64,000 nt of DNA from Lachnospiraceae bacterium P6B14 (lineage in GTDB: Bacteria > Bacillota > Clostridia > Lachnospirales > Lachnospiraceae): positions 1-64,000 of the forward strand of contig JHWZ01000001.1 in the NCBI GenBank assembly GCA_000687695.1, read 5' to 3'. Below are positions 1 through 64,000 of the stretch, piece by piece. The notes beneath the pieces are model-generated. The model made no database searches and was not told the origin of the DNA. It was given only the letters and a program-made list of their open reading frames with translations. Each line of letters starts with the position of its first letter. Within the stretch, counting starts at the first letter, position 1. Both the position numbers and the translations under genes were made by a program.

Positions 1-2
1 AC

Positions 3-176
3 GCTATAATAAATGCCACAAAGTTTGTCTGTATGTATACTCCTGAGTTTAGAAATTACCTATCCAAGAAGCGCGCTGAAGGTAAGCATTACAACGTGGC
101 GATATCCCATGCTGCCAAAAAGCTCGTTCGTACTATCTACCGTATGGAGATGACAGGCGAAGCATATCGAGGATAG
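3..176 (+). mobile_element. IS110-family transposase, C-terminal end (partial)
   Basis: An open frame enters from the left edge and stops with TAG at 174-176, giving 57 residues. The sequence NYLSKKRAEGKHYNVAISHA followed by KKLVRTIYRMEMTGEAYR matches the C-terminal end of IS110/IS1111-type transposases (Transposase_20 region), where a Lys/Arg-rich helix follows the helix-hairpin-helix segment. The catalytic DEDD half would lie outside the window, so activity cannot be judged. No start codon is expected here. A perfect 10-bp inverted repeat follows at 201-222, which suits the end of an insertion sequence. Identification is from motif memory only. Confidence 0.72.
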
Positions 177-200
177 TCTTGCCTCTCTATACCTTTTCTG

Positions 201-222
201 AGAGCATCTGTTCAGATGCTCT
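201..222. terminator. perfect 10-bp hairpin behind the IS110 remnant
   Basis: AGAGCATCTG, a 2-nt loop and CAGATGCTCT form a perfect stem 25 bp after the transposase stop. It may end transposase transcription or mark the element border. No uridine run follows, so termination is uncertain. Confidence 0.45.
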
Positions 223-451
223 GTTTGCCATGCAGTTTTCAAAGATCAAATCTATAAAAATACATTTCTGCATTTTTATCAAAATTTTTTTAATTTCCTC
301 TTGACATTTAATAGTTAGTCTTTCTTTAGAATAGATATTCAAACGTTTGATTGTATTATTGTATTACTTGCTTAATACAGTTATACAATATCTCATTTCA
401 TTTGTCAACACTTTTTTATAAAAAAATTTCAAAACACACATATAATAACAA
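223..451. other. AT-rich intergenic stretch, no gene seen
   Basis: Very AT-rich sequence between the IS remnant and the terminator of the histidine kinase gene. A TTGACA occurs at 301-306, but the nearest -10-like TAGAAT is 20 bp away, so I do not call a promoter. The short open frames here show no recognisable protein. Confidence 0.5.
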
Positions 452-474
452 AAAAGGCCCCGAAAAATCGAGAC
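452..474 (-). terminator. intrinsic terminator of the FIST kinase operon
   Basis: On the minus strand AGGTCTCGA, TTTT and TCGGGGCCT followed by TTTTTTG form an imperfect stem (7 of 9 pairs) with a U run, about 65 bp after the kinase stop codon. Confidence 0.7.
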
Positions 475-538
475 CTTTCATCATTTATTATTTTCACGAC
501 ACATCCATCTGCACCGCTCTCATCTTCTCAGATGATCT

Positions 539-3124
539 TCACGAAACATCGATAGGCACGGTTCTGATCTTCTCCGACGGGATATAATAAAACAGCATAT
601 CCTCCAGCTCCTCCGGGCGGATCGGCTTCGAAAGATAATCCTTGTATCCGGCTCTGATATACTCGTCTCTTGCATTCGTAAGAGCGTTTGCGGTCAGAGA
701 TATGATTGGTGCTCCGGCTGAAAGATTGTTCTCCAACTCGTTCATCCTCTTCAGTGTCTCCGGCCCATCCATATTCGGCATCTTGTGATCCAGGAAGATT
801 ACATCATACCCTCGCTCGGTCAAAAGCTTGAGCGCATCCTCACCGGACTCTGCCGTATCGATGTGTATCTTGGTATTTTTCAAAAGCCTTTTCATGATAA
901 GCAGGTTGATCGGTGTATCATCAACCACGAGAATCCTCGCATCCGCTGCCGTAAAGCGAATACGCTTTTTCGTCGTAACAGTCTTGTTCAGCTGTTCTTT
1001 AACATCTATGAACGGTTCGCTGTTTACCACTCCCTGCATGATCTCGAAGCTGAACTCGGAGCCCTCTCCGTAGTTACTCTCAACCTTCAGTTTGCTGCCC
1101 ATCAACTCCAGAAGCTCTCTGGTGATGCTGAGCCCCAGACCGGTACCCTCTATGGTACTGTTTCGTCTCTCATCGAAACGCTCATATTCATCGAAAAGCT
1201 TTTTCATATCCTCGGGCTTTATTCCGATTCCGGTGTCACGCACCGAAACGCTGATCCTCACGGAGTCCTTGATCTTTTTATCATAAGGACACGCCTTTTC
1301 GAGTTCCTCTTTGTCATCAGGTGTTCCGTCCGAAACCTTTTTCAAACCGAAGGTAATGGAACCATCCTCTGTATATTTGACTGCGTTCGTAAGTATGTTG
1401 GTTATGATCTGCTTTATACGCAATGAATCGCCGAGAAGCACGGACGGCAGGTCCGGATCTATATCAAGATTTACCGAAAGTCCTTTATCCGCTGCCCTGA
1501 ATCTTACGATATTGTACATATCCTTTATTACGGAAATCAACTCGTATTCCGAGGGAACTATATTCATCTTGCCCGCCTCGATCTTTGAAAAGTCGAGGAC
1601 ATCGTTTATGATACCGAGAAGGTTGTCTCCGGCCGAGCGGATATCATCCGCATAGCTTATAATCCCGTTGTCCTTACTCTCCTTCAGGATCATCTCATCC
1701 ATAGCGAGTATGGCATTTATCGGCGTACGTATCTCGTGAGACATATGAGATAAAAATGCTGATTTTGCCTTGTTCGCTTCTCTTGCCTCATTCGCCGTAT
1801 CAACAAGCTCCGTTGTTATCTTGTCAAGGAACGTGGACATCCTGTCAGACAGTGACAGTACATGGCCTTTACGAAGGCTCTCCAAGGACGGATGCTCATA
1901 CACGGCAGAATCTATCGGTATATCCGACTCTCTGAGACCGATCGCCAGATGCGCACTGTTCAGCACACCGCCCTTTCCCTGGTAATAATATATCTCACCC
2001 ACACCATGCATGAGCGCATAGTCAGGTGCAATATTGTCAAACTCATCCCACTCGAGATAAGCGTCTTCCTTGAGGAAGTTTATACGGTTTCCGCACAGAG
2101 TCAAAAACAGTACCTCCGGTCGGAACGCCTCCATAAGTTTCAACGATTCACGGCTGGCATGCAAAACCTCATCGTGCGACGCAAATGTAAATCTGAGCTC
2201 ATCATCCGGTCGTAGCGCCGGCATATAATACAACTCACCGTTTTTCCCGCCCTCGATCGGAACCATACAAATATTGATCCCTTCACGTTCCACGACCAAA
2301 GGAAACTCGCATATATTGCTGATCAAAAATGAATCCGGATACACGCCCAGATACTCCCTGAATATATCCACAGCCGGCATGGAGCTGATCTCCGTAACCA
2401 AAGCCTCTCCCTTTGCGACGTTTTCGCCGAGCTTTATTGGGAGCTTTTTTCCGATCGGCTTCCAACCAAGCGCGTAGTGAGAATGAGCTATTAAGTTTTC
2501 CCCGGAAAAAATAATCCCGACGAAGCCATCCTCCAAAATACGGTCGCCGACCACGAGCTCGTCGTTGACTTTGATCGACTCGTCTACCCTTTCAACCTCA
2601 ACTACGCTTTCATCCCCCTCAACGGAGATTTTTTTCGTCAGATTCCTGAGCGTGGATGTTCCGAAAAGAACAGTGTCATCGTGACCCTCCATTGCCTTTT
2701 CCACAAACACTGTCGTTTTCAGTTCCATGTTGCTTCCGAAAAGCTCCACTGCTGCGACATTTTTATGGGCATTCAGTCTACTGTTTAACACGGCTCCGGC
2801 CGCATCCTCGCCTCCCGGCTCACATGGTATAGTAACAACCTCTATATCCGATTTTTCAGTCAGGATCAGATTGAGAAGGACTCCCATCCCGCTAGGCATA
2901 AGCTCAGCCACCATGGCAAGGGATATTCCTGCGATCTTAAGCTCCAGGGAACCGCAGCCTTTGATCTTGTCTACCAGCTCTTCCACTTCACTCTTTGAAA
3001 GGCCTGTCTCATAAAAAGTGACAAGCGCGGAGTGATGCGGAGTGGTCGACAGGATATCTTTGATCTTAAAAAGCTCCCCTTCAGCCGTTTCCAAATCCTT
3101 ACACACAAACTTCTTCTGAATCAT
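539..3124 (-). CDS. FIST-domain hybrid sensor histidine kinase
   Basis: 861 residues. Residues 1-400 form an N-terminal FIST sensor region (FIST_N then FIST_C, ending in GEIYYYQGKGGVLNS), a family thought to bind small ligands such as amino acids. A short coiled linker leads to a HisKA dimerisation domain with phospho-acceptor His463 in SHEIRTPINA. The HATPase domain has the N box near 580 (NILTNAVKYTEDG), DTGIGI at about 630 and GTGLGL at 660. The C-terminal receiver domain has VVDD at 733 and phospho-acceptor Asp779 in IFLDHKMP. No membrane segment is seen, so the protein is probably cytosolic. It starts 18 bp after an L,D-transpeptidase gene and probably shares its promoter. No separate response regulator gene is nearby, so output must pass to a distant partner or phosphotransfer protein. 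Confidence 0.9.
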   Translation of the reverse strand: MIQKKFVCKDLETAEGELFKIKDILSTTPHHSALVTFYETGLSKSEVEELVDKIKGCGSLELKIAGISLAMVAELMPSGMGVLLNLILTEKSDIEVVTIPCEPGGEDAAGAVLNSRLNAHKNVAAVELFGSNMELKTTVFVEKAMEGHDDTVLFGTSTLRNLTKKISVEGDESVVEVERVDESIKVNDELVVGDRILEDGFVGIIFSGENLIAHSHYALGWKPIGKKLPIKLGENVAKGEALVTEISSMPAVDIFREYLGVYPDSFLISNICEFPLVVEREGINICMVPIEGGKNGELYYMPALRPDDELRFTFASHDEVLHASRESLKLMEAFRPEVLFLTLCGNRINFLKEDAYLEWDEFDNIAPDYALMHGVGEIYYYQGKGGVLNSAHLAIGLRESDIPIDSAVYEHPSLESLRKGHVLSLSDRMSTFLDKITTELVDTANEAREANKAKSAFLSHMSHEIRTPINAILAMDEMILKESKDNGIISYADDIRSAGDNLLGIINDVLDFSKIEAGKMNIVPSEYELISVIKDMYNIVRFRAADKGLSVNLDIDPDLPSVLLGDSLRIKQIITNILTNAVKYTEDGSITFGLKKVSDGTPDDKEELEKACPYDKKIKDSVRISVSVRDTGIGIKPEDMKKLFDEYERFDERRNSTIEGTGLGLSITRELLELMGSKLKVESNYGEGSEFSFEIMQGVVNSEPFIDVKEQLNKTVTTKKRIRFTAADARILVVDDTPINLLIMKRLLKNTKIHIDTAESGEDALKLLTERGYDVIFLDHKMPNMDGPETLKRMNELENNLSAGAPIISLTANALTNARDEYIRAGYKDYLSKPIRPEELEDMLFYYIPSEKIRTVPIDVS

Positions 3125-3142
3125 ATATCATACCTTCATTCT

Positions 3143-4024
3143 TCATTTTTTCTTTTTTAAAACCGTCACCTGCGAGGTCTTTTTAGCACTGTGCCCAAGC
3201 TCGTCAGTGATTTTGTATTCTATCCTGTAACGCCCGGGTATCCGCGTATCCACCTTCCTGACCCATATATACCTGTTCAGATAATGCGGAAGATAATACA
3301 CATCAACCTCGACCTGTCCGGTAGCATCAACCCCTGTTGAATTGATCGCTGTCACGTTTTTCTTCGCCTTGAACTTTTTACCGAACTTTATCGTTTGTTT
3401 TTTCTTTACTCCTTTGATCACGGGTTTCTTTTTTCTGTAAGGATTCTCCGGATCAGGATCTGTGGGATCCCAGCCGCTGTAGCCCGCAACCTTTATGGCT
3501 TTTGGCTTTCCGAGCGGTCCCGGCTTTGATGAATTATAAATAGTAACCGGTGTACCTGACGGAACCTTGTCATATATCCACTTCGCGTCAGCCACCGTTA
3601 GCCTTACGCATCCGTGGGACGCCAGCGTCCCCAGCCTGTTGAACTGCGTGTAGGACTGACTGCTTTTTCCGTAAGAGTAATACCACACTGAATGGAAAAG
3701 GATCTTTCCGGTGATCCTCGTACAATACTGGCCATACGATGGCCCCATGAGTGTGTGCCAGCGCATCTTCTCACCAAGTGAAAAAATACCGAGTGGCGTA
3801 GCATACCCCGGGGAACATATCATGGCCTTTTTCGCCTTGTATTTCCCGTCAGTAAGCTTGTACACCGTCACGGTACAGCACTGTTTGTTTATCTTTATTT
3901 TGTATTTCGGACTTTTGTCCGCCTTCTTCGCAGCGGATATCGGGCACACTCCAAGAAAAAGCACAAGCACGATTACTATGCTTATCACGCGGCGTAAACT
4001 TTTTGAAACCCCTCTTTTTTCCAC
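3143..4024 (-). CDS. secreted L,D-transpeptidase (YkuD) with C-terminal Ig-like domain
   Basis: 293 residues with a GTG start. Residues 1-31 are a signal peptide (basic start, hydrophobic VLVLFLGV core, cleavage near SAA). Residues 42-165 are a YkuD catalytic domain with His111 and the signature ASHGCVRL, whose nucleophile is Cys139. Such enzymes make 3-3 peptidoglycan crosslinks or anchor proteins to the wall. After a Pro/Lys-rich linker, residues 195-290 look like a bacterial Ig-like or DUF5011-type beta domain ending in a lysine tail that could bind the wall. It is the first gene of an operon with the FIST kinase. A TTGACA/TATTAT promoter lies 55-85 bp upstream. Confidence 0.88.
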   Translation of the reverse strand: MEKRGVSKSLRRVISIVIVLVLFLGVCPISAAKKADKSPKYKIKINKQCCTVTVYKLTDGKYKAKKAMICSPGYATPLGIFSLGEKMRWHTLMGPSYGQYCTRITGKILFHSVWYYSYGKSSQSYTQFNRLGTLASHGCVRLTVADAKWIYDKVPSGTPVTIYNSSKPGPLGKPKAIKVAGYSGWDPTDPDPENPYRKKKPVIKGVKKKQTIKFGKKFKAKKNVTAINSTGVDATGQVEVDVYYLPHYLNRYIWVRKVDTRIPGRYRIEYKITDELGHSAKKTSQVTVLKKKK

Positions 4025-4079
4025 AACGTGCCCCCGATCTTTTTAATAAGAATCGATTCACCAATAGTGTAGTATTCTC

Positions 4080-4108
4080 ATAATACCACTATTGTAGGCA
4101 ACTGTCAA
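4080..4108 (-). promoter_or_regulatory. sigma-A promoter for L,D-transpeptidase operon (family P1)
   Basis: Minus-strand -35 TTGACA at 4103-4108, 17-bp spacer, -10 TATTAT at 4080-4085. The spacer end GTGGTATTATG is shared with promoters at 18345, 30459, 31081 and 39915. Confidence 0.8.
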
Positions 4109-4162
4109 CAAACATATTAAAAATCGACATAGTTGGCTCACATTGTTAAGGCTGTTTTCATA

Positions 4163-4191
4163 TTGACTTTCATTTCATCCACACCTATAAT
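4163..4191 (+). promoter_or_regulatory. sigma-A promoter for aldo/keto reductase
   Basis: -35 TTGACT at 4163-4168, 17-bp spacer, -10 TATAAT at 4186-4191, about 60 bp before the preferred start codon. Confidence 0.75.
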
Positions 4192-4250
4192 ATTACATGA
4201 ATCATTTTTTTCTACAGAATGGAGATAAAATATTGAAGGGGGAACTGCAT

Positions 4251-5129
4251 ATGAACGAGTTTTACACATTAAACGATGGGTTTCAAATCCCAAAAATCGG
4301 ATTTGGAACCTACAACGAGGCATTTGAAGACAACAAAACCGCTATTCTTACTGCCATAGAGTGCGGGTATCGTTTCTTTGACACAGCATCTCTCTACGAG
4401 ACGGAGAGACCATTGGGTAATGCCCTTAAGGAAAGTGGTATTGACAGAAAAGACGTTATCATCGAGACCAAACTATGGATCGATGAGATGGGTGCTGACG
4501 GAGTATTTGATGCTTGTGAAAAATCGCTCAACCGTTTGCAAACAGATTACATAGACATCTACATGATTCACTGGCCAAGACAGACCGGCGCAGACGATGA
4601 AGACTGGAAGACCATGGACATAGAGACATATAAAGCAATGGAAAAACTTGTAGATCAGGGCAAGGTAAAACGTTTGGGGCTTAGTAATTTCCTTCCTCAT
4701 CACTTAAAAAACATCATGGAAAACTGCCGCATACGTCCTGTTGTTGATCAGCTGGAGCTTCATCCCGGGTATTCCCAGGAGTTTGCTGTCGACTACTGCA
4801 AGAAAAATGATGTCCTTCCGATGGCATGGAGCCCCCTTGGTAGAGGAAGAGAAAATGCGACTATCGGGAATGCCATACTGGTTAAGTTGGCTGAAAAATA
4901 CTCTCGTAGTGTCCAGCAGATCAATTTGAGATTCCTTCTTCAAAAAGGTATCCTTCCTATTCCGAAGGCTTCCTCTAAAGACCATATGGAATCAAACCTT
5001 GGCGTGTTCGATTTTGAGTTATCCGAGGATGATATCATGATGATTTCCGCCATGCCGCAGACTGCATGGTTGGGTGAGCATCCTGATTTTGAGATTCCCG
5101 ATAAAAAAAGCAACCCAAACAATCTTTGA
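4251..5129 (+). CDS. aldo/keto reductase
   Basis: 292 residues from ATG 4251, chosen because AGGGGGAA lies just upstream; an in-frame ATG at 4197 has no such site and is too close to the promoter. It is an NADPH-dependent oxidoreductase of the AKR TIM-barrel family. The catalytic tetrad is visible as Asp44 and Tyr49 in FFDTASLYE, Lys74 in ETKLW and His107 in YMIHWP. GLSNF, DQLELHPG, WSPLGRG and IPKAS mark the usual later strands and the cofactor site. Length is close to the family norm of 270-320. This is the only plus-strand gene in the first 31 kb, and it converges on the TetR gene with 3 bp between stop codons. The substrate is not predictable. Confidence 0.92.
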   Translation: MNEFYTLNDGFQIPKIGFGTYNEAFEDNKTAILTAIECGYRFFDTASLYETERPLGNALKESGIDRKDVIIETKLWIDEMGADGVFDACEKSLNRLQTDYIDIYMIHWPRQTGADDEDWKTMDIETYKAMEKLVDQGKVKRLGLSNFLPHHLKNIMENCRIRPVVDQLELHPGYSQEFAVDYCKKNDVLPMAWSPLGRGRENATIGNAILVKLAEKYSRSVQQINLRFLLQKGILPIPKASSKDHMESNLGVFDFELSEDDIMMISAMPQTAWLGEHPDFEIPDKKSNPNNL

Positions 5130-5132
5130 TGA

Positions 5133-5759
5133 TCAGAGAAAATATGCGCGGCAAAACTCGTCTATATAATCGCCCATCATATCCTTTTCGGGTTTCTCTC
5201 CCACTTGAATCAGATCCATCTCGTAATTCAATATCGAGTGCACGCCCATCGCAAAGGAAAAGGCGGCCGCATCCGGATCCTCGAACTTCACAACGCCCTT
5301 GGCCTGAAGTGCATAAAACAGTATCTTTGTCGCGCCGATCATCGTCTTTGTCTCGCGAACCATGATCTCGGCAGCCGCCGGATTGATTGACCGTTCCGAC
5401 ATTATCACCGTGTAGAAAAGCTTCATCTGCGGATCACTGATCATATCACGGTAAGAACCTGTCACATCCTTCAGTACTTCGGGCAGTGACCGTCCGCTGA
5501 TCAGCTTGTCGTAATCGGCCTCACCGACGCCGGTATTATTTTTCGAAGCCTCTCGCAGAATCTCATACATTGCGTCGACGATCTCATCTCTCGAAGAAAA
5601 ATGGTTGTATAGCGACGCTTTCGTGATCCCGACACGATCGGCAATCTGCTGCATCGATACCGCACCCAGTCCCTTTTCGGCAGCAAGTGTCAACGTCGCA
5701 TAGACGATCTCTTCCTTTCGACTTTTGGGTGCTGTCTTCGTAGCGTTATCTTTTTTCAC
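5133..5759 (-). CDS. TetR-family transcriptional regulator
   Basis: 208 residues from GTG 5759, overlapping the end of the upstream DUF998 gene by 4 bp, so translation is probably coupled. The N-terminal helix-turn-helix is plain (MQQIADRVGITKASLYNHF at about 40-58) and is followed by an all-helical ligand domain of normal TetR length. The operon promoter carries two palindromes centred near 6453 and 6489. By position they are the likely operators, giving autorepression together with the membrane protein gene. Confidence 0.9.
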   Translation of the reverse strand: MKKDNATKTAPKSRKEEIVYATLTLAAEKGLGAVSMQQIADRVGITKASLYNHFSSRDEIVDAMYEILREASKNNTGVGEADYDKLISGRSLPEVLKDVTGSYRDMISDPQMKLFYTVIMSERSINPAAAEIMVRETKTMIGATKILFYALQAKGVVKFEDPDAAAFSFAMGVHSILNYEMDLIQVGEKPEKDMMGDYIDEFCRAYFL

Positions 5760-6397
5760 GCGTTCTCACCAAACCTTCCCTTGAACAGATGCCATCCGAG
5801 CACCGCCAAAAATGTTGTCGCAGAAAGTGTACTGAATCTTTCAAAAATACCAAACACCGCTTTCGGCATGGCCATCCCGACTGGGCCTAAAAGCATCGCA
5901 GCCAGGCAGATCACCGCCCATACCCGAAGTGATTTGATCCTCTCTTTTCCGGCACCGATGATGACCAGGATCAGAGCTGCCAGGGAAAGTATAACAACGG
6001 CAGCCGTTACGATCAGGTGCATAACATTCTGCGGATGGGAGTTTTCCGCTCCGTTTACCCACGGAAAAAGCTTGTAGCCGATTCCACTGATCCACTCCAT
6101 AGCTGTGAAGCAGTAGATTCCGATGCGAAGCGCCTTGCTCTTGCAACAACCGCATGCCACACATACCGCTGTGATAGCAACAAGTCCACACGGTCCATGC
6201 AGACAGTTTAACTGCTCCGCCAGTGCCTGTGACGGTGCACCATCGGCTGACAGTTCGCTGACAGCCATACTCACCCAGTCATAACCGGGATAGCCGAGTG
6301 GCGAAAACACCACCATCGCTACGTATGAAAGCAGCGCGGCGATCCCAAGCAATCCGACTACCTGAAGTCGTTTTTCGATAATAGCATTTCGATCCAT
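5756..6397 (-). CDS. DUF998-family membrane protein
   Basis: 213 residues from ATG 6397, which follows CGGAGGAAAATC; an in-frame ATG at 6427 lacks a ribosome site. About six hydrophobic segments are visible. The motif YDWVSMAVSELSADGAP near the first extracytoplasmic loop is typical of DUF998 proteins, whose biochemical role is not established. It is the first gene of an operon with the TetR gene, a layout suggesting the regulator controls this protein in response to an unknown small molecule. Confidence 0.82.
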   Translation of the reverse strand: MDRNAIIEKRLQVVGLLGIAALLSYVAMVVFSPLGYPGYDWVSMAVSELSADGAPSQALAEQLNCLHGPCGLVAITAVCVACGCCKSKALRIGIYCFTAMEWISGIGYKLFPWVNGAENSHPQNVMHLIVTAAVVILSLAALILVIIGAGKERIKSLRVWAVICLAAMLLGPVGMAMPKAVFGIFERFSTLSATTFLAVLGWHLFKGRFGENA

Positions 6398-6444
6398 GAT
6401 TTTCCTCCGTTCGGTTTGATTATACAACCTTTTGTTTGCAAAAT

Positions 6445-6505
6445 AACTACCGATTGGTAGTTTGGTGTCTGATTGTATAATACTACCGATCGGTAGTTAT
6501 GTCAA
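6445..6505 (-). promoter_or_regulatory. promoter with two TetR-type palindromic operators
   Basis: -35 TTGACA at 6500-6505 and -10 TATTAT at 6477-6482 with a 17-bp spacer. The spacer is almost filled by the perfect palindrome ACTACCGATCGGTAGT (6482-6497). A second near-perfect copy, AACTACCGATTGGTAGTT, spans 6445-6462 at the start of the transcript. Centre spacing is 36 bp. Confidence 0.88.
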
Positions 6506-6539
6506 GCATTAAAAAAAAAGAGATTAGATAGCCTTAAAA

Positions 6540-6854
6540 CTATTTTTTCTTTTTCTTTTCCGGCAGTTCTTCCCACATGCTCTCGATCAGTTCACGTAGG
6601 AACTCCCTGTTATCAATATCATCCACCAGAATCATCTCTTTCGCACCCTCATATGGAAGTTCCATTGATGCGTCTGGAATCAGCCTCACCGCTGCCGGAA
6701 CAGGCTTAACCAAAAGCCTGTCATCATAAATGCCACCAAACACTCTGCCTCGATAATATAGGATATACTCTCCCATCATCGCCCGGAAGGTAACTTCATC
6801 AAGTCCCGATAGCTGCTCTAAGACAAAATCCAGATAGTCTTTTGTTGATGCCAT
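6540..6854 (-). CDS. TfoX/Sxy N-terminal domain protein
   Basis: 104 residues made of one TfoX_N domain (GEYILYYRGRVFGGIYDDRLLVK) with a lysine-rich end. Stand-alone TfoX_N proteins are common in Firmicutes and have no settled role; in gamma-proteobacteria the domain belongs to the competence regulator Sxy. It follows the YoaP-type acetyltransferase gene by 11 bp and is the last gene of a run that begins with the WYL regulator. Confidence 0.82.
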   Translation of the reverse strand: MASTKDYLDFVLEQLSGLDEVTFRAMMGEYILYYRGRVFGGIYDDRLLVKPVPAAVRLIPDASMELPYEGAKEMILVDDIDNREFLRELIESMWEELPEKKKKK

Positions 6855-6865
6855 GACTCTTCCTC

Positions 6866-7612
6866 CTATCCGTTAACCAATTTCAGGAACTTCTTATCAT
6901 TCATCTGTTCATTCGTTAGATATTCCCCATCATGGAACAGAGCATAATTCGTGATCGGAGTTGGAACATTCTGCGCTTCATCCCTATTCTCTATATGAAT
7001 TGCCCGGAATGGGATACCGTTCTCTTTAGCTGTCTGCTCCAAAACAGGTACATACTTCGCATTGAAAGGACATTGGCTCGTATAATACAAAACATAGCCC
7101 TTCTCATCTATATGCGGATGTTTGGCGCAATCTTTGAATCGTGGTGTGTCTGCCTTCTCTTCAAACGGCAGATACCAAAGCTGGATACCATTATCAGCTT
7201 CATCCGCAACGGTAAAGCCCTTGTATTTCAGGAACTTCGGATCAGCCAGAAACGGCTTTTTCTTTGCTGCACATAAAATACAAAGCCCCTTCTTACCTTT
7301 TCCTTTACTATCTTCGATGCAGGCAGTAAGCAGATCCGTGGAATATCCATGCCCTTTGAAAGAGCCGGACACCCATAAGCAGTCAATATACATATATTCA
7401 TCCGCCTCTATCGGAACCCAGGCGTTTTCCGCCGGGATATATTCGATAAAGCACTTGCCACGCTCTACACTCTTCAGAAAAACAAGCCCCTCATCAAATC
7501 TGTCTGCCAACCAGGCCTTCTTAGAGGAAACCTGCACATCCTTATTATTGGAAATAGCACAGCATATGTGCTCCTTTTCCAGATTTTCTTTTGTAACTCT
7601 GATGTACTCCAT
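6866..7612 (-). CDS. GNAT acetyltransferase with C-terminal YoaP-like domain
   Basis: 248 residues. The N-terminal 150 residues are a GNAT domain with the acetyl-CoA loop in GSFKGHGYSTDLL at about 93-105. The C-terminal part contains CPFNAKYVPVLEQTA, a thioredoxin-like/YoaP element in which Cys-x-x-x replaces the redox pair. The combination matches the YoaP family of small-molecule acetyltransferases of unknown substrate. It sits 4 bp downstream of the isochorismatase-like gene and is probably co-transcribed with it. Confidence 0.85.
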   Translation of the reverse strand: MEYIRVTKENLEKEHICCAISNNKDVQVSSKKAWLADRFDEGLVFLKSVERGKCFIEYIPAENAWVPIEADEYMYIDCLWVSGSFKGHGYSTDLLTACIEDSKGKGKKGLCILCAAKKKPFLADPKFLKYKGFTVADEADNGIQLWYLPFEEKADTPRFKDCAKHPHIDEKGYVLYYTSQCPFNAKYVPVLEQTAKENGIPFRAIHIENRDEAQNVPTPITNYALFHDGEYLTNEQMNDKKFLKLVNG

Positions 7613-7616
7613 ATGT

Positions 7617-8120
7617 TCAATCCTCCTTTTCCCCCATGCACTCTTCGAGCGTCAATACTTCGCAGCCCTTATCCGCATAATACGTAAACATTGCATCAAG
7701 CTTTTTCAGATCATAACTTGTTACGCAATCAGATATCACATGCACATTGTATCCTGCCTTTGCCAGGTTGTAGCTTGTTGATTTGACACAACCCGTTGCA
7801 TCTGCACCGATGATGTAAAACTCGTCCATGTCATTTTTCTCAATAAACCCGGCAAATGCCTCACTTGTCAGAGCACTGGCTTTGGATTTTTCAAAAATGT
7901 TTTCTGACACGACTTTAAGCTCAGGAACCAATTCAGAGCCTTTGGTATCCGGCTTAAAGGTTCTTGTCTTTTCAGACAGATTGTAGTGCTTGATATAGAT
8001 AACATGCATTTCATTTACCACTGCCCAATCGATTGCCGCATTTACCTGTTCTATGATCATTCTGTAATTCTTCGTAATGTCATTCTGAAGGTCTATCACG
8101 ACCAACGCTTTGTTTTTCAT
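7617..8120 (-). CDS. isochorismatase-family cysteine hydrolase
   Basis: 167 residues. Catalytic Asp10 lies in VVIDLQND, a conserved Lys in the FEKSKASAL segment, and the nucleophile Cys in GADATGCVKST, which together form the Asp-Lys-Cys triad of the family. Relatives hydrolyse amides such as nicotinamide or N-carbamoyl compounds; the substrate here is unknown. The start overlaps the stop of the upstream WYL regulator by 4 bp. Confidence 0.87.
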   Translation of the reverse strand: MKNKALVVIDLQNDITKNYRMIIEQVNAAIDWAVVNEMHVIYIKHYNLSEKTRTFKPDTKGSELVPELKVVSENIFEKSKASALTSEAFAGFIEKNDMDEFYIIGADATGCVKSTSYNLAKAGYNVHVISDCVTSYDLKKLDAMFTYYADKGCEVLTLEECMGEKED

Positions 8121-9034
8121 TTCCGTTCTCCTTCATATCTTTTGGCTATTTCAGAGGTAATCTGATAGAGCTTTTCCCTGATCCGCTCCGGTTCCAGGAC
8201 AGTCACCTTATCTCTGCATGAAAGCATCCAGGAAAGCAATCCATCATCATCCGCATACTCATGTTCAAATAACAGGCTTCCGTCACCTTGTTCCATGAAG
8301 GAATCCACGCCATACTCTTCCACAAGCTGCCATTTCAACGAAGGATCAAACAATGCTTTCACCCGGTCTTTCGCAGGAAATACTTTCTCGCTTGACAGAT
8401 CCGGCATCGGAACCTCACGATTTCCTTCAAAGGAGGCTATATGCGTAATACTATCCATGCGATTCAGCTTAAATAATCTGAAATCGTTTCTCATAAGACA
8501 GTAGCCATAAACATACCAGCTTGTCCATTTGAAAATCAGATAATAAGGCTCTATTTCTCTTTCCGTATCCCCGCCTGGAGAATAATACTTAAACCTGATG
8601 GTCTTCCTTAACCCGATTGCATCCTGTATGGTCTCTATCTTCGGAGCAAGCGATTCCCGATACCATGATGACAGATCAATCAGAATGGAATCCCTGCCGG
8701 TAATAAACTCAGAGGATCCCGCCTGGATTTTCTCCATCAGCTGACCGTAATAACTGCTTCCGCTCACGCTGTCCAAACTCCGAAGCCCAGCAAGGATCAT
8801 CTGCATATCCTTTGATGTCAGGATCGTCCTGTCCATCCGATATCCGTCCATAATGCTGATACCACCGCCGGTTCCCTGCGCTGTTCGTATGGGAATCCCC
8901 GCCTTGCACAGATCTTCAATATCTCTATTTATCGTCCTGCGAGATACCTCAAACCTTTCTGCCAGTTCAGGAGCTGTTGTCTTCTCTTCCTGCAGTAAGA
9001 TTGACAATATCCCGATCAGCCTGTCTATCTTCAT
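8117..9034 (-). CDS. YafY-like HTH/WYL-domain transcriptional regulator
   Basis: 305 residues. An N-terminal HTH_11 domain (APELAERFEVSRRTINRDIEDL, about 21-43) is followed by a WYL ligand domain (YYLIFKWTSWYVYGYC near 163) and a C-terminal WCX region. It heads a tight four-gene run with the cysteine hydrolase, the YoaP-type GNAT and TfoX. An inverted repeat 40-60 bp upstream is a likely autoregulatory operator. Confidence 0.88.
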   Translation of the reverse strand: MKIDRLIGILSILLQEEKTTAPELAERFEVSRRTINRDIEDLCKAGIPIRTAQGTGGGISIMDGYRMDRTILTSKDMQMILAGLRSLDSVSGSSYYGQLMEKIQAGSSEFITGRDSILIDLSSWYRESLAPKIETIQDAIGLRKTIRFKYYSPGGDTEREIEPYYLIFKWTSWYVYGYCLMRNDFRLFKLNRMDSITHIASFEGNREVPMPDLSSEKVFPAKDRVKALFDPSLKWQLVEEYGVDSFMEQGDGSLLFEHEYADDDGLLSWMLSCRDKVTVLEPERIREKLYQITSEIAKRYEGERK

Positions 9035-9070
9035 AATCTCTCACGCTCCGTATGTATCATAGCAAACCCA

Positions 9071-9092
9071 ACACGACAACTGTATGTCATGT
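9071..9092. promoter_or_regulatory. inverted-repeat operator upstream of the WYL regulator
   Basis: ACACGACA, 6 nt, TGTCATGT: 8-bp arms with one mismatch, placed where the promoter of the WYL gene should be. The promoter hexamers themselves are not clear. Confidence 0.5.
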
Positions 9093-9119
9093 TTATTATA
9101 GCAATGAAACTTTTTTTCG

Positions 9120-9254
9120 TCAACAATCTCGCACATGAATAAGGAAAGAAGAACCGGTCGCCCGATCCTTCTCTTCAAGAATGGACAGCCCCCACTCGCT
9201 GCGCATCCCTCCGTGCGGAATATTATCTACTATCACTGTCAGTTTCGTACTCAT
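9120..9254 (-). pseudogene. N-terminal fragment of a second metallo-beta-lactamase-fold protein
   Basis: A 44-codon frame starts with MSTKLTVIVDN and continues PHGGMRSEWGLSILEE, the usual first strand and EWGLS/EHGLS motif of a family of MBL-fold hydrolases, then ends at TGA with no HxHxDH motif. Its ATG overlaps the stop of the upstream MBL gene in an ATGA junction, so it was once translationally coupled. I read it as a 3'-truncated gene. It is unrelated in sequence to the intact MBL protein next to it. Confidence 0.5.
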
Positions 9255-10042
9255 ATTATTCTTTCAAAAACCCTGCAAAAATCCTGAACTCCATCTGTTC
9301 CAAGAACATAAATATTCGGTAGATGTGAGATTCTTACCCTGCTGTATGCTATCCTCTCAAGTCCGCAGTCAAAGACGGTATGATTTGTCAGGGCAACATC
9401 GCATTCCTTTTCTCCGGCAATTCTCATAAATTTCTTTACTGACTGTCTTTGAAGCTCCCTGCCTTCTTCATCTCCTCTGGGAGGCGTGGCACCTCCGAAA
9501 AGACAGGCCATATGTTTTTCTCCGTTTTCATGTACAGGGAAAATAAAGCTTGAAGATCCTTTTGTATGTCCCGGGGTCGATATTACATATATACCCCTGT
9601 CTCCGCATTCTATCATATCTCCGCCAGAAATATACTCATCGATCTCAAACTCTTTCCAACTGTCGCTCCGTCCATCCTCATGCGGAGTGAAAAGCCTTAA
9701 TTTATCGTCCTCTTCAGAAAGAAAGGTTTTTGCCCCGGAGTCTTCCTTAAGCCACTTCCCGCATCCCACATGATCAATATGTCCATGCGTCATTAAAAAC
9801 ATACTGATACCCTTACTGTCCCAGCCCGCTTCATCAATTGAACGGATTATCTCGTCAAAAACCCTTTTATCAGGCCAGATACCGTCTATCACCACAAGCC
9901 CCGCCTCTGTCTTCAGTATGTAACAGGCTGTTTCCTTCTGGGCAACTATTATCAGATCGTCAAAGATCTGTGCATGGGTAAACCATGTCATATCTTCCAT
10001 TCTCTTTATTGTTTCTATCGTTAATTCCGGTATTTCCTTCAC
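9251..10042 (-). CDS. metallo-beta-lactamase-fold hydrolase
   Basis: 263 residues from GTG 10042. This start forms a GTGA overlap with the preceding GNAT gene and follows GGAGGG; a TTG four codons earlier is less likely. The zinc motif THGHIDH lies at about 92-98, with later ligands in STPGHTKGSS and the terminal region TNHTVFD. Family members are thioesterases, lactonases, glyoxalases and others, so the substrate is not predictable. It lies between a GNAT gene and a truncated MBL gene in one run. Confidence 0.85.
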   Translation of the reverse strand: MKEIPELTIETIKRMEDMTWFTHAQIFDDLIIVAQKETACYILKTEAGLVVIDGIWPDKRVFDEIIRSIDEAGWDSKGISMFLMTHGHIDHVGCGKWLKEDSGAKTFLSEEDDKLRLFTPHEDGRSDSWKEFEIDEYISGGDMIECGDRGIYVISTPGHTKGSSSFIFPVHENGEKHMACLFGGATPPRGDEEGRELQRQSVKKFMRIAGEKECDVALTNHTVFDCGLERIAYSRVRISHLPNIYVLGTDGVQDFCRVFERII

Positions 10043-10542
10043 TTTTCCCTCCAAGCAGTCAACGGGGACGGTTCTCTCTGGATGGTACCCAGTTCACTTT
10101 TCCTTTTTTGATAAAAGACAAATCCATCCTCATTCTTTATGATACGGTAGCCTAATCTTTTGTAAAAAGCATTTGTCCGCTCATTCCAGCATGGGGTATC
10201 CAGATTAAACTCCGTACCACATGGGAAATACTTTTCTATGCATTCCATCAAACGAATTCCGTACCCTTTTCTATGATAGACGCTGTCAATAAATATTCTG
10301 CCAATGTATACGCTGTTTTTTGTTTCATCCTGGAATATAATGGCTGTCCCTACCAGATCATTTCCTATTATTGCCTGATACAAATGTCCCTCCCTGGCCA
10401 TTTGTTTATGCCATTCTACTGAATCAAATCCAGGCGGACAATCACCTTTTGTTCCGCCAACATTTACATCTGTTTCAAAAGCTCTGATAGACATATCTAC
10501 GATTTTTTCAACCTGACTTGCCTCCGCTTTGACAATATGCAT
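10039..10542 (-). CDS. GNAT N-acetyltransferase
   Basis: 167 residues from ATG 10542, which follows AGGAGA; upstream in-frame starts lack a site. The acetyl-CoA loop is HRKGYGIRL and the C-terminal NAFYKRLGYR motif is present. Substrate unknown. The stop overlaps the start of the MBL gene, so the two form an operon. Confidence 0.85.
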   Translation of the reverse strand: MHIVKAEASQVEKIVDMSIRAFETDVNVGGTKGDCPPGFDSVEWHKQMAREGHLYQAIIGNDLVGTAIIFQDETKNSVYIGRIFIDSVYHRKGYGIRLMECIEKYFPCGTEFNLDTPCWNERTNAFYKRLGYRIIKNEDGFVFYQKRKSELGTIQREPSPLTAWREK

Positions 10543-10572
10543 CCCACTTCTCCTAACTGTCATTATCCTCAT

Positions 10573-10673
10573 TATTTTGCTATTTTCAGTTGCGTTCGCG
10601 CTGGTTCAATCCCCATAACCCGTATGGATCACGCTTTAACTCATTTTCATACAGCGATAACACTGAGCATATA
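10573..10673 (-). other. short gap with a possible gene remnant
   Basis: A 26-codon frame reads LYENELKRDPYGLWGLNQRERN and stops. It has a coding-like composition but no plausible start and no family I recognise, so it may be the tail of a lost gene. Confidence 0.2.
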
Positions 10674-11201
10674 TCAAAAAACATCACCTTGCAGTCTCCG
10701 ATATATTACCGATACATGTGTTATCCTGTTTGCTTCATCAGGATATTCTCTGTCAAATTGCATCCCGATAGCCTCCGCTGTCCTTATGGAAGCTATATTT
10801 GTATATTTGCAATATGAATACAGCGCAGGGTAATCTGTATTCTTAAACGCCCAATCCCGTACTGCTGATGCAGCTTCCTTTGCATAGCCTCTGCACTGGC
10901 AGCCGCGACGGATGTGGTATCCGATCTCCGGAAGCATTTCTCCTTCTATATCCTGCAGCGTCAGCCCACAGTCGCCGATTACTTCACCCGTATCCTTCAG
11001 GCATACCGCCCAAAGTCCGAAACCATCCTTGCGATATCGTTCCATGTTCCTCTCTATCCAGTCCCGGACTCTTCCCTCATCAAAAGCATATGGATAGTGC
11101 TGCATATTGTCAGAATCCGCAAGGACCGAATAAAGTGCATCATAGTCATCCATGTTCATTTCCCGCAGGAACACTCTCTCTGTTTCAAGCATCACTTTCA
11201 T
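10674..11201 (-). CDS. GNAT N-acetyltransferase (RimJ/RimL type)
   Basis: 175 residues. The Acetyltransf_3 pattern is clear: LETERVFLREMNMDDYDAL at the start, GEVIGDCGL, the acetyl-CoA loop CQCRGYAKEA and NIASIRTAEAIGM. Such proteins acetylate protein N-termini or small amines. It overlaps the upstream GNAT gene by 17 bp, so the two are coupled. Confidence 0.88.
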   Translation of the reverse strand: MKVMLETERVFLREMNMDDYDALYSVLADSDNMQHYPYAFDEGRVRDWIERNMERYRKDGFGLWAVCLKDTGEVIGDCGLTLQDIEGEMLPEIGYHIRRGCQCRGYAKEAASAVRDWAFKNTDYPALYSYCKYTNIASIRTAEAIGMQFDREYPDEANRITHVSVIYRRLQGDVF

Positions 11202-11697
11202 AATTATTAGCCCCGTTTTTCATCATCAGATAGCAGTTAATTCCCTCTTTATAAAAATCAGTTAGTTCTCCAACACACTTATATCCCAGATTTTCATATA
11301 ATTTCTTCGCTCTTGGATTAAAATCATCTACAGTTAAAAAGTATTTTGCCGAAGAAGAATCAGTAGCATTATCCTCAAAAAACTTCATCAGCTGTTTACC
11401 GATGCCATAATTCCTGTATTCTTCCTTTACTGCAACAATATGGAGATAAGGGTAGCTTCCAAAAACACCATTTGTCATGTAGTAAATAAACCCCAGGCAT
11501 TTCTCATTTTCATCCAATGCAACATATATGTTTTCTTGTCCCACTGCATATGTTAGCATATTGGCTGCCTTTTCATAATCGCTGAAATACGCTCTTCCCA
11601 AATCAGAATTTTGCAGAATTTCTATGCAGCTATCAGTATATTTCATATTTGCAAGTTGAATATGTATATCCTTTTTCCTCTTACGCTCTTCACACAT
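11185..11697 (-). CDS. GNAT N-acetyltransferase
   Basis: 170 residues with the core YLHIVAVKEEYRNYGIGKQL (acetyl-CoA loop) and NPRAKKLYENLGYK. The first 12 residues are basic and unusual (MCEERKRKKDIH), so the true start may be Met18. It follows the yjdF-type gene by about 40 bp and overlaps the next GNAT. Confidence 0.85.
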   Translation of the reverse strand: MCEERKRKKDIHIQLANMKYTDSCIEILQNSDLGRAYFSDYEKAANMLTYAVGQENIYVALDENEKCLGFIYYMTNGVFGSYPYLHIVAVKEEYRNYGIGKQLMKFFEDNATDSSSAKYFLTVDDFNPRAKKLYENLGYKCVGELTDFYKEGINCYLMMKNGANNYESDA

Positions 11698-11738
11698 TAA
11701 TCTTTACCTCTATTTTCATTAATCGTCTTTCTCCTCGT

Positions 11739-12155
11739 CTAATGCCCCTTATGCTTTTCCTTTTTCTTCTGCTGTTTCATCTCAAACAGTCTGTCGCTTT
11801 CCTCTTCCCGTTCCTTCTTGCTTCGTTCTTTTCTCGCCAGCTTATTTTGCTCCTGCTGCAACTTAAGAGCCTGCTGGGATTTCGTTCCTATGCCGGTTTC
11901 CATGGTCTGTTTTTTCGCATCACGCTGTGCCCTTTTCGGATTCTTCTTCGTATCCTTTACAACCGTTTCAACCGCCGGACTAAACTGCAGATGATAATAG
12001 TTCCGATTGATAAACTCCAAAACATCATAATCCTTCGGTTCCACGCCAAATGTCACTTTAGCTACTGACAGTTTTCTGTTTTCAATTCTCTCAAAAACAC
12101 CCACCCAGAACGGATCTTCAAAATATATCGTCAGTTTTCCGCTTACTCTATCCAT
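11739..12155 (-). CDS. yjdF: YjdF family protein (DUF2992)
   Basis: 138 residues. The N-terminal part (KLTIYFEDPFWVGVFER, then LEFINRNYYHLQFSP) matches YjdF/DUF2992; the C-terminal half is a Lys/Gln/Glu-rich coiled region. In several Firmicutes yjdF is controlled by an azaaromatic-sensing riboswitch, but only 69 nt separate this gene from the upstream tetR stop and no such structure fits there. Its role is unknown. It probably shares the tetR promoter. Confidence 0.82.
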   Translation of the reverse strand: MDRVSGKLTIYFEDPFWVGVFERIENRKLSVAKVTFGVEPKDYDVLEFINRNYYHLQFSPAVETVVKDTKKNPKRAQRDAKKQTMETGIGTKSQQALKLQQEQNKLARKERSKKEREEESDRLFEMKQQKKKEKHKGH

Positions 12156-12224
12156 TGTTCTTCATCCCCCAGATTACGTAGGGACAATCTATGTTTTAAT
12201 CCCCTTTCCTCCTAAAGCTTTTTT

Positions 12225-12830
12225 CTAACAACCAGTATGAATTTTTTTCCCCATATACACATCACAAAAATGTCGGATATGTTTCTCCATTTCATCCAAA
12301 ATCTCTTTTTCATGCTGTGGCTGCCTATCAAATCTGGCAACCAAAAGAACTGCCGGTGCAGTGAGCTCTTCTGCCAAAAGATCTGGGTCATCATTCACGA
12401 CCAACCCCTCATCCATAAGCTCTCTGATAATCCTGGAATACATTCTCTGGACACCAAACAACTGATGTTTTGTAGTCACTTCGGCTAGCCTTTCATTCCG
12501 AAACTGCTCCTGGACAAGGAACATCCGTATTCTCCGGATCATCGGATCATGCATGGTAAACGATATCCGTTCCATCGTTCTTTTTACAAATTCTTCTTTA
12601 TTCTTTGGAAGTCTCCCGATATTCTCCTCAGAGCCAAAATATTCTTCATATCTTTCTTCCGCCGAATCAATCAGCGCGTTTAGGATATCTTCCTTTCCCT
12701 TATAGTGTTTGTAAAGGGATGGACCTTTTATGCCGACACGTTCCGCAATCAGATCCACACCGGTTCCATCATAACCATTCTCGGCAAAAAGCGTCAAAGC
12801 TTCTTCCAAAATTCTTTCCTTTGTTGACAT
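12225..12830 (-). CDS. TetR-family transcriptional regulator
   Basis: 201 residues from ATG 12830, which follows GGAGGG. A longer frame to 12860 is ruled out because its ATG would sit at the transcription start. The HTH reads VDLIAERVGIKGPSLYKHY. The promoter contains GCTAA-type half sites in both orientations; the same arrangement recurs at the promoter of the GNAT gene at 26845, so this protein may control both loci. Confidence 0.9.
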   Translation of the reverse strand: MSTKERILEEALTLFAENGYDGTGVDLIAERVGIKGPSLYKHYKGKEDILNALIDSAEERYEEYFGSEENIGRLPKNKEEFVKRTMERISFTMHDPMIRRIRMFLVQEQFRNERLAEVTTKHQLFGVQRMYSRIIRELMDEGLVVNDDPDLLAEELTAPAVLLVARFDRQPQHEKEILDEMEKHIRHFCDVYMGKKIHTGC

Positions 12831-12848
12831 GGCACCCTCCGAATTTTT

Positions 12849-12894
12849 GCTAACGTTCATTAGCTATTCTAGCAAATAATCGTTAGCTTGTCAA
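12849..12894 (-). promoter_or_regulatory. tetR promoter with GCTAACG half-site operators
   Basis: -35 TTGACA at 12889-12894 and -10 TAGAAT at 12866-12871, spacer 17. GCTAACG and CGTTAGC at 12849-12855 and 12881-12887 flank the -10, with a third GCTAATG half site between them. Confidence 0.8.
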
Positions 12895-12907
12895 GAAATA
12901 TTTTAAA

Positions 12908-13017
12908 AAATTCCTGCCGCACACGCGCGACAGGAATCTCTTCAAATAATCTTTATTCAGCTAAACAATCATTGATCACTGTTTAGCAGCGATAGCCGCC
13001 TGTGCGGCTTCCCAAGA
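12908..13017 (-). repeat. type A intergenic repeat with ppdK-like tail
   Basis: Contains the shared terminator hairpin ATTCCTG...CAGGAAT (12910-12937), the CTTCAAATAAT linker, and 5' to it on the minus strand a short frame ending AAQAAIAAKQ-stop, like the ppdK C-terminus AAAQAAIAQKA. The large hairpin of the long copies is absent. It lies directly after the GNAT gene stop. Confidence 0.75.
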
Positions 13018-13038
13018 ACGATCTGTTTTCAGGACAAC

Positions 13039-13482
13039 CTACTTATCCATACACAACCCCAACACGATTGATTTTTCACGGAAACCATATTTCTTATAAA
13101 AATCTAATGCGTTATTTCCGAATACGACCTTCACATCGATATCTGTGATTTCGAGTTCCTGAAACTTTTCCATCGCCCAATCCATCAGTGCGATACCGTA
13201 ACCATGCCCTCTTTCCTGCTCCACTACAACAAGATACTCTAATACACCCTTGCCACCGTCAACACAGATTTTACAGAAGCCTATTACTTTTTGATCATTC
13301 TCTATTACAGAAATAAATGATTTCCCGCTTTTCAATTCACCCTTAAAACTCTCTATCCTCTGTTCAGACGTAGTTATCGGGTAGTATCCCTCAAAATGAG
13401 TGGACACCTTATTATGATGCTTAGCCAACTCCTCCAGACAACCATACAGTTTGTCCGTTTCTTCAAAACTAATCTCTCTCAT
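13039..13482 (-). CDS. GNAT N-acetyltransferase
   Basis: 147 residues from ATG 13482 (GGAG eight bases upstream). Core motifs are LEYLVVVEQERGHGYGIALM (acetyl-CoA loop) and NALDFYKKYGFREK. Substrate unknown. A type A repeat begins immediately after its stop codon. Confidence 0.87.
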   Translation of the reverse strand: MREISFEETDKLYGCLEELAKHHNKVSTHFEGYYPITTSEQRIESFKGELKSGKSFISVIENDQKVIGFCKICVDGGKGVLEYLVVVEQERGHGYGIALMDWAMEKFQELEITDIDVKVVFGNNALDFYKKYGFREKSIVLGLCMDK

Positions 13483-13523
13483 AATCTGCACTCCATGATA
13501 TATTCCTCATCCGCTCGTCTTCC

Positions 13524-13715
13524 TCACTGTCTATCCGGAAACAAGTAGATCGCATCCGGGACAAACACAAGAATCACATTCCTGTCACGTACGTCTTTTT
13601 GTCGTATTCCAACACAAGAAACATCCTTGCTGCTGTATATTCGATCTTTATGGTGAATATACACTTTCCCGTCCTTCATCTCCGTAATATATGCTCGGTA
13701 TGCACATCTCCTCAT
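13524..13715 (-). CDS. small hypothetical protein
   Basis: 63 residues (CAYRAYITEMKDGKVYIHHK, DRIYSSKD, VFVPDAIYLFPDRQ). The alternation of polar and hydrophobic residues suggests a small beta-barrel; there is no membrane segment or known motif. It lies 23 bp after the MGMT-fusion gene with a weak AGGAAAA site. I do not recognise the family. Confidence 0.45.
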   Translation of the reverse strand: MRRCAYRAYITEMKDGKVYIHHKDRIYSSKDVSCVGIRQKDVRDRNVILVFVPDAIYLFPDRQ

Positions 13716-13738
13716 CTGTATTGATTTTTCCTGAATCT

Positions 13739-14365
13739 TTAATACATCCCGAATTTTTCCAGATCCACCCTTCCGTCATTAACCTCAACTCCCTCTGCTT
13801 CCAAACGACTCTGTTGAATGCCCGGACCACCAAAGACAAATGCATCCGCCAGTTCTCCCTTTGCATTGACCACGCGATGGCAAGGGATATGCTCCGGATC
13901 AGGATTCTTATGAAGTGCATTTCCCACCGCCCGACTCATACGTGGATTTCCTGCCATAGCCGCCACCATCCCGTATGTAGCAACCTTGCCCTTCGGAATC
14001 TTCTTAACCGCCTCATAAATCCGCCTGGTCGGCGTATCAGTGACGAGATCGTAGCTGTCCGCAATCATTCGTTTAACTTCATCATCCGGAATACTGCCAT
14101 CAATGATGATTGTGTTCCAATGCTCTTTATTCTGATGGTATGCCGGAATCACGGATGAGTATGTCTTTCGCCAAAAATCTCTCCACTCAGGATCTACTTT
14201 TACATTTACACGGACGGATCCATTTTTCTCATAGACAAGCATAAAAGTCTTTTTGCTACCCTTCACACGAATCAACTGCCAGTTATCATCATGAAACGGC
14301 GCGTCCTGATAGGTATCAGGGAAGGAAAGACCGTATTCTATGGTTTCCTGTCTGCTCCTCATCAT
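13739..14365 (-). CDS. MmcQ/YjbR domain fused to O6-methylguanine-DNA methyltransferase domain
   Basis: 208 residues from Met at 14365, which follows GGAAAGGACGG. Residues 1-110 are MmcQ/YjbR-like (FPDTYQDAPFHDD, VRVNVKVDPEWRDFWR, HWNTIIIDGSIPDDEV). Residues 115-205 are the DNA-binding half of MGMT with the wing (GKVATYGMVA) and an intact active site HIPCHRVV, so the Cys acceptor is present and this is not an alkyltransferase-like protein. The domain order is seen directly; a joint role in alkylation repair is inference. Confidence 0.87.
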   Translation of the reverse strand: MMRSRQETIEYGLSFPDTYQDAPFHDDNWQLIRVKGSKKTFMLVYEKNGSVRVNVKVDPEWRDFWRKTYSSVIPAYHQNKEHWNTIIIDGSIPDDEVKRMIADSYDLVTDTPTRRIYEAVKKIPKGKVATYGMVAAMAGNPRMSRAVGNALHKNPDPEHIPCHRVVNAKGELADAFVFGGPGIQQSRLEAEGVEVNDGRVDLEKFGMY

Positions 14366-14424
14366 TACCGTCCTTTCCATCGCTTTTTCTCAGTCTCCCC
14401 GATCTATAATTTTGCAGTACCACC

Positions 14425-14775
14425 TCATAATCTTTCTGTCCACTCAGCTTCCTTGAATCCAACCATCACATATCCGTCACCTACCGCCAACGGTCTCTTA
14501 ACAAGCATACCATCCGACGCAAGCAGCTTGATCTGCTCATCTTCACCCATATTCGGAAGTTTTTTAGAGAGTTCCATCTCCCGATAGATCATCCCGCTCG
14601 TATTAAAAAATCTCTTGAGCGGCAGACCACTTGCTTGCCATAACCTCCGAAGAGTCTTTTCATCCGGATGGTCTGTTTTGATATCTTTCTTATCATATGA
14701 AATATTTCTGTCATCAAGCCACTTGAGCGCCTTCTTACAGGTTGTACATTTGTCATAGCAATATACAGTCAACAT
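14425..14775 (-). CDS. ArsC/Spx-family (YffB-like) thioredoxin-fold protein
   Basis: 116 residues from ATG 14775, whose GGAGG site lies in the end of the upstream GNAT gene. The CTTC motif near residue 12 (CYDKCTTCKKAL) and KRPLAVGDGYVMVGF mark the ArsC-like family that includes Spx and YffB. Without the Spx polymerase-binding features I call it a reductase-like relative only. Confidence 0.85.
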   Translation of the reverse strand: MLTVYCYDKCTTCKKALKWLDDRNISYDKKDIKTDHPDEKTLRRLWQASGLPLKRFFNTSGMIYREMELSKKLPNMGEDEQIKLLASDGMLVKRPLAVGDGYVMVGFKEAEWTERL

Positions 14776-14777
14776 AA

Positions 14778-15545
14778 TCATCCTCCGGAATCATTCTTAC
14801 GGATTACAGTATTTATCTTATCTTGGACAAAGCCACATTTTAAAGCAGTTTTCATTGATCCCAAATTAGAACTCGAATGCGCCCATACAGGTTTTTTCCC
14901 TACTTCAAGAATATGCTCACACATTCTGTCTGACAATACCGCTGCAAGCCCTTTCCCTCTGTAATCCTCATGTGTTTCAACACCGATATCTATTTCGTCT
15001 GAACTGACGGCTGCAGAGAAGCTGACAGCACAGACTTGACTCTGATCAAGAGCAATATAGCCAAACCCTTCTTTCAGGAACTGCTCTGGTGATGCCCATG
15101 AAAATGACGGTATGATTCTGCCCTCAATCTTTGACAGATTCATCTCATCGATACGTTCTATCCGAAAATCGTTTATGTCTGTTTCACCGATAAATTTATG
15201 GGAAAGATACGAGTATTCTAACCTGGAATCCAAAAGGACTTCTTTGTCTCGAAAAAAATCCGTCACTTCATCATCTGATGTTATCAGTACCAATCGCCTT
15301 TCGTTATGATTCGAAATCATCCTTAGGTAGATATCATTCAGAAATTCGTCTGAAGGCTTTCCCGAAATATATCCGAAACCGCAATAATGCCAAAAGAAAA
15401 CTGTTTCCACATCAGCATCATCATTCACGTAAATATCGCCTGATTGAATTCCCTCTGCTATGGAACATGGGTAAACATTGTTGGCAGTATTGTCCCTGGC
15501 CCATCTAATGTATTTTCCAAAAACTTTTTCAGATACTTTTCTCAT
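14778..15545 (-). CDS. GNAT acetyltransferase (PF12746-like)
   Basis: 255 residues. The C-terminal half carries the GNAT core (IDIGVETHEDYRGKGLAAVL, acetyl-CoA loop) and the N-terminal half (FFWHYCGFGYISGKPSDEFL) matches the two-part family named GNAT acetyltransferase. It is followed at once by the ArsC-like gene. A promoter lies at 15597-15624 (TTACAG, 16 bp, TATAAT). Confidence 0.85.
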   Translation of the reverse strand: MRKVSEKVFGKYIRWARDNTANNVYPCSIAEGIQSGDIYVNDDADVETVFFWHYCGFGYISGKPSDEFLNDIYLRMISNHNERRLVLITSDDEVTDFFRDKEVLLDSRLEYSYLSHKFIGETDINDFRIERIDEMNLSKIEGRIIPSFSWASPEQFLKEGFGYIALDQSQVCAVSFSAAVSSDEIDIGVETHEDYRGKGLAAVLSDRMCEHILEVGKKPVWAHSSSNLGSMKTALKCGFVQDKINTVIRKNDSGG

Positions 15546-15596
15546 CTTTTCCTCAATACCGTGAGCGCTGCGTAATGCGAAACCTCAAACTCTTTT

Positions 15597-15624
15597 ATTA
15601 TACCCCTATTATTGTAATCTGTAA
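15597..15624 (-). promoter_or_regulatory. promoter of the GNAT-ArsC operon
   Basis: -35 TTACAG at 15619-15624, 16-bp spacer, -10 TATAAT at 15597-15602. Confidence 0.6.
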
Positions 15625-15654
15625 AGACTCCATTACATGATGAGCTACAATCAA

Positions 15655-15787
15655 AAAGAGTCCCCGGACAAAATCCGAGGACTCTTCTCATTATTCAAAT
15701 AATGATCTGCATTCGCCTATGCGATTCACGCTTTCTGTGCATGGCTTCCGAAGGAAGACATTTGGCTGCCTGGGCTAATGTTTCTCC
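15655..15787 (-). repeat. type B intergenic repeat
   Basis: Terminator hairpin GAGTCCCCGG...CCGAGGACTC (15658-15684) followed by the type B body (GCATTCGCCTATGCGATTC, then a small CTTCC-GAA-GGAAG hairpin and CTGCCTGGGCT). On the minus strand the body reads AQAAKCLPSEAMHRKR, which aligns to the ppdK tail with an extra 21-22 nt hairpin. It starts right after the BrnA stop. Confidence 0.8.
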
Positions 15788-15967
15788 TTAAATTACACTT
15801 TGTTTTTCTTTTGGATAAACTCTTTGAAATTTCTTAAGCATCTCCGGTGTCATTTCAGGTGAATCGTCATCAAAAATGATCGGTTTTTCTTTCGCTTTAC
15901 GTAGAGCCTCAAGTTGAGCTTCAGAGGGTTTGTCTTTGGGATTCAGAATCATTCTAACGGTTGCCAT
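15788..15967 (-). CDS. BrnA-like antitoxin
   Basis: 59 residues from ATG 15967, preceded by GGAGGCG inside the toxin gene; a longer frame from 15997 lies within the toxin and is rejected. DDDSPEMTPEMLKKF matches the conserved end of BrnA-type ribbon-helix-helix antitoxins, though the DNA-binding part is short. It overlaps the BrnT gene by 14 bp, the usual toxin-first order. Confidence 0.75.
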   Translation of the reverse strand: MATVRMILNPKDKPSEAQLEALRKAKEKPIIFDDDSPEMTPEMLKKFQRVYPKEKQSVI

Positions 15968-16244
15968 AGTATATCGCCTCCTCCTGCTTAGTTGCAAATC
16001 TTGCAGATATAAGTCTTAGTTTTTCTCCCCTATCAGTGTATACTACAAAAAGTACCTCTCCTACCATACCTATCGTATAATATCTGTCCTCATCAACGCT
16101 GTGTACTTCATCATACATTTCAATGCGATTAGTATCATTGAAAATATAAGCTGCAGTCTCAAAATCAATACCGTGTTTTTCCCTGTTTATGGAATTCTTT
16201 TCATCATCCCATTCGACAATAAGATCATCAACCCTTATCTCCAT
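15954..16244 (-). CDS. brnT: BrnT-family ribonuclease toxin
   Basis: 96 residues. VEWDDEKNSINREKHGIDFETA is a BrnT (DUF497) signature, and RYYTIGMVGEVLFVVYTDRG with RLISARFATKQE completes the RelE-like fold with its catalytic Arg/His region. BrnT cleaves RNA and is neutralised by BrnA. GGGAGG precedes the start. The promoter is at 16271-16298. Confidence 0.9.
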   Translation of the reverse strand: MEIRVDDLIVEWDDEKNSINREKHGIDFETAAYIFNDTNRIEMYDEVHSVDEDRYYTIGMVGEVLFVVYTDRGEKLRLISARFATKQEEAIYYGNR

Positions 16245-16270
16245 GCCAACTGCCTCCCATATCTACCCTC

Positions 16271-16298
16271 ATTATACACCATTTGTGTTTTTTTTCAA
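16271..16298 (-). promoter_or_regulatory. promoter of brnT-brnA
   Basis: -35 TTGAAA at 16293-16298, 16-bp spacer with an A tract, -10 TATAAT at 16271-16276. Confidence 0.65.
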
Positions 16299-16526
16299 TA
16301 GACTTAGAAAATTTTTTTTAATACCTAAAGTAACCAAATCCCGTATATGCTCCGAACAGTCAAACTTCTGACACATCATCTATGCAAGTATACTAACCCC
16401 CTCGAATTCGAGGGGGTTAGATCTCTCCTGAATCTCAAAATAGTGTGTCTATCATACCACCGTAATCAATACCTGTCAATATCACCAAGAAGCTTAGACG
16501 TCAATATATCCATATCACCAGCTAAA
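16299..16526. other. intergenic stretch with a 28-bp perfect palindrome
   Basis: No gene recognised. It contains a 28-bp perfect palindrome at 16393-16420 (CTAACCCCCTCGAA mirrored) with no uridine run on either side. It could be a bidirectional terminator or protein site; I see nothing else. Confidence 0.5.
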
Positions 16527-16665
16527 AATAGCCTCTGTCACACTTGCGACAGAGGCTATTTGTTCACTATTTAATACTATCTCAGGCATTCGCCTATGCG
16601 GTTCACGCCTTCTGTGCATGGCTTCCGTAGGAAGACATTTTGCTGCCTGGGCTGTTGCTAACAAA
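16527..16665 (-). repeat. type B intergenic repeat, variant terminator
   Basis: The terminator stem is replaced by AATAGCCTCTGTC/GACAGAGGCTATT (16527-16560) but the loop still resembles the type A loop. The type B body follows at about 16580-16650 and reads AQAAKCLPTEAMHRRR on the minus strand. Confidence 0.75.
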
Positions 16666-16750
16666 CAGAGCGTATCGGTGTTAGGCACCGTCTCACCTAT
16701 ACTTATAACATAAAAGCGTGACCATAACAAGCAACCGGCAGTTGCTTGTC
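16666..16750 (-). pseudogene. remnant of an XRE regulator gene with its operator
   Basis: Minus strand: an inverted repeat ACAAGCAAC-5-GTTGCTTGT (16727-16749), then an AT-rich leader and a short frame GETVPNTDTL. That decapeptide and the operator both occur in the intact XRE gene at 28172-29003, so this looks like the promoter and a few codons of a paralogue joined to the repeat by deletion. Confidence 0.5.
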
Positions 16751-16781
16751 CGGGCAGCCGAAACCCCCACATTTATCTATC

Positions 16782-17561
16782 TCAAAAGGCAATCAACCAA
16801 ATAGTCCGGCTTACCAAATGGAACATCATATGAGCCAACATTGCATATTGAATCCCATGCTTTCTATATATTCTTCCGAAAATGAGTCCAAACGCTCCGT
16901 TCATAAGGAAACATCGAAAAATCAAAAGTGGCGTAAGCCCACCGAATGACACTATTGTCGCAGGCAAATGTCCTGCAGCAAAGAGCAATGCCGATAAGAT
17001 GTTAGCAAATACAAAACAGCCCACAGGGATTTCCATTTCAGTTTTTCCCCGGAAAAACAATTTCCAGCCGATTAGAACAAATAATCCCATACAGAAAAGA
17101 CGCATCATCACTTCCTCGATGACACCGCCGTACAAAACCGACGCAACCCACGTTCCGATATCAAAAGATCCCGTAGCTGCATAACCGGAACCGACTTCTG
17201 GAATCCACCGTCCGAATGTCCATGCATCCAGACTGAAAACTACACCTCCGATCATAGATATGACTAAGACCGGAATCAGATTTTTTTTCTGAAACTGTAT
17301 CGGACGAGCCAGACCGATCTTCTCTGAAATTATCCAGCCGAAAAATCCCAAAACAGTTGCGTAAACCACGGTCATAATGACCGACACAGCCAGCACAATC
17401 TCTTCACTGCCTGCCTTGCTTATCGCATCCTCAAGCATAGACGGATCCAATGATGAGAGAAGCAGCCTCACGCTGAAATATCCACCGATAGCTGCAACCG
17501 GGATCAGCGTCAATGCAAACAGAAATGCACGACCGGTTCTTTTATTCATAAGTTTTTTCAT
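16782..17561 (-). CDS. CPBP-family intramembrane glutamic protease
   Basis: 259 residues with about eight hydrophobic segments. The three CPBP (ABI/CAAX) motifs are present: IEEVMMRLF (EExxxR), FAAGHLPAT and AHMMFHL. Such membrane proteases act on prenylated or bacteriocin-type substrates; here the target is unknown. It lies 6 bp after the XRE-membrane regulator gene, so it is probably controlled with it. Confidence 0.9.
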   Translation of the reverse strand: MKKLMNKRTGRAFLFALTLIPVAAIGGYFSVRLLLSSLDPSMLEDAISKAGSEEIVLAVSVIMTVVYATVLGFFGWIISEKIGLARPIQFQKKNLIPVLVISMIGGVVFSLDAWTFGRWIPEVGSGYAATGSFDIGTWVASVLYGGVIEEVMMRLFCMGLFVLIGWKLFFRGKTEMEIPVGCFVFANILSALLFAAGHLPATIVSFGGLTPLLIFRCFLMNGAFGLIFGRIYRKHGIQYAMLAHMMFHLVSRTIWLIAF

Positions 17562-17567
17562 AGCCGA

Positions 17568-18224
17568 TCACCTCTTTTTCCCGTCGTTAACTCGACTCTG
17601 AGGTTCATCCGGATACCTGGTCAGGACTTTTTTGTTCCACGCTTTGTGTCCACATTTTGGGCATTTCAACTTACGTGTTCGTCCCATATGAGGCGCAAAA
17701 AATACGTCAAAATAAGTCGGTTTGTATCGCTCACCACACTCCGGGCACTCATAATAACCGGCATCCTGCTCGATCCAAAGACCGTAGCACATGGCAATCA
17801 TAAAACTAATCCCGCCACCGGCACCGATAATCGTTCTGCCCCACCATGGCATCTCAACAAAACAAGCTACCGCGATAGCACCAAATAATACAACAATACC
17901 GAAAAACCCAATAACCCACTCCAGTGACAATCTTTTTTTATTTGCCTCTTCTTCCAGGGCATGAAGTTGCAGCAAATTTTCCTCTGCCATTTTCTGATAT
18001 GTAACCATAGTATCCAGTCGCTCCCCGGTAAGTAGCTCATTAACAGTAATATGTAACTCCTGACACAGCGGAAGCATCAGCGATGAATCAGGGAGACTCT
18101 TCCCTGTCTCCCATTTTGAGACAGCTCGATCCGTGATGCCGAGCCGCTCCGCCAGAACCGCCTGTGTCAAACCAACCTCTTTACGGCAGGTCTGAATAAA
18201 TCTCCCGATTTTTTCTTGATCCAT
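17568..18224 (-). CDS. XRE regulator with transmembrane segments and zinc ribbon
   Basis: 218 residues from ATG 18224, which follows AAGGAGG. Residues 3-60 are an XRE HTH (LTQAVLAERLGITDRAVSKW). Two hydrophobic segments follow at about 105-150, then a C-terminal zinc ribbon with CPECGERY and CPKCGHKA. This membrane-tethered layout is known among Firmicutes regulators. It forms an operon with the CPBP protease; control of the protease or its envelope target is inferred. Confidence 0.88.
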   Translation of the reverse strand: MDQEKIGRFIQTCRKEVGLTQAVLAERLGITDRAVSKWETGKSLPDSSLMLPLCQELHITVNELLTGERLDTMVTYQKMAEENLLQLHALEEEANKKRLSLEWVIGFFGIVVLFGAIAVACFVEMPWWGRTIIGAGGGISFMIAMCYGLWIEQDAGYYECPECGERYKPTYFDVFFAPHMGRTRKLKCPKCGHKAWNKKVLTRYPDEPQSRVNDGKKR

Positions 18225-18344
18225 GGGGAGCACCTCCTTTCACGATCATCCTATCTCTTTTTCAAAAAATGTACACGAACCAGTGGTTGATAACAACGAT
18301 TTTTCGGTTATTCTACTTATAGTTGAGTCTATATCAATGAACTC

Positions 18345-18373
18345 ATAATACCACTGTTGCAAAAACCTGTCAA
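18345..18373 (-). promoter_or_regulatory. sigma-A promoter for XRE-CPBP operon (family P1)
   Basis: -35 TTGACA at 18368-18373, 17-bp spacer, -10 TATTAT at 18345-18350. The spacer end GTGGTATTATG is shared with the other P1 copies. Confidence 0.8.
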
Positions 18374-18389
18374 CAAAGCAAAAAAGCAA

Positions 18390-18475
18390 AAAGAGCCCCC
18401 GGACAAAATCCGAGGACTCTTCTCATTATTCAATAATGATCTGCATTCGCCTATGCGATTCACGCTATTCATACA
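18390..18475 (-). repeat. type B intergenic repeat, truncated body
   Basis: Terminator GAGCCCCCGG...CCGAGGACTC (18393-18420), then the linker and the first part of the type B body (GCATTCGCCTATGCGATTCACGC), which ends near 18470. It lies after the HigA-type gene. Confidence 0.75.
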
Positions 18476-18501
18476 ATCACGTATACACCACTATAGGATT
18501 A

Positions 18502-18795
18502 TTATTTTGCAACAGTTTTATTCTTAGGCTTAAAGTTCACTTCCAAAACCATATCCAATCCATCTGCGAGTCGCTGCAAAAGCTTTATACTGGGGTTTCT
18601 GGTTCCATTCTCCAGTTTGCTTATTTCTCCCTGAGCGATGCCTGTCCTCTCCGACAACTCATGTTGAGTAAGATTTTGAGATGTTCTAGCTTGGATAATC
18701 GCCCGAATTATATTCATTTCAGGCTGAATTTCATCATAAGCCTTTGCAAACTCCGGATCTTTAAATTGCTCCTTTTTATACTCATCGAATGTCAT
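18502..18795 (-). CDS. HigA-type XRE antitoxin
   Basis: 97 residues. The HTH reads LTQHELSERTGIAQGEISKLENG, preceded by a helical segment (EYKKEQFKDPEFAKAYDEI) typical of HigA/RelB-like antitoxins paired with Gp49-type HigB toxins. Its ATG overlaps the stop of the decayed toxin frame. It seems intact although its toxin is not. Confidence 0.85.
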   Translation of the reverse strand: MTFDEYKKEQFKDPEFAKAYDEIQPEMNIIRAIIQARTSQNLTQHELSERTGIAQGEISKLENGTRNPSIKLLQRLADGLDMVLEVNFKPKNKTVAK

Positions 18796-18942
18796 TTGGC
18801 TCCCTCCTGACGATAGAAATCTTCTCGATATTTTTTTGTAGTATCTATTTCTGACCTAGGCGTTTTCTTAGTTTTCTTGACAAATCCATTTGTAATAATT
18901 ATACGACCTTCATGATAGAAAAAGAAGCAATCTGAATATAGC
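18792..18942 (-). pseudogene. 5'-truncated HigB/Gp49-like toxin
   Basis: A frame without a start codon reads LYSDCFFFYHEGRIIITNGFV, then KKTKKTPRSEIDTTKKYREDF, the C-terminal half of phage Gp49-like HigB toxins (GFVKKTxKTP motif). Intact members have about 110-120 residues; only about 50 remain. The frame begins just past the stop of the lipoprotein gene at 18971, so a deletion joined the two. It overlaps the antitoxin start (ATGA). Confidence 0.75.
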
Positions 18943-18970
18943 GTGGCTCGTTGCGTCCCTCCCCCTCTTT

Positions 18971-19369
18971 CTACGCCGCCTGCCTCTCAAAGTATTCTTT
19001 ATCTGTAATAAAGTATGTCCTGATATATCCATCCTGTGATAAAAATACGATCTCACCGGTGGCCTCTACAAAATAAACATGATCATTATCCTCTGCCTCA
19101 AGCTCATGAAGTGCATCGGGATTCGCTATAACAGCGTTTGCTGCAATAAGGTACTCTTCCTCAGAACCAAATCCCATCTCCAAACCATGCTTCTCAAAAT
19201 GCTCGGTCAAACGATCAGGATATCTGAAAGCGTATTTGATCTCTTCCACTGGCGCTATTGTGCTGACAGATCCATCAGCGCTTACTTCTCTGGATGATTG
19301 ATTGCATCCTGATAAAGCAAAAACAACAATCATCAACAAAACCACACTTACTAGTTTGACTTTATTCAT
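18971..19369 (-). CDS. lipoprotein with a toxin-like BECR-type C-terminal domain
   Basis: 132 residues. A type II signal with lipobox LSGC (Cys22) predicts export and lipid anchoring. Residues 45-130 (RLTEHFEKHGLEMGFGSEEE, AANAVIANPDALHE, GYIRTYFITDKEYFERQ) resemble the small C-terminal toxin domains of polymorphic toxins in the Barnase-EndoU-ColicinE5-RelE group, where a conserved HxxKHG and a late GYIRTYF segment recur. Whether it is a nuclease, an immunity decoy or another use of the fold is not known. A toxin remnant directly follows. Confidence 0.6.
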   Translation of the reverse strand: MNKVKLVSVVLLMIVVFALSGCNQSSREVSADGSVSTIAPVEEIKYAFRYPDRLTEHFEKHGLEMGFGSEEEYLIAANAVIANPDALHELEAEDNDHVYFVEATGEIVFLSQDGYIRTYFITDKEYFERQAA

Positions 19370-19456
19370 TCTATTTACCCCATCAATAGTGCACTGAACT
19401 TCATGAACGATGTGATCGCATTAACAAGAGCATCCCTTAATTGTGTCCACTCTCGA

Positions 19457-19969
19457 TTATCTGAAATCATTTTCAGGGAAATGATAAACATACCTAATCT
19501 CTCTCAAGGCCTTTCCACTGATGACATCTTCCCGATAATCATCCGTACGCGAAAAGCCATTTTTTTCATAAAACTGTCTGGCATGCATGTTCTCTTCAAG
19601 TACCCACAAAAACACATCATCATAGCCCTGTTCTTTTAATTCATATAAGACCGCCGCAATGAGCTTACTTCCAAATCCTTTTTTCATATATTCCGGAAGA
19701 AAGTAGATTGATATTATTTCCCCGGAATCCGGATAACTGTCGAACCTCGATTTGCAGAAGCTGCTTGTTCCGATGTATTTCCCGTCATCTATATAAACCA
19801 TAGTATTCCATCCGGGAGTATCCAGACGATCAGCCCATCGTCCCTCCGGAATAGACTCCAAGTATTCCTGAGGGACAATCCCGGAGTATGCATATTTCCA
19901 GCTTGCTTCATATATTCTACTTATTGCTTTTCTGTCATCTGATTCTGTAATGTATCGGATTCCGCTCAA
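19457..19969 (-). CDS. GNAT N-acetyltransferase
   Basis: 170 residues. EIISIYFLPEYMKKGFGSKL is the acetyl-CoA strand and loop; NMHARQFYEKNGFSR is the usual C-terminal motif. Substrate unknown. Promoter of family P2 at 20031-20059. Confidence 0.88.
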   Translation of the reverse strand: MSGIRYITESDDRKAISRIYEASWKYAYSGIVPQEYLESIPEGRWADRLDTPGWNTMVYIDDGKYIGTSSFCKSRFDSYPDSGEIISIYFLPEYMKKGFGSKLIAAVLYELKEQGYDDVFLWVLEENMHARQFYEKNGFSRTDDYREDVISGKALREIRYVYHFPENDFR

Positions 19970-20030
19970 TTTCTTATTTCTCCCATGACTGAATGTCGCT
20001 CTTCAATTCACTCTTAAAACTCTCTCATCC

Positions 20031-20059
20031 ATTATAAACCACCCCAAGTAAAACCGCAA
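20031..20059 (-). promoter_or_regulatory. promoter, family P2
   Basis: -35 TTGCGG at 20054-20059, 17-bp spacer, -10 TATAAT at 20031-20036, directly downstream of a type A terminator. Similar copies lie at 21979, 26683 and 43891. Confidence 0.7.
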
Positions 20060-20130
20060 CAAAAAAGATTCCTGCCGCACACACCCGCGACAGGAATTCC
20101 TTCAAATAATCATTATTTCCAGGCATCTTC
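20060..20130 (-). repeat. type A intergenic repeat, short form
   Basis: Terminator ATTCCTG...CAGGAAT (20068-20097) plus the ATAATGATTATTTGAAG linker, placed right after the NudC stop codon. Confidence 0.75.
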
Positions 20131-20136
20131 AGGCTT

Positions 20137-20952
20137 TCAATCATTTTCCTTGAAAACCTTCATCATTTCGTTTGTCAAACTAAGACTGTTCGGTTGGAGC
20201 TCGATATCTTCTCTCCTAACCCACGCCGCATATTTCAGTTCATCCTCATCCATCTTTATTTCATTATCACCATCCGCCTCACAGAAGAATCCCACGAGGA
20301 TATCCTGCGCCATGCCCCATGGTTGCGATTTGTAGTAGCGGACATTTTTTACTCTGATACCGGTTTCCTCCATCACTTCACGATGCACGGTTTCTTCAAG
20401 TGTCTCCCCAATTTCCGTAAACCCGGCGATCAGAGCACTATGCGCATAACCCCTCCTGTACTTCGTGATCAGCAAACAGTCACCCTTTATCACTCCCACG
20501 ATAACCGCCGGATTGATCCTGGGATAGATAATATTTCCACATTTGGGGCATCGTAAAGCTCTTTCTTTTTCATGAAAAATAAGCCGATCGGCACATCTCC
20601 CGCAGAATCTGTTGTCAGTATACCATCTCCATAAATGATATGCGGTAAAAACGATAAATACATCTTTTTGAACAGAAGTGTCCCGTATATCTTTCAAATC
20701 ATGATATGTGTACCCATCCTTATCTGTACCGGTCGTGTCCAGCGACAGAAAATATCGCCTGTCATCCAACGAAAACAGATATACTAACTGAAAATCCTTC
20801 CCCTCTGATCCACTGATAAATGAAAGTCTTCCGGCATCCTCACAAGCCAAAATCCTTCCATCGACATCAAATTCTAAAACAATATCACCATCTTTGATCT
20901 CTGCCGAAAGAAACGCGTTGTCTAATCTACTCGGAAAAATATCCTGTATCAT
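20137..20952 (-). CDS. nudC: NADH pyrophosphatase NudC
   Basis: 271 residues. A zinc ribbon with CGRCADR and CPKCGN (about 133-153) precedes a Nudix domain whose box reads GFTEIGETLEETVHREVMEE. SQPWG downstream of the box is the NudC signature. NudC hydrolyses NAD(H) and removes NAD caps from RNA. It overlaps the DinB-like gene by 4 bp. Confidence 0.93.
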   Translation of the reverse strand: MIQDIFPSRLDNAFLSAEIKDGDIVLEFDVDGRILACEDAGRLSFISGSEGKDFQLVYLFSLDDRRYFLSLDTTGTDKDGYTYHDLKDIRDTSVQKDVFIVFTAYHLWRWYTDNRFCGRCADRLIFHEKERALRCPKCGNIIYPRINPAVIVGVIKGDCLLITKYRRGYAHSALIAGFTEIGETLEETVHREVMEETGIRVKNVRYYKSQPWGMAQDILVGFFCEADGDNEIKMDEDELKYAAWVRREDIELQPNSLSLTNEMMKVFKEND

Positions 20953-21476
20953 GCCTGAACCTGACCTTTCCGATATCTCCCGAAGAAGATACCATCATCA
21001 ACATACTTAGATGTTTCCGACACCCACATGGGGAACTCTCCTTTTTCCAGTATGGTCTGTCCATTGAGCATTCCCGTGTGAAAAGAGATATGACGAAACT
21101 GTCTCAGGATAAGCTCCATTCTTGTATATCGACACCCATCAGGGTTCTCATAGAGCATTTTATCGGTAAGTGTATCAAGATAATTGTAAGTTTTTTTCTC
21201 TACTTGATTCAGGTATTCCAAAAGCTGCTCATCCGTCAGAACAGCTTCACAAGGCTTCTCCGGATTATCCATGCCTTCAACATGAAACGACGGTTCCTCA
21301 TAATCATTTGGATTGATAAACCATTTGTCTGCAGAATGAACTGCATGATACACCCAGCGCCAACATGGAGCCCCATAACACATTGCATCTCTATCATAGG
21401 TTTGTATGGATGTCCTTATGTTCAAGAAATTCGGTTCTACTACTTCTCTGATAATCCTACATAGTTCATTTGCCAT
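20949..21476 (-). CDS. DinB-like (DUF664-type) four-helix protein
   Basis: 175 residues from Met 21476 (AGGAGG 11 bases upstream). Helical protein with RHISFHTGMLNG, the metal-binding HxxxH end motif of the DinB superfamily. Some members are thiol-dependent transferases; the role here is open. A decayed paralogous fragment lies at 29025-29108. Confidence 0.75.
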   Translation of the reverse strand: MANELCRIIREVVEPNFLNIRTSIQTYDRDAMCYGAPCWRWVYHAVHSADKWFINPNDYEEPSFHVEGMDNPEKPCEAVLTDEQLLEYLNQVEKKTYNYLDTLTDKMLYENPDGCRYTRMELILRQFRHISFHTGMLNGQTILEKGEFPMWVSETSKYVDDGIFFGRYRKGQVQA

Positions 21477-21478
21477 GG

Positions 21479-21946
21479 CTACCATTCCTCCTTTTTCCTC
21501 GTCAAAACCATACATTCTGCAGAAGCATTAAAGCCCAAGCTCTCATATAGCGGCCTTCCCAATTCGGTCGAATCAAGGCTGATCTCTGTAGCCCCTGCCT
21601 TCCACGATTCCTCAATTAGCATTTGGACCATACGACGCGCTATACCCTGACGTCGATATTCACTTCTTGTGTAAACATTCATCAGATGTGCTCGTTTTCC
21701 TGTGATGTGATCGAACGTTGGCATCATCCTAATAAAACTTATTGACGCACAACCAATAAAATCATTACCATCCAGTGCAAGAATTGTTAAATGGTCTCCA
21801 TTAAGAAAATAATCACGACTCTCATTTATCATCTCTCCAGAAAAATCATAATCATCCGATAAATCGTTCACCACTCTAAGCATCTCGAGGCGGCTGCTCA
21901 TCAAAATATCTATGTCTTCTTTTGTAGCAATTCTTATGTCATACAT
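21479..21946 (-). CDS. GNAT N-acetyltransferase
   Basis: 155 residues from ATG 21946 (AGGAGA upstream). HLMNVYTRSEYRRQGIARRM carries the acetyl-CoA loop RRQGIA and GRPLYESLGF is the terminal motif. It is separated from the DinB start by 2 bp, so DinB and NudC are probably co-transcribed with it from the P2 promoter at 21979. Confidence 0.88.
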   Translation of the reverse strand: MYDIRIATKEDIDILMSSRLEMLRVVNDLSDDYDFSGEMINESRDYFLNGDHLTILALDGNDFIGCASISFIRMMPTFDHITGKRAHLMNVYTRSEYRRQGIARRMVQMLIEESWKAGATEISLDSTELGRPLYESLGFNASAECMVLTRKKEEW

Positions 21947-21978
21947 CACTTTTTCTCCTTACAGACTCACTAGGCTAC

Positions 21979-22007
21979 ATTATAATACATCCGAGTTTTT
22001 TTCGCAA
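21979..22007 (-). promoter_or_regulatory. promoter, family P2
   Basis: -35 TTGCGA at 22002-22007, 17-bp spacer, -10 TATAAT at 21979-21984; drives GNAT, DinB-like and nudC. Confidence 0.75.
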
Positions 22008-22009
22008 GA

Positions 22010-22078
22010 AAAAGACTCCTGCCGCACACCCGCGACAGGAATCTCTTCAAAATAATCTTTATTCAGCTATGCAATGAT
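22010..22078 (-). repeat. type A intergenic repeat, short form
   Basis: Terminator GACTCCTG...CAGGAATC (22014-22043), linker and ATCATTGCATAGCTGAATAA. The repeat begins at the base after the stop codon of the transglutaminase gene. Confidence 0.8.
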
Positions 22079-22765
22079 TTATAAACACATCTCATATCCC
22101 AGCTTCATCGGTAGATTGTCCCAAAGATTTTCCCTGGAATCATAAGACTGAAGTGTCTTAACAACCTCTATGTCCGGATCAGCAAATATGACAAACGAAT
22201 CCACTTCTCCTTTTTCCGGACGTATTGGAAACGCAAGTTGCTCAGAATCTATCGAAAACTGCGCATTAACACCAGGTTTATTACCTCTAGCATCAAGTCT
22301 TATCCATTTCCCATATTTCCTTAAGAATACTCCGTTCAGTCCGTGATAGATCAACACCAGCGCTGTTTCATCATCCAAAATCAACTTCTGATAACAGAAA
22401 CCGGTGGGAATAGATTTACTGCGAAGAATCGCCGCCAGCAGATGAGACTTCGCAAAACATATACCATGACCGGCACTGAGAACCTCCGAGGCCGAGCAAC
22501 TGACGGAATCCGCACTTATATCTGCTGAATGAGAAATCTTATCCCTGACATATTCGTATGCTTTCCTGATAAAATCTGTTTCAGTTTCCGACTCGCTATA
22601 AATCCGATCTGCTAATTCACTGACTTCCGTATTATCAAAATTGACAATCGGATCACACTTTAAATAATCATTTATGTCTTCGGAGAACAATCTAAGCTCT
22701 CTCTTTTTCTCCATTACATCAAAGCACAGGAAATCTTCATGATTTGCTTCTCGTATATCCACCAT
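22079..22765 (-). CDS. transglutaminase-like protein
   Basis: 228 residues from ATG 22765 (GGAGGG upstream). The papain-like triad is readable: Cys in GHGICFAKSHLLAAILR, His in YHGLNGVFL and Asp in WIRLDARGNK. No signal peptide is present, so it acts in the cytosol. Such proteins are often hydrolases rather than crosslinkers. It lies downstream of a truncated SMR gene. Confidence 0.87.
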   Translation of the reverse strand: MVDIREANHEDFLCFDVMEKKRELRLFSEDINDYLKCDPIVNFDNTEVSELADRIYSESETETDFIRKAYEYVRDKISHSADISADSVSCSASEVLSAGHGICFAKSHLLAAILRSKSIPTGFCYQKLILDDETALVLIYHGLNGVFLRKYGKWIRLDARGNKPGVNAQFSIDSEQLAFPIRPEKGEVDSFVIFADPDIEVVKTLQSYDSRENLWDNLPMKLGYEMCL

Positions 22766-22806
22766 TCTTCCCTCCACATAGAGTTTTTCAGATTATAACA
22801 TATTAA

Positions 22807-22872
22807 GCCAGATCTTGCAATTGCCCACGCTACTTCAAACACACCTGCCAAAACCAATAAAATCCACTGCAT
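22807..22872 (-). pseudogene. N-terminal fragment of an SMR (SugE/Gdx-type) transporter
   Basis: MQWILLVLAGVFEVAWAIA is the first membrane helix of small multidrug resistance proteins, including the functional Glu in FEVAWA, preceded by GGGAGGG. The similarity ends after about 22 codons and the frame runs into the transglutaminase 5' region, so most of the gene is deleted. Confidence 0.7.
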
Positions 22873-22925
22873 ATCAGTACCCTCCCATGGGCGCTTTTTG
22901 CAGTGTCAATAATATCATCCCGGGC

Positions 22926-23291
22926 TCAGACCTGAAGCTGTGCGATATACTGTGTATCCTTCTTTATTTTTCTCTCAAAATAAGTTGCAAAGGCTGCTAG
23001 AGCAACAAAGATACCGACCTTTGTTATCAGTGCAGGAACGGGCAAATCAATGCCTGCAAGCAGCTGGAAAAACGTTTGCATAGGCAGAATAATTCCAAGA
23101 TATTTGCCCACTTTGAGTATCATGCGCAGCAGAACATACCCGATATAGTTTTCAAGGCTCGGCTGTCTGCGTGCCTTTACAAAAGCTATTGCCGACAGCG
23201 GTAGCACGAGTGCAAGGATAGCCAGGTCTGTCCCGATAAAAAGCGGTGCTTTGAAAAACGAATCGTGCTTGTATATCCCATATCCCCACAT
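22926..23291 (-). CDS. small membrane protein of unknown function
   Basis: 121 residues with about three hydrophobic segments (TDLAILALVLPLSAIAF, LGIILPMQTFF, ALITKVGIFVALAAFA) and a basic C-terminus. YGIYKHDSFFKAPLFIGTDL looks like a loop of a longer membrane protein, so internal shortening is possible. It lies 2 bp after the flavodoxin gene and belongs to the MarR operon. Confidence 0.55.
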   Translation of the reverse strand: MWGYGIYKHDSFFKAPLFIGTDLAILALVLPLSAIAFVKARRQPSLENYIGYVLLRMILKVGKYLGIILPMQTFFQLLAGIDLPVPALITKVGIFVALAAFATYFERKIKKDTQYIAQLQV

Positions 23292-23293
23292 CT

Positions 23294-23830
23294 TTACAGT
23301 ATCACCTCTTGGATTATAGGCTCCAAACTGCTGAAGTCCACAAAATCAACCTGTTTGTCATAAGTCTCGATCATTGCTTGTATTTCTGCATTTTTTTCCT
23401 CTTCCGGCATGCTTTTTATCTTTTTATATAGCATTGACATCATAGTTTTATGCTTGAAACCAAGTATGGAATAATCAATCCCACCTCTCAAATGATAAAT
23501 ATAGGCTTTTTCAAACACTTCTTTTGAAAGCTGAGTCCGCATCCTATCCTTGATATGCTCGGTGTTTTCCGTGTTCATTGGATCAGCAAGCCCTACCGTG
23601 ACAATGAATACTCTTTTATCTGAAATACTTCCTAGCTTCTTCATAGTTTTTTTCATACCGCATACGCCACCGGCATACAGACCGCCCATATAAATAATAG
23701 TATCAAAGGAGTTGATGTCCCGGATATCTTCATATGGTTTTGCATCAATCCCGGTTTTTTTAGACAGTTCCTCAGCGTATTTCTTTGTTGTCCCATAACA
23801 AGATCCATAAACTATTATTCCATTATTCAT
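23294..23830 (-). CDS. flavodoxin-domain protein (HemG/BilS-like)
   Basis: 178 residues from ATG 23830 (GGGAGG upstream). The FMN phosphate loop is GSCYGTTKKYAEEL at residues 8-21, with YMGGLYAGGV following, as in flavodoxin-domain protoporphyrinogen-oxidase-like proteins of Firmicutes. The partner reaction is unknown. It overlaps the MarR gene by 8 bp. Confidence 0.8.
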   Translation of the reverse strand: MNNGIIVYGSCYGTTKKYAEELSKKTGIDAKPYEDIRDINSFDTIIYMGGLYAGGVCGMKKTMKKLGSISDKRVFIVTVGLADPMNTENTEHIKDRMRTQLSKEVFEKAYIYHLRGGIDYSILGFKHKTMMSMLYKKIKSMPEEEKNAEIQAMIETYDKQVDFVDFSSLEPIIQEVIL

Positions 23831-24305
23831 TATCAACACCTCCCATCAGATTCTTCTCGATATGCGTGATGGTCTGTATCGTCGTCCAAATATCGTCCTC
23901 CCGGATTCCTGCAAACATTTTTTTCATTATTCCTTTACTCATCTCGTCGTTTTTCTCACAAAAATCTCTGCAAACATCCGTAAGAATAATTCGCTGTTTT
24001 CTCCTATCAGATTCATCCGACTGAAATCGGATAAAACCCTTTTTTTCGAGTTTCAACAATATCTGCTTTACATTTTGATGAGAACTGCCAAGGATATCTG
24101 AAAGATCCTTCAATGTGGGTGGCTCCTTGCAAAATGTGACGCAGATAATAGCAAAAAACTGCTTCCAACTTACTTCCTTCATGGTATTGTCCGCCTTCGC
24201 CTGAAAACGGTTATCAAATGCACTCAAAAGCCCGATCAGATAGTATTCCGGTGGAGTATCAGAAAAATCAACCATCCCTCTCTTTGTCACTTCTTCAATG
24301 TTCAT
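23823..24305 (-). CDS. MarR-family transcriptional regulator
   Basis: 160 residues. Winged helix with PTLKDLSDILGSSHQNVKQILLKLEKKGFI and the wing DESDRRKQRIILT. It heads an operon with the flavodoxin and membrane genes. Two 14-bp palindromes at its promoter are likely self-operators. Confidence 0.9.
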   Translation of the reverse strand: MNIEEVTKRGMVDFSDTPPEYYLIGLLSAFDNRFQAKADNTMKEVSWKQFFAIICVTFCKEPPTLKDLSDILGSSHQNVKQILLKLEKKGFIRFQSDESDRRKQRIILTDVCRDFCEKNDEMSKGIMKKMFAGIREDDIWTTIQTITHIEKNLMGGVDNE

Positions 24306-24324
24306 ACGGCTCTCCTTTCTTATT

Positions 24325-24373
24325 GGTAATATATTACATAAATAAAGATAACATATTACCTATCATTTGTCAA
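24325..24373 (-). promoter_or_regulatory. marR promoter with two palindromic operators
   Basis: -35 TTGACA at 24368-24373, spacer 17, -10 TATCTT at 24345-24350. GGTAATATATTACA (24325-24338) and GATAACATATTACC (24347-24360) are centred 22 bp apart. Confidence 0.8.
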
Positions 24374-24380
24374 GACATTA

Positions 24381-24424
24381 TAAAAAAAAAGATTCCTGCC
24401 GCACATCCGCGACAGAAATCTCTT
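24381..24424 (-). repeat. type A intergenic repeat, minimal (terminator only)
   Basis: GATTCCTG...CAGAAATC hairpin (24391-24420) abuts the stop of the PAS gene. No linker or tail remains. Confidence 0.7.
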
Positions 24425-24799
24425 TCATTTATCCCCATAATCATACCTTTCCATCATCTCCCGATTTCTATACTCGTGTTTCTCATAATATCCAATCAGT
24501 TCTCCCGTATCGTCCCGAAGTGCTACCATGTACACATCTTTATTTTGTTTCTCATTATAAAAGGTATAGATGATGTTATTCTCAACAGATTCCTTAAACC
24601 ATTCGACAACCTTTTCGATAGCTTCTCTGGACTTCTCATTATGGCAATCCATAAGTCTTTTTCCAACAAGATCAGCCCCACCCCACTTTTCGTAGTTCTT
24701 CTCAGCCACCGGATTCATATAGACTATTACATGATTTAGATCACATATTACGACCGGAGCCCGATCCTGATCAATAACGCTTTTAAAAAATGCATTCAT
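24425..24799 (-). CDS. PAS-domain protein, copy 1
   Basis: 124 residues forming one PAS fold (APVVICDLNHVIVYMNPVAE, LVGKRLMDCHN, TGELIGYYEKHE). Its ligand or partner is unknown; stand-alone PAS proteins of this size may sense redox or haem. It is contained in a 413-bp segment (24426-24838) repeated at 44965-45377 with only four base differences. Confidence 0.85.
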   Translation of the reverse strand: MNAFFKSVIDQDRAPVVICDLNHVIVYMNPVAEKNYEKWGGADLVGKRLMDCHNEKSREAIEKVVEWFKESVENNIIYTFYNEKQNKDVYMVALRDDTGELIGYYEKHEYRNREMMERYDYGDK

Positions 24800-24838
24800 G
24801 AACCTATCCTCCCATTTGTCTCACATTATACATAAAAT
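24426..24838. repeat. 413-bp duplicated segment, copy 1
   Basis: Covers the PAS gene and 39 bp upstream. It matches 44965-45377 at a constant offset of 20,539 bp with four differences seen by eye (for example A/G in CATCTTTR and two T/A changes in ATAAGWCTWTTTCC). Confidence 0.92.
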
Positions 24839-24922
24839 ACTTCGGACATATTTCCCGGATATGCGTTACCACATCATGTTGTGAAATCATATATCATTCG
24901 AAAACCGCGTAATTCCGGGTTG

Positions 24923-25963
24923 TTATTCTGTCTTCATCCAGTCTTCCTTAGTCATCAGACTTACATGCCCTGTCCGCTTCTCGTGCATCAATGGTACATC
25001 CACATCCTCTGACCGCCATTGATACTTGAATCCGCATTTCTCCTGGACTCGTTTCGACTTGTTATTGCCTTCATAATATCCAGTCCATACCTTCTGCATA
25101 CCTAAGTCCTCAAAAGCATGGCGCAGCATTTCCTTCACAGCTTCCGGCATAATTTCCTGACCCCAGAACGGCTTTCCGAGCCAGTAACCCATCTCGCATT
25201 CATCATCCCGATCAGTCATATCGGTATAACCATTTAGCTTCAGTTCAATTGCTCCGATAGCCCTGCCGTCCTCTTTCAGACAAACAGCATAGGCCTCTTT
25301 GCCGTTAAAGACATTCTTTATCACATCCCGGCTCTCTTCAATACTCTGATGAGCAGGCCATCCGGCAATCGGACCCACATCGGGATCACTGGCATATTTA
25401 TATAAATCCTCTGCATCACTTTCATTCCAACGTCGCAGGATTAGGCGTTCTGTTTCAAGCGATTTTTCTATGAACACTTCCATATCCGTACATTTCCAGG
25501 TTCCTATCGGCATCTCGCATTCTCTCGTAGCATACGCCGTAAACCCTACTGCCTCATAACAATGCCTTGCTCTCTCATTATTCTCAAATACACCCAGATC
25601 AATTCTTGTGGCATTCAGATTTTCCTTTACATATCCTATTCCAAGCCTGAGCAGTTCTTTTCCGTACCCTTTTCCCCTTATTGCGGGACCCACTATTACA
25701 AAGCCAAACCGAACAGAACTGTCATCGTCAACTCGCGGATACCGTATGATGAAATGCCCTAAAACATCGCCATTATCATCTACTGCCGTTAGTGGATAGA
25801 AACGCCTCGTTTCAAGCTGAGGGGTATAGTTTTCATTTATGTCATTTCCCGAAAGAGGATACTTATTAAACCTATCAGCAGACCATTTGTATAATTCTTC
25901 CTCTGATTGGAGCCACTCGGCTATAATCTGCGCATCTTCCTTTTTGAAATCTCTCAATATCAT
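24923..25963 (-). CDS. tandem GNAT acetyltransferase (two domains)
   Basis: 346 residues from ATG 25963, which overlaps the stop of the SAP gene (TGATG). Domain 1 (1-165) has IRGKGYGKELL and NNERARHCYEAVGF. Domain 2 (168-346, RimJ-like) starts LETERLILRRWNESDAEDL and has FWGQEIMPEAV and NNKSKRVQEKCGF. Both acetyl-CoA sites look intact, so the protein may act on two substrates or as a pseudo-dimer. Confidence 0.87.
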   Translation of the reverse strand: MILRDFKKEDAQIIAEWLQSEEELYKWSADRFNKYPLSGNDINENYTPQLETRRFYPLTAVDDNGDVLGHFIIRYPRVDDDSSVRFGFVIVGPAIRGKGYGKELLRLGIGYVKENLNATRIDLGVFENNERARHCYEAVGFTAYATRECEMPIGTWKCTDMEVFIEKSLETERLILRRWNESDAEDLYKYASDPDVGPIAGWPAHQSIEESRDVIKNVFNGKEAYAVCLKEDGRAIGAIELKLNGYTDMTDRDDECEMGYWLGKPFWGQEIMPEAVKEMLRHAFEDLGMQKVWTGYYEGNNKSKRVQEKCGFKYQWRSEDVDVPLMHEKRTGHVSLMTKEDWMKTE

Positions 25964-26583
25964 CAGCAATTTACCTGTCCTATATCATTCTTGTATTTTT
26001 CAAGCAGATCATGCGAATATTCTTTTTTCATATCCGACTCTCTGACTATCTTCCATAACGCCGCTGCCGCTTTTAGCCTCTCCGGAAATGCCTTTGTTGC
26101 TTCATCCTCGCAGAAGTCTTTTACAAACTTATTCCACTGAAGAGCAGATTTATCGTAAGTAGCATAGGTCTTTTTCCCATAATAGATATCCAACAAATCT
26201 CCAAGTGTAAAACTCTCGTCACCACATTCCTTGACAGCCTTCACCGAAGCAACCATATCCACATTAAACTTGAATTTTTCCTCACCGGTATGTTGCCTGA
26301 AAAACTCCCGGAATCTGTTCCCGAATGTGAATCCGCATTCAATCAATCCGGTACTCAAAGTGAGTTCAGTGGCGGTTTTCTTCTGTATCCTTTCTCGTTT
26401 CTTTTTTTGGGGTAGAATCTTCTCACCTGAAAAATAGGCTTCAATCACCTTATTCAGTTCTATTTTTGTACCATCAGACTTAAGACCATGAGCCTTACAG
26501 ATCTTGATCAATTCGTCCCTGTACCAATAATACTTGCTGAACTCAGCATAGTCCTTGATACTGTCAAATTCAGGTCTCTGCAT
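25963..26583 (-). CDS. SAP domain protein (DUF6434-like C-terminus)
   Basis: 206 residues. Residues 15-55 resemble a SAP motif (DELIKICKAHGLKSDGTKIE, LNKVIEAYFSG), a short DNA- or RNA-binding helix pair. The C-terminal part (SALQWNKFVKDFCEDEATKA) matches what I recall as DUF6434. Function unknown. It is co-transcribed with the tandem GNAT from a P2 promoter. Confidence 0.72.
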   Translation of the reverse strand: MQRPEFDSIKDYAEFSKYYWYRDELIKICKAHGLKSDGTKIELNKVIEAYFSGEKILPQKKKRERIQKKTATELTLSTGLIECGFTFGNRFREFFRQHTGEEKFKFNVDMVASVKAVKECGDESFTLGDLLDIYYGKKTYATYDKSALQWNKFVKDFCEDEATKAFPERLKAAAALWKIVRESDMKKEYSHDLLEKYKNDIGQVNC

Positions 26584-26682
26584 TTTATTATTCCGTCCTA
26601 CTTCTTTTCTTTATGCGCTGTAATAATCGTATAACTGCTGGCGTTCACCGTAATCACACAGCCATCACAGAATCACCCATCT

Positions 26683-26711
26683 ATTATAAATCATCCTACG
26701 AAAAATCGCAA
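26683..26711 (-). promoter_or_regulatory. promoter, family P2
   Basis: -35 TTGCGA at 26706-26711, 17-bp spacer, -10 TATAAT at 26683-26688, for the SAP-GNAT operon. Confidence 0.75.
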
Positions 26712-26713
26712 CA

Positions 26714-26775
26714 AAAAAGATTCCTGCCACACATCCGCGACAGGAATCTCTTCAAACAATCATTATTAAGAAAGA
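26714..26775 (-). repeat. type A intergenic repeat, short form
   Basis: Terminator GATTCCTG...CAGGAATC (26719-26748) and linker; 5' of it on the minus strand about 70 nt of non-repeat sequence precede the GNAT stop at 26845. Confidence 0.75.
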
Positions 26776-26844
26776 ATACCATCTCCTCCGGAACCGAAAT
26801 ACTGACATTCTGTAAGCTCATACTGAACCCGCCTCAGGATTATC

Positions 26845-27804
26845 TTATATCAGAGATAGTCTCTGTATAATCTGTTCATCTATCCTGCGCACAACACTAT
26901 TGGTATAAGCATCAAAATACTTAAGCCAAAATCCGCTTCCTGACGGATTGATGCTTTCAAAATCCACGCCAAGTCTGGTATATCCCTCGGTTTCCAAGGT
27001 ATTGATAGCGTAATTCAACAGGTTCTGGTATACTCCCCTGCCCCTATGCTCCGGTAAACAATATGCCCCAGTAATATGACGATAAAGATTCCCGGATGCA
27101 ATGAAAGTTTCACCCTCATCTGACACTTCCATATAGGCGCATAGTTCTCCGTCTATCTTCGCCGCAAAGTAACGCAACTTTTCCTTTTCCGAAGAATCCA
27201 AAAACTCTTCCTGTGTATTTGGTTTTCGATTCACAAAAAACGGGCTGGAGCAGTAATGCTCATTAAGCGCCAACTGCAACGGATAAACAGATGCATAATC
27301 TTCCTTTGGAAGTTCCAAAAACTCATATCCGCTGCAGGAGGCGCAATCGATTGTTTCCATAGGCCGGATGGCATCTACGCACCTCATACCAAATCCATAA
27401 CGAAAAAGCTGCTGCTTTGCTTCCTCATCATGTTCATATAAACAAATGGCATGTGACACTGCTCCGGCTTTTACCCACTTTTTTGCAGCCGCCTGATACA
27501 ATGCTGCATAAATCCTGCCGTGATTCTCCTTAACTGCACCATTCGCACCCATAGGTGAAAAAACTCCTCTCGCATCAGTGGAACGAAAAGCATTTTCAAA
27601 TGGTTCCACGTCACAAAGAAATCCAACCATTTTTCCGTCCTCAAATGCTGCAACCCCAAAACCATTTTCGGATAAATAATTCAGTAACGGAATACTTGAT
27701 ATTTCCGGAAGCTCCTGTGTAAACTTTCTCTCATAATTATATGCGTAAAGGGCAATTTCCACTGCTTCCTCTGTATGTTTCGGTTCAAAGTCTCGAATTA
27801 TCAT
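26845..27804 (-). CDS. GNAT acetyltransferase, two-domain (Eis-like layout)
   Basis: 319 residues from ATG 27804 (GGAGG upstream). Upstream in-frame starts coincide with the -10 region and are rejected. The C-terminal domain has the acetyl-CoA loop LPEHRGRGVYQNLL and SGSGFWLKYF. The N-terminal half is a degenerate GNAT fold (FGVAAFEDGKMVGFL). The promoter carries the same half sites as the TetR gene at 12225. Confidence 0.85.
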   Translation of the reverse strand: MIIRDFEPKHTEEAVEIALYAYNYERKFTQELPEISSIPLLNYLSENGFGVAAFEDGKMVGFLCDVEPFENAFRSTDARGVFSPMGANGAVKENHGRIYAALYQAAAKKWVKAGAVSHAICLYEHDEEAKQQLFRYGFGMRCVDAIRPMETIDCASCSGYEFLELPKEDYASVYPLQLALNEHYCSSPFFVNRKPNTQEEFLDSSEKEKLRYFAAKIDGELCAYMEVSDEGETFIASGNLYRHITGAYCLPEHRGRGVYQNLLNYAINTLETEGYTRLGVDFESINPSGSGFWLKYFDAYTNSVVRRIDEQIIQRLSLI

Positions 27805-27825
27805 TTTTACTTCCTCCAATCTCGC

Positions 27826-27873
27826 GCTAACGACTATTAGCATCATTATAGCAAGCGTTCGTTAGCTTGTCAA
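27826..27873 (-). promoter_or_regulatory. GNAT promoter with GCTAACG half-site operators
   Basis: -35 TTGACA at 27868-27873 and -10 TATAAT at 27845-27850, spacer 17. GCTAACG and CGTTAGC at 27826-27832 and 27860-27866 flank the -10 as in the tetR promoter at 12849. Confidence 0.78.
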
Positions 27874-27949
27874 GGTACTATTTCCGCCTAGGTCTTGGCA
27901 TACTGTACCAAAACCTCCAAAGTTTCGTCGAAGACGAAGTTACCTTTCC

Positions 27950-28160
27950 AAAAAAGATTCCTGCCGCACTCCCGCGACAGGAATCTCACTAAATAATCAT
28001 TATTGCTTCAGGCAATCATTAGTCAGGACGACGTCAGGAACTCCGGCGAGCATGTTCTGCCCACGCACGGACGCGTGGGCTGCGATGCCGGATTCCTTGA
28101 TTACCCCTTTTGGCTGATTGCCGCCTGGGCGGCCGCCAGCAAACATGGGTATCGGGAACA
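27950..28160 (-). repeat. type A intergenic repeat, long copy 1
   Basis: Minus order: tail reading LAAAQAAISQKG-stop (ends near 28105), structured hairpin 28037-28096, GACGTCGTCCTGACTAATG, linker, terminator 27956-27985. It follows the XRE-zinc ribbon gene by about 10 bp. The hairpin stem differs from copies 2 and 3 by paired changes. Confidence 0.88.
28037..28096 (-). ncRNA. covarying hairpin within long repeat copy 1
   Basis: Outer stem GGAATCCGGC/GCCGGAGTTCC with one bulged base, a GA-type internal loop, a 3-bp stem, a 6-nt bulge, an 8-bp stem GCCCACGC/GCGTGGGC and the hexaloop GTCCGT on the minus strand. It may act as RNA or as DNA hairpin. Confidence 0.6.
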
Positions 28161-28171
28161 GCTATTTCCTC

Positions 28172-28936
28172 TCATCTTTTTCTATACATGACAAGTTCCG
28201 GATTTTCCCCTTCCGGGCCATATGTAGAAACCAATATAAACTCTGCATTTGCAAGCACACCGAAGCATCTGTCTCCACCGAACTCGGATTCAAGCTGATT
28301 CCCAAGATAGGTTGTCTGATCATCCAAAAACCTTATGTTCATGTCATTGGGAAGTCGATATGCGAGATTTACATACTTTCCAACAAGAGCATTCAACTTC
28401 TCAACCTTTGGCATGCCTTCAATATGCAGATCATTAATCTCATCAACAAGCTTCTTTTTGAACTTTTCGAACTCTCCATCATCGCTGAGTTCTTCATACC
28501 TCTTCCAGTAATCAAGCTTCGGAAGTGTATCCTTCATATAAGCTCGCGCCTGCTCTTCGGAAAACTCATCATTCACCATGTGTTCCACACATACATCGAT
28601 CAGCTCGTCCATGTTGCTGTAGGTATATGTACCATCTGCGTAACACCATTTACAATAGGCCTCGTTCGGTGTACCATCCTTCTCTCTGCTGATGAGGTCG
28701 TCTTCCAATGGCATCCCGCAACACTGACAAATACTCTGCCTCGGCGCTCCTAAAAGTGTATTGATCGACACATCAAAAACATCCGAAAGAAGTTTAAGAG
28801 TGTCCGTATTGGGCACTGTCTCCCCATTTTCCCATCGAGATACAGCCTGTCTTGTCACAAAGACTTTTTCAGCCAATTCTTCCTGCGAGTAACCACTTTT
28901 TGTTCTGAGTTCAACTATAACATCTTTCGTATCCAT
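28172..28936 (-). CDS. XRE regulator with C-terminal zinc-ribbon domain
   Basis: 254 residues from ATG 28936 (GGGAGG upstream); the longer frame starts inside the promoter. The HTH reads YSQEELAEKVFVTRQAVSRWENGE. A zinc site follows (CQCCGMPLEDD and CKWCYADG, about 70-105), then an alpha/beta C-terminal domain of unknown role (VGKYVNLAYRLPNDMNIRFL). This HTH plus zinc-ribbon layout is common in Lachnospiraceae. The operator over its -35 suggests autorepression. Confidence 0.85.
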   Translation of the reverse strand: MDTKDVIVELRTKSGYSQEELAEKVFVTRQAVSRWENGETVPNTDTLKLLSDVFDVSINTLLGAPRQSICQCCGMPLEDDLISREKDGTPNEAYCKWCYADGTYTYSNMDELIDVCVEHMVNDEFSEEQARAYMKDTLPKLDYWKRYEELSDDGEFEKFKKKLVDEINDLHIEGMPKVEKLNALVGKYVNLAYRLPNDMNIRFLDDQTTYLGNQLESEFGGDRCFGVLANAEFILVSTYGPEGENPELVMYRKR

Positions 28937-28958
28937 TTGAATCCTCCCTTCACTTATA

Positions 28959-29003
28959 TTTATATCAGAACAAAGTGTGTTTGACAAGCAACCGGCAGTT
29001 GCT
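28959..29003 (-). promoter_or_regulatory. XRE promoter and operator
   Basis: -35 TTGTCA at 28982-28987, spacer 17, -10 TATAAA at 28959-28964. The inverted repeat AGCAAC-TGCCG-GTTGCT (28987-29003) overlaps the -35 and recurs at 16730-16746. Confidence 0.7.
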
Positions 29004-29024
29004 ATCTTTCAGCACAAAGTCGGC

Positions 29025-29108
29025 ATAAACTTGACAAACAGATATAACCCACATCTCCAGCATGGAAATCCACAACACGGCACATCCCTGTCATAAGTCT
29101 GATTTGAC
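29025..29108 (-). pseudogene. fragment of a DinB-like gene
   Basis: NQTYDRDVPCCGFPCWRC matches QTYDRDAMCYGAPCWRW of the intact DinB-like protein at 20949, after which the frame shifts and decays. No start or end is left. Confidence 0.65.
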
Positions 29109-29228
29109 TCACTTAATTGCCCAGAATCCCGCTTGCAGATAAGATGTCCACAGCATATCAACAGAGCGGAAGCCACAATCTCTAAGTAGGTTGATGTGTT
29201 CCTCAATCGTAATCGGAAGTGTCTCCAT
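29109..29228 (-). pseudogene. C-terminal fragment of a class I methyltransferase
   Basis: A 39-residue frame, METLPITIEEHINLLRDCGF, then RSVDMLWTSYLQAGFWAIK, is the usual end of SAM-dependent methyltransferases. The catalytic domain is missing. It lies between an intact methyltransferase and the DinB fragment, both on the same strand. Confidence 0.65.
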
Positions 29229-29251
29229 CTGCCTAACAAACCGAAATCTGT

Positions 29252-29851
29252 CTACTGCTTAGTCAGTATCGCTATCATGCATGGCATCCGGCCGTCAACA
29301 ATCTCATATTCAACATCTGTGAATCCCGAATCATCAAAAAATGCTTTGTATGATTCCGTATCAAACTGTCTCTCGAAGCTTGCACCCATTTTTTCAAGTA
29401 CTTTAACCGCTTTTTCACTGGAATGCTTAGAACTATTGACATAAGTCGGGATGATCACCTTTCCTCCCGGCTTACAAACCCGGAGGAGTTCTTTCACTGC
29501 ACCCACTGGATCCGGCAGAAGATGGATGACATTTCCAGCGATCACTTTATCAAACCGATTATCCGGCGACCGCAGATTCATGATGTCAGCCTTCCGAAAA
29601 ACAATGTTTGAAAACTTCCTGCATTTTCTTTTATTCTTCCTAAGCATACCGACAGCCATATCCGTTGCATATATCCGTCTGCATACCTTGGCAACCGGAA
29701 TCGTAATCGCTCCTGTGCCGCAAGCACATTCCAGGACCATATCATTCTCATCGATCTCTACTGCAACCCGTTCACCGGTGTTTCTGTAAACCTTCGCATT
29801 ATAAACGGTTTCAAACAGATCATAAGCCGGTGCTACTTTGTCCCAAAACAT
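29252..29851 (-). CDS. class I SAM-dependent methyltransferase
   Basis: 199 residues from ATG 29851 (AAGGAG upstream). The SAM site is LECACGTGAITIPVA (motif I) with ATDMAVGML, then RFDKVIAGNVIHLL and LLRVCKPGGKVIIPTY. The family includes UbiE-like and small-molecule methyltransferases; the substrate is unknown. Confidence 0.88.
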   Translation of the reverse strand: MFWDKVAPAYDLFETVYNAKVYRNTGERVAVEIDENDMVLECACGTGAITIPVAKVCRRIYATDMAVGMLRKNKRKCRKFSNIVFRKADIMNLRSPDNRFDKVIAGNVIHLLPDPVGAVKELLRVCKPGGKVIIPTYVNSSKHSSEKAVKVLEKMGASFERQFDTESYKAFFDDSGFTDVEYEIVDGRMPCMIAILTKQ

Positions 29852-29929
29852 ATTATTATCTCCTTCTCCATGGAACACATCGATTTACGTGTTTCAGATA
29901 CTCTTCTTATTCCTGACCATACAACTCTT

Positions 29930-30406
29930 CTATTGAACCTTTTTCGCGATCTTTTTTGCAATGTCAGAGGCATATCCGTAGCATTGGGAATCGAGTTGAA
30001 ACTCTACTCCAAGTAATTTGGGATTACCCAGAACGGTTATGCTCTGAAATGAATAATCTCCGTGTGTATACAATGAATCAAATACGACCTTCACATAAAC
30101 ACCTTCTTTTTTCATCGATTCAATTCGATCATTCAAGTTTTTTTCCGTATAAGCAAGGTCTATCGCTCCATTTGAAAAGTTTTCGTCATCAAGAGCCTCA
30201 AAAATCATATCCGCAATTTCTCCATCAGCAAACGAATCTGTTACATCCTTTCCGTACGCAACAACCTGTTTTTCCTTAAACTGAATGCTTTCTGCTTCCT
30301 TACTGACACTATTTCCGCATCCACACATCAAAAGTACCGATATCAATAAACAAGATAATACTCGCAAAAAAGGTCTCATTCTTCCCTGATTACTCTTTTG
30401 AAACAT
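29930..30406 (-). CDS. small lipoprotein of unknown function
   Basis: 158 residues from ATG 30406 (GGAGGGG upstream). Signal peptide with lipobox LLMCGC, Cys near residue 29. The mature part has alternating strands and no motif I recognise. P1 promoter at 30459. Confidence 0.75.
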   Translation of the reverse strand: MFQKSNQGRMRPFLRVLSCLLISVLLMCGCGNSVSKEAESIQFKEKQVVAYGKDVTDSFADGEIADMIFEALDDENFSNGAIDLAYTEKNLNDRIESMKKEGVYVKVVFDSLYTHGDYSFQSITVLGNPKLLGVEFQLDSQCYGYASDIAKKIAKKVQ

Positions 30407-30458
30407 CCGTTCCCCTCCTCAAACCGAAGTTTATCTGAACAATAATATCAATGAACCC

Positions 30459-30487
30459 ATAATACCACCATTGCAAAAGCCTGTCAA
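30459..30487 (-). promoter_or_regulatory. promoter, family P1, for the lipoprotein
   Basis: -35 TTGACA at 30482-30487, 17-bp spacer, -10 TATTAT at 30459-30464. Confidence 0.78.
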
Positions 30488-30496
30488 TAAATCAAA

Positions 30497-30524
30497 AGGA
30501 GCCCCGCCAAAGCAGGACTCCTTA
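30497..30524 (-). terminator. terminator of the small membrane protein gene
   Basis: Minus strand AAGGAGTCCTGC-TTTG-GCGGGGCTCCTTTT: strong stem followed by a U run. Confidence 0.75.
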
Positions 30525-30537
30525 ATTGTTTTAATAT

Positions 30538-30600
30538 TACGCTTTTAATAGGTTCCACTTAAGTAGGTAGGACACACCTTTAATTATATTATACATATCC
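30538..30600 (-). repeat. type C repeat, copy 1
   Basis: About 60 nt (TATAATATAATTAAAGGTGT, then CCTACCTACTTAAGTGGAAC, CTATTAAAAGCGTA on the minus strand) nearly identical to 44386-44450. It begins at the stop of the membrane protein gene and precedes a terminator. Confidence 0.8.
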
Positions 30601-30975
30601 CTAAAACTGCAACGCACACATCCAAAAGCAAATAGCTGTAACAAGTGAAAGTGGCGTCATCACATACCTTTCCTTCTTACTCTTAGAAAACAGATTTGCA
30701 AAACAGTTAATCGAAAGATATGCCGCTAATACAATTCCAATTATTTTTGTTATCTTGTGACTGAATAAAAGCGGAATGAATCCTCCAAGTTGTAATAGAA
30801 TTATCACAAATAATAACTGCAATAAAAGCTGGGTTGCAAGTATTGCTTTGAGTTTTCTGGGATACACCTTGTACCTTCCTCCCAGAGTAAACTCTCCAAG
30901 TGGTGCCCCAAGTATAATTGCTACACTTAGAATGATCACTACAGCCAGTAAAACCGTTCCAATAATTGCTAACAT
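30601..30975 (-). CDS. small four-helix membrane protein
   Basis: 124 residues from Met 30975, which follows GGGAG. Four hydrophobic segments (TVLLAVVIILSVAIILG, LLLQLLFVIILLQL, IIGIVLAAYLSI, LSLVTAICFWMCAL) and a short polar loop GEFTLGGRYKVYP. Family not recognised beyond a small conserved membrane protein of Firmicutes. Confidence 0.7.
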   Translation of the reverse strand: MLAIIGTVLLAVVIILSVAIILGAPLGEFTLGGRYKVYPRKLKAILATQLLLQLLFVIILLQLGGFIPLLFSHKITKIIGIVLAAYLSINCFANLFSKSKKERYVMTPLSLVTAICFWMCALQF

Positions 30976-31080
30976 ACATAATCTCCCTTGCAAAACGAGG
31001 ATATCGCATACCCCGTTTCAGTTTTCTTTATTTCACGAAAAACCATCCAACAGACCCTCCACTCTTCTATCAATGAACCC

Positions 31081-31109
31081 ATAATACCACCATTGCCAAA
31101 ACCTGTCAA
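31081..31109 (-). promoter_or_regulatory. promoter, family P1, for the membrane protein
   Basis: -35 TTGACA at 31104-31109, 17-bp spacer, -10 TATTAT at 31081-31086, directly downstream of an orphan type A terminator. Confidence 0.78.
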
Positions 31110-31114
31110 CAACA

Positions 31115-31195
31115 CAAAAAGATTCCTGCCGCACCCTCGCGACAGGAATCTCACTAAATAATCATTATTGCTTCAGGCAATCATTGATTTTCACG
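31115..31195 (-). repeat. type A intergenic repeat, orphan copy
   Basis: Terminator GATTCCTG...CAGGAATC (31121-31150) and linker with AATGATTGCCTGAAGCAATAA, but no minus-strand gene precedes it; the plus-strand heptose locus begins 80 bp away. The gene it once served seems to have been lost or replaced. Confidence 0.78.
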
Positions 31196-31201
31196 CATTA
31201 C

Positions 31202-31230
31202 TTGTCATTTTTTTGAAAATGCGCTATAAT
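31202..31230 (+). promoter_or_regulatory. promoter of the radical SAM-GT-HldE operon
   Basis: -35 TTGTCA at 31202-31207, 17-bp spacer, -10 TATAAT at 31225-31230. Confidence 0.8.
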
Positions 31231-31276
31231 ATGTCCTTGGAGACGATGAACAGGTTAAAACATGGAAGGTATAAAA

Positions 31277-32440
31277 ATGTCTGATTACATCATATACGGC
31301 TTATGCCCGGCGGGCGAGGCTGCTCTTCATGAGTGCAGGAAAAGGGGATGGAACGTGTCCTGCATCTGTGAAGACAGCGACATCAGACGGAAGCATTACG
31401 ATGGCCCGCTTCCCATATACTCGCTTAAAGAACTCCGTGAAAACAATATAATCGGGACTTTTGTAATAGCCATCGGGAACTGCGGCCAGATCATAAACAA
31501 ACTCAACGATGAAGAGAAATACATTCTTCTGTATGAGATTTTAGATAAGAGCGAAGACGGAGTAGACTACCGGACAAAGCTTCCTCATATGGCAAGACGA
31601 GATGTCGATGCCTGCATCGCTGAGCACTCGGCATATCTGCATCCGGAAAAAATGATCTTAAAAGATGTTGACCTGGAGATCACCGAACGTTGCTCCATGA
31701 GATGTAAAGACTGCAGCAACCTTATGCAGTACTATGAAAAGCCAAAGAATTACGATCCTGACGATCTGATCAAATGGGTAAAAGCACTGTTGACGGTTTA
31801 TGATGAGATTTTTGAGCTGAGACTGATCGGCGGAGAGCCGTTTATGTACCCGGACATGGAGAAGGTTCTTTCTGCTCTGATCGATATAGACAGAATTCGT
31901 GTCATCACTTTTTACACAAATGGAACGATCGTGCCATCAGATATGCTTTTAGATATGATGACCACGCCCAAAGTTGGATTTTGTATTACTGACTATGGAA
32001 AGCTTTCAAAAAACCTTGATCGTTTGATAGAAAAGCTGGATGAGAAAAAAATCATCTATGATGTTCATGACAGCGGGTTGTGGACCCGGTGCTCCATTAT
32101 TAAAAAAATGGATCGCACGCAGGCAGAACTAAAAAACTTATTTGAAGATTGCTGTGCAAAGAATCTGTATACCATACTGAACGGCAGACTGTACCGTTGT
32201 CCGTTTATGGCCAATGCCATGAATCTGAATGCGATTCCTGATATCGTGGAGGACTACGTGGATATCCTTTCTCTTGAAGGCAAAAAAGATTCACGTGATG
32301 AAGTCAGCAGATTCATGGATAAAACATGTTGGCCAAGCTGTGACTACTGCCAGGGGAGGCTGTTTGACGCAGGAGAAATCGAACCTGCAATCCAAGCCTC
32401 GGCCCCCGTTCCATACGAAAAACATGATCCGAAAGCGTAG
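31277..32440 (+). CDS. radical SAM protein with N-terminal Rossmann-like domain
   Basis: 387 residues from ATG 31277 (GGAAGG upstream); ATG 31262 is an alternative. Residues 1-100 (YIIYGLCPAGEAALHECRKR, FVIAIGNCGQI) resemble the nucleotide-binding lobe found before sugar acetyltransferases. The radical SAM cluster motif is Cys139-x3-Cys143-x2-Cys146 (ERCSMRCKDC), followed by LIGGEPFMYPD. The C-terminal Cys-rich part (CAKNLY, CPFMAN, CWPSCDYCQGR) suits a SPASM-like auxiliary cluster. It opens a five-gene plus-strand operon. The substrate is unknown; modification of a glycan or of a nucleotide sugar is inferred from the neighbours. Confidence 0.82.
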   Translation: MSDYIIYGLCPAGEAALHECRKRGWNVSCICEDSDIRRKHYDGPLPIYSLKELRENNIIGTFVIAIGNCGQIINKLNDEEKYILLYEILDKSEDGVDYRTKLPHMARRDVDACIAEHSAYLHPEKMILKDVDLEITERCSMRCKDCSNLMQYYEKPKNYDPDDLIKWVKALLTVYDEIFELRLIGGEPFMYPDMEKVLSALIDIDRIRVITFYTNGTIVPSDMLLDMMTTPKVGFCITDYGKLSKNLDRLIEKLDEKKIIYDVHDSGLWTRCSIIKKMDRTQAELKNLFEDCCAKNLYTILNGRLYRCPFMANAMNLNAIPDIVEDYVDILSLEGKKDSRDEVSRFMDKTCWPSCDYCQGRLFDAGEIEPAIQASAPVPYEKHDPKA

Positions 32441-32448
32441 GTGAATAA

Positions 32449-33486
32449 ATGGAAATATCTGTTATCGTCCCTGTATATAACGGAGAAAAATATATTGACA
32501 GATTTTTCGGATTTCTGAACAGTCAGCACCATGATTCTTTTGAAGTTATTTTTATCAATGATGGTTCTACTGACGGATCGGGAGATCTCCTGCAAAAGCT
32601 CACAACTACGCCAACAAACTTCCCCATAAGGGTTTTTCATCAGAAGAATTCCGGTCAGGGCTCTGCCAGAAATAAAGGAATTAAAACAGCCAAGGGAAAG
32701 TATATTTACTTCGCAGATATAGATGATGAGATAAGCGAGCATACTCTCGAACATCTGTCAGCTTGCGAAGGTGGATCGGACTACGATTTCATTGTCGGAA
32801 ACACTTCCTGGATCGACGGCTACGGAACAGAGTTTCTTTTAATGGATCCGGAATCAAAAGATGACGTCATCACCGGTAGTGACAGCGTTACGGAAATGCT
32901 TGCGGATTATGCCGCTGACCCCAAAGACTACAGATGGTTTTGGACAGTATGGAATAAACTTTACAAAAGATCATTGATAATAGAGCATAACCTTTTTTTC
33001 GATGAAACCATGCGTTCATTGGAAGACGTTCCATACGTAATCCGCTATTTATCACACTGTCAAACGGTATACCTTACCAAAAAAGTACTGTATCGCTACT
33101 TCCACTGCGGGCAGGAAAACTACGCGAGCAGCTGGCAAACAAAGCAACCGTTGGTATGGAAAAAACAAACGGGGGCATTTGCAGATGTTTTAGCAGGACG
33201 CGGATATGATGACATACTGACGTATAACTACTGTGAATACGCCATATGGGCGATGTTCAGATTGTGCCTGATGGCAGAAAGTCTTGATGAAGGATTTGAT
33301 GAGCTTGAATCTGCGATAGAAACAATCGTATCCGATCAGACCTTACAGGAAAATATACATAAATACAGACAGAAACATGATGATAATGATCCCACTATAC
33401 CGAATCTGATAAAGAAACACGATACTAAGGGGATCATAAATGCTTTTCATGCTCAGATTAATAAGAGGCGAAATAAAGCTAATTGA
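32449..33486 (+). CDS. GT2-family glycosyltransferase
   Basis: 345 residues. GT-A fold with SVIVPVYNGEKYIDRFF at the start, FINDGSTDGSGDLL, NSGQGSARNKGI and the metal-binding FADIDDE near residue 92. No membrane segments, so it is cytosolic. It starts 8 bp after the radical SAM gene. By context it probably transfers a heptose or a precursor; the acceptor is unknown. Confidence 0.88.
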   Translation: MEISVIVPVYNGEKYIDRFFGFLNSQHHDSFEVIFINDGSTDGSGDLLQKLTTTPTNFPIRVFHQKNSGQGSARNKGIKTAKGKYIYFADIDDEISEHTLEHLSACEGGSDYDFIVGNTSWIDGYGTEFLLMDPESKDDVITGSDSVTEMLADYAADPKDYRWFWTVWNKLYKRSLIIEHNLFFDETMRSLEDVPYVIRYLSHCQTVYLTKKVLYRYFHCGQENYASSWQTKQPLVWKKQTGAFADVLAGRGYDDILTYNYCEYAIWAMFRLCLMAESLDEGFDELESAIETIVSDQTLQENIHKYRQKHDDNDPTIPNLIKKHDTKGIINAFHAQINKRRNKAN

Positions 33487-33506
33487 TACGGGAGGAGCCA
33501 AGGCGA

Positions 33507-34304
33507 ATGCAGTCTGTTTTCAACAAGGACGAAATCGAAAAAGAATGTGAAGAGTTCTTCAAAATGTATAACGTGACAAAAGGACGGACCAAAGATATGT
33601 GTCACGCAAAGAGGATTCACACTCGCGAAGTTGCAAAGAACTGTTATATATTTGCAGAAGGCGAGGGACTCGATGAGTACGACAGGGACATGGCCTGGGT
33701 GATCGGTGAGCTTCATGATTTTGCCCGTTTCGGACAGATTGTAAATTCGCAGAATTTTTTCAATGCCAAAGAGTTTGACCATGCTAAACTCGGATCCAGA
33801 ATCCTGTTTACTCACGGCATGATCGAGGACATTATCAAAAACTATGATGAGGTCTGCGAGACCGACCGACTTGTTTTGGAAAAGGCTGTATACCATCACA
33901 GCGACTTCAAACTCCCTGATGATCTGACTGACAGAGAACGATATTTTTGCGACTTGATCAGGCAGGCTGACAGGACCGATATTTTTAGATTAAATGCCGA
34001 AAGCGGCTGGGAGACCGTATATGGTCACACCGGAGAGGAAATCCTCGCGACTGATATTTCCGATGCGGTATACGAGTGCTTTTTAAGACAGGAAATGGTG
34101 GAGTACTCAAATCTGTCTACGCTTGCTGATTATCACATGGCAGGCCTTGCTTTGTGCTTCGGGCTGACACTGCCGGCGGCAAAGAAACGTGCCATAGAGC
34201 AGGGTTACTTACAACAGTTGATGGACATAAGCTTTTCTGATCCTGCAGTTGATGAAAAGTATAAAATAGCAAAAGCTAAGATGGAAGATTTTTTGAATAT
34301 CTGA
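33507..34304 (+). CDS. HD-domain phosphohydrolase
   Basis: 265 residues from ATG 33507 (GGGAGGAG upstream). The HD metal site is visible as His in RIHTREVAKNC and His-Asp in VIGELHDFARF, with YHHSDFKLPDD and Asp in RQADRTDIFR downstream. Such domains remove phosphates from nucleotides or phospho-compounds. It sits between the glycosyltransferase and the DHS-like gene in a tight operon; its substrate is unknown. Confidence 0.82.
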   Translation: MQSVFNKDEIEKECEEFFKMYNVTKGRTKDMCHAKRIHTREVAKNCYIFAEGEGLDEYDRDMAWVIGELHDFARFGQIVNSQNFFNAKEFDHAKLGSRILFTHGMIEDIIKNYDEVCETDRLVLEKAVYHHSDFKLPDDLTDRERYFCDLIRQADRTDIFRLNAESGWETVYGHTGEEILATDISDAVYECFLRQEMVEYSNLSTLADYHMAGLALCFGLTLPAAKKRAIEQGYLQQLMDISFSDPAVDEKYKIAKAKMEDFLNI

Positions 34305-34318
34305 TCAGAGGTGTAACT

Positions 34319-35299
34319 ATGTCGGAATTTGAAATGTTTGACCGAAATAAACTTGATATAAAACCGCTTTCGGAGCGTGTTCATGATATTGATATTTCGG
34401 AGAATATTCCTGTGAATCCAAAACACAAATGTGAGTGTGATAAACAATCCGGGGATTATGATGAACTTGCCCGCGATATCATAAACGCAAAAAACTCGGG
34501 TTCTACCGTACTTATGATGTACGGAGCCCATGTGATCAGAAAAGGCTGTTCTCTTTATATGATAGAACTGATGCGAAGAGGACTTATAACCCACTTTGCA
34601 ACAAACGGAGCAGGTTCCATCCACGACTTTGAGTTCGCTCTGATCGGGCAAACCTGTGAAAGTGTAGCTAAGTATATTTCAGAAGGACAGTTTGGTCTTT
34701 GGAAAGAAACAGGCTACCTTAACGATGCGATAAACGCCGGCGACAAAGAGGGACTCGGGTTCGGCGAAGCTGTGGGAAAATATATCTGGGAAAATGATTT
34801 TCCAAATAAAGAACAAAGTGTTTTGGCTATGGGCTATCATCTGCATGTACCCTGTACCGTTCATGTCGGCATCGGAAATGACATAGTAAACGAACATCCG
34901 AATTATGATCCTGCTGCAGCAGGCAGCACAAGCTATAAAGATTTTCTGATTTATACAAAGAGTATTGAAAAGTTGGAACACGGAGTATTCCTTAACTTCG
35001 GTTCCGCAGTGACCGGACCTGAGGTTTATCTGAAAGCTCTTGCCATGGCAAGGAATGTTGCAAAACAGGAAGGTCGGGAAATATATGATATTACAACGGC
35101 TGTGTTTGACTTACAACCAATCAAAGAAGATACCGGCATCGAGCCGGATAAGACAAACCCATACTACTATTTCAGACCATGGAAAACAATCCTGTTAAGA
35201 ACCGTCGCAGATGGAGGAAAGAGTTTTTATTTCTGCGGAGATCATAAAGATACAGTAAAGACACTCGGAGACATACTTATAACAATGGACGAGGTATGA
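34319..35299 (+). CDS. deoxyhypusine-synthase-like protein
   Basis: 326 residues. TVLMMYGAHVIRKGCSLYMI, THFATNGAGSIHDFEFALIG and HGVFLNFGSAVTGPEVYL follow the order of the NAD-binding segments of deoxyhypusine synthase (TTAGGxEED and GGGxxKH regions), but the catalytic Lys region is not clearly kept. Bacteria lack eIF5A, and related bacterial proteins act on polyamines or other substrates. Here it is embedded in a heptose operon, so a role in sugar or glycan metabolism is more likely. The family assignment is tentative. Confidence 0.55.
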   Translation: MSEFEMFDRNKLDIKPLSERVHDIDISENIPVNPKHKCECDKQSGDYDELARDIINAKNSGSTVLMMYGAHVIRKGCSLYMIELMRRGLITHFATNGAGSIHDFEFALIGQTCESVAKYISEGQFGLWKETGYLNDAINAGDKEGLGFGEAVGKYIWENDFPNKEQSVLAMGYHLHVPCTVHVGIGNDIVNEHPNYDPAAAGSTSYKDFLIYTKSIEKLEHGVFLNFGSAVTGPEVYLKALAMARNVAKQEGREIYDITTAVFDLQPIKEDTGIEPDKTNPYYYFRPWKTILLRTVADGGKSFYFCGDHKDTVKTLGDILITMDEV

Positions 35300-35300
35300 T

Positions 35301-36851
35301 ATGGCAGAAAACAAGGTAATAAGCGCTGAAGGTTTTCCGGCAATAAGAGATGAAATAAAAAAGAAAAACAAAAAGATCGTGATGTGTCACGGTGTTTTTG
35401 ATCTGCTTCATTACGGACATATCGAACATCTGAGGGAAGCAAAATCATTCGGTGATGTCCTGGTAGTATCTGTCACATCAGAACCATATGTGAATAAAGG
35501 TCCCGACAGACCATATTATAATGACGCTCAAAGAACATCATTTCTTGCGAGCATAGAGTTCGTAGACTATGTCATGCTTTCCAACGAGCAGACAGCCCTT
35601 GCCAATATAAATGCCGTACAACCTGATATATTTGTCAAAGGTCAGGAGTTTAAAAGCGGCACAGACGGTGTGACCGGACAGATCTCTGCTGAAATTGAGC
35701 TCGTCGAAAAGCTGGGCGGAACCATCAGATACACACAGGGAATTGTCTATTCATCAAGTAAGCTTTTGAACAATTATTTCAGCGCTCTTCCGGATGGGGT
35801 TTTGGAGTATTCTCAGAAGCTACTGGACAAATACGGCAAAAACGTATTCGATCGTATTACTGATTATGTTGACAAATTCGAGGATCTGAAGATTCTCGTT
35901 ATAGGTGATATTATCATTGATGAATACATCTTTTGCAAGCCACAGGGGCTGACAAGAAAGGACTCTACTCTCTCAACCAGATTTCAATCCGTTGAGCAAT
36001 ACCCGGGTGGATCTCTGGCTCTGACAAGACATATGGCAGAGCTGTGTCCGAATGTAGAACTGCTTTCTATGATGGGGTCAGAAGACGATCTTTACGATTT
36101 GATCGAAAGCAAGATGCCAAATAGTGTTAATCTTCACATGCTTAGGGATAATGGCTTTGTTACGCCTGTGAAAAGAAGATATTTGAAGAAGCACCCACAG
36201 AGAAACGAATACGATAAACTCTTTTCGGTAAACTATCTGAATGATAAAGATGCCATAAAGAGAATCCGTTATGAGGAGTTTCATAAATCATTGCATGAGC
36301 TCGTTCCACAATTTGACTTGGTAGCAGTATGTGATTACGGTCATGGATTGATCGACAATGAAAGCATAGAAATAATACAGAATAACAGCAGATTTCTTTC
36401 TCTGAACTGCCAGACAAACTCGTCAAACTATGGTAAAAATCTGATAACCAAATACACAAAAGCAGACTCATTTGCATTAGACGAGGTGGAGATGCAACTT
36501 GCTTTTCCGCATCACGGCGACAACAGAGAAGATCTTTTGACGTTCCTTCGCGAGCAGCTTGGTGCATCTACGGGGTACCTTACAATCGGAGCTGCAGGGG
36601 CGATAAGCGAAGATAAAGAGGGGAATAAAGTCAGCGTCCCCGCTCTGACCCTCAATGTGACAGATACGATCGGAGCAGGCGATGCTTTCTTCTCGATTTC
36701 TTCATTGTGTGCATCTACAAAAGTTCCAATCGACATCTCAACGCTTTTGTCCAACGCATCCGCGTCAATCAAAGCTTGCAATATCGGAAATAAAAACAGT
36801 GTAAAGAAGAAGGATCTGTTAAAGTCCATAAAAACCATATTAAATGTATAG
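35301..36851 (+). CDS. HldE-like bifunctional heptose kinase/nucleotidyltransferase with swapped domains
   Basis: 516 residues. Residues 20-150 are a cytidylyltransferase-like domain with the HxGH-type motif HYGH in VMCHGVFDLLHYGHIEHL. Residues 190-510 are a PfkB-type sugar kinase (LVIGDIIIDEYIF, YPGGSLALTRHMA, catalytic DTIGAGDAFFS). Both activities match HldE, which phosphorylates heptose 7-phosphate at O1 and later adds a nucleotide; in E. coli HldE the kinase comes first, whereas here it is second. The gene follows the DHS-like gene by 1 bp. With GmhA and GmhB it completes the pathway to a nucleotide-activated heptose. The nucleotide used is not predictable. Confidence 0.85.
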   Translation: MAENKVISAEGFPAIRDEIKKKNKKIVMCHGVFDLLHYGHIEHLREAKSFGDVLVVSVTSEPYVNKGPDRPYYNDAQRTSFLASIEFVDYVMLSNEQTALANINAVQPDIFVKGQEFKSGTDGVTGQISAEIELVEKLGGTIRYTQGIVYSSSKLLNNYFSALPDGVLEYSQKLLDKYGKNVFDRITDYVDKFEDLKILVIGDIIIDEYIFCKPQGLTRKDSTLSTRFQSVEQYPGGSLALTRHMAELCPNVELLSMMGSEDDLYDLIESKMPNSVNLHMLRDNGFVTPVKRRYLKKHPQRNEYDKLFSVNYLNDKDAIKRIRYEEFHKSLHELVPQFDLVAVCDYGHGLIDNESIEIIQNNSRFLSLNCQTNSSNYGKNLITKYTKADSFALDEVEMQLAFPHHGDNREDLLTFLREQLGASTGYLTIGAAGAISEDKEGNKVSVPALTLNVTDTIGAGDAFFSISSLCASTKVPIDISTLLSNASASIKACNIGNKNSVKKKDLLKSIKTILNV

Positions 36852-36859
36852 TCTTCGGG

Positions 36860-37444
36860 TTAATGAACGGGATAACCGGTTAATTCTCCGCAAAGTATAT
36901 GCATCATCACATGGTTAAGAATAAGATGTATATCTTCAGTTATCTGCATATTGTCAAGAGGAACATGCAGTGAAATATCAGATAGTTTTTTCAGTTCACC
37001 CCCGTCATATCCGGTCATCCCTATGATCCTACATCCAATACTCTTTGCGTATCTGACTGCTCTTAACACATTCTCTGATTTTCCGCTTCCGGATATGGCC
37101 ACTATAACATCATCTTTATTCAATTTGTTTTCCAACTGCTGTTCAAATACTCTTTCATACCCATTATCATTGGCTATCGCCATGATAGTTGCCATGTTGG
37201 CGTTTATGCAATGAAAGCGGTATTTCTTATCAAGCTTTTCTGAGACTCCTTTGTTAAAATCATTTTCCATGTGAGAAGCCGTGGACGCACTTCCGCCGTT
37301 CCCAAATACATACACCTCACTGCCCCGCTCTCTTGTCTGTTCAAGTAGGTTCATCGCATCGTTTATGGCATTTTGATCAAGACCTTTGATTATACTGATC
37401 TCGGTTTCAAGATAGTTTTTTATCTGTTCTGAAAAATCTGTCAT
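36860..37444 (-). CDS. gmhA: sedoheptulose 7-phosphate isomerase
   Basis: 194 residues, one SIS domain. VFGNGGSASTASHMENDFNK is the GmhA phosphate and metal region, and VAISGSGKSENVLRAV is the second SIS motif. It isomerises sedoheptulose 7-phosphate to heptose 7-phosphate. It overlaps gmhB by 4 bp and ends 8 bp from the converging HldE-like gene. Confidence 0.88.
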   Translation of the reverse strand: MTDFSEQIKNYLETEISIIKGLDQNAINDAMNLLEQTRERGSEVYVFGNGGSASTASHMENDFNKGVSEKLDKKYRFHCINANMATIMAIANDNGYERVFEQQLENKLNKDDVIVAISGSGKSENVLRAVRYAKSIGCRIIGMTGYDGGELKKLSDISLHVPLDNMQITEDIHLILNHVMMHILCGELTGYPVH

Positions 37445-37989
37445 TCATTTACCTCATAATTCTTTATTATGCCATTCAAAACATCATTTACTGCATCACT
37501 AAACTGATATTCATCGGTAATGAGTATTCCTCTCATATGCGCATTGTGTGCAGTAATAATATCTCTTACATCATCACCTATCAGAACACACTTTGAAAGA
37601 TCGATCGCATATTTAATCTGTGCTTCAAAAAGCATGCCGGGTTTTGGTTTACGACATTCACATCCGTCATCCGGTCCATGCGGACAAAAGAAAACATCAT
37701 CTATATGAGCATCTATATCACTCAAATCGGACATCATTTTTTTCTGAACATCATAAAAGTCGTCCTCTGTCATGAGGCCCTTGGCTATCCCGGCCTGGTT
37801 GGTAATCATGATGATAAAAAATCCCGCATCATTCAGCTTTTTTATGGCTTCTTTAGCACCGGGCAACCATATAAACTCAACCGGATCACATACATATTCT
37901 CCTTTGGGCGGTCTTACGTTCGTAACTCCGTCACGGTCAATAAATATGTATTTGCGATCAGGTATACTATGTGTGATCAAGTCTGTCAT
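37441..37989 (-). CDS. gmhB: heptose 1,7-bisphosphate 7-phosphatase
   Basis: 182 residues from ATG 37989 (an ATG three codons earlier is possible). HAD-IIIA phosphatase: FIDRDGVTN (motif I), ITNQAGIAKG, the zinc loop CPHGPDDGCECRKPKPGM and IGDDVRDI. It removes the 7-phosphate before nucleotidylation. It lies in an operon between the MATE fusion and gmhA. Confidence 0.88.
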   Translation of the reverse strand: MTDLITHSIPDRKYIFIDRDGVTNVRPPKGEYVCDPVEFIWLPGAKEAIKKLNDAGFFIIMITNQAGIAKGLMTEDDFYDVQKKMMSDLSDIDAHIDDVFFCPHGPDDGCECRKPKPGMLFEAQIKYAIDLSKCVLIGDDVRDIITAHNAHMRGILITDEYQFSDAVNDVLNGIIKNYEVNE

Positions 37990-38011
37990 ATAAAACATTC
38001 CTATCGTAATA

Positions 38012-39787
38012 TCAGATTGTTATGGTAAGTACATTTAATCCAAGAATATTCTGATATTCGATTCTATCAGTAATCTTGTAAATCATACGGATTCCTATAT
38101 TCTTAGCCGCATCCTCGAGCGTTACCATATTTGCTCGTTCATTCGGATTGAAAGGAATACAGTCGTCCTTGATCCTAAGGATGATATCATCATTCTTATG
38201 TACCACACGTACATCTATAGAGTGTTTCTTTTTATCCATATTAAATCCGTGTGCTACTACATTTCCTGCCATCTCTTCCAAAAACAGACCGGCCAGATTT
38301 GCACGTCTTTTGTCTATCCCCTTGTCCAAACAAAACTTCGTTACCGACTTTGATATAGTAACGACTTCCTCCGTACTCCGAACAGTCAGATCCATACGCT
38401 CATCTTCCGGCACACCGAAGGATTCATCTATGACCATCATATCTTCCACGTTTTTGGGGAAGCGTTTATTTTTGAAAATAGGATACACAAGCATGATGAT
38501 GATCGTGACCACAACACCGTTTAGCACATTTGCTATGTATACACTGTTCATACCGATCTGTCCGATAAGTAACGCGGTGAACCCCGCCACGCAGATGACA
38601 CCATCAAGTGCAGCCAATATATTTACATAAAGCTGCTTTCCGGACGCCTGTCCGTAACAACTGAAATGCGCGTAGATCGTTCCAAACGGAAGGCTGAGTG
38701 CCAAAAGACGAAATCCCCAAACCGTCATCATAAATACAGGCTGAGATCTGTCTGTATAATACAGCATGGTCAGCGGTTCTGCACATATCACTACCGCAAG
38801 AGATATAATACACATGATGGGAAGAAATCTTCTAAACAGGTTTCTTGTAACATCAACCAGAGTTTGCCTGTCTTCCTCACCGATACTGATGCTGATCATC
38901 AACCTTGATACGGCTGTCATGGCCGTCGGCATAGCCCATCCGATGCGAAGAAGCGTATCCGATGCAGCGAACGCCGATATTCCTACCGAACCTACAAAAG
39001 CTAAAACAAGTGAATTTACTATGAAACCACGTATAGTCTGATATGCGTTACTGGCAGCTCCGGGGAGGCCGATCTTAACGATGGATATGCTGTCCTTCCA
39101 TGATTTGAAGCCTTTAAAAAACCTCAGCGTGGTGTTTTTAGTAAAGAAATACTGCGCCTGGATGATCATAAACACCCACGACCCGATCGAAGACGCCAAC
39201 GCCAGACCAAAGGCGCCCATCTTAAGTCTGATGATAAAAACGTAATTCAGACCAACGTTTACTATTATATAAGCGATACTGGCTATAGTTGTTCTCTTCA
39301 TCTTGTTTTCGAGAGCCAGAAACGATGCTAACTGAGTTCCCAAAATAAGCGGAAGCACTCCCATAGCCTGTCCTACCAGATACTCATTGAATAAAGGTCT
39401 GACCGTAGGATTATCCGTCAAAAAGCCGGTCAAATCGAATATTCCGAGGATAAGAAAAGAAGAGATAAACAGCGCCGATATAAGTATCGAAATCAGAGTA
39501 TCAAGAAAGAATACATTACTGACAGAGCCCGGATCATTTTTACCGATATACTTTCCGCAAAGGATTGTAGCACCACCCACCAGCATAAGACTTATGGCGT
39601 TAATAAGCATATTGAAGGGACTATAAAGCCCTGTTGCGCTCATTGCGTCAACACCGATACAGTTTGATGCAAACAGCCCCGATATGATGGAGTTTATCGA
39701 ACCGATAACCGCCAAAAAGAACTGTGCCGGTAACAACCGAAATAGTAGTTTACTCACCAACTGCATATTGCTCTTTGCTTCATTCAT
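38012..39787 (-). CDS. MATE-family transporter fused to an anti-sigma-like ATPase domain
   Basis: 591 residues. Residues 1-440 have about 12 membrane segments with MATE/polysaccharide-flippase-like features (FNMLINAISLMLVGGATILC, KIGLPGAASNAYQTIRG). Residues 465-591 form a cytosolic HATPase_c_2 domain of the RsbW/SpoIIAB type: N box FLEEMAGNVVAHGF, then IKDDCIPFNP and KNIGIRMIYKI. The MATE part may flip a lipid-linked or soluble solute; the kinase-like part may gate it or signal. No STAS-type partner is next to it. It heads an operon with gmhB and gmhA, so transport of a heptose-containing product is inferred. Confidence 0.85.
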   Translation of the reverse strand: MNEAKSNMQLVSKLLFRLLPAQFFLAVIGSINSIISGLFASNCIGVDAMSATGLYSPFNMLINAISLMLVGGATILCGKYIGKNDPGSVSNVFFLDTLISILISALFISSFLILGIFDLTGFLTDNPTVRPLFNEYLVGQAMGVLPLILGTQLASFLALENKMKRTTIASIAYIIVNVGLNYVFIIRLKMGAFGLALASSIGSWVFMIIQAQYFFTKNTTLRFFKGFKSWKDSISIVKIGLPGAASNAYQTIRGFIVNSLVLAFVGSVGISAFAASDTLLRIGWAMPTAMTAVSRLMISISIGEEDRQTLVDVTRNLFRRFLPIMCIISLAVVICAEPLTMLYYTDRSQPVFMMTVWGFRLLALSLPFGTIYAHFSCYGQASGKQLYVNILAALDGVICVAGFTALLIGQIGMNSVYIANVLNGVVVTIIIMLVYPIFKNKRFPKNVEDMMVIDESFGVPEDERMDLTVRSTEEVVTISKSVTKFCLDKGIDKRRANLAGLFLEEMAGNVVAHGFNMDKKKHSIDVRVVHKNDDIILRIKDDCIPFNPNERANMVTLEDAAKNIGIRMIYKITDRIEYQNILGLNVLTITI

Positions 39788-39855
39788 TTTCCGACCTCCA
39801 AATCACGTCAAAAATGCCATACCTGTAATATCCGGAAACATATTCTATTATACAT

Positions 39856-39883
39856 AAAAACCCTTGCATAAGCAAGGGTTTTT
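39856..39883 (-). terminator. intrinsic hairpin in the leader of the MATE-ATPase gene
   Basis: AAAAACCCTTGC-ATAA-GCAAGGGTTTTT: a 12-bp stem with U run between the P1 promoter at 39915 and the start at 39787. Part of it overlaps a second promoter (TTGCTT, 17 bp, TATAAT), so it may be an attenuator or simply end incoming transcripts. Confidence 0.65.
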
Positions 39884-39914
39884 GGACGAATGCAAACCTT
39901 GATTTATCAAACCC

Positions 39915-39943
39915 ATAATAGCACCGTTGCCAAAACCTGTCAA
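39915..39943 (-). promoter_or_regulatory. promoter, family P1, upstream of MATE-ATPase
   Basis: -35 TTGACA at 39938-39943, 17-bp spacer, -10 TATTAT at 39915-39920. Confidence 0.75.
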
Positions 39944-39949
39944 CAACGC

Positions 39950-40105
39950 AAAAAGAGCCCTCGGACAAATATCCGAGGACCCTTCTCAATACACAAATAA
40001 TATTGGGGCTTCACCCTACGCGGTTCACGCTTTCTGTGCATGGCTTCCGTAGGAAGACATTTAGCCGCCTATGCGGCTGCAGGCAAAACAGGGGTACCGG
40101 ATCCA
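39950..40105 (-). repeat. type B intergenic repeat
   Basis: Terminator GAGCCCTCGG...CCGAGGACCC (39955-39982), linker, then the type B body to about 40105 with the CTTCC-GTA-GGAAG hairpin. It lies about 75 bp after the AlbA-type pseudogene. Confidence 0.8.
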
Positions 40106-40178
40106 TCCATCTGCGTTTATTATTTCCGTGTGTCTCCAGTATTACAATTATACCCTCTTATTAAGAATATCAAAATCG

Positions 40179-40720
40179 TTACACATCCTTAATATTCCAG
40201 TATCCACCATTATCCGATCCAACTCGTTCCATGATTCCATCCTCTTTCATTTTATTGATGTGATACTTTACGCTACCTATTGTCATTCTAAGGCTATCAG
40301 CAATCTCGGCTTGAGAAATCTTCGGATTACCTTTAATTATACTAATTATCTCATCTCGTTTTTTCTGAGATGAGGGCTTAACTAAATTCTGGATGTTTTC
40401 TGGATGTTATATGCCGTATACGGAGCACGATTGCCCTCAAACTTTACATAGACAACCTGTTTGCCGTCTATCTCCCTTTTCTCTATCTGAGGATAGATTG
40501 GGGGCTTAATATGGTATCCTACCGCTTGGCTCACATCACGAAGAGTCGTCCCAACAATATCCTGACCGATCACATCTCCGTTATCCTTAACACCAAAGAA
40601 TAGCTCACCGTCCCCATGCTTATTCAAAATAGCCGCAATAGAAATAATAGCGTCTTTCATTTCGCCGGTAGATTTTTTAAATTCAATCCGCTCTGTTTCC
40701 TCACCGATATTTGGTATCAA
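40179..40720 (-). pseudogene. AlbA/Schlafen-like ATP-binding protein with internal deletion
   Basis: TTG start at 40720 after GAGGAAAGG. The first 112 residues are an AlbA_2 domain (ETERIEFKKSTGEMKDAIIS, GELFFGVKDNGDVIGQ, VKFEGNRAPYTAY) and then stop. In another frame the C-terminal winged helix of the same family follows at once (KKRDEIISIIKGNPKISQAE, IADSLRMTIGSVKYHI, GYWNIKDV), ending at 40179. Intact members have about 400-500 residues, so the centre is deleted. The tandem ACATCCAGAAAACATCCAGA marks the joint. Confidence 0.8.
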
Positions 40721-40744
40721 TTTATCAACCTTTCCTCATATTAT

Positions 40745-41389
40745 TTATACCACTTTTTTAACAAACCTATATATATTTAGCCCATCCTTTCGCCCATAAC
40801 GCTTAAGCGCACCAAGATACTTTTCACGATAAGAAGATGATTCTTCAACAAATCGAAAGATGTCATCAACCTTATCCTCGTAGTTGCTTCCCTCCAGCAG
40901 GGTTTTGATCTCCGCCTTGAGCATGGTTTGTTTCTGATATGTTTGAAAAGCTGTTTCTATATCCACTTTTTTTCTAAACTCTTCTATACATCTCGCCCGT
41001 TGAGAGTTCTCTTTCGAATACATAATTCCCATTGAAATCGTTTTTCCAACTACAACAGAATACTTATTCCCACGGCATTTTTGCCAGTAATCAACGACTG
41101 CCATAAAACCTGAATCGCCACTGATGATAGCAATTCTTTCCGAAGGATCCTGAGCAACAATCTCTCCAACTCTGCTCGCTATATAGAAATCCAATCCGTT
41201 TTTTCTTACCTTCGCAAGTTTGCATATTTCAATCGAACAACCGGTGTCACACAGTTTTTTCCAGACTCCTTGTTTAATCTTTGATGTACTTTCACTAAAA
41301 AAGATTAATACATCGTCGTTCGATGTCAGATGTTCAAATCCGGAAAGCCCGTTTTCCTTTACATTCTCGTAGTCGATCAGAAAATACAT
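40745..41389 (-). CDS. NYN-domain (PIN-like) ribonuclease
   Basis: 214 residues from ATG 41389 (GGGGTGAG upstream). MYFLIDYENVKENGL gives the first acidic residue (Asp6), and IAIISGDSGFMAVVDYW the second acidic cluster, as in NYN/PIN-like nucleases. The C-terminal helices may bind nucleic acid. It is followed by the AlbA remnant, and the pairing of a PIN-like nuclease with AlbA_2 proteins recalls defence or RNA-control loci; this is inference. Confidence 0.75.
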   Translation of the reverse strand: MYFLIDYENVKENGLSGFEHLTSNDDVLIFFSESTSKIKQGVWKKLCDTGCSIEICKLAKVRKNGLDFYIASRVGEIVAQDPSERIAIISGDSGFMAVVDYWQKCRGNKYSVVVGKTISMGIMYSKENSQRARCIEEFRKKVDIETAFQTYQKQTMLKAEIKTLLEGSNYEDKVDDIFRFVEESSSYREKYLGALKRYGRKDGLNIYRFVKKVV

Positions 41390-41447
41390 ACCACTCACCC
41401 CAAGATATCTCATTTTCTCATAAAAACCACTTTGGCATCCAAGAATA

Positions 41448-41474
41448 GCCCCCTGTCGTTTCACGGCAGGGGGC
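41448..41474. terminator. strong GC hairpin upstream of the NYN gene
   Basis: GCCCCCTGTCG-TTTCA-CGGCAGGGGGC: an 11-bp stem with one G-T pair and no long U run. Confidence 0.45.
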
Positions 41475-41691
41475 TTCGTCTATCATACAGCCATGAGGAT
41501 TCCCTCCGGACAACCGATTCAACTCCAAACCTTTTTCATGGATTTCAGCACATCTCTATGCCTATATCATAGTTGCAAGTTTATAGATAACTGTTGATAT
41601 AATCACGTAATTCATTTCACTGTTTACCAATAATTGAATAATAAAAACATAAAACATTGGAGGCCTTTAGGCAAGGCCATGCCCACCATTT

Positions 41692-41763
41692 ATTCGAAGA
41701 CAGGAGTCGAACCTGCATATCAACATTATTAGTGTCGCGTCTTATCCGTTGGACAACTTCGTT
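41692..41763 (-). tRNA. tRNA-like sequence, probably degenerate (anticodon AAT)
   Basis: 72 nt folding as a cloverleaf on the minus strand: D arm GTCC...AGAC with GG in the loop, anticodon stem CGACA/TGTTG with loop CTAATAA, T arm GCAGG-TTCGACT-CCTGT. The acceptor stem has 5 of 7 pairs (two A-A mismatches) and no CCA. Anticodon AAT (Ile) with A34 is unusual for bacteria. Sequence just 5' of it ends GGGGCACCA and may be a second remnant. Confidence 0.4.
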
Positions 41764-41909
41764 TTGGTGCCCCGAGTTTACTGCTCGAGTATAGTCAGTT
41801 GGTTTTTCAAGAACCAATCAGACGTAACATACCCTGTTACAGGGGAATCGAGTTTGAGGTTTTCGTATAACAGACGCTAAATTGACCTTCCTTTATTCTT
41901 TACACATCT
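41764..41909 (-). other. intergenic region with possible further tRNA remnants
   Basis: Contains AACTCGATTCCCCTG, which resembles a T arm, and GGGGCACCA, which resembles an acceptor end, but no complete cloverleaf can be drawn. No gene is seen. Confidence 0.3.
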
Positions 41910-42572
41910 CTATTCCAATGAGATAAGTGTTGTAGCATTTGAAACCTTTATACGTGTATCAAGCTCAGTTAGTAGAGTATCACGCTTTGTTGTCAGTTCC
42001 TCAATCTTTTTTTGCACAGATAGAGGATCTACCATCTCTGTGGTATTCTCTTTCACATATTCATCAACTACTTTCAGAGGCCTTTCCTCTTTGTTTTTTG
42101 AATCCTTTCCCAAAATACTAAGACGCATGTTTTCCGCTGTGGATTTGAGCTGCTTATTCTTTTCTTCAATCATCTCCACAAAATAATCATAATCGTTTTT
42201 CAAGTGATCTCGAAGCATCGTCTCAAAATCGCCATGCTTTCCATTTCCCAGTTTTTCACGAAGACGATTTCTAAGTGAAATAGCAGCTGCAACAGAAAAC
42301 TTTCCATAGCTGGTATCAATAAATGTTTCAGCATTGGAGGCAATAATCCTGGCATCGATCATCTGATATCTCTCGATCAGATCCATAATCTGTTGGTACG
42401 ACGCTTTTGCAGACTTTGTAAACTCCGCTTTGGACACACGACTTTCCATAGTCTTATCTTCATTATTACGTATGGAGTCGATAAATGTCGCATTGTCAAT
42501 TTTGTCTCTGATTTTCTTTGCAAGCAGATCTCTCTCATCCAGAGCCTGCGTAACTAACATCTGTTCTGCCAT
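41910..42572 (-). CDS. coiled-coil protein (possibly DIP1984-like)
   Basis: 220 residues from ATG 42572 (GGAG upstream). Mostly helical. TQALDERDLLAKKIRDKI at the start, MIDARIIASNAETFIDTSYG in the middle and LDTRIKVSNATTLI at the end give two similar repeats separated by a helix. The layout recalls DIP1984-type proteins, but the match is weak. The promoter holds two tandem palindromes and a divergent XRE gene lies 160 bp away, which probably represses it. Confidence 0.55.
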   Translation of the reverse strand: MAEQMLVTQALDERDLLAKKIRDKIDNATFIDSIRNNEDKTMESRVSKAEFTKSAKASYQQIMDLIERYQMIDARIIASNAETFIDTSYGKFSVAAAISLRNRLREKLGNGKHGDFETMLRDHLKNDYDYFVEMIEEKNKQLKSTAENMRLSILGKDSKNKEERPLKVVDEYVKENTTEMVDPLSVQKKIEELTTKRDTLLTELDTRIKVSNATTLISLE

Positions 42573-42604
42573 ATTCCTAACTCCTTTCTCACATTCGCAC
42601 ATTA

Positions 42605-42649
42605 TATACCGTTGGTATGTATATTAGCATATACCGATGGTATTGTCAA
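42605..42649 (-). promoter_or_regulatory. promoter with two ATACC-CGGTAT operators
   Basis: -35 TTGACA at 42644-42649, spacer 17, -10 TAATAT at 42621-42626. ATACCATCGGTAT lies in the spacer and ATACCAACGGTAT downstream of the -10. Confidence 0.8.
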
Positions 42650-42663
42650 GCTCTTTTTTTTTA

Positions 42664-42692
42664 TTGACTTTTGTTTCTTCAAAGCCTATAAT
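42664..42692 (+). promoter_or_regulatory. promoter of the divergent XRE gene
   Basis: -35 TTGACT at 42664-42669, 17-bp spacer, -10 TATAAT at 42687-42692. Confidence 0.78.
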
Positions 42693-42735
42693 ATCGAAAT
42701 AGATGGAGTTTCCCTATAGATTGGAGAAAATGATT

Positions 42736-43080
42736 ATGGAAAGAATAGAATTAAACAGAGCCAGACTGACAGAATGCCGCGAAAGGCTTGGACTATCAAA
42801 ACGAGAAGCCGCCAAACGAATGAATATGTCACAGCCGGCCTACCTTCGCTATGAATCCGGCGAGCGGACGCCTTCTATCCACGTTGTGCAGACTATGGCT
42901 GATGTTTTGTCAACCTCTGTTGATTACCTTCTCGGAAACAATGATGATGACTCCCCAGATAGCTTTATAATCAGATATTCCGACGATCCGATTCTTTTTG
43001 AAATAATACAGAACTATAAAAACGATGAGAGTACCAGAGAACGATTGATGGCGTATTTTAGCAAACTTAAGAAACTATAA
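42736..43080 (+). CDS. XRE-family repressor
   Basis: 114 residues from ATG 42736 (GGAG upstream); earlier in-frame ATGs at 42703 and 42730 are too near the promoter or the ribosome site. HTH at 10-60 (LGLSKREAAKRMNMSQPAYLRYESGE). The rest is helical, ending LMAYFSKLKKL. By position it should bind the tandem palindromes at 42605-42643. Confidence 0.87.
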   Translation: MERIELNRARLTECRERLGLSKREAAKRMNMSQPAYLRYESGERTPSIHVVQTMADVLSTSVDYLLGNNDDDSPDSFIIRYSDDPILFEIIQNYKNDESTRERLMAYFSKLKKL

Positions 43081-43146
43081 GTACGCTGTCACAAAAAGCC
43101 TGGCTCTCGGGGCTTCGTCAAAAGAGGAGTTGTCGTGCCGGCAGAG

Positions 43147-43851
43147 TCATTTGTTTCTTCCCTCCATAGCAAGAGATATCAGTTTCTTTAAGTGTATATC
43201 TACTGCGTCAAAACACTCTACTGGACAATTATCAGAATTAAGAATCAACGGAAGCTCTGTGCATCCCAGTATGATTCCCTCTATCCCATCTTTTTCTTTC
43301 ATTCCATTAATTATATCGACCAATTCCGCCAATGTAGATTCTTTTATTATGCCTATTTCGAGTTCTTCAAATATTCTTTTTCCTATAAGTTCACGTTCTT
43401 TCTCATTCGGAACACATACCTGGACTCCTGCCGAAATCAGATCTTTCTTCATATAATCCTGTTCCATCGTGAAAACAGTTCCCAAAAGACCAACCCTGCT
43501 TATCCCATGTGATACGACCTCTTCGCAGACCGCCTTGGGAATGCTAACAAGCGGATAATCTGTTCTCTTTGATAGTTCATCAAATACCATATGCATTGTA
43601 ATGGCCGTTAATGAAACAACTTCCGCACCTCCGGAAATCAAACGATTGACTTTTTCTGCCAGATAATCCGTAAGTGAATCATATTTTGCATTGGACACGT
43701 AATCCCATGCTCTCCGAAAATTCACGCTTTCAATAGCAATATCCGGCATTGCTTTCCCTTCTGTAAGCTTATCGATTTCAGTGTTCAGTTTTTTGTAATA
43801 CATTATCGTAGATTCTGGTCCAGTCCCACCAACTAATCCGATCTTTTTCAT
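43147..43851 (-). CDS. aspartate/glutamate racemase family protein
   Basis: 234 residues. GGTGPESTIMYYKKLN starts the fold and ILGCTELPLI carries the second catalytic Cys. The first Cys, usually in CTNTMH, is replaced (SLTAITMH). A Thr/Cys pair is known in some broad or L-specific racemases such as E. coli YgeA, so activity is still possible. P2 promoter at 43891. Confidence 0.83.
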   Translation of the reverse strand: MKKIGLVGGTGPESTIMYYKKLNTEIDKLTEGKAMPDIAIESVNFRRAWDYVSNAKYDSLTDYLAEKVNRLISGGAEVVSLTAITMHMVFDELSKRTDYPLVSIPKAVCEEVVSHGISRVGLLGTVFTMEQDYMKKDLISAGVQVCVPNEKERELIGKRIFEELEIGIIKESTLAELVDIINGMKEKDGIEGIILGCTELPLILNSDNCPVECFDAVDIHLKKLISLAMEGRNK

Positions 43852-43890
43852 AATATCCGCCTTTCATTCTTCGATCATATTCTCTCATCC

Positions 43891-43919
43891 ATTATAATCC
43901 CTCCAAAGAAAAATCGCAA
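43891..43919 (-). promoter_or_regulatory. promoter, family P2, for the racemase
   Basis: -35 TTGCGA at 43914-43919, 17-bp spacer, -10 TATAAT at 43891-43896. Confidence 0.75.
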
Positions 43920-44150
43920 CAAAAAAGACTCCTGCCGCAAATCCACGACAGGAATCTCTTCAAATAATCATTATTCAGCTATGCAATGATTAGTCAGGAC
44001 GACGTCAGGAACTCCGGCGAGTATGTCTTGTCCGCGCACGGACGCGCGGACTACGAAGCCGGATTCCTTGTTCACGCCTTTTTGTGCATGGCTTCCAAAG
44101 GAAGACATTTAGCCGCCTGTGCGACTGCGGGCAAAACGAGGGTATCGAAG
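43920..44150 (-). repeat. type A/B hybrid repeat, long copy 2
   Basis: Minus order: tail VAQAAKCLPLEAMHKKA-stop (type B form), hairpin 44008-44067, GACGTCGTCCTGACTAATC, linker, terminator 43927-43956. Joining of the type B tail to the type A structure shows that the two types are one family. Confidence 0.88.
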
Positions 44151-44164
44151 CCAAAACAGAATAA

Positions 44165-44287
44165 TCATTTCTGAGAATAAATTTTGCAGACTTCCTCAAG
44201 CCTGGGATAGTTAACGCAACGATTTCTAGCAGAAAAGTTTTCCCCACTAGTATACATTTTATACAGCAGATTGTGGTTTTTAGACAT
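44165..44287 (-). CDS. short uncertain ORF
   Basis: 40 codons (MSKNHNLLYKMYTSGE, then NRCVNYPRLEEVCKIYSQK) behind GAGGGGG. No family recognised; it may be a fragment. It ends just before the type B tail of long repeat copy 2. Confidence 0.25.
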   Translation of the reverse strand: MSKNHNLLYKMYTSGENFSARNRCVNYPRLEEVCKIYSQK

Positions 44288-44325
44288 TTCTACTCTGCCC
44301 CCTCACTGTTGACTTAAGATAAGGT

Positions 44326-44353
44326 GAAGGCTGTGTGTTTCCACACAGCCTTC
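44326..44353 (-). terminator. perfect 12-bp terminator hairpin
   Basis: GAAGGCTGTGTG-TTTC-CACACAGCCTTC. On the minus strand it ends the type C repeat transcript; only a weak U-rich tail follows. Confidence 0.6.
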
Positions 44354-44385
44354 CATAATGCAAATCCGCCTACATTAGGTAGATT

Positions 44386-44450
44386 TACGCTTTTAATAGG
44401 TTCCACTTAAGTAGGTAGGACACACCTTTAATTGTATTATACATGTTCTT
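44386..44450 (-). repeat. type C repeat, copy 2, with its own promoter-like start
   Basis: Nearly identical to 30538-30600. Here a TTGACA lies 16 bp before the TATAAT at its 5' end, and a strong hairpin follows at 44326, so a small RNA of about 110 nt could be made. Confidence 0.7.
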
Positions 44451-44593
44451 AGAGATTTGTCAAGAGCCTTTTCATCTCCCGTGGCCTTAATTGCACCCAG
44501 ACAACGAATCCTCACAACGCGGTTTTCATCGGTTTCCGATATTTCCTTTAACTGTTCCACATACGGCCTAACAAACTCCGAGAAGTTTTTCAT
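44393..44593 (-). CDS. small hypothetical protein running into the type C repeat
   Basis: 66 residues from the second Met. NFSEFVRPYVEQLKEISETD, then RVVRIRCLGAIKATGDEKAL looks like real helical protein; the last 18 residues come from the repeat (CPTYLSGTY). Probably the N-terminal part of a larger gene cut by the repeat. Family not recognised. Confidence 0.4.
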   Translation of the reverse strand: MKNFSEFVRPYVEQLKEISETDENRVVRIRCLGAIKATGDEKALDKSLRTCIIQLKVCPTYLSGTY

Positions 44594-44614
44594 CGACAAA
44601 TCTCGATCAGTCTC

Positions 44615-44977
44615 TCACACAAGTTCCTTATAATATGGACAAATGTTTTCAAAATGTCCATCCTTCATCCGAAAGCCACCCGGAATCGTTCCGAGTTGCT
44701 TAAACCCAAGTCTTTCATACAGATGCCTTGCGTGCGTGTTCGATTCAACTACAGCATTAAACTGCAACACTCTGAATCCAAGTCTTTTGGCCTGTTCAAT
44801 GCAATCCTCTTTCTCAGCTACTCCACAATAGCTTTGACCAGCATAGAACTCAGCCCCGGAGGTATCATTCAGCGTTTCTTCCTGCGGAAAAGCTATCCCT
44901 TCAATTACAACTTCATTCCATACTCGATTCATCCCCGAAATATCTGATTCCTGATACTTTCTAACATTTATCCCCAT
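44615..44977 (-). pseudogene. GNAT acetyltransferase with its acetyl-CoA core deleted
   Basis: 120 residues. The start (RKYQESDISGMNRVWNEVV) and end (CIEQAKRLGFRVLQFNAVVE, THARHLYERLGFKQLG) are typical of one GNAT subfamily, but GVAEKED runs straight into CIEQAKR. The central strand with the RxxGxG loop, about 40-45 residues, is missing, in frame. Catalysis is unlikely. The start codons lie inside the duplicated PAS segment, so the duplication also replaced the 5' end. Confidence 0.75.
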
Positions 44978-45338
44978 AATCATACCTTTCCATCATCTCC
45001 CGATTTCTATACTCGTGTTTCTCATAATATCCAATCAGTTCTCCCGTATCGTCCCGAAGTGCTACCATGTACACATCTTTGTTTTGTTTCTCATTATAAA
45101 AGGTATAGATGATGTTATTCTCAACAGATTCCTTAAACCATTCGACAACCTTTTCGATAGCTTCTCTGGACTTCTCATTATGGCAATCCATAAGACTATT
45201 TCCAACAAGATCAGCCCCACCCCACTTTTCGTAGTTCTTCTCAGCCACAGGATTCATATAGACTATTACATGATTTAGATCACATATTACGACCGGAGCC
45301 CGATCCTGATCAATAACGCTTTTAAAAAATGCATTCAT
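44961..45338 (-). CDS. PAS-domain protein, copy 2
   Basis: 125 residues, identical to copy 1 at 24425 except for NS in place of KR (LVGNSLMDCHN) and one extra C-terminal Cys created at the repeat border. It overlaps the start of the damaged GNAT gene. Confidence 0.85.
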   Translation of the reverse strand: MNAFFKSVIDQDRAPVVICDLNHVIVYMNPVAEKNYEKWGGADLVGNSLMDCHNEKSREAIEKVVEWFKESVENNIIYTFYNEKQNKDVYMVALRDDTGELIGYYEKHEYRNREMMERYDYGDKC

Positions 45339-45377
45339 GAACCTATCCTCCCATTTGTCTCACATTATACATAAAAT
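44965..45377. repeat. 413-bp duplicated segment, copy 2
   Basis: Matches 24426-24838 with four differences. Its left border lies at the 5' end of the damaged GNAT gene and its right border 39 bp before the ppdK terminator repeat. Confidence 0.92.
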
Positions 45378-45411
45378 CATGGCATAAAGCAAGGAATATC
45401 TCTACTCATAA

Positions 45412-45600
45412 AAAAGATTCCTGCCACACACCCGCGACAGGAATCTCTTTAAATAATCATTATTTTGCTATGCAATGATTAGTCAGGACGACGTCAGGAA
45501 CTCCGGCGAGTATGTCTTGTCCGCGCACGGACGCGCGGACTACGAAGCCGGATTCCTTGTTCACGCTTTTTGTGCGATAGCCGCCTGTGCTGCTGCCAGT
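45412..45600 (-). repeat. ppdK 3' end: long repeat copy 3
   Basis: Minus order: ppdK codons LAAAQAAIAQKA-stop, hairpin 45497-45556, GACGTCGTCCTGACTAATC, linker, terminator 45416-45445. The hairpin is identical to copy 2. The C-terminal residues fit other PPDKs (RVPIARLAAAQAA), so this is the likely parent copy. Confidence 0.85.
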
Positions 45601-48200
45601 CTTGCGATCGGCACACGGAACGGTGAACATGATACATAGTCGAGACCGAGCTTGTTGCAGAACTCAACAGATGTCGGATCACCACCGTGCTCACCACAGA
45701 TACCGCAGTGAAGTGACGGATTCTCAGGCTTACCAAGCTTAAGAGCTGTCTCCATAAGCTTACCAACACCCTCCTGATCAAGCTTAGCAAACGGATCGTT
45801 CTCGAAGATCTTTGCATCATAGTAAGCATCAAGGAACTTACCTGCATCATCACGTGAGAAGCCGAATGTCATCTGAGTAAGGTCGTTCGTACCGAAGCAG
45901 AAGAAGTCAGCTTCCTTAGCGATCTCGTCAGCTGTAAGAGCAGCTCTCGGGATCTCGATCATGGTACCTACCTCATACTCAAGTTTAACACCTGCTGCCT
46001 CGATCTCGGCATCAGCTGTCTCTACGACAAACTTCTTAACATACTTAAGCTCTTTGATATCGCCTACGAGCGGGATCATGATCTCCGGCTTAACGTTCCA
46101 GTCAGAATGCTCTTTCTGTACTTCGATAGCTGCACGGATAACAGCCTTTGTCTGCATTTTGGCGATCTCAGGATATGTGACAGCCAGACGGCATCCACGA
46201 TGACCCATCATCGGGTTAAACTCCTTGAGACCCTCAACGATAGCCTTAACCTCGTCGAGTGATTTGCCAAGTGCGTCAGCAAGCTTCTTCTGCTCAGCCT
46301 CCTCGTGAGGAACGAACTCATGAAGCGGCGGATCCAGGAAGCGGATAGTAACCGGGTTACCCTCAAGTGCCTCATAGAGAGCCTTGAAGTCTGACTGCTG
46401 ATAAGGAAGGATCTTGTCAAGTGCCTTCTCACGGGCCTCAGCTGTGTCAGCACAGATCATCTCACGGAATGCTGCGATACGATCCTCCTCGAAGAACATA
46501 TGCTCTGTACGGCAAAGTCCGATACCCTCAGCACCGAGCTCACGAGCCTTCTTAGCGTCAGCCGGTGTATCAGCGTTTGTACGAACCTTCATTGTACGAT
46601 ATTTATCTGCCCAACCCATGATGCGGCCGAACTCGCCGGCGATCTCAGCATCCTTGGTCGGGATGATACCTTCATAGATGTTACCTGTTGTACCGTCGAT
46701 AGAGATCTCAGATCCCTCAACGAATGTTTTTCCTGCGAGAACGAACTTTTTGTTCTCCTCGTCCATATCGATGTCGCCACAACCTGATACGCAGCACTCG
46801 CCCATACCACGTGCAACAACGGCAGCATGTGATGTCATACCACCACGTACTGTAAGGATACCCTCAGCACTCTTCATACCTGTGATATCCTCCGGTGAAG
46901 TCTCAAGACGAACAAGGATAACCTTCTCGCCACGAGCTGCCCACTCAACAGCGTCATCAGCTGTGAATACGCATTTACCGCAAGCAGCACCGGGAGAAGC
47001 TCCAAGACCCTTACCGATCGGAGTAGCTGCCTTAAGAGCTGCTGTATCGAACTGCGGATGAAGCAGAGTATCGAGGTTACGCGGATCGATCATTGCTACA
47101 GCCTCTTCCTCTGTCTTGTGTCCCTCATCTACGAGGTCACATGCGATCTTAAGTGCTGCAGGAGCTGTTCTCTTACCATTTCTACACTGAAGCATGTAGA
47201 GCTTCTTGTTCTCAACGGTGAACTCCATATCCTGCATATCATGATAATGATTCTCAAGTGTGTCACAAACCTTGATGAACTCAGCGTAAGCCTCAGGGAA
47301 CTCCTGCTCCATCTGAGCGATCGGCATCGGTGTACGTACACCTGCAACGACGTCCTCACCCTGTGCATTTTTAAGGAACTCGCCCATAAGCTTGTTCTCA
47401 CCTGTTGCCGGGTCACGTGTGAATGCCACACCTGTACCTGACTCATCGTTAAGGTTACCGAATACCATCGGCATAACGTTTACTGCTGTACCCCAGCTAT
47501 ACGGGATATCGTTGTCACGACGATATACGTTCGCACGCGGGTTATCCCATGAACGGAACACGGCCTCGATAGCGAGCTTGAGCTGCTGTACCGGATCAGA
47601 CGGGAAGTCCTCACCGAGCTGCTTCTTGTACTCAGCCTTGAACTGCTCTGCCAACTCTTTAAGATCAGCTGCAGTAAGATCTACGTCATACTGAACGCCC
47701 TTCTTCTCTTTCATCTGGTCGATCAGCTGCTCGAAGTACTTTTTGCCGACCTCCATAACTACGTCAGAGAACATCTGGATGAAACGACGATATGAATCGT
47801 ATACAAAACGCTCAAACGCCGGATCCGGGTTTCCTGCGATCATCGCAGCAACAACCTCGTCATTAAGTCCCAGGTTAAGGATGGTATCCATCATACCCGG
47901 CATGGAAGCACGTGCTCCCGAACGAACTGATACGAGAAGAGGATTCTTCAGATCGCCGAACTTCTTGCCGTTGATCTCCTCCATCTTCTTGACTCCGTCC
48001 ATTGCCTGACCCATGATCTCATCATTGATCTTGCGGCCATCCTCATAATACTGTGTACAAGCCTCGGTAGTGATGGTGAATCCCTGCGGTACCGGAAGAC
48101 CGATATCGGTCATCTCTGCAAGGTTCGCACCTTTTCCACCAAGGAGGTTGCGCATGCTCATGTCACCCTCTGAGAACATATAAACCCATTTGTTTGCCAT
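45561..48200 (-). CDS. ppdK: pyruvate, phosphate dikinase
   Basis: 879 residues, the usual length. The N-terminal ATP-grasp domain includes NLLGGKGANLAEM and SVRSGARASMPGMMDTILN. The swivelling phospho-His domain has His458 in GGMTSHAAVVARGMG. The C-terminal TIM barrel ends with CGICGEHGGDP, carrying the catalytic Cys. It interconverts pyruvate, ATP and phosphate with PEP, AMP and PPi, central to carbon flow in many anaerobes. Start ATG follows AGGAGG. Promoter TTGACC-17-TATACT at 48248-48276. Its 3' end forms the parent-like copy of the dispersed repeat. Confidence 0.98.
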   Translation of the reverse strand: MANKWVYMFSEGDMSMRNLLGGKGANLAEMTDIGLPVPQGFTITTEACTQYYEDGRKINDEIMGQAMDGVKKMEEINGKKFGDLKNPLLVSVRSGARASMPGMMDTILNLGLNDEVVAAMIAGNPDPAFERFVYDSYRRFIQMFSDVVMEVGKKYFEQLIDQMKEKKGVQYDVDLTAADLKELAEQFKAEYKKQLGEDFPSDPVQQLKLAIEAVFRSWDNPRANVYRRDNDIPYSWGTAVNVMPMVFGNLNDESGTGVAFTRDPATGENKLMGEFLKNAQGEDVVAGVRTPMPIAQMEQEFPEAYAEFIKVCDTLENHYHDMQDMEFTVENKKLYMLQCRNGKRTAPAALKIACDLVDEGHKTEEEAVAMIDPRNLDTLLHPQFDTAALKAATPIGKGLGASPGAACGKCVFTADDAVEWAARGEKVILVRLETSPEDITGMKSAEGILTVRGGMTSHAAVVARGMGECCVSGCGDIDMDEENKKFVLAGKTFVEGSEISIDGTTGNIYEGIIPTKDAEIAGEFGRIMGWADKYRTMKVRTNADTPADAKKARELGAEGIGLCRTEHMFFEEDRIAAFREMICADTAEAREKALDKILPYQQSDFKALYEALEGNPVTIRFLDPPLHEFVPHEEAEQKKLADALGKSLDEVKAIVEGLKEFNPMMGHRGCRLAVTYPEIAKMQTKAVIRAAIEVQKEHSDWNVKPEIMIPLVGDIKELKYVKKFVVETADAEIEAAGVKLEYEVGTMIEIPRAALTADEIAKEADFFCFGTNDLTQMTFGFSRDDAGKFLDAYYDAKIFENDPFAKLDQEGVGKLMETALKLGKPENPSLHCGICGEHGGDPTSVEFCNKLGLDYVSCSPFRVPIARLAAAQAAIAQKA

Positions 48201-48247
48201 GTTTCTTTATCCTCCTATAAAAAAATGATTAAAAAGTCGCAAATACA

Positions 48248-48276
48248 AGTATAACATAAGAAGAAACAAAGGTCAA
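48248..48276 (-). promoter_or_regulatory. ppdK promoter
   Basis: -35 TTGACC at 48271-48276, 17-bp spacer, -10 TATACT at 48248-48253. Confidence 0.75.
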
Positions 48277-48295
48277 CATTTTTCTTCCGCAGTTG

Positions 48296-48325
48296 AATGA
48301 CACCGCATGCAAGCATGCGTGTCAT
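48296..48325 (-). terminator. hairpin after the C39-like peptidase gene
   Basis: ATGACAC-GCATGC-TT-GCATGC-G-GTGTCAT on the minus strand: a 12-bp stem with a single bulge and no strong U run. Confidence 0.5.
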
Positions 48326-48349
48326 ACGGCTATCGAGCAGTCTCACGCC

Positions 48350-49297
48350 TTATCGCGTCCAATAGTCCGGTTTACACCAATCCCCCGATATCTTCTTATG
48401 CTTCCACTGATCCATCGACTCATTATACGCCAAAACTCGCAGATAATGCGTACTGTTGCTCAGCTTTATCGCCTTATAAACCGTCTTTAACGGAACCCAC
48501 GAGCGGTTATGCTCAAGATCTCCCGAATCCCCGAGGAACACCTTTTGGGAGTCAGCGTCATAACCGAGGATCGTCACATAGTGACCCGGTGTGTCCTTCC
48601 AGTACGAATCATCGTACGCTGAGCTGATCACGACCATCGCACCGAGTGCCTCCTCGATCAGCTTTTCAAAGCTCTTGTATTTCTTCGGTTTGCGCCCGGT
48701 ATCCGTGATGAATCCCAGACTCGAGAGCGTCTGGCTGACATAAACCCAGTCTATCGCCCCACGCCCCTCATAGTTCGTGACCTTTTTCGTGTATTTATAC
48801 ATATCGACCGGTGAGCACTGGTACGGCGTGAACGAAGTATAGAAATTCGCCATCACGCACAGTCCGCAACCGAATCCCGCGAATCTCCTGCCGTCGTACT
48901 CGGAATCTCCCCACTCGCCGGACCAGTCAGCCTTCGATCTCCATCCTCTCGGACCCTGGATAAACGTTGCCGTCTTAGGCATCTGCTCCGCACCGGCCTC
49001 GACATCGAAGTCTTCATCATCCTCTTCCTCGGGTTCCTCTGTCGGCTTCGGCGCCTGCGTCGCCACGACCTTCACCTCAGGCACATCATCAGAGCCCGAA
49101 AGCCTGCCACTCGATTTCAGCCACAAAAATATCAAGACACTCGCTATCGCGAGTCCCACGACTATGAGCACGACTTTAAGAAGCGGGGATCCTCCCCGCT
49201 TCTCTCCGGCCCACGTATAATTCTTGTTAAAGGCGCGTCCCTTCGTAGCACGATTCAGCTGACGCACCCTTCTCAAACTATCTCTACGATTACTCAT
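48350..49297 (-). CDS. membrane-anchored C39-like cysteine peptidase
   Basis: 315 residues. One membrane segment at about 38-60 after a basic cytoplasmic N-terminus, an acidic Pro/Glu linker, then a Peptidase_C39_2 domain outside the cell. The catalytic Cys lies in FAGFGCGLCVMANFY, His in GHYVTILGYD and Asp in FLGDSGD. Targets may be wall peptides or secreted proteins. It lies 31 bp after glyS on the same strand. Confidence 0.82.
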   Translation of the reverse strand: MSNRRDSLRRVRQLNRATKGRAFNKNYTWAGEKRGGSPLLKVVLIVVGLAIASVLIFLWLKSSGRLSGSDDVPEVKVVATQAPKPTEEPEEEDDEDFDVEAGAEQMPKTATFIQGPRGWRSKADWSGEWGDSEYDGRRFAGFGCGLCVMANFYTSFTPYQCSPVDMYKYTKKVTNYEGRGAIDWVYVSQTLSSLGFITDTGRKPKKYKSFEKLIEEALGAMVVISSAYDDSYWKDTPGHYVTILGYDADSQKVFLGDSGDLEHNRSWVPLKTVYKAIKLSNSTHYLRVLAYNESMDQWKHKKISGDWCKPDYWTR

Positions 49298-49328
49298 ATA
49301 TCCTCACTACAGTAGGGTAGTGGCATCA

Positions 49329-50717
49329 TCAATACGCCAGCTTCTCCCTGAAATAGTTAGTCAGCTGATCGATAGCGATACGCTCCTGCTCCATTGAATC
49401 CCTCTCTCTGACAGTAACCATGTGGTCATCCTCAGAGTCAAAATCATAAGTCACGCAGTATGGCGTTCCGATCTCGTCCTGACGACGATAACGCTTACCG
49501 ATATTGCCGCGATCATCATACTCGCAATACCACTCCTTTGAGAGCTCCTCAAAAATCTTCTCAGCCGGCTCCGCGAGCTTTTTTGACAGAGGCAAAACAC
49601 CGATCTTTACCGGAGCCAGTGCAGGGTGGAAATGCATAACGGTTCTCATATCTCCGCCCTCGAGCTCCTCCTCGTCGTATGCTCCGCACAAAAATGCCAA
49701 GGTCACGCGGTCCGCACCAAGCGAAGGCTCGATAACGTACGGTATGTATTTTTCTTTCTTCTCATCATCAAAGTACTCCATCGGCTCACCGGAAGTGTTC
49801 TGGTGCTGCGTCAGGTCATAGTCGGTACGATCGGCGATACCCCAGAGCTCGCCCCATCCGAACGGGAACAAAAACTCGATATCGGTCGTAGCTTTCGAGT
49901 AGAAGGAAAGCTCCTCTTTATCATGATCGCGAAGACGCATCTCCTCGTCCTTCATACCGAGACCCTTCAGCCAGTCGATACAGAAACTTCTCCAATACTC
50001 GAACCACTCGAGATCGGTGCCGGGCTCGCAGAAGAACTCCAGCTCCATCTGCTCGAACTCTCTCGTACGGAATGTGAAGTTACCGGGAGTGATCTCATTT
50101 CTGAAACTCTTTCCGATCTGTCCGATTCCGAACGGGATCTTTTTTCTGGAAGTACGCTGTACATTTTTGAAGTTTACAAAAATACCCTGGGCTGTCTCAG
50201 GACGCAGGTACACGACATTTTTCGCATCCTCGGTAACACCCTGGAATGTTTTAAACATAAGGTTGAACTGACGGATCTCCGTGAAGTTGTGCTTTCCGCA
50301 GCTCGGACATGGAATCCGGTTGTCCGCGATGAACTTCTCCATTTTTTCGTTTGACCAGCCGTCAACAGAGCCGTCAAGCTCTATGCCTTTTTCAGCTGCA
50401 AAGCTCTCGATCAGCTGATCCGCACGGAAACGCTCGTGGCACTCCTTACAGTCCATAAGCGGATCAGAGAAGCTTCCGAGATGTCCCGATGCGATCCATG
50501 TCTGCGGATTCATCAGGATAGCGCAGTCTACTCCGACATTGTATTTGTTCTCCTGGATGAACTTTTTCCACCAGGCACGCTTGATATTGTTTTTGAGCTC
50601 CACACCGAGATTTCCATAATCCCATGTGTTCGCAAGGCCTCCGTAAATCTCCGAGCCCGGGTAGATGAAACCGCGGGTCTTGCAGACGGAGACGATTTTT
50701 TCCATAGTCTTTTCCAT
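49329..50717 (-). CDS. glyS: glycine-tRNA ligase (alpha2 type)
   Basis: 462 residues. Class II motifs: the early [15 protein letters not shown], motif 2 around [20 protein letters not shown] and motif 3 in [22 protein letters not shown] and CPSCGKHN form a zinc-binding pair. This is the single-chain enzyme of archaea, eukaryotes and many Firmicutes, not the alpha-beta type. The anticodon-binding domain closes the chain. Confidence 0.96.
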
Positions 50718-50757
50718 GTTTCTGTTTTACCTTTCTTATTTTAGAAATATGCCGACA

Positions 50758-50991
50758 CTAGTCAAAGATTCCGAACATCTGCGCTTGGATCTGTGCGTTA
50801 TCAACGATCGCGGTCACCTGGCAGCTCGGACACCGGTCACTCTCGTTACTGCCGAATGACTTCGAACGCAAGCCCTGGGCGTTTGCGATTTCGGACTGTT
50901 CGCTGTTTTGCTGTCTGAGCTCGCAGTGTGCACAGAGCACCTCGCGTGCGTTCATGATCTGATAGAAAATCTCAGCGGTCATTTCTTCCAT
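50758..50991 (-). CDS. small zinc-ribbon-like protein
   Basis: 77 residues from ATG 50991 (TAGGAGG upstream). LCAHCEL and CPSC could bind zinc; the rest is polar and helical. It lies between recO and glyS on the same strand. Function unknown. Confidence 0.65.
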   Translation of the reverse strand: MEEMTAEIFYQIMNAREVLCAHCELRQQNSEQSEIANAQGLRSKSFGSNESDRCPSCQVTAIVDNAQIQAQMFGIFD

Positions 50992-51073
50992 TCTAGTTCC
51001 TCCTAGATTACATAAAGACATCCGGGGCATCGCCCCTACACGTCGTTTTTTTCATAACTACACTATCTTATCA

Positions 51074-51778
51074 TTAAATGTTGAGGGCGTCAAGAGAATG
51101 GAAGCGTTTATCGGTGTTTTTTCTAAAAAATCTGTCAACGCAGGAGGAAAGCTCTGCGAGAACAGGCTCACTCAGCTTAAATGTAAAGAGATCCCGCAGT
51201 GGGCGGGTGAGTATCTGGCCAACCGCATAGGCAGCTGTTTCCGAGAGTTTCCACGCACCGATGTCGTCGCGCCAGCATTTTTCTTCCTCCACGTAGTGAG
51301 GAGCATAGCCTGAGATTGCGAGCATACGGAGTTCATAGATGCGACGGATGAGCTCCGGCGGAATAAATGTTCCGTCTGCTCCGGCACCATCCGAACCCGC
51401 TGCCGTATCCGTCAACGCATCGAGCGCCCTGTACAGCAGTTCCAGCTCCGCCTTTGCACTCATACCCTCGCGGGTAAAATAGTCCGCAACCTCACAAAAA
51501 TAAAGTCCCATATAAAGCGCGTCGAGATCCGTACGAAGCTCCGGGAAAAAGTTTTCGACCTTTACCTCTTCGATCGTATACGAATCACGTCCGCGAAAGA
51601 CATAGAACTCTCCGAAGCAAAAAGGCTCCGTCACCGCCGAGAGCGGGCTTTTCGGCCGCCTCGCCCCTCTGGCAAATGCGGAGAACCTTCCATTCTCCTT
51701 CGTCAGCACCACCACTCTCTTATCAAACTCGCCTATGGTAGCCGCTGAAAGAACTATTCCGACATAGTGTTCTTTCAT
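51074..51778 (-). CDS. recO: DNA repair protein RecO
   Basis: 234 residues. The N-terminal OB fold (GIVLSAATIGEFDKRVVVLT, then FSAFARGARRPKSPL) and helical C-terminus match RecO, which anneals ssDNA and loads RecA with RecF and RecR. The four-Cys zinc site seen in many RecO proteins is absent here. It follows era by 10 bp. Confidence 0.92.
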   Translation of the reverse strand: MKEHYVGIVLSAATIGEFDKRVVVLTKENGRFSAFARGARRPKSPLSAVTEPFCFGEFYVFRGRDSYTIEEVKVENFFPELRTDLDALYMGLYFCEVADYFTREGMSAKAELELLYRALDALTDTAAGSDGAGADGTFIPPELIRRIYELRMLAISGYAPHYVEEEKCWRDDIGAWKLSETAAYAVGQILTRPLRDLFTFKLSEPVLAELSSCVDRFFRKNTDKRFHSLDALNI

Positions 51779-51788
51779 TCAAGTCCTC

Positions 51789-52700
51789 TTAATTATTAAA
51801 TCCAAAATTCTTAAGCTGTGCCTCACTGTCGCGCCAGTCCTTTCTGACCTTGACCCACAGCTTAAGATTTACCTTTGCATCCACGAGCTTTTCGATATCA
51901 GGACGAGCCTTGCTCCCGATCTCCTTCAACATCGCGCCATGCTTTCCTATCACGATACCCTTGTGAGAATCCTTTTCACACACGATCGTTGCTTCTATAT
52001 CATAGAGTTCCCTGTCGCCACGCTTTTTCATCGACTCCGTGACCACAGCGATACCATGTGGGATCTCATCCGACAGGCTCCTCAGCGCCTTCTCCCTGAT
52101 TATCTCAGCCACGATCTCCCTGACCGGCTGATCCGTCAGAGTATCCTCATCATAATACCCCGGCCCCTCCGGAAGCTGCGTGAACATCGTATCTATCAGA
52201 TCATCTACGTTCTCTCCGGTTCTCGCGGACACCGGCACTATCGCGGTAAAGTCCATTATGTCCTTGTACTCATCGATGCACACCAAAAGCTCATCCTTGC
52301 GGATGGTGTCCACCTTGTTCATCACAAGGATCGTAGGTCCGTCGTATTTTTTCAGAACCTCGGCAATGTGTTGCTCGCCTTTGCCTATAAACGTAGTCGG
52401 CTCGACCAGCCACAACACCAAATCCGCATCTCCGATAGCGGTCTCAGCCTCGTTCACCATGTAGTTACCGAGCTTATTTTTCGCCTTGTGGATCCCCGGG
52501 GTATCCAGAAAAATGATCTGCCCCCGATCCTCATGGTACACGGTCTTTATCCTGCCACGCGTAGTCTGCGGCTTCGGTGATGTGATGGCGATCTTTTCCC
52601 CGATGATCCGATTCATAAGCGTCGACTTTCCGACATTCGGGCGTCCCACGATCGAGACAAAGCCCGAACGAAATGATTCTTTTTCCTGCGATTCCTTCAT
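51789..52700 (-). CDS. era: GTPase Era
   Basis: 303 residues from ATG 52700 (GGAGG upstream), overlapping the stop of the peptidase gene. G motifs: GRPNVGKST, DTPGIHK, NKVD; then a KH domain with the GXXG-like IVIGKHGAMLKEI. Era assists 16S rRNA maturation and 30S assembly. Confidence 0.97.
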   Translation of the reverse strand: MKESQEKESFRSGFVSIVGRPNVGKSTLMNRIIGEKIAITSPKPQTTRGRIKTVYHEDRGQIIFLDTPGIHKAKNKLGNYMVNEAETAIGDADLVLWLVEPTTFIGKGEQHIAEVLKKYDGPTILVMNKVDTIRKDELLVCIDEYKDIMDFTAIVPVSARTGENVDDLIDTMFTQLPEGPGYYDEDTLTDQPVREIVAEIIREKALRSLSDEIPHGIAVVTESMKKRGDRELYDIEATIVCEKDSHKGIVIGKHGAMLKEIGSKARPDIEKLVDAKVNLKLWVKVRKDWRDSEAQLKNFGFNN

Positions 52701-55700
52701 CAATTTGTTCCTCCATCCAGCGCTCTGACCGTTCCGAACATATCAGCGCACTCGCGAACCTTGTCCTCACCGCCGACTACACAGATATACCCGTCAGAGA
52801 GAACTGCCTCAACCATTTCAGCGGTTTTTCTGATATCATCCCTGGTTGTTTCGAGAACCTCGTCCCTGGTCTTTTGTATCTCCTCGATCGTCCTTCCGTT
52901 CATATAGTGGTCATACGCACGGGCTCCTTCCGCACGCGGAGTCAGCGGCAGATCCATCGTTCTGACCGTACCGATTATGAACTTCACCATATCTCTCTCT
53001 TCGATCTCAAAGCTCTTCAGATACTCGGGAACCGATTTGTAGATATCCACGGTCTCCTTGATATGCGGATCCCTGTAACTCACCATGTATCCTGTTCCGA
53101 GATGCGAAAAATTACACATCACTCCGTATGCTCCGCCCTTGACTCTGACCTCATTCCAGAGATATTCATATGAAAGGATGGTCTTTAACACGCGGAATGA
53201 CCCGTGAGAATCTATGCCCTTATCGCGGAAGTTTCCGCATCTGGCTACATACCACACGTTTCCGGCTGTAGTGATACCCTCGTTTTTCGGGATAGGTCGC
53301 AACTCGTACGCCGGTGCCGGTGCTCCCTCAAACGAGCTTTCCCTGTTCTTAAGCCCGGACGCATTCCACCTGTCTACCTCCGATACCCAAGGTGCCACAT
53401 CACTTTCAGGCTTCAGCCCATCCGTAAATACAGGCGCCGCTTTTTCAAAGACCTTATAGCCCTCATCCGTGGTGACGATATTCATGACCAGCCTGTCCTT
53501 TGTAAAAATGACCCCGCGCAGCCACTCAAGCACTTTTACTAAATTATCTTTATATTTATCGAAGTTGTCATCGACCTCACAGAGGAAATCATAATAGCTT
53601 AATCCCTTGAGTTCTTCGGACCAGCGGCCTCTGTCCCTGAAATAAGAAAGTGCTCTGTTCGTCGCGGTCATATGTCCGGATGCAGGGAGTGCTGCCTGTC
53701 TGCCGGAACGTCTCTCGGCGATGATCTCTTTCAAACGTTCAGTGTCATCAAGGTGTGTTTTCTGTATGATGTCATCGAGGATCTCCATCATCTTTTCGGT
53801 CTCATGATAGAGAACCTTCATATTCAACTCAATCCTTACCGTGAACCTGTCGGTATCCTCATCTGTATAAGAAGATGTTGTGATACTATACCCACCCGCA
53901 TGAAGCAAAAGCTCATTGGACAACTCGAGCTTGTCATAGGTGTCGGTATCCATCGCTCCGAGTATGTCAGCCGTCAGTCCGATGTACGGAGCATACTTCT
54001 CCAGGTCGGATATATCAAAACTAAACTTAATGTACGAGATTCCGTTGGTGAATACCTCATTAAAAATCGTTTTACTGCCGGCGATCTCCCTTTCCTCATA
54101 TGAGAACGGTCTTGCCTTTTTGCCGATATCCTCTCTCCCAAGAAGTGGGATAGTCGCCATTTCTTCGGGAGTTGACGGCTCTTCCTGATACTTTTTCAGA
54201 GCGGAGGTTTCAGCTACTATTCTCTCCTTGTCATCTTCAGAAAGTTTATCCAGATATAACCGGAGTTTATTCTTCTCTTCCTCGTCGATCTCGGCAGCCA
54301 TTCCCGGCTTCGGACGGAGGGTGATGACAGCAGAATGAGGATTATCAAGAAAATATTTTCTGATTAAGTCTTCATAATACCCGGTCTCTATTTGCTCTCT
54401 CAGAAAAGCAAATGTCTCATTCACATGGAGGTGAATGAAGGGTTTTCTATCGTCGTAGAGCCAACTGTCATATATGCCTAAGCCATACATGAGCCCTTTA
54501 GGGAATCTACCGAAGTCTGCCTCACGAAATTGAAACTCCATTGCATTTAATGCAGCTTTGAGCGATCTTTTGTTAATTCCGTTTTCCGCCAGATCAGTCA
54601 AAGTCTCTCTTATCGTTTTAACAAATTCATCCTTTTGATCGTCGCGGGCATTTTTTGCGCTGATCGTGAAAAACGGTTGCGCAAATGGCTCATTGTAACA
54701 TCCTTCTATCTCTGTGCCAATTCCTGCTTTAACTAATGCCTCTTTTACAGGCGCACCTATCGCCTCAACCAGAGCATACTCCAAAACCTGGAAAGCCTGG
54801 TAGACCTTCGGATCAAGTGTGGTACCGCACACACCTGTATAGGCGAAGTATGTCTTTCCTTCGGTTTCCTCTCCTGCAGGGATGGGATAGAAGCCTTCCG
54901 CCTCCTTTAGCTCACCGATCGGCTCCTGGGTTCTGATCGCGGAGTCCACCTCCAGATAGTCGAACTTCGACAGATACTCCTCATCTATCCAGTTGAGCTT
55001 TTCCTCAAAATCCATGTTTCCGTACAGATAGATGTAGCTGTTTGACGGGTGATAGTAGCGACGGTGAAAATCGAGATAGTCCTCCCACTCAAGCTCGGGG
55101 ATCACCTTCGGATCTCCGCCCGAAACCACGCCGTAGGCCGTATCCGGGAACAGGGTTTCCTGGATCAGTGTCTCGAAATACTCATCAGGAGCGGAAAATG
55201 CACCTTTCATCTCATTGAACACTACTCCGTTGTAGGTCAGATCACCATCGACTGACTCCATCTCATAGTGCCAGCCCTCCTGACGGAATATCTTCTCTTC
55301 CTTATATATGTTCGGGAAAAAGACGGCGTCCAGGTAGACGTCCATCAGATTTCTGAAATCCTTGTCATTGACACTGGCCACCGGGTATACGGTCTTATCC
55401 GGATAGGTCATCGCGTTTAGGAACGTATTTAACGACCCCTTATCCATCTCCGCAAAGGGATCCTTCACCGGAAACTTCCTCGAGCCGCACAGCACCGTGT
55501 GCTCTATGATATGAGGAACTCCGGTCGAGTCCGTCGGCGGTGTACGAAAACCGATGTCAAAAACCTTGTTGTCATCGTCGTTTTCCAAAAGGACCACGCG
55601 AGCCTTGGTCTTTTTATGCGAAAGCAGATAGCCTGTTGAGTTGACCTCCGGGATCTGTTCAGTCGCGATCAGTTCGTAAGCCGAGATTTTATTTATATCC

Positions 55701-55702
55701 AT
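52700..55702 (-). CDS. M16C-family zinc metallopeptidase (PreP/Cym1-like)
   Basis: 1000 residues, normal for the M16C presequence-protease branch. The inverted zinc motif His64-x-x-Glu67-His68 lies in HIIEHTVLCGSRKFPV, with the downstream helix MDKGSLNTFLNAMTYPDKT. The second, inactive half completes the clamshell. It degrades unfolded peptides in the cytosol. It is followed by era and recO in one operon. Confidence 0.93.
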   Translation of the reverse strand: MDINKISAYELIATEQIPEVNSTGYLLSHKKTKARVVLLENDDDNKVFDIGFRTPPTDSTGVPHIIEHTVLCGSRKFPVKDPFAEMDKGSLNTFLNAMTYPDKTVYPVASVNDKDFRNLMDVYLDAVFFPNIYKEEKIFRQEGWHYEMESVDGDLTYNGVVFNEMKGAFSAPDEYFETLIQETLFPDTAYGVVSGGDPKVIPELEWEDYLDFHRRYYHPSNSYIYLYGNMDFEEKLNWIDEEYLSKFDYLEVDSAIRTQEPIGELKEAEGFYPIPAGEETEGKTYFAYTGVCGTTLDPKVYQAFQVLEYALVEAIGAPVKEALVKAGIGTEIEGCYNEPFAQPFFTISAKNARDDQKDEFVKTIRETLTDLAENGINKRSLKAALNAMEFQFREADFGRFPKGLMYGLGIYDSWLYDDRKPFIHLHVNETFAFLREQIETGYYEDLIRKYFLDNPHSAVITLRPKPGMAAEIDEEEKNKLRLYLDKLSEDDKERIVAETSALKKYQEEPSTPEEMATIPLLGREDIGKKARPFSYEEREIAGSKTIFNEVFTNGISYIKFSFDISDLEKYAPYIGLTADILGAMDTDTYDKLELSNELLLHAGGYSITTSSYTDEDTDRFTVRIELNMKVLYHETEKMMEILDDIIQKTHLDDTERLKEIIAERRSGRQAALPASGHMTATNRALSYFRDRGRWSEELKGLSYYDFLCEVDDNFDKYKDNLVKVLEWLRGVIFTKDRLVMNIVTTDEGYKVFEKAAPVFTDGLKPESDVAPWVSEVDRWNASGLKNRESSFEGAPAPAYELRPIPKNEGITTAGNVWYVARCGNFRDKGIDSHGSFRVLKTILSYEYLWNEVRVKGGAYGVMCNFSHLGTGYMVSYRDPHIKETVDIYKSVPEYLKSFEIEERDMVKFIIGTVRTMDLPLTPRAEGARAYDHYMNGRTIEEIQKTRDEVLETTRDDIRKTAEMVEAVLSDGYICVVGGEDKVRECADMFGTVRALDGGTN

Positions 55703-55870
55703 GTCTTATCCTCCGATTATATAATGTCAATATTCTACCATATATATGCAAAAAAAGCAATCATTACAGCTCGTAACGCGCACGAGAAGGCGCGAGGCGT
55801 CCGGTGGCCGGCGAGACAGAGTATGGCATATGCTTCCGCATATGCCTGTCGAATCTTCACATGCTAAAAA
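55703..55870 (-). other. spacer between tRNA-Arg and the M16C gene
   Basis: Contains a perfect 9-bp hairpin GGCATATGC-TTCC-GCATATGCC near 55834-55855 and a 13-nt copy (CGCGCACGAGAAG, 55777-55789) of the 3' end of the tRNA gene. No gene. Confidence 0.6.
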
Positions 55871-55894
55871 AGCGTAGGACTTAAGTCCTACGCT
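55871..55894 (-). terminator. terminator of tRNA-Arg
   Basis: AGCGTAGGACTT/AAGTCCTACGCT: a perfect 24-bp palindrome followed on the minus strand by TTTTTT. Confidence 0.88.
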
Positions 55895-55897
55895 TTT

Positions 55898-55971
55898 CGC
55901 GCACGAGAAGATTCGAACTCCCGACACCTTGGTCCGTAGCCAAGTGCTCTATCCAGCTGAGCTACGTGCGC
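55898..55971 (-). tRNA. tRNA-Arg (ACG)
   Basis: 74 nt on the minus strand with a perfect 7-bp acceptor stem GCGCACG/CGTGCGC, D arm with GGAT, anticodon loop CTACGGA (anticodon ACG) and T arm with GTTCGAATC. CCA is not encoded. ACG becomes ICG by TadA and reads CGN codons. Confidence 0.97.
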
Positions 55972-56018
55972 ACGCATATTATAATATCGTCTTTATCAGA
56001 AAAAGTCAAGCATCTTTT

Positions 56019-56384
56019 TCACTTTTTCCCAATATGCTTCTTGAACGCCCTGAAACTCTCCTCGCTGATCACGTGCTCGATACGGCAGGCATCGCTCTCC
56101 GCAACATCCTCAGGGACTCCGAGCGACGTAAGAAAAGTCGTAAACACCTGGTGCCTCTCATACACATTTTCTGCTAAGGTCTTGCCCTCATCGGTAAAAT
56201 ATATATATCCTGCATCCGTCATCGTGATAAGCTCTGACTCTCTGAGCTTTTTCATAGCGACGCTCACGCTGCTCTTTTTGAAGCCGAGCTCGTTTGCAAC
56301 ATCCACGGATCTTACCACCGGAAGCTTTTTCGACAATATCAGTATGGTCTCAAGATAGTCCTCTGCTGATTCGTTTGATCTCAT
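56019..56384 (-). CDS. DtxR/MntR-family metal-dependent regulator
   Basis: 121 residues. Winged helix (RSVDVANELGFKKSSVSVAM, then KKLRESELITM) followed by the metal-binding dimer domain (VFTTFLTSLGVPEDVAESDA, CRIEHVISEESF). The SH3-like third domain is absent, as in MntR-type members. The likely metal is iron or manganese. The same type of TTAG/CTAA repeat lies at its promoter and at the feo promoter. Confidence 0.9.
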   Translation of the reverse strand: MRSNESAEDYLETILILSKKLPVVRSVDVANELGFKKSSVSVAMKKLRESELITMTDAGYIYFTDEGKTLAENVYERHQVFTTFLTSLGVPEDVAESDACRIEHVISEESFRAFKKHIGKK

Positions 56385-56427
56385 GATTCCCCCTCCTGGA
56401 TATGAACTTCACAAACAATTCAGATGC

Positions 56428-56461
56428 ATTATATCACAAAAGGTTAGTTGTGTCAAACTAA
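56428..56461 (-). promoter_or_regulatory. dtxR promoter with operator
   Basis: -35 TTGACA at 56451-56456, spacer 17, -10 TATAAT at 56428-56433. TTAGTT-6-AACTAA (56444-56461) overlaps the -35. Confidence 0.75.
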
Positions 56462-56494
56462 ACATTTTTGCTTCGATCACCATGTATTATTTCA

Positions 56495-56523
56495 TTGACT
56501 ATGAGTCCCCGTGGTGCTATAAT
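56495..56523 (+). promoter_or_regulatory. promoter of the PsuG-like gene
   Basis: -35 TTGACT at 56495-56500, 17-bp spacer, -10 TATAAT at 56518-56523. Confidence 0.75.
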
Positions 56524-56575
56524 TAAAGAGGCGCTATTTACAGCGTTTTTCATATATAGCCTTGGAGGTAAAACC

Positions 56576-57649
56576 TTGAAAAATGACTATCTTGTGATAT
56601 CTGATCGCGTCAAGGAAGCGATTGAAAAAAAGATGCCCGTGATCGCCATAGAGACCGCGGGTTTATATATAGGACTCACGGGCCGCGGAGCCATGATGGA
56701 TGGCATCGGATCGCAGGGCATACGTCTGAACGAAGGCGAAAAGCCGGATTATTTTTCTATTGCAGAGGATATAGAAAAACTGATCGTCCAGAACGGCGCT
56801 GTTCCTGCCATGATCGCAGTCATCGACGGGAAGATCCGTGTAGGCCTTAATAAAGACGAACTTACATACCTTAACGAGCATCATGATGACCTGAAAAAGA
56901 TATGCCAGAGCGATCTGCCTTTGGTACTTGCTCTGCCTCAGGACGGTGTGACTACCCTCTCTGCAACCATGATGATCTCAAGAATAGTGGGAATAAATGT
57001 CATAACCACCATCAGTATCGGCGGTGTCAGCGATGATTTTGCGGATTCTCACCACGTATCCGCTGATATCGCGGAGATGACAAAAGGCAATCTTGTTATA
57101 GTATCGACGGGCTTTTCGCCGGGCTCGGATCCGGAAAAGACCCACAGATATCTGGATACACATGGGATCCCGCTTATCGGATTCCGCTCGGATAAATACT
57201 ATACGCCATGGCTTCCCGATACGGAGCACGAGTTCAGATTCAAGGTAAGTGAGCCTACGGATATCGCCCAGACTCTGGCAGTAAAGCGTTCTCTCGATAT
57301 CGATGGCTCGATAGTGGTTATCAACCCCCCGGCCTCTATCATAAACGATGAAGACGGATACGATACCGAAAAACACGCCGCACACATCCGCGAGCTCATG
57401 AGGGACAATGCTACACTGGCCGCATGGATAGCAATGGCGATCTCCATGGATCTGGATCCGAACATCCAAAACCGCAACTCCAAGCGTTCATCCATCCCGA
57501 AGAAGGAAAAGTCAATGAGCTTCGAGGTATGGCTGTTCGCAGTGAAGAAGTTCGCTCAGAACTACGATGTCGCGCTGCTCATATTCAACAACCTCCCCGA
57601 TTCGGAAAAGGAGAGACTGAGACAGGAGTACGAGGACACGGTCAACTGA
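56576..57649 (+). CDS. divergent pseudouridine-5'-phosphate glycosidase (PsuG-like)
   Basis: 357 residues from TTG 56576, which follows GGAGG; a longer frame from 56468 begins before the promoter. PsuG-type segments are kept in order: VIAIETAGLY (Glu), AVPAMIAVIDGKIRVGL (first Lys), VTTLSATMMISRIVGINVI, HHVSADIAEM. However, the AGAKSILD segment that holds the Schiff-base Lys of E. coli PsuG is replaced by STGFSPGSD. The fold is therefore likely but the activity is doubtful. An extra 50-residue helical tail (FEVWLFAVKKFAQNYDVALL) is added. It is followed by TrmO. Confidence 0.7.
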   Translation: MKNDYLVISDRVKEAIEKKMPVIAIETAGLYIGLTGRGAMMDGIGSQGIRLNEGEKPDYFSIAEDIEKLIVQNGAVPAMIAVIDGKIRVGLNKDELTYLNEHHDDLKKICQSDLPLVLALPQDGVTTLSATMMISRIVGINVITTISIGGVSDDFADSHHVSADIAEMTKGNLVIVSTGFSPGSDPEKTHRYLDTHGIPLIGFRSDKYYTPWLPDTEHEFRFKVSEPTDIAQTLAVKRSLDIDGSIVVINPPASIINDEDGYDTEKHAAHIRELMRDNATLAAWIAMAISMDLDPNIQNRNSKRSSIPKKEKSMSFEVWLFAVKKFAQNYDVALLIFNNLPDSEKERLRQEYEDTVN

Positions 57650-57684
57650 TACCATTACGTTTTCCGATCCTGAAGAAAGAAACC

Positions 57685-58374
57685 ATGACCTATTCTGCTA
57701 TAGCGCATATTCATAACGACTTTAAAGAGAAATTCGGGATTCCCCGCCAGAGCGGACTCATCGCTCAGGTGGAGTCCCGGATTATTTTTGATGAAAAATA
57801 CAGAAACCCGGATGCCGTGAGGGGACTCGACGAGTTCTCGCATCTGTGGCTGATATGGGTTTTCTCGGAGGGGTTTGCTTCGAGGAAAAATAACAAGCAC
57901 GATTTCTCACCTACGGTCAGACCACCGAGACTCGGAGGGAACGAACGCATGGGCGTATGGGCTACCCGCTCGCCGAACCGCCCGAATCCCATAGGACTCT
58001 CATGCGTCGAGATCGTATCAGTGGAGCCCGACACTCCGGACGGCCCGGTTATAACCGTGCGCGGAGCCGATCTGATGGACGGCACCCCGATACTCGATAT
58101 CAAACCGTATATCGCATATGCCGACGCTCGTCCGGACGCAGACTGCAGCTACGCGTCTGAGGCCCCGGACACACATGTCCTTACCGTAACCGGCACTGAG
58201 CTTATACCTGATGACATGGAAAAAGAGGCGATAATCGCCGTTCTTTCCAGCGATCCCCGCCCCTCATATCAGAAGGATGATTCCCGTGAATACGGGATAG
58301 TCTTTGGTTCATATAATATCAGATTTACTGTCGCAGATCATAGACTCACCATCACAGGTGTATCTCACACCTGA
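57685..58374 (+). CDS. trmO: tRNA m6t6A37 methyltransferase TrmO
   Basis: 229 residues from ATG 57685; the site is only GAAGAAAG but earlier starts overlap the PsuG-like gene. TsaA/TrmO beta-barrel: GIPRQSGL, FSHLWLIWVF, FSPTVRPPRLGG and TRSPNRPNPIGLS are all conserved. The C-terminal extension (DGTPILDIKPYIAYAD) is the usual one. It methylates t6A37 in tRNA-Thr. Confidence 0.92.
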   Translation: MTYSAIAHIHNDFKEKFGIPRQSGLIAQVESRIIFDEKYRNPDAVRGLDEFSHLWLIWVFSEGFASRKNNKHDFSPTVRPPRLGGNERMGVWATRSPNRPNPIGLSCVEIVSVEPDTPDGPVITVRGADLMDGTPILDIKPYIAYADARPDADCSYASEAPDTHVLTVTGTELIPDDMEKEAIIAVLSSDPRPSYQKDDSREYGIVFGSYNIRFTVADHRLTITGVSHT

Positions 58375-58553
58375 TCTCTCATTTGGCCGGCCTTTTGCTG
58401 CGCCGCCATCCTGTGCGGACAAGTGTGCCCACAGTGACTGCACTCACCCCCACAGAGTACCGACTTTCCCTTCCTCTTATCTCTGATCAGGGATGCCACG
58501 ATAAGTCCGACTACCACGATCAAAACTATAGTCACAATAACAGTTCCCACCAT
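58365..58553 (-). CDS. FeoB-associated Cys-rich membrane protein
   Basis: 62 residues from Met 58553. One membrane helix (VIVTIVLIVVVGLIVASL), then a basic stretch and CGGECSHCGHTCPH with five Cys. This matches the small Cys-rich partner family found next to feoB in Firmicutes (PF12669). It may assist FeoB or bind iron. It is the last gene of the feo operon and overlaps the 3' end of trmO on the other strand by 10 bp. Confidence 0.85.
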   Translation of the reverse strand: MVGTVIVTIVLIVVVGLIVASLIRDKRKGKSVLCGGECSHCGHTCPHRMAAQQKAGQMRDQV

Positions 58554-58579
58554 ACGCAACATCCTTTCATTTAGTAGTA

Positions 58580-58609
58580 GGGTTGAGGTACATGCACGTA
58601 TCTCAACCC
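58580..58609 (-). terminator. hairpin between feoB and the small Cys-rich gene
   Basis: GGGTTGAGGTAC-ATGCAC-GTATCTCAACCC: a 12-bp stem just after the feoB stop. It could stop or slow transcription, leaving the small gene at a lower level. Confidence 0.55.
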
Positions 58610-58618
58610 GTAAGTCTT

Positions 58619-61165
58619 TCAGATTTTACTTAACTTATTTGAAACTCTAAGCGTTTTTGCTCTCTCACGCGGTTTGCGTGCCAAAAGCCATATGCCTAAG
58701 AGCACCACGATCACACTGATTATCTGGAACACGATCTGGAAACCGTCGATATTTCCGATAACCAGACATCCGATCTGATAGATACACATCGCTACCAAAT
58801 ATGCAAAACCGCACTGATATACAATCGCTCTCCAGAACCAAGCTGTGCTGTTCATCTCACGCTTGATAGCTCCCATAGCCGCAAAGCACGGTGCGCACAG
58901 AAGGTTAAATGTCAGGAAAGAGTAGCCTGCGATCAGACCTGCTGTGGTAGCTGTACCAAACGCTGTTCCGATATTCGCCCATACACTTGCGTCTCCGCCG
59001 CCGTACAGGATTCCCATAGTTCCGACGATATTCTCCTTTGCGACAAGTCCGGTGACTGATGCCACAGTAGCCTGCCAGTCGCCCCATCCGAGCGGTGCAA
59101 AAATCCATGATATCGCATTACCGATAGCGGCAAGCATTGACGAATCGATCTCATCCTCAGAGAGCATTCTGAACTCTCCGTCCACCCATCCGAAGAATGA
59201 GAGGAACCAGATCACGATAGTTGAAAGCAGGATGATGGTTCCGGCCTTTTTGATAAATGACCAGCCACGCTCCCACATACTTCTGAGCACTGTACCGACC
59301 GTAGGCAGATGATATGCCGGCAGCTCCATAACAAACGGTGCCGGATCACCTGAGAACATCTTGGTCTTTTTCAGGATGATACCCGAGATGATTATCGCTG
59401 CCATACCCATGAAGTAAGCACTCGGCGCTACCCACCATGCACCACCAAAGATCGCACCGGCTACCATTCCGATGAACGGAAGCTTCGCGCCACACGGAAT
59501 AAATGTTGTCGTCATGACAGTCATACGACGGTCGTTCTCGTTTTCAATAGTACGTGAAGCCATGATCCCCGGGATTCCACAACCCGTTCCGACGAGGATA
59601 GGGATGAAGGATTTTCCGGACAGGCCGAATCGTCTGAATATCCTATCCAGGATGAACGCGATACGCGCCATGTATCCACAGCTCTCCAAAAATGCCAGGA
59701 AGATAAACAGTACGAGGATCTGCGGAACGAATCCGAGCACGGCTCCGACTCCGGCTACGATACCGTCAAGTATCAGGCCTCTGAGCCAGCCCTCCTCCGG
59801 AACTCCGATGGCATCGAGAAGGTTTCCTACGAGAACCGGGACTCCCGGCACAAATACAGCACCATGATCACCGGGCTCAGGAGCCTCTGCTCCGTATTTT
59901 TCATACGCTGCCAAAGCTTCAGTAAGCTCTTCGCCGGTATGCTCTTCTTCACTGGTCTCTAAGGTCTCTTCATCCTCTACCTCGTGAGACACGGTCGCAT
60001 CGGCCGGAACTGCTTTTGCAGTAGCCCATGCCTTCACGGCTGCAACAGCTGCCGCACCGTCGAAATCCTCAGCTTCCGAATCCATCTTTCCGGCAACTTC
60101 CTCATCACCGTACTCCTCAGATTCGACAAATGCAGATATAACATCTGAAGCCCCCTCGAACTCCTCGGTTGCCTCATTATAAGCTCCGTCCGTAAACGGA
60201 ACACACCAACCATCACCAAAAACTCCATCATTAGCCCAGTCGGTACCCCATGTACCCACCGTGGTGACCGAAACATAGTAAACGATTATCATGATCACGG
60301 CAAAGATAGGAAGCGCCAGGATACGGTTAGTCACGATCCTGTCGATCTTGTCAGATATCGTCTGTTTCTTCGCATCCTTTTTCTGTACACACTCATCGAT
60401 CATCCCGGAGATAAACTCATATCTCTCGGCTGTGATGATACTCTCCACATCGTCGTCCATTGCTTTTTCAAGCTCGGCTATCTCGCCGGACACGGTCGGA
60501 AGATTCGCAAAAATGCTCCCGATCTTGTCATCACTTTCCAAAAGCTTTATAGCCGCAAATCTTCTCTGGCTAACCGCCACCGAGAATCCGATCTTCTCCT
60601 CTACAGACTTGATGACACTTTCAACCTTCTCATCAAACTGGCGGATAGGCTCGGGTGCCTGACCTGCTTTTGCAAGCTCGACAGCCTTTATCGCAACCTT
60701 CTCTACTCCCGTTCCCTTAAGAGCGGAAATCTCTACCGCAGGACATCCTATCTTTTCCGACAGTTTATCCAGATCGATATTGTCGCCATTCTTTTCAACC
60801 ACATCGATCATGTTTACTGCCATAACGACAGGTATACCCAACTCGATAAGCTGAGTGGTCAGATACAGATTTCGCTCAATGTTTGTTCCGTCTATGATAT
60901 TCAAAATCGCATCCGGCTTATCATTTAAAAGATAGTTTCTCGCTACAACCTCCTCAAGAGTGTACGGAGAAAGCGAGTAGATACCCGGCAGATCGGCGAT
61001 CTTTACATCCTCTGATCCCGAAAGAGACTTCTTCAGCTTTCCTTCCTTTTTCTCAACAGTAACTCCAGGCCAGTTTCCCACAAACTGATTCGATCCGGTC
61101 AGCGCGTTAAAGAGCGTCGTCTTTCCGCTGTTCGGATTACCTGCAAGTGCAATAGTTAATGACAT
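58619..61165 (-). CDS. feoB: ferrous iron transporter FeoB with a large acidic insertion
   Basis: 848 residues from ATG 61165 (AAGGAAGG upstream), longer than the usual 650-770. G protein at the N-terminus: AGNPNSGKTTLFN (G1), ADLPGIYSL (G3), NMID (G4). The membrane part has the Gate motifs with GCGIPGIMASRTIENEND and TFIPCGAKLPF. Between the first helix and GVPVLVGNLLDAIGVPEEGW lies an insertion of about 120 residues at roughly 312-435, rich in Glu, Asp and Ala. It is absent from ordinary FeoB and should face outwards. It is co-transcribed with two FeoA genes. Confidence 0.95.
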   Translation of the reverse strand: MSLTIALAGNPNSGKTTLFNALTGSNQFVGNWPGVTVEKKEGKLKKSLSGSEDVKIADLPGIYSLSPYTLEEVVARNYLLNDKPDAILNIIDGTNIERNLYLTTQLIELGIPVVMAVNMIDVVEKNGDNIDLDKLSEKIGCPAVEISALKGTGVEKVAIKAVELAKAGQAPEPIRQFDEKVESVIKSVEEKIGFSVAVSQRRFAAIKLLESDDKIGSIFANLPTVSGEIAELEKAMDDDVESIITAERYEFISGMIDECVQKKDAKKQTISDKIDRIVTNRILALPIFAVIMIIVYYVSVTTVGTWGTDWANDGVFGDGWCVPFTDGAYNEATEEFEGASDVISAFVESEEYGDEEVAGKMDSEAEDFDGAAAVAAVKAWATAKAVPADATVSHEVEDEETLETSEEEHTGEELTEALAAYEKYGAEAPEPGDHGAVFVPGVPVLVGNLLDAIGVPEEGWLRGLILDGIVAGVGAVLGFVPQILVLFIFLAFLESCGYMARIAFILDRIFRRFGLSGKSFIPILVGTGCGIPGIMASRTIENENDRRMTVMTTTFIPCGAKLPFIGMVAGAIFGGAWWVAPSAYFMGMAAIIISGIILKKTKMFSGDPAPFVMELPAYHLPTVGTVLRSMWERGWSFIKKAGTIILLSTIVIWFLSFFGWVDGEFRMLSEDEIDSSMLAAIGNAISWIFAPLGWGDWQATVASVTGLVAKENIVGTMGILYGGGDASVWANIGTAFGTATTAGLIAGYSFLTFNLLCAPCFAAMGAIKREMNSTAWFWRAIVYQCGFAYLVAMCIYQIGCLVIGNIDGFQIVFQIISVIVVLLGIWLLARKPRERAKTLRVSNKLSKI

Positions 61166-61210
61166 TATCTCATTCCTTCCTTTCAAACGACTATTTCCGG
61201 TGGAGCAGCC

Positions 61211-61441
61211 TTACACTGCCTCAACCTCGATTATATCCGCATCAGCCTTTCTGAGGGACAGTTCATACCCTCTTACCGTGATCTCCACCGGATCCCCCAG
61301 CGGCGCCACCTTTCGGATATAGAGCTCGACGCCCTTTGTGATGCCCATATCCATGATGCGTTTTTTCACAGGTCCGACACCTGCGATCTTTTTGACCACG
61401 ACGGTCGAGCCGACCTTCGCGTCCTTTAGTTGAGTCATTTT
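61211..61441 (-). CDS. feoA: FeoA domain protein
   Basis: 76 residues from ATG 61441 (AAGGAGG upstream). SH3-like FeoA fold: GVGPVKKRIMDMGITKGVEL, then GDPVEITVRGYELSLRKADA. It lies between the other FeoA gene and feoB and probably modulates FeoB. Confidence 0.92.
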   Translation of the reverse strand, partial: KMTQLKDAKVGSTVVVKKIAGVGPVKKRIMDMGITKGVELYIRKVAPLGDPVEITVRGYELSLRKADADIIEVEAV

Positions 61442-61470
61442 CTCATCCTCCTTAGTGTATGTATTTGCGA

Positions 61471-61725
61471 TCAATGTGCGGTCGCAAAAATGCTCTCTGT
61501 GTGATACTCGCCCTCCTCGACCATGATCTTTTTTGCTAAAGCTCCGTCGAGTGCCACGCGAGAATCCCTGACCTTCAGGATCAGATTATCGCTTACCTTA
61601 CTCACCACTACCACCTCCGAGTCCGGTACAAATCCCATTTCCTCGAGGTGCCTGTGAGTCTCTTCGAGACCGCCGACCTTTACGATACGGACCGGCTCTC
61701 CTGTCCTTGCACATGTTAACGGCAT
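61471..61725 (-). CDS. FeoA domain protein, N-terminal gene of the operon
   Basis: 84 residues from ATG 61725 (GGAGGG upstream). FeoA-like (EETHRHLEEMGFVPDSEVVV, then NLILKVRDSRVALDGALAKK). Two different FeoA genes ahead of FeoB is a common Clostridia arrangement. Confidence 0.9.
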   Translation of the reverse strand: MPLTCARTGEPVRIVKVGGLEETHRHLEEMGFVPDSEVVVVSKVSDNLILKVRDSRVALDGALAKKIMVEEGEYHTESIFATAH

Positions 61726-61817
61726 CATATTCCCTCCATTCGTGCTGTGTTATTAGTTATACGTGTTTAACCGTGGTATCACATACCGAATTCATGTTAG
61801 TTATTCCTAATAACCAT

Positions 61818-61850
61818 GGTTAGTATACTCTAACCATTTACAGATGTCAA
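61818..61850 (-). promoter_or_regulatory. feo operon promoter with DtxR-type operator
   Basis: -35 TTGACA at 61845-61850, spacer 17, -10 TATACT at 61822-61827. The palindrome GGTTAG-TATACT-CTAACC (61818-61835) covers the -10. Confidence 0.8.
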
Positions 61851-61885
61851 GAGTTTTTTTTGATTTTTTTCGTAGAAATTCCCCC

Positions 61886-61914
61886 TTGTAGAATGCGAAG
61901 AAATGTGATATATT
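61886..61914 (+). promoter_or_regulatory. promoter of the LacI-family gene
   Basis: -35 TTGTAG at 61886-61891, 17-bp spacer, -10 TATATT at 61909-61914. Confidence 0.55.
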
Positions 61915-61983
61915 TAAAAAAGTAGAAATCTTTCGTTCGATAGATTTCGTATCGTAGCGAAAGAGCGTTATTGGAGGGAAACT

Positions 61984-62982
61984 ATGACCACTATCAAAGA
62001 TATCGCGGACAGGCTTGGCGTATCATCGGGTACCGTATCAAAGGGCCTTAACGGGGCAAACGATATTTCGGAGTCGATGCGTGACAAGATCCTTGAAACC
62101 GCTGTCGAGATGGGCTATACAAAAAAAAGCATTCACAGACAGGATATCCGGAAGCTCTGTATTTTTATCGAAAACATTGATTATTATCTCGAGGATGATT
62201 TCGGCTATGACATCCTGCTCGGCTTCCGTCAGGCAGCCTTCAAGGAAAACTGGGATGTCGAAGTGATCCCCGTCAGTCATGATTTCCAGCTCAAACGTCC
62301 ATATGACCCCTTCATGCTCGGGAGAAATATCTCGGGCGCTCTTCTCATAGGTTTCGAGCTTAACGACCCGTGGATGAAGGAACTCGAATCAACCAAGGTT
62401 CCTACCGTTCTTTTTGATAACTACATTCGTGAGAACCCGATGTGTGGCTCGGTAGGAAGCGACTCTGAAGAAGGAATGGGTCTCGCTATCGATCACCTGG
62501 TATCGCTGGGCCACCGAAAGATCGCATTTTTGAACGGTCCGATGGGTACCATGATCTCAGAGAGTCGTATGAATGCTTACAAGCACAATATGGAAAAGCA
62601 CGATCTGGCTTACTCCAACCGTTTCATCGCCTACGAGCCATACTCTCTGGAGGCGGCATCCCGCCACGTACAGAAGTTCATAGATATCGGTGTGACTGCC
62701 ATTCTCTGCGGCAACGATACTCTCGCCTTCGGTGCCATCAGGGAGGTTCAGCGTCTCGGCTTCAGCGTCCCCGACGATATAAGCATCATCGGCTACGACG
62801 ACGTACCGGGCTGTGAGAAGACCACCCCGGCACTCACCTCTGTCCGTCAGGATCGAATCCAGCTGGGCAAGTGCTGCTACTACGTCCTCTACGCACTCGT
62901 AAACGGCGTCTCATTGTCGCGAAATCTGTTACGAACGAGCCTCACTATCAGAGAGTCTACGGGACGGGTCAAAAAGAAGTAA
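61984..62982 (+). CDS. LacI-family transcriptional regulator
   Basis: 332 residues (GGAGGG upstream). The N-terminal HTH is clear (TIKDIADRLGVSSGTVSKGL), although the hinge differs from sugar regulators (GANDISESMRDKI). The periplasmic-binding-like domain carries AIDHLVSLGHRKIAFLNGP, ILCGNDTLAFGAIREV and DDISIIGYDDVPGCEKTTPA. The effector is unknown; no target operon is adjacent except a converging MATE gene. Confidence 0.92.
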   Translation: MTTIKDIADRLGVSSGTVSKGLNGANDISESMRDKILETAVEMGYTKKSIHRQDIRKLCIFIENIDYYLEDDFGYDILLGFRQAAFKENWDVEVIPVSHDFQLKRPYDPFMLGRNISGALLIGFELNDPWMKELESTKVPTVLFDNYIRENPMCGSVGSDSEEGMGLAIDHLVSLGHRKIAFLNGPMGTMISESRMNAYKHNMEKHDLAYSNRFIAYEPYSLEAASRHVQKFIDIGVTAILCGNDTLAFGAIREVQRLGFSVPDDISIIGYDDVPGCEKTTPALTSVRQDRIQLGKCCYYVLYALVNGVSLSRNLLRTSLTIRESTGRVKKK

Positions 62983-63001
62983 CGCAATACCATGACTAAA
63001 A

Positions 63002-63141
63002 AAAGCCATTTGGATGATATATCATTTCGAGGGATGTATATCATACGTCGTTGCGCAGCGTGGGTATTTTCCACGCGCACAACGTGACGTATGATAAAAA
63101 AGCGAAAGCGTGCCCTCGAAAATATATCAACAAATGGCTTT
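63002..63141. repeat. 140-nt extended hairpin element
   Basis: Nested arms: AAAGCCATTTG with CAAATGGCTTT (11 bp), GATATAT with ATATATC, TTTCGAGGG with CCCTCGAAA, TATCATACGTC with GACGTATGATA (11 bp), a GTTG-GC/GC-CAAC stem and a GCGTGG/CCACGC top, plus a small side hairpin with GCGAAAGC. It lies between two convergent genes. Confidence 0.85.
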
Positions 63142-63162
63142 ATTTTATCTATAATTATTAAC

Positions 63163-64000
63163 TTATAGTGTCTTAACCGTTTCCCTGTAGAGCTTTCGAA
63201 AGAAGAAGCTCGACAAGATCAGTGACGCGAGCTCGGCGATCGGGAACGCCCACCATATGGCATTCACGTCACCCGTGAGCGACAGAAGCCACGCGGCCGG
63301 GATGAGCACGACAAGCTGACGTCCTATAGAAACAAACAACGAATACATACTCTTTGCAAAAGCCTGGAATATCGATCCCATCGTGATACATATTCCCGCT
63401 ATACAGAACGATGTACTGATGATACGAAGCGACGGAATACCCATGCCGATCATGAAATCCTGAGCGTCGAACATTCTAAGGAGCGCTTCGGGGAAGATCT
63501 GGAACAGAGCCGTCCCGACTGCCATGATCCCGAAAGCAAGTATCATCGAGAATTTCAATGCACTTTTAATTCTATCTTTTCTTCTGGCTCCATAATTGTA
63601 CGCCAACACAGGTATCAATCCATTGTTCAGACCGAATACCGGCATAAAGAAGAAGCTTTGCAGCTTGAAGTATACCCCGAACACAGCCTGCGCCGTATCC
63701 GAGAACGCTCCGAGGAGTTTGTTCATCGCAAAGGTCATCACGGATCCGATACTCATCATGAGGATCGACGGAACTCCGACCACATATATCTGACGTATTG
63801 CCGCACTGTGTGGGGTGAATATTCCCTTCCATGAAAGACTTATATCCTTATTGAACTTCAGATTGCAGAATATCCCTACGCAGGTAGCCACGCTCTGTCC
63901 GAGGATCGTAGCATAAGCTGCGCCTGCCACACCAAGCTTCGGAAATCCGAACATACCGAATATCAGGATAGGATCAAAGATTATATTGATGACGGCACCC
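63163..64000 (-). CDS. MATE-family transporter, C-terminal part (runs off the window)
   Basis: At least 278 residues; the frame continues to the right edge (FDPILIFGMFGFPKLGVAGA is in frame). Membrane segments and the LGVAGAAYATILGQ and FGLNNGLIPVLAYNYGA motifs are typical of MATE exporters of the NorM/DinF type. It is a plain exporter without the ATPase tail seen at 38012. Confidence 0.88.
   Translation of the reverse strand, partial: GAVINIIFDPILIFGMFGFPKLGVAGAAYATILGQSVATCVGIFCNLKFNKDISLSWKGIFTPHSAAIRQIYVVGVPSILMMSIGSVMTFAMNKLLGAFSDTAQAVFGVYFKLQSFFFMPVFGLNNGLIPVLAYNYGARRKDRIKSALKFSMILAFGIMAVGTALFQIFPEALLRMFDAQDFMIGMGIPSLRIISTSFCIAGICITMGSIFQAFAKSMYSLFVSIGRQLVVLIPAAWLLSLTGDVNAIWWAFPIAELASLILSSFFFRKLYRETVKTL

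Follow-up and report, generated by a model that had tools for sequence, protein, structure and literature searches.

The covarying hairpin of the 64,000-nt stretch of Lachnospiraceae bacterium P6B14 DNA analysed here (the window) is very probably part of a compact, non-autonomous mobile element of 78 nt with two hairpins, which would be mobilised by an enzyme in trans via its fold and would enter genes as survivable inserts of 26 codons. Judged by species comparison, each insertion at a new site adds 78 nt net without a detectable target-site duplication, and the element has entered coding genes in either orientation as well as intergenic DNA and other repeats. It is apparently selfish DNA, dispersed through the genomes of related gut bacteria, and we read it as a protein-coding palindromic mobile element of previously undescribed form.

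Definition and structure of the 78-nt element

The unit was defined by aligning five copies from the window genome, three from the window and two diverged ones from elsewhere. It measures 78 nt (26 codons), with exact ends uncertain by 1-2 nt, and is found at 28021-28098, 43992-44069 and 45481-45558, all on the minus strand. The first of these copies was read directly and matched the covariance model at E about 1e-20, a value obtained among the model's own sequences. The second and third were located by blastn and by covariance-model matches, the third beginning 2 nt after the stop codon of the pyruvate phosphate dikinase (PPDK) gene that lies upstream of it (45561-48200, minus strand; Pfam PPDK_N and PEP-utilizers). 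In the own genome, which comprises 2.69 Mb in 35 contigs, blastn placed the window copies within a longer repeat and the two diverged copies elsewhere.

Read in the forward direction, i.e., on the window minus strand, the element consists of A-N, a long hairpin with one bulged base, a short linker, a small hairpin and a T. In the first copy, the long hairpin (28037-28096, minus strand), as evident from folds and covariation, comprises an outer 10-bp stem with the one bulged base, a 3-bp stem, an inner stem and the loop TCCG. This hairpin is the one delineated in the initial annotation and it is present as described; 18 nt of the 78-nt unit were left out, and so was the small hairpin (GTCGTCCTGAC on the minus strand, 28022-28032), which is helix 4 of the covariation counts given below. 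The inner stem of the long hairpin is closed by RYATCC(G/A)TRY, and the small hairpin reads, for example, GACA-TCC-TGTC. The loop is TCCG or TCCA in the long hairpin and TCC or TCG in the small one, both loops being embedded in nearly the same sequence, RYATC(C/G)..TGY. Catalogued copies are 76 to 79 nt long, apart from single copies of 73 and 74 nt. In a copy at 1501-1574 of contig C69 of genome G048 (L140), the long hairpin is a near-perfect palindrome with a stem of about 27 bp and a fold z of -12.3 against shuffles; it is perhaps the youngest copy.

Fold and covariation

Three compensated pairs, claimed earlier between the copy at 28 kb and those at 44 and 45.5 kb, can be read directly in the sequence. 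Positions 28037-28096 read GCCCACGC-ACGGAC-GCGTGGGC, with GCA/TGC as the flanking 3-bp stem, and positions 44008-44067 and 45497-45556 read GTCCGCGC-ACGGAC-GCGCGGAC, with GTA/TAC as the flanking stem. Because no difference separates the 44-kb from the 45.5-kb copy in this stretch, the window alone provides one comparison, not two. When folded as minus-strand RNA, the 28-kb copy gave a z of -3.80 and the 44-kb copy a z of -3.30, with 0 of 200 shuffles as good in either case.

When 26 copies from six genomes, 25 of them distinct, were aligned, pairing was seen in 88.5% of the cells, compared with 76.8% after shuffling and at most 46.4% with the partners slid. The covariation score was 0.397 versus 0.190 for shuffled alignments (reached by 0 of 500) and at most 0.118 for slid partners, and double-sided changes were found at 18 of the 26 pairs. 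The small hairpin covaries too. With one copy per site, covering 17 of 24 sites, 90.0% of the cells were paired, 18 of 26 pairs had changed on both sides, and the score was 0.427 versus 0.206 (again reached by 0 of 500 shuffles) and at most 0.134 when slid. Weak spots are two A-U pairs of the outer stem, which are unpaired in 10 and 7 of the 17 rows. The 17-site alignment (A6) omits copies G048d, G011j, G011k, G009b, G022a, G022e and G043a, most of them too divergent for unguided alignment, and alignment A4 omits L025, which is identical to L019. The selection for the folded form that had been proposed from the window is supported by the covariation across copies in the 26-copy and 17-site alignments; an absence of covariation among many copies was looked for, and values well above those of shuffles were obtained.

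The first covariance model (R1), built from the five own-genome copies, carried a structure that lacked the small hairpin and the 3-bp stem and was displaced by one column in its outer stem and by two in its inner one, with 50 of 85 cells pairing in the model's own five sequences. Because of this register error, R1 acted mainly as a sequence profile; the copies found with it were thus not selected for true pairing, and the covariation counted was not produced by the model. The second covariance model (R2) was built from 26 copies, and its structure is the one counted in the 26-copy covariation.

Filled and empty sites in genes

G000 denotes the window genome and other G numbers denote genomes of the same genus; gains were checked by residue counts. 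Among coding sites with an orthologous comparator, the frame was kept in five of six and broken in one of six.

The WYL-domain regulator of the window genome contains 26 in-frame extra codons relative to six of the eight insert-free orthologues aligned (G048, G015, G008, G010, G011, G009, G022 and G005), G015 and G009 having one extra codon there. In G043 (L088, contig C42), an insert of the same length as that of G000 is found at the same site with the frame kept. It is related to the element (alignment score of 18, the best of 1000 shuffles reaching 15) and folds no better than shuffles (z of +1.5; 81 nt folded, three of them beyond the insert); the WYL-gene copy of the element folds little better than shuffles (z of -0.64 and -1.28 in two runs). 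In this gene, G000 has its closest relative in G048 and is much more distant from G043. Since G048 is empty despite being closest to G000, either the insert was lost precisely from G048, or it entered twice at the same place, or alleles were exchanged. AlphaFold gave a poor model of the regulator (mean pLDDT of 60.8 with 8 sequences), in which the insert, residues 205-231, falls under pLDDT 50, and the model is given no weight here.

In carB, exactly 26 codons more are present in G009 than in G000, G048, G002, G008, G043 and G015, and the insert maps between residues 746 and 747 of CarB 1bxr, which we take to be the E. coli enzyme. At the same CarB position, 26 extra residues are found in G022 (L163), 7 in G011 (L164) and 8 in G007 (L165). 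The 26-residue insert of G022 was considered as a decayed element copy and rejected, its similarity being undetectable (166 of 1000 shuffles scored as well); the extra residues of G011 and G007 were also left out of the copy counts.

In sufU (NifU_N), a single 78-nt unit with a further 21 nt is found in G000 and a tandem pair of 78-nt units in G048, with none in the seven other genomes aligned, among which the sufU tail itself varies by 1-2 codons. A gain of 26 codons was likewise found in an AlkZ-related gene of G011 in comparison with G007, and close to the N-terminal end of a further G011 protein, which looks VWA-like by eye but has no Pfam match, in comparison with G048, G003 and G054. The frameshift case is a copy in a second gene of G043, where the net difference is 80 nt. 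Long open frames for which there is no comparator hold two further copies, one in G011 (a fibronectin type III protein) and one in G015 (an EF-G-like protein). At C2:194602 of G000, a small putative gene receives a stop codon from the copy within it, and a search for an orthologue as comparator found none.

Of the 39 copies in the catalogue, 32 have an open forward frame. Mean entropy at codon positions 1, 2 and 3 was 1.00, 0.92 and 0.81, respectively (usual forward frame; 23 catalogued 78-nt copies), so that third positions vary least, which is the opposite of what protein selection produces. Given that third positions are the most conserved and that one old insert has kept its length and frame without the fold, the fold seems to belong to the element that moves and not to a host RNA or peptide.

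Copies and distribution

A search of 39 genomes of the genus with R1 yielded 27 matches at E up to 0.1 in six genomes, and with R2 42 matches at E up to 1 in nine genomes. Thirty-eight copies had E up to 4e-6 and came from eight of the 39 genomes. Of the remaining matches, G009:C44:15788 (E 0.036) was kept, giving a catalogue of 39 copies, and three (E 0.034, 0.27 and 0.70) were dropped. By our grouping, the catalogue corresponds to about 24 sites, several copies being duplicates of host repeats and not separate insertions. Copies occur in both orientations relative to genes, after stop codons, between genes and within other repeats.

In an order-level sample (392 genomes from 173 genera, with at least two others of the same genus), the own genome was the only match under a stricter filter, which scored 12 candidates per listed genome, so that distant relatives could be missed. 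One window copy had no match in phages and plasmids, and two element patterns had none in viral contigs. A pattern scan of genome contigs returned six stretches, four from one sheep-rumen metagenome-assembled genome (MAG), one from an uncultured Lachnospiraceae MAG and one from Burkholderiales, the last taken as a chance match.

Nesting in longer repeats

Each window copy is nested in a longer host repeat (family D2) on the minus strand, at 27950-28139, 43921-44110 and 45410-45599, with a terminator-like stem on one side of the element and a GCCGCC..GGCGGC palindrome on the other. An element-free version of this repeat is found on contig C26 of the same genome, with a net difference of 77 nt, not 78. 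As the host repeat thus exists without the element, the three window copies look like one nested insertion that was multiplied with the repeat. In G022, a repeat of about 220 bp, whose inverted ends are of the TCGATTTTG..GTTAACT type, is present in four copies (L131, L135, L136 and L139) with the element inside; this is likewise read as a nested insertion that was amplified later.

Mobility and alternative explanations

Movement is deduced from the comparison of species, not from observation within a strain. At 24 sites, no target duplication of any length k from 2 to 5 bp rose above permutation; the best 2-bp flank match, in 6 of 24 sites, was reached in 62 of 200 permutations. The right flank starts with A in 14 of 24 sites and with AC in 8 of 24, a mild preference (P about 7e-5 if AC is the one dinucleotide considered; 34 of 5000 simulations with every dinucleotide at seven positions admitted). 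On the opposite strand, GTAG is read across the junction in six of the eight AC-flanked sites, i.e., in 6 of 24 overall. The earlier suggestion of a DNA hairpin used in mobility is supported as regards mobility, by empty orthologous sites, nesting in another repeat and a narrow, patchy distribution; as to the active form, it could be single-stranded DNA or RNA.

We propose that a trans-acting enzyme would recognise the folded single strand, either DNA or RNA followed by reverse transcription, via the two loops and the bulge. If the enzyme reads the folded strand, only copies that fold would keep moving. The length, a multiple of three, together with the open frames, would let many gene insertions survive as translated 26-residue inserts, which could then decay in sequence while the host frame is kept. 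A bolder version of this proposal, possible but on the doubtful side, is a new class of mobility: a 78-nt double-hairpin replicon that causes no target duplication, whose enzyme recognises both loops in a folded single strand of DNA or RNA, whose length and frames were shaped so that inserts in essential genes are translated and tolerated, and which can also exit precisely from its sites (as at the WYL site, filled in G000, decayed in G043 and empty in G048).

Several other explanations were weighed against the mobile element mobilised in trans. Minimal IS200/IS605 elements have two end hairpins and cause no target duplication, and Y1 transposases are thought to move GTAG REPs. The two hairpins and the missing duplication at our sites, the AC at the right flank in 8 of 24 and the GTAG across the junction in six of those eight would therefore suit an element of the REP type whose Y1 transposase (RAYT or IS200-type) has since been lost or was missed. 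We consider this unlikely, as 18 of the 24 sites have no GTAG at the junction, the unit measures 78 nt and not 20-40, and Y1_Tnp (E up to 0.001) was detected in 10 of the 39 genus genomes but in none of the eight carriers, which are draft genomes. A Y1 transposase was accordingly rejected as mobiliser for these eight drafts, and the open reading frame lists of three carrier contigs, inspected by eye, contained no recognisable transposase or partner gene. A role as RNA in the 3' UTR, also raised in the initial annotation, agrees with the location of the window copies downstream of minus-strand genes and upstream of the terminator-like repeat, and with a G011 copy on contig C220 that begins 2 nt after guaA (gene named by eye); the element would then act in cis on mRNA stability or termination and would have been copied along with terminators. 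Since copies lie within carB, the WYL regulator, sufU and other coding regions on either strand, such a role cannot explain the family. The terminator-like repeat, moreover, also exists without the element, and in Rfam the window gave two tRNAs and nothing else at gathering score, while five loci gave no hit at E up to 1, all of which makes the 3'-UTR reading very unlikely.

It is highly improbable that the insert is removed or skipped at the RNA or translation level, as a small intron or bypass element that leaves genes unaffected. The interruption of genes of essential type, such as carB and sufU, could be accommodated in this way, but the open frame kept in the five frame-keeping genes with a comparator would be needless if the insert were skipped, and the catalogued copies span 73 to 79 nt. 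The CsrA consensus resembles loops that display GGA, and on the window plus strand both loops of the element show GGA, many copies having ACACGGATGT and ACAGGATGT as their opposite-strand loops. That the element is an RNA ligand, for instance a decoy of the CsrA type, is hardly credible all the same, because GGA is gone from hairpin 2 of several copies, where the loop is TCG instead of TCC (e.g., G000f, G011a, G011d, G011e and G011i), and because the strand transcribed with the window neighbours has UCC in the loops, not GGA.

Relation to known palindromic elements

To our knowledge, how protein-coding palindromic elements move is an old unsolved question, and their movement and tolerance by the host have been studied mostly in Rickettsia, which is obligately intracellular. 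The present family is compact, with clean filled and empty sites, a nearly fixed length, a strongly covarying fold and two shared loops, and it occurs in a gut Lachnospiraceae lineage. Its insertion appears often to add 26 amino acids to working genes without breaking them. Sites and substrate are thereby defined and recognition features predicted, which makes it possible to test mobility and excision, as well as what the 26-residue insert does to CarB or SufU.

Rickettsia palindromic elements (RPEs) are described, in passages of two sources, as palindromes of 105-146 bp fused in frame into Rickettsia genes (PMC2229807; PMC10969869), their target duplication being marked with a question mark in a table of the former. 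Like RPEs as portrayed in passages of PMC2229807, the element is palindromic, dispersed between and inside genes, present as in-frame peptide inserts in conserved enzymes and folded into a hairpin; unlike them, it measures 78 nt instead of 105-146 bp and has a fixed two-hairpin plan with shared loops. The hosts differ as well, RPEs belonging to an intracellular alphaproteobacterium and the element to a Lachnospiraceae lineage, and the two were compared by description. Of the features that mark RPEs, the element shows a dispersed palindrome in frame in unrelated conserved genes (carB, WYL, sufU, AlkZ-related and one further, with one other frameshifted) and a stable hairpin fold kept across copies, the WYL copy being weak.

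Tagged REPs are reported from more than 80 species in passages of PMC3733652, some of them inside open reading frames as 20-30 residues, and CGTC REPs are given there as lacking a known transposase; the main text of that paper contains 0 occurrences of Firmicutes or Clostridi. The element is like GTAG and CGTC REPs, including intragenic REP dimers, in being a small palindrome that is sometimes translated, and like CGTC REPs in lacking a known transposase, as far as the REPs are covered in those passages (PMC3733652). It differs from REPs in its tags and in its 78-nt unit of two unlike hairpins. Instead of an unpaired GTAG tag beside the hairpin, GTAG was found across the junction in only 6 of 24 sites, and the RAYT (Y1) transposase of GTAG REPs was found in 0 of 8 carriers. 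Instead of the CGTC REP plan of a 20-40 bp hairpin with an adjacent unpaired CGTC, TGTC/CGTC is paired within hairpin 2, and one dRS3-like pattern had 0 matches in 180 loci.

With the MITEs ERIC, YPAL and RUP, the element shares its non-autonomous nature, shortness, stable hairpin transcripts and occasional open frames, which are MITE features according to passages of PMC2229807. It differs from MITEs in that the partner of its left end in the outer stem is an internal site instead of the right end, and in that the target-site duplication of DDE-type MITEs was not detected for k of 2-5 bp at 24 sites. In the literature consulted, no such element was found for Lachnospiraceae or Firmicutes. As the element works like RPEs and REPs, lacks their tag, size and transposase features and was not met in the literature, it is taken as a new form of a known kind.

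Further repeats around the window copies

The terminator-like stem (AGATTCCTGYCGC...GCGGCAGGAATCT followed by a T-run, minus strand) is found in eight to nine copies within 33 kb (12904-12973, 20078-20118, 22009-22078, 24386-24455, 26714-26783, 27951-28020, 31116-31185, 43922-43991 and 45411-45480), with another copy on contig C26. A terminator scan of the window did not report this repeated stem, we think because of its long loop. The last codons of PPDK (45561-45640) resemble a GCCGC-CAGGCGGC palindrome repeat that recurs elsewhere, also at 1000-1060 of G000:C26 (L013), as if the repeat supplied the C-terminal tail of PPDK or was captured from that tail. Finally, a 300-nt duplication with 98% identity links 24421-24720 and 44960-45259 and covers part of a PAS-domain gene.
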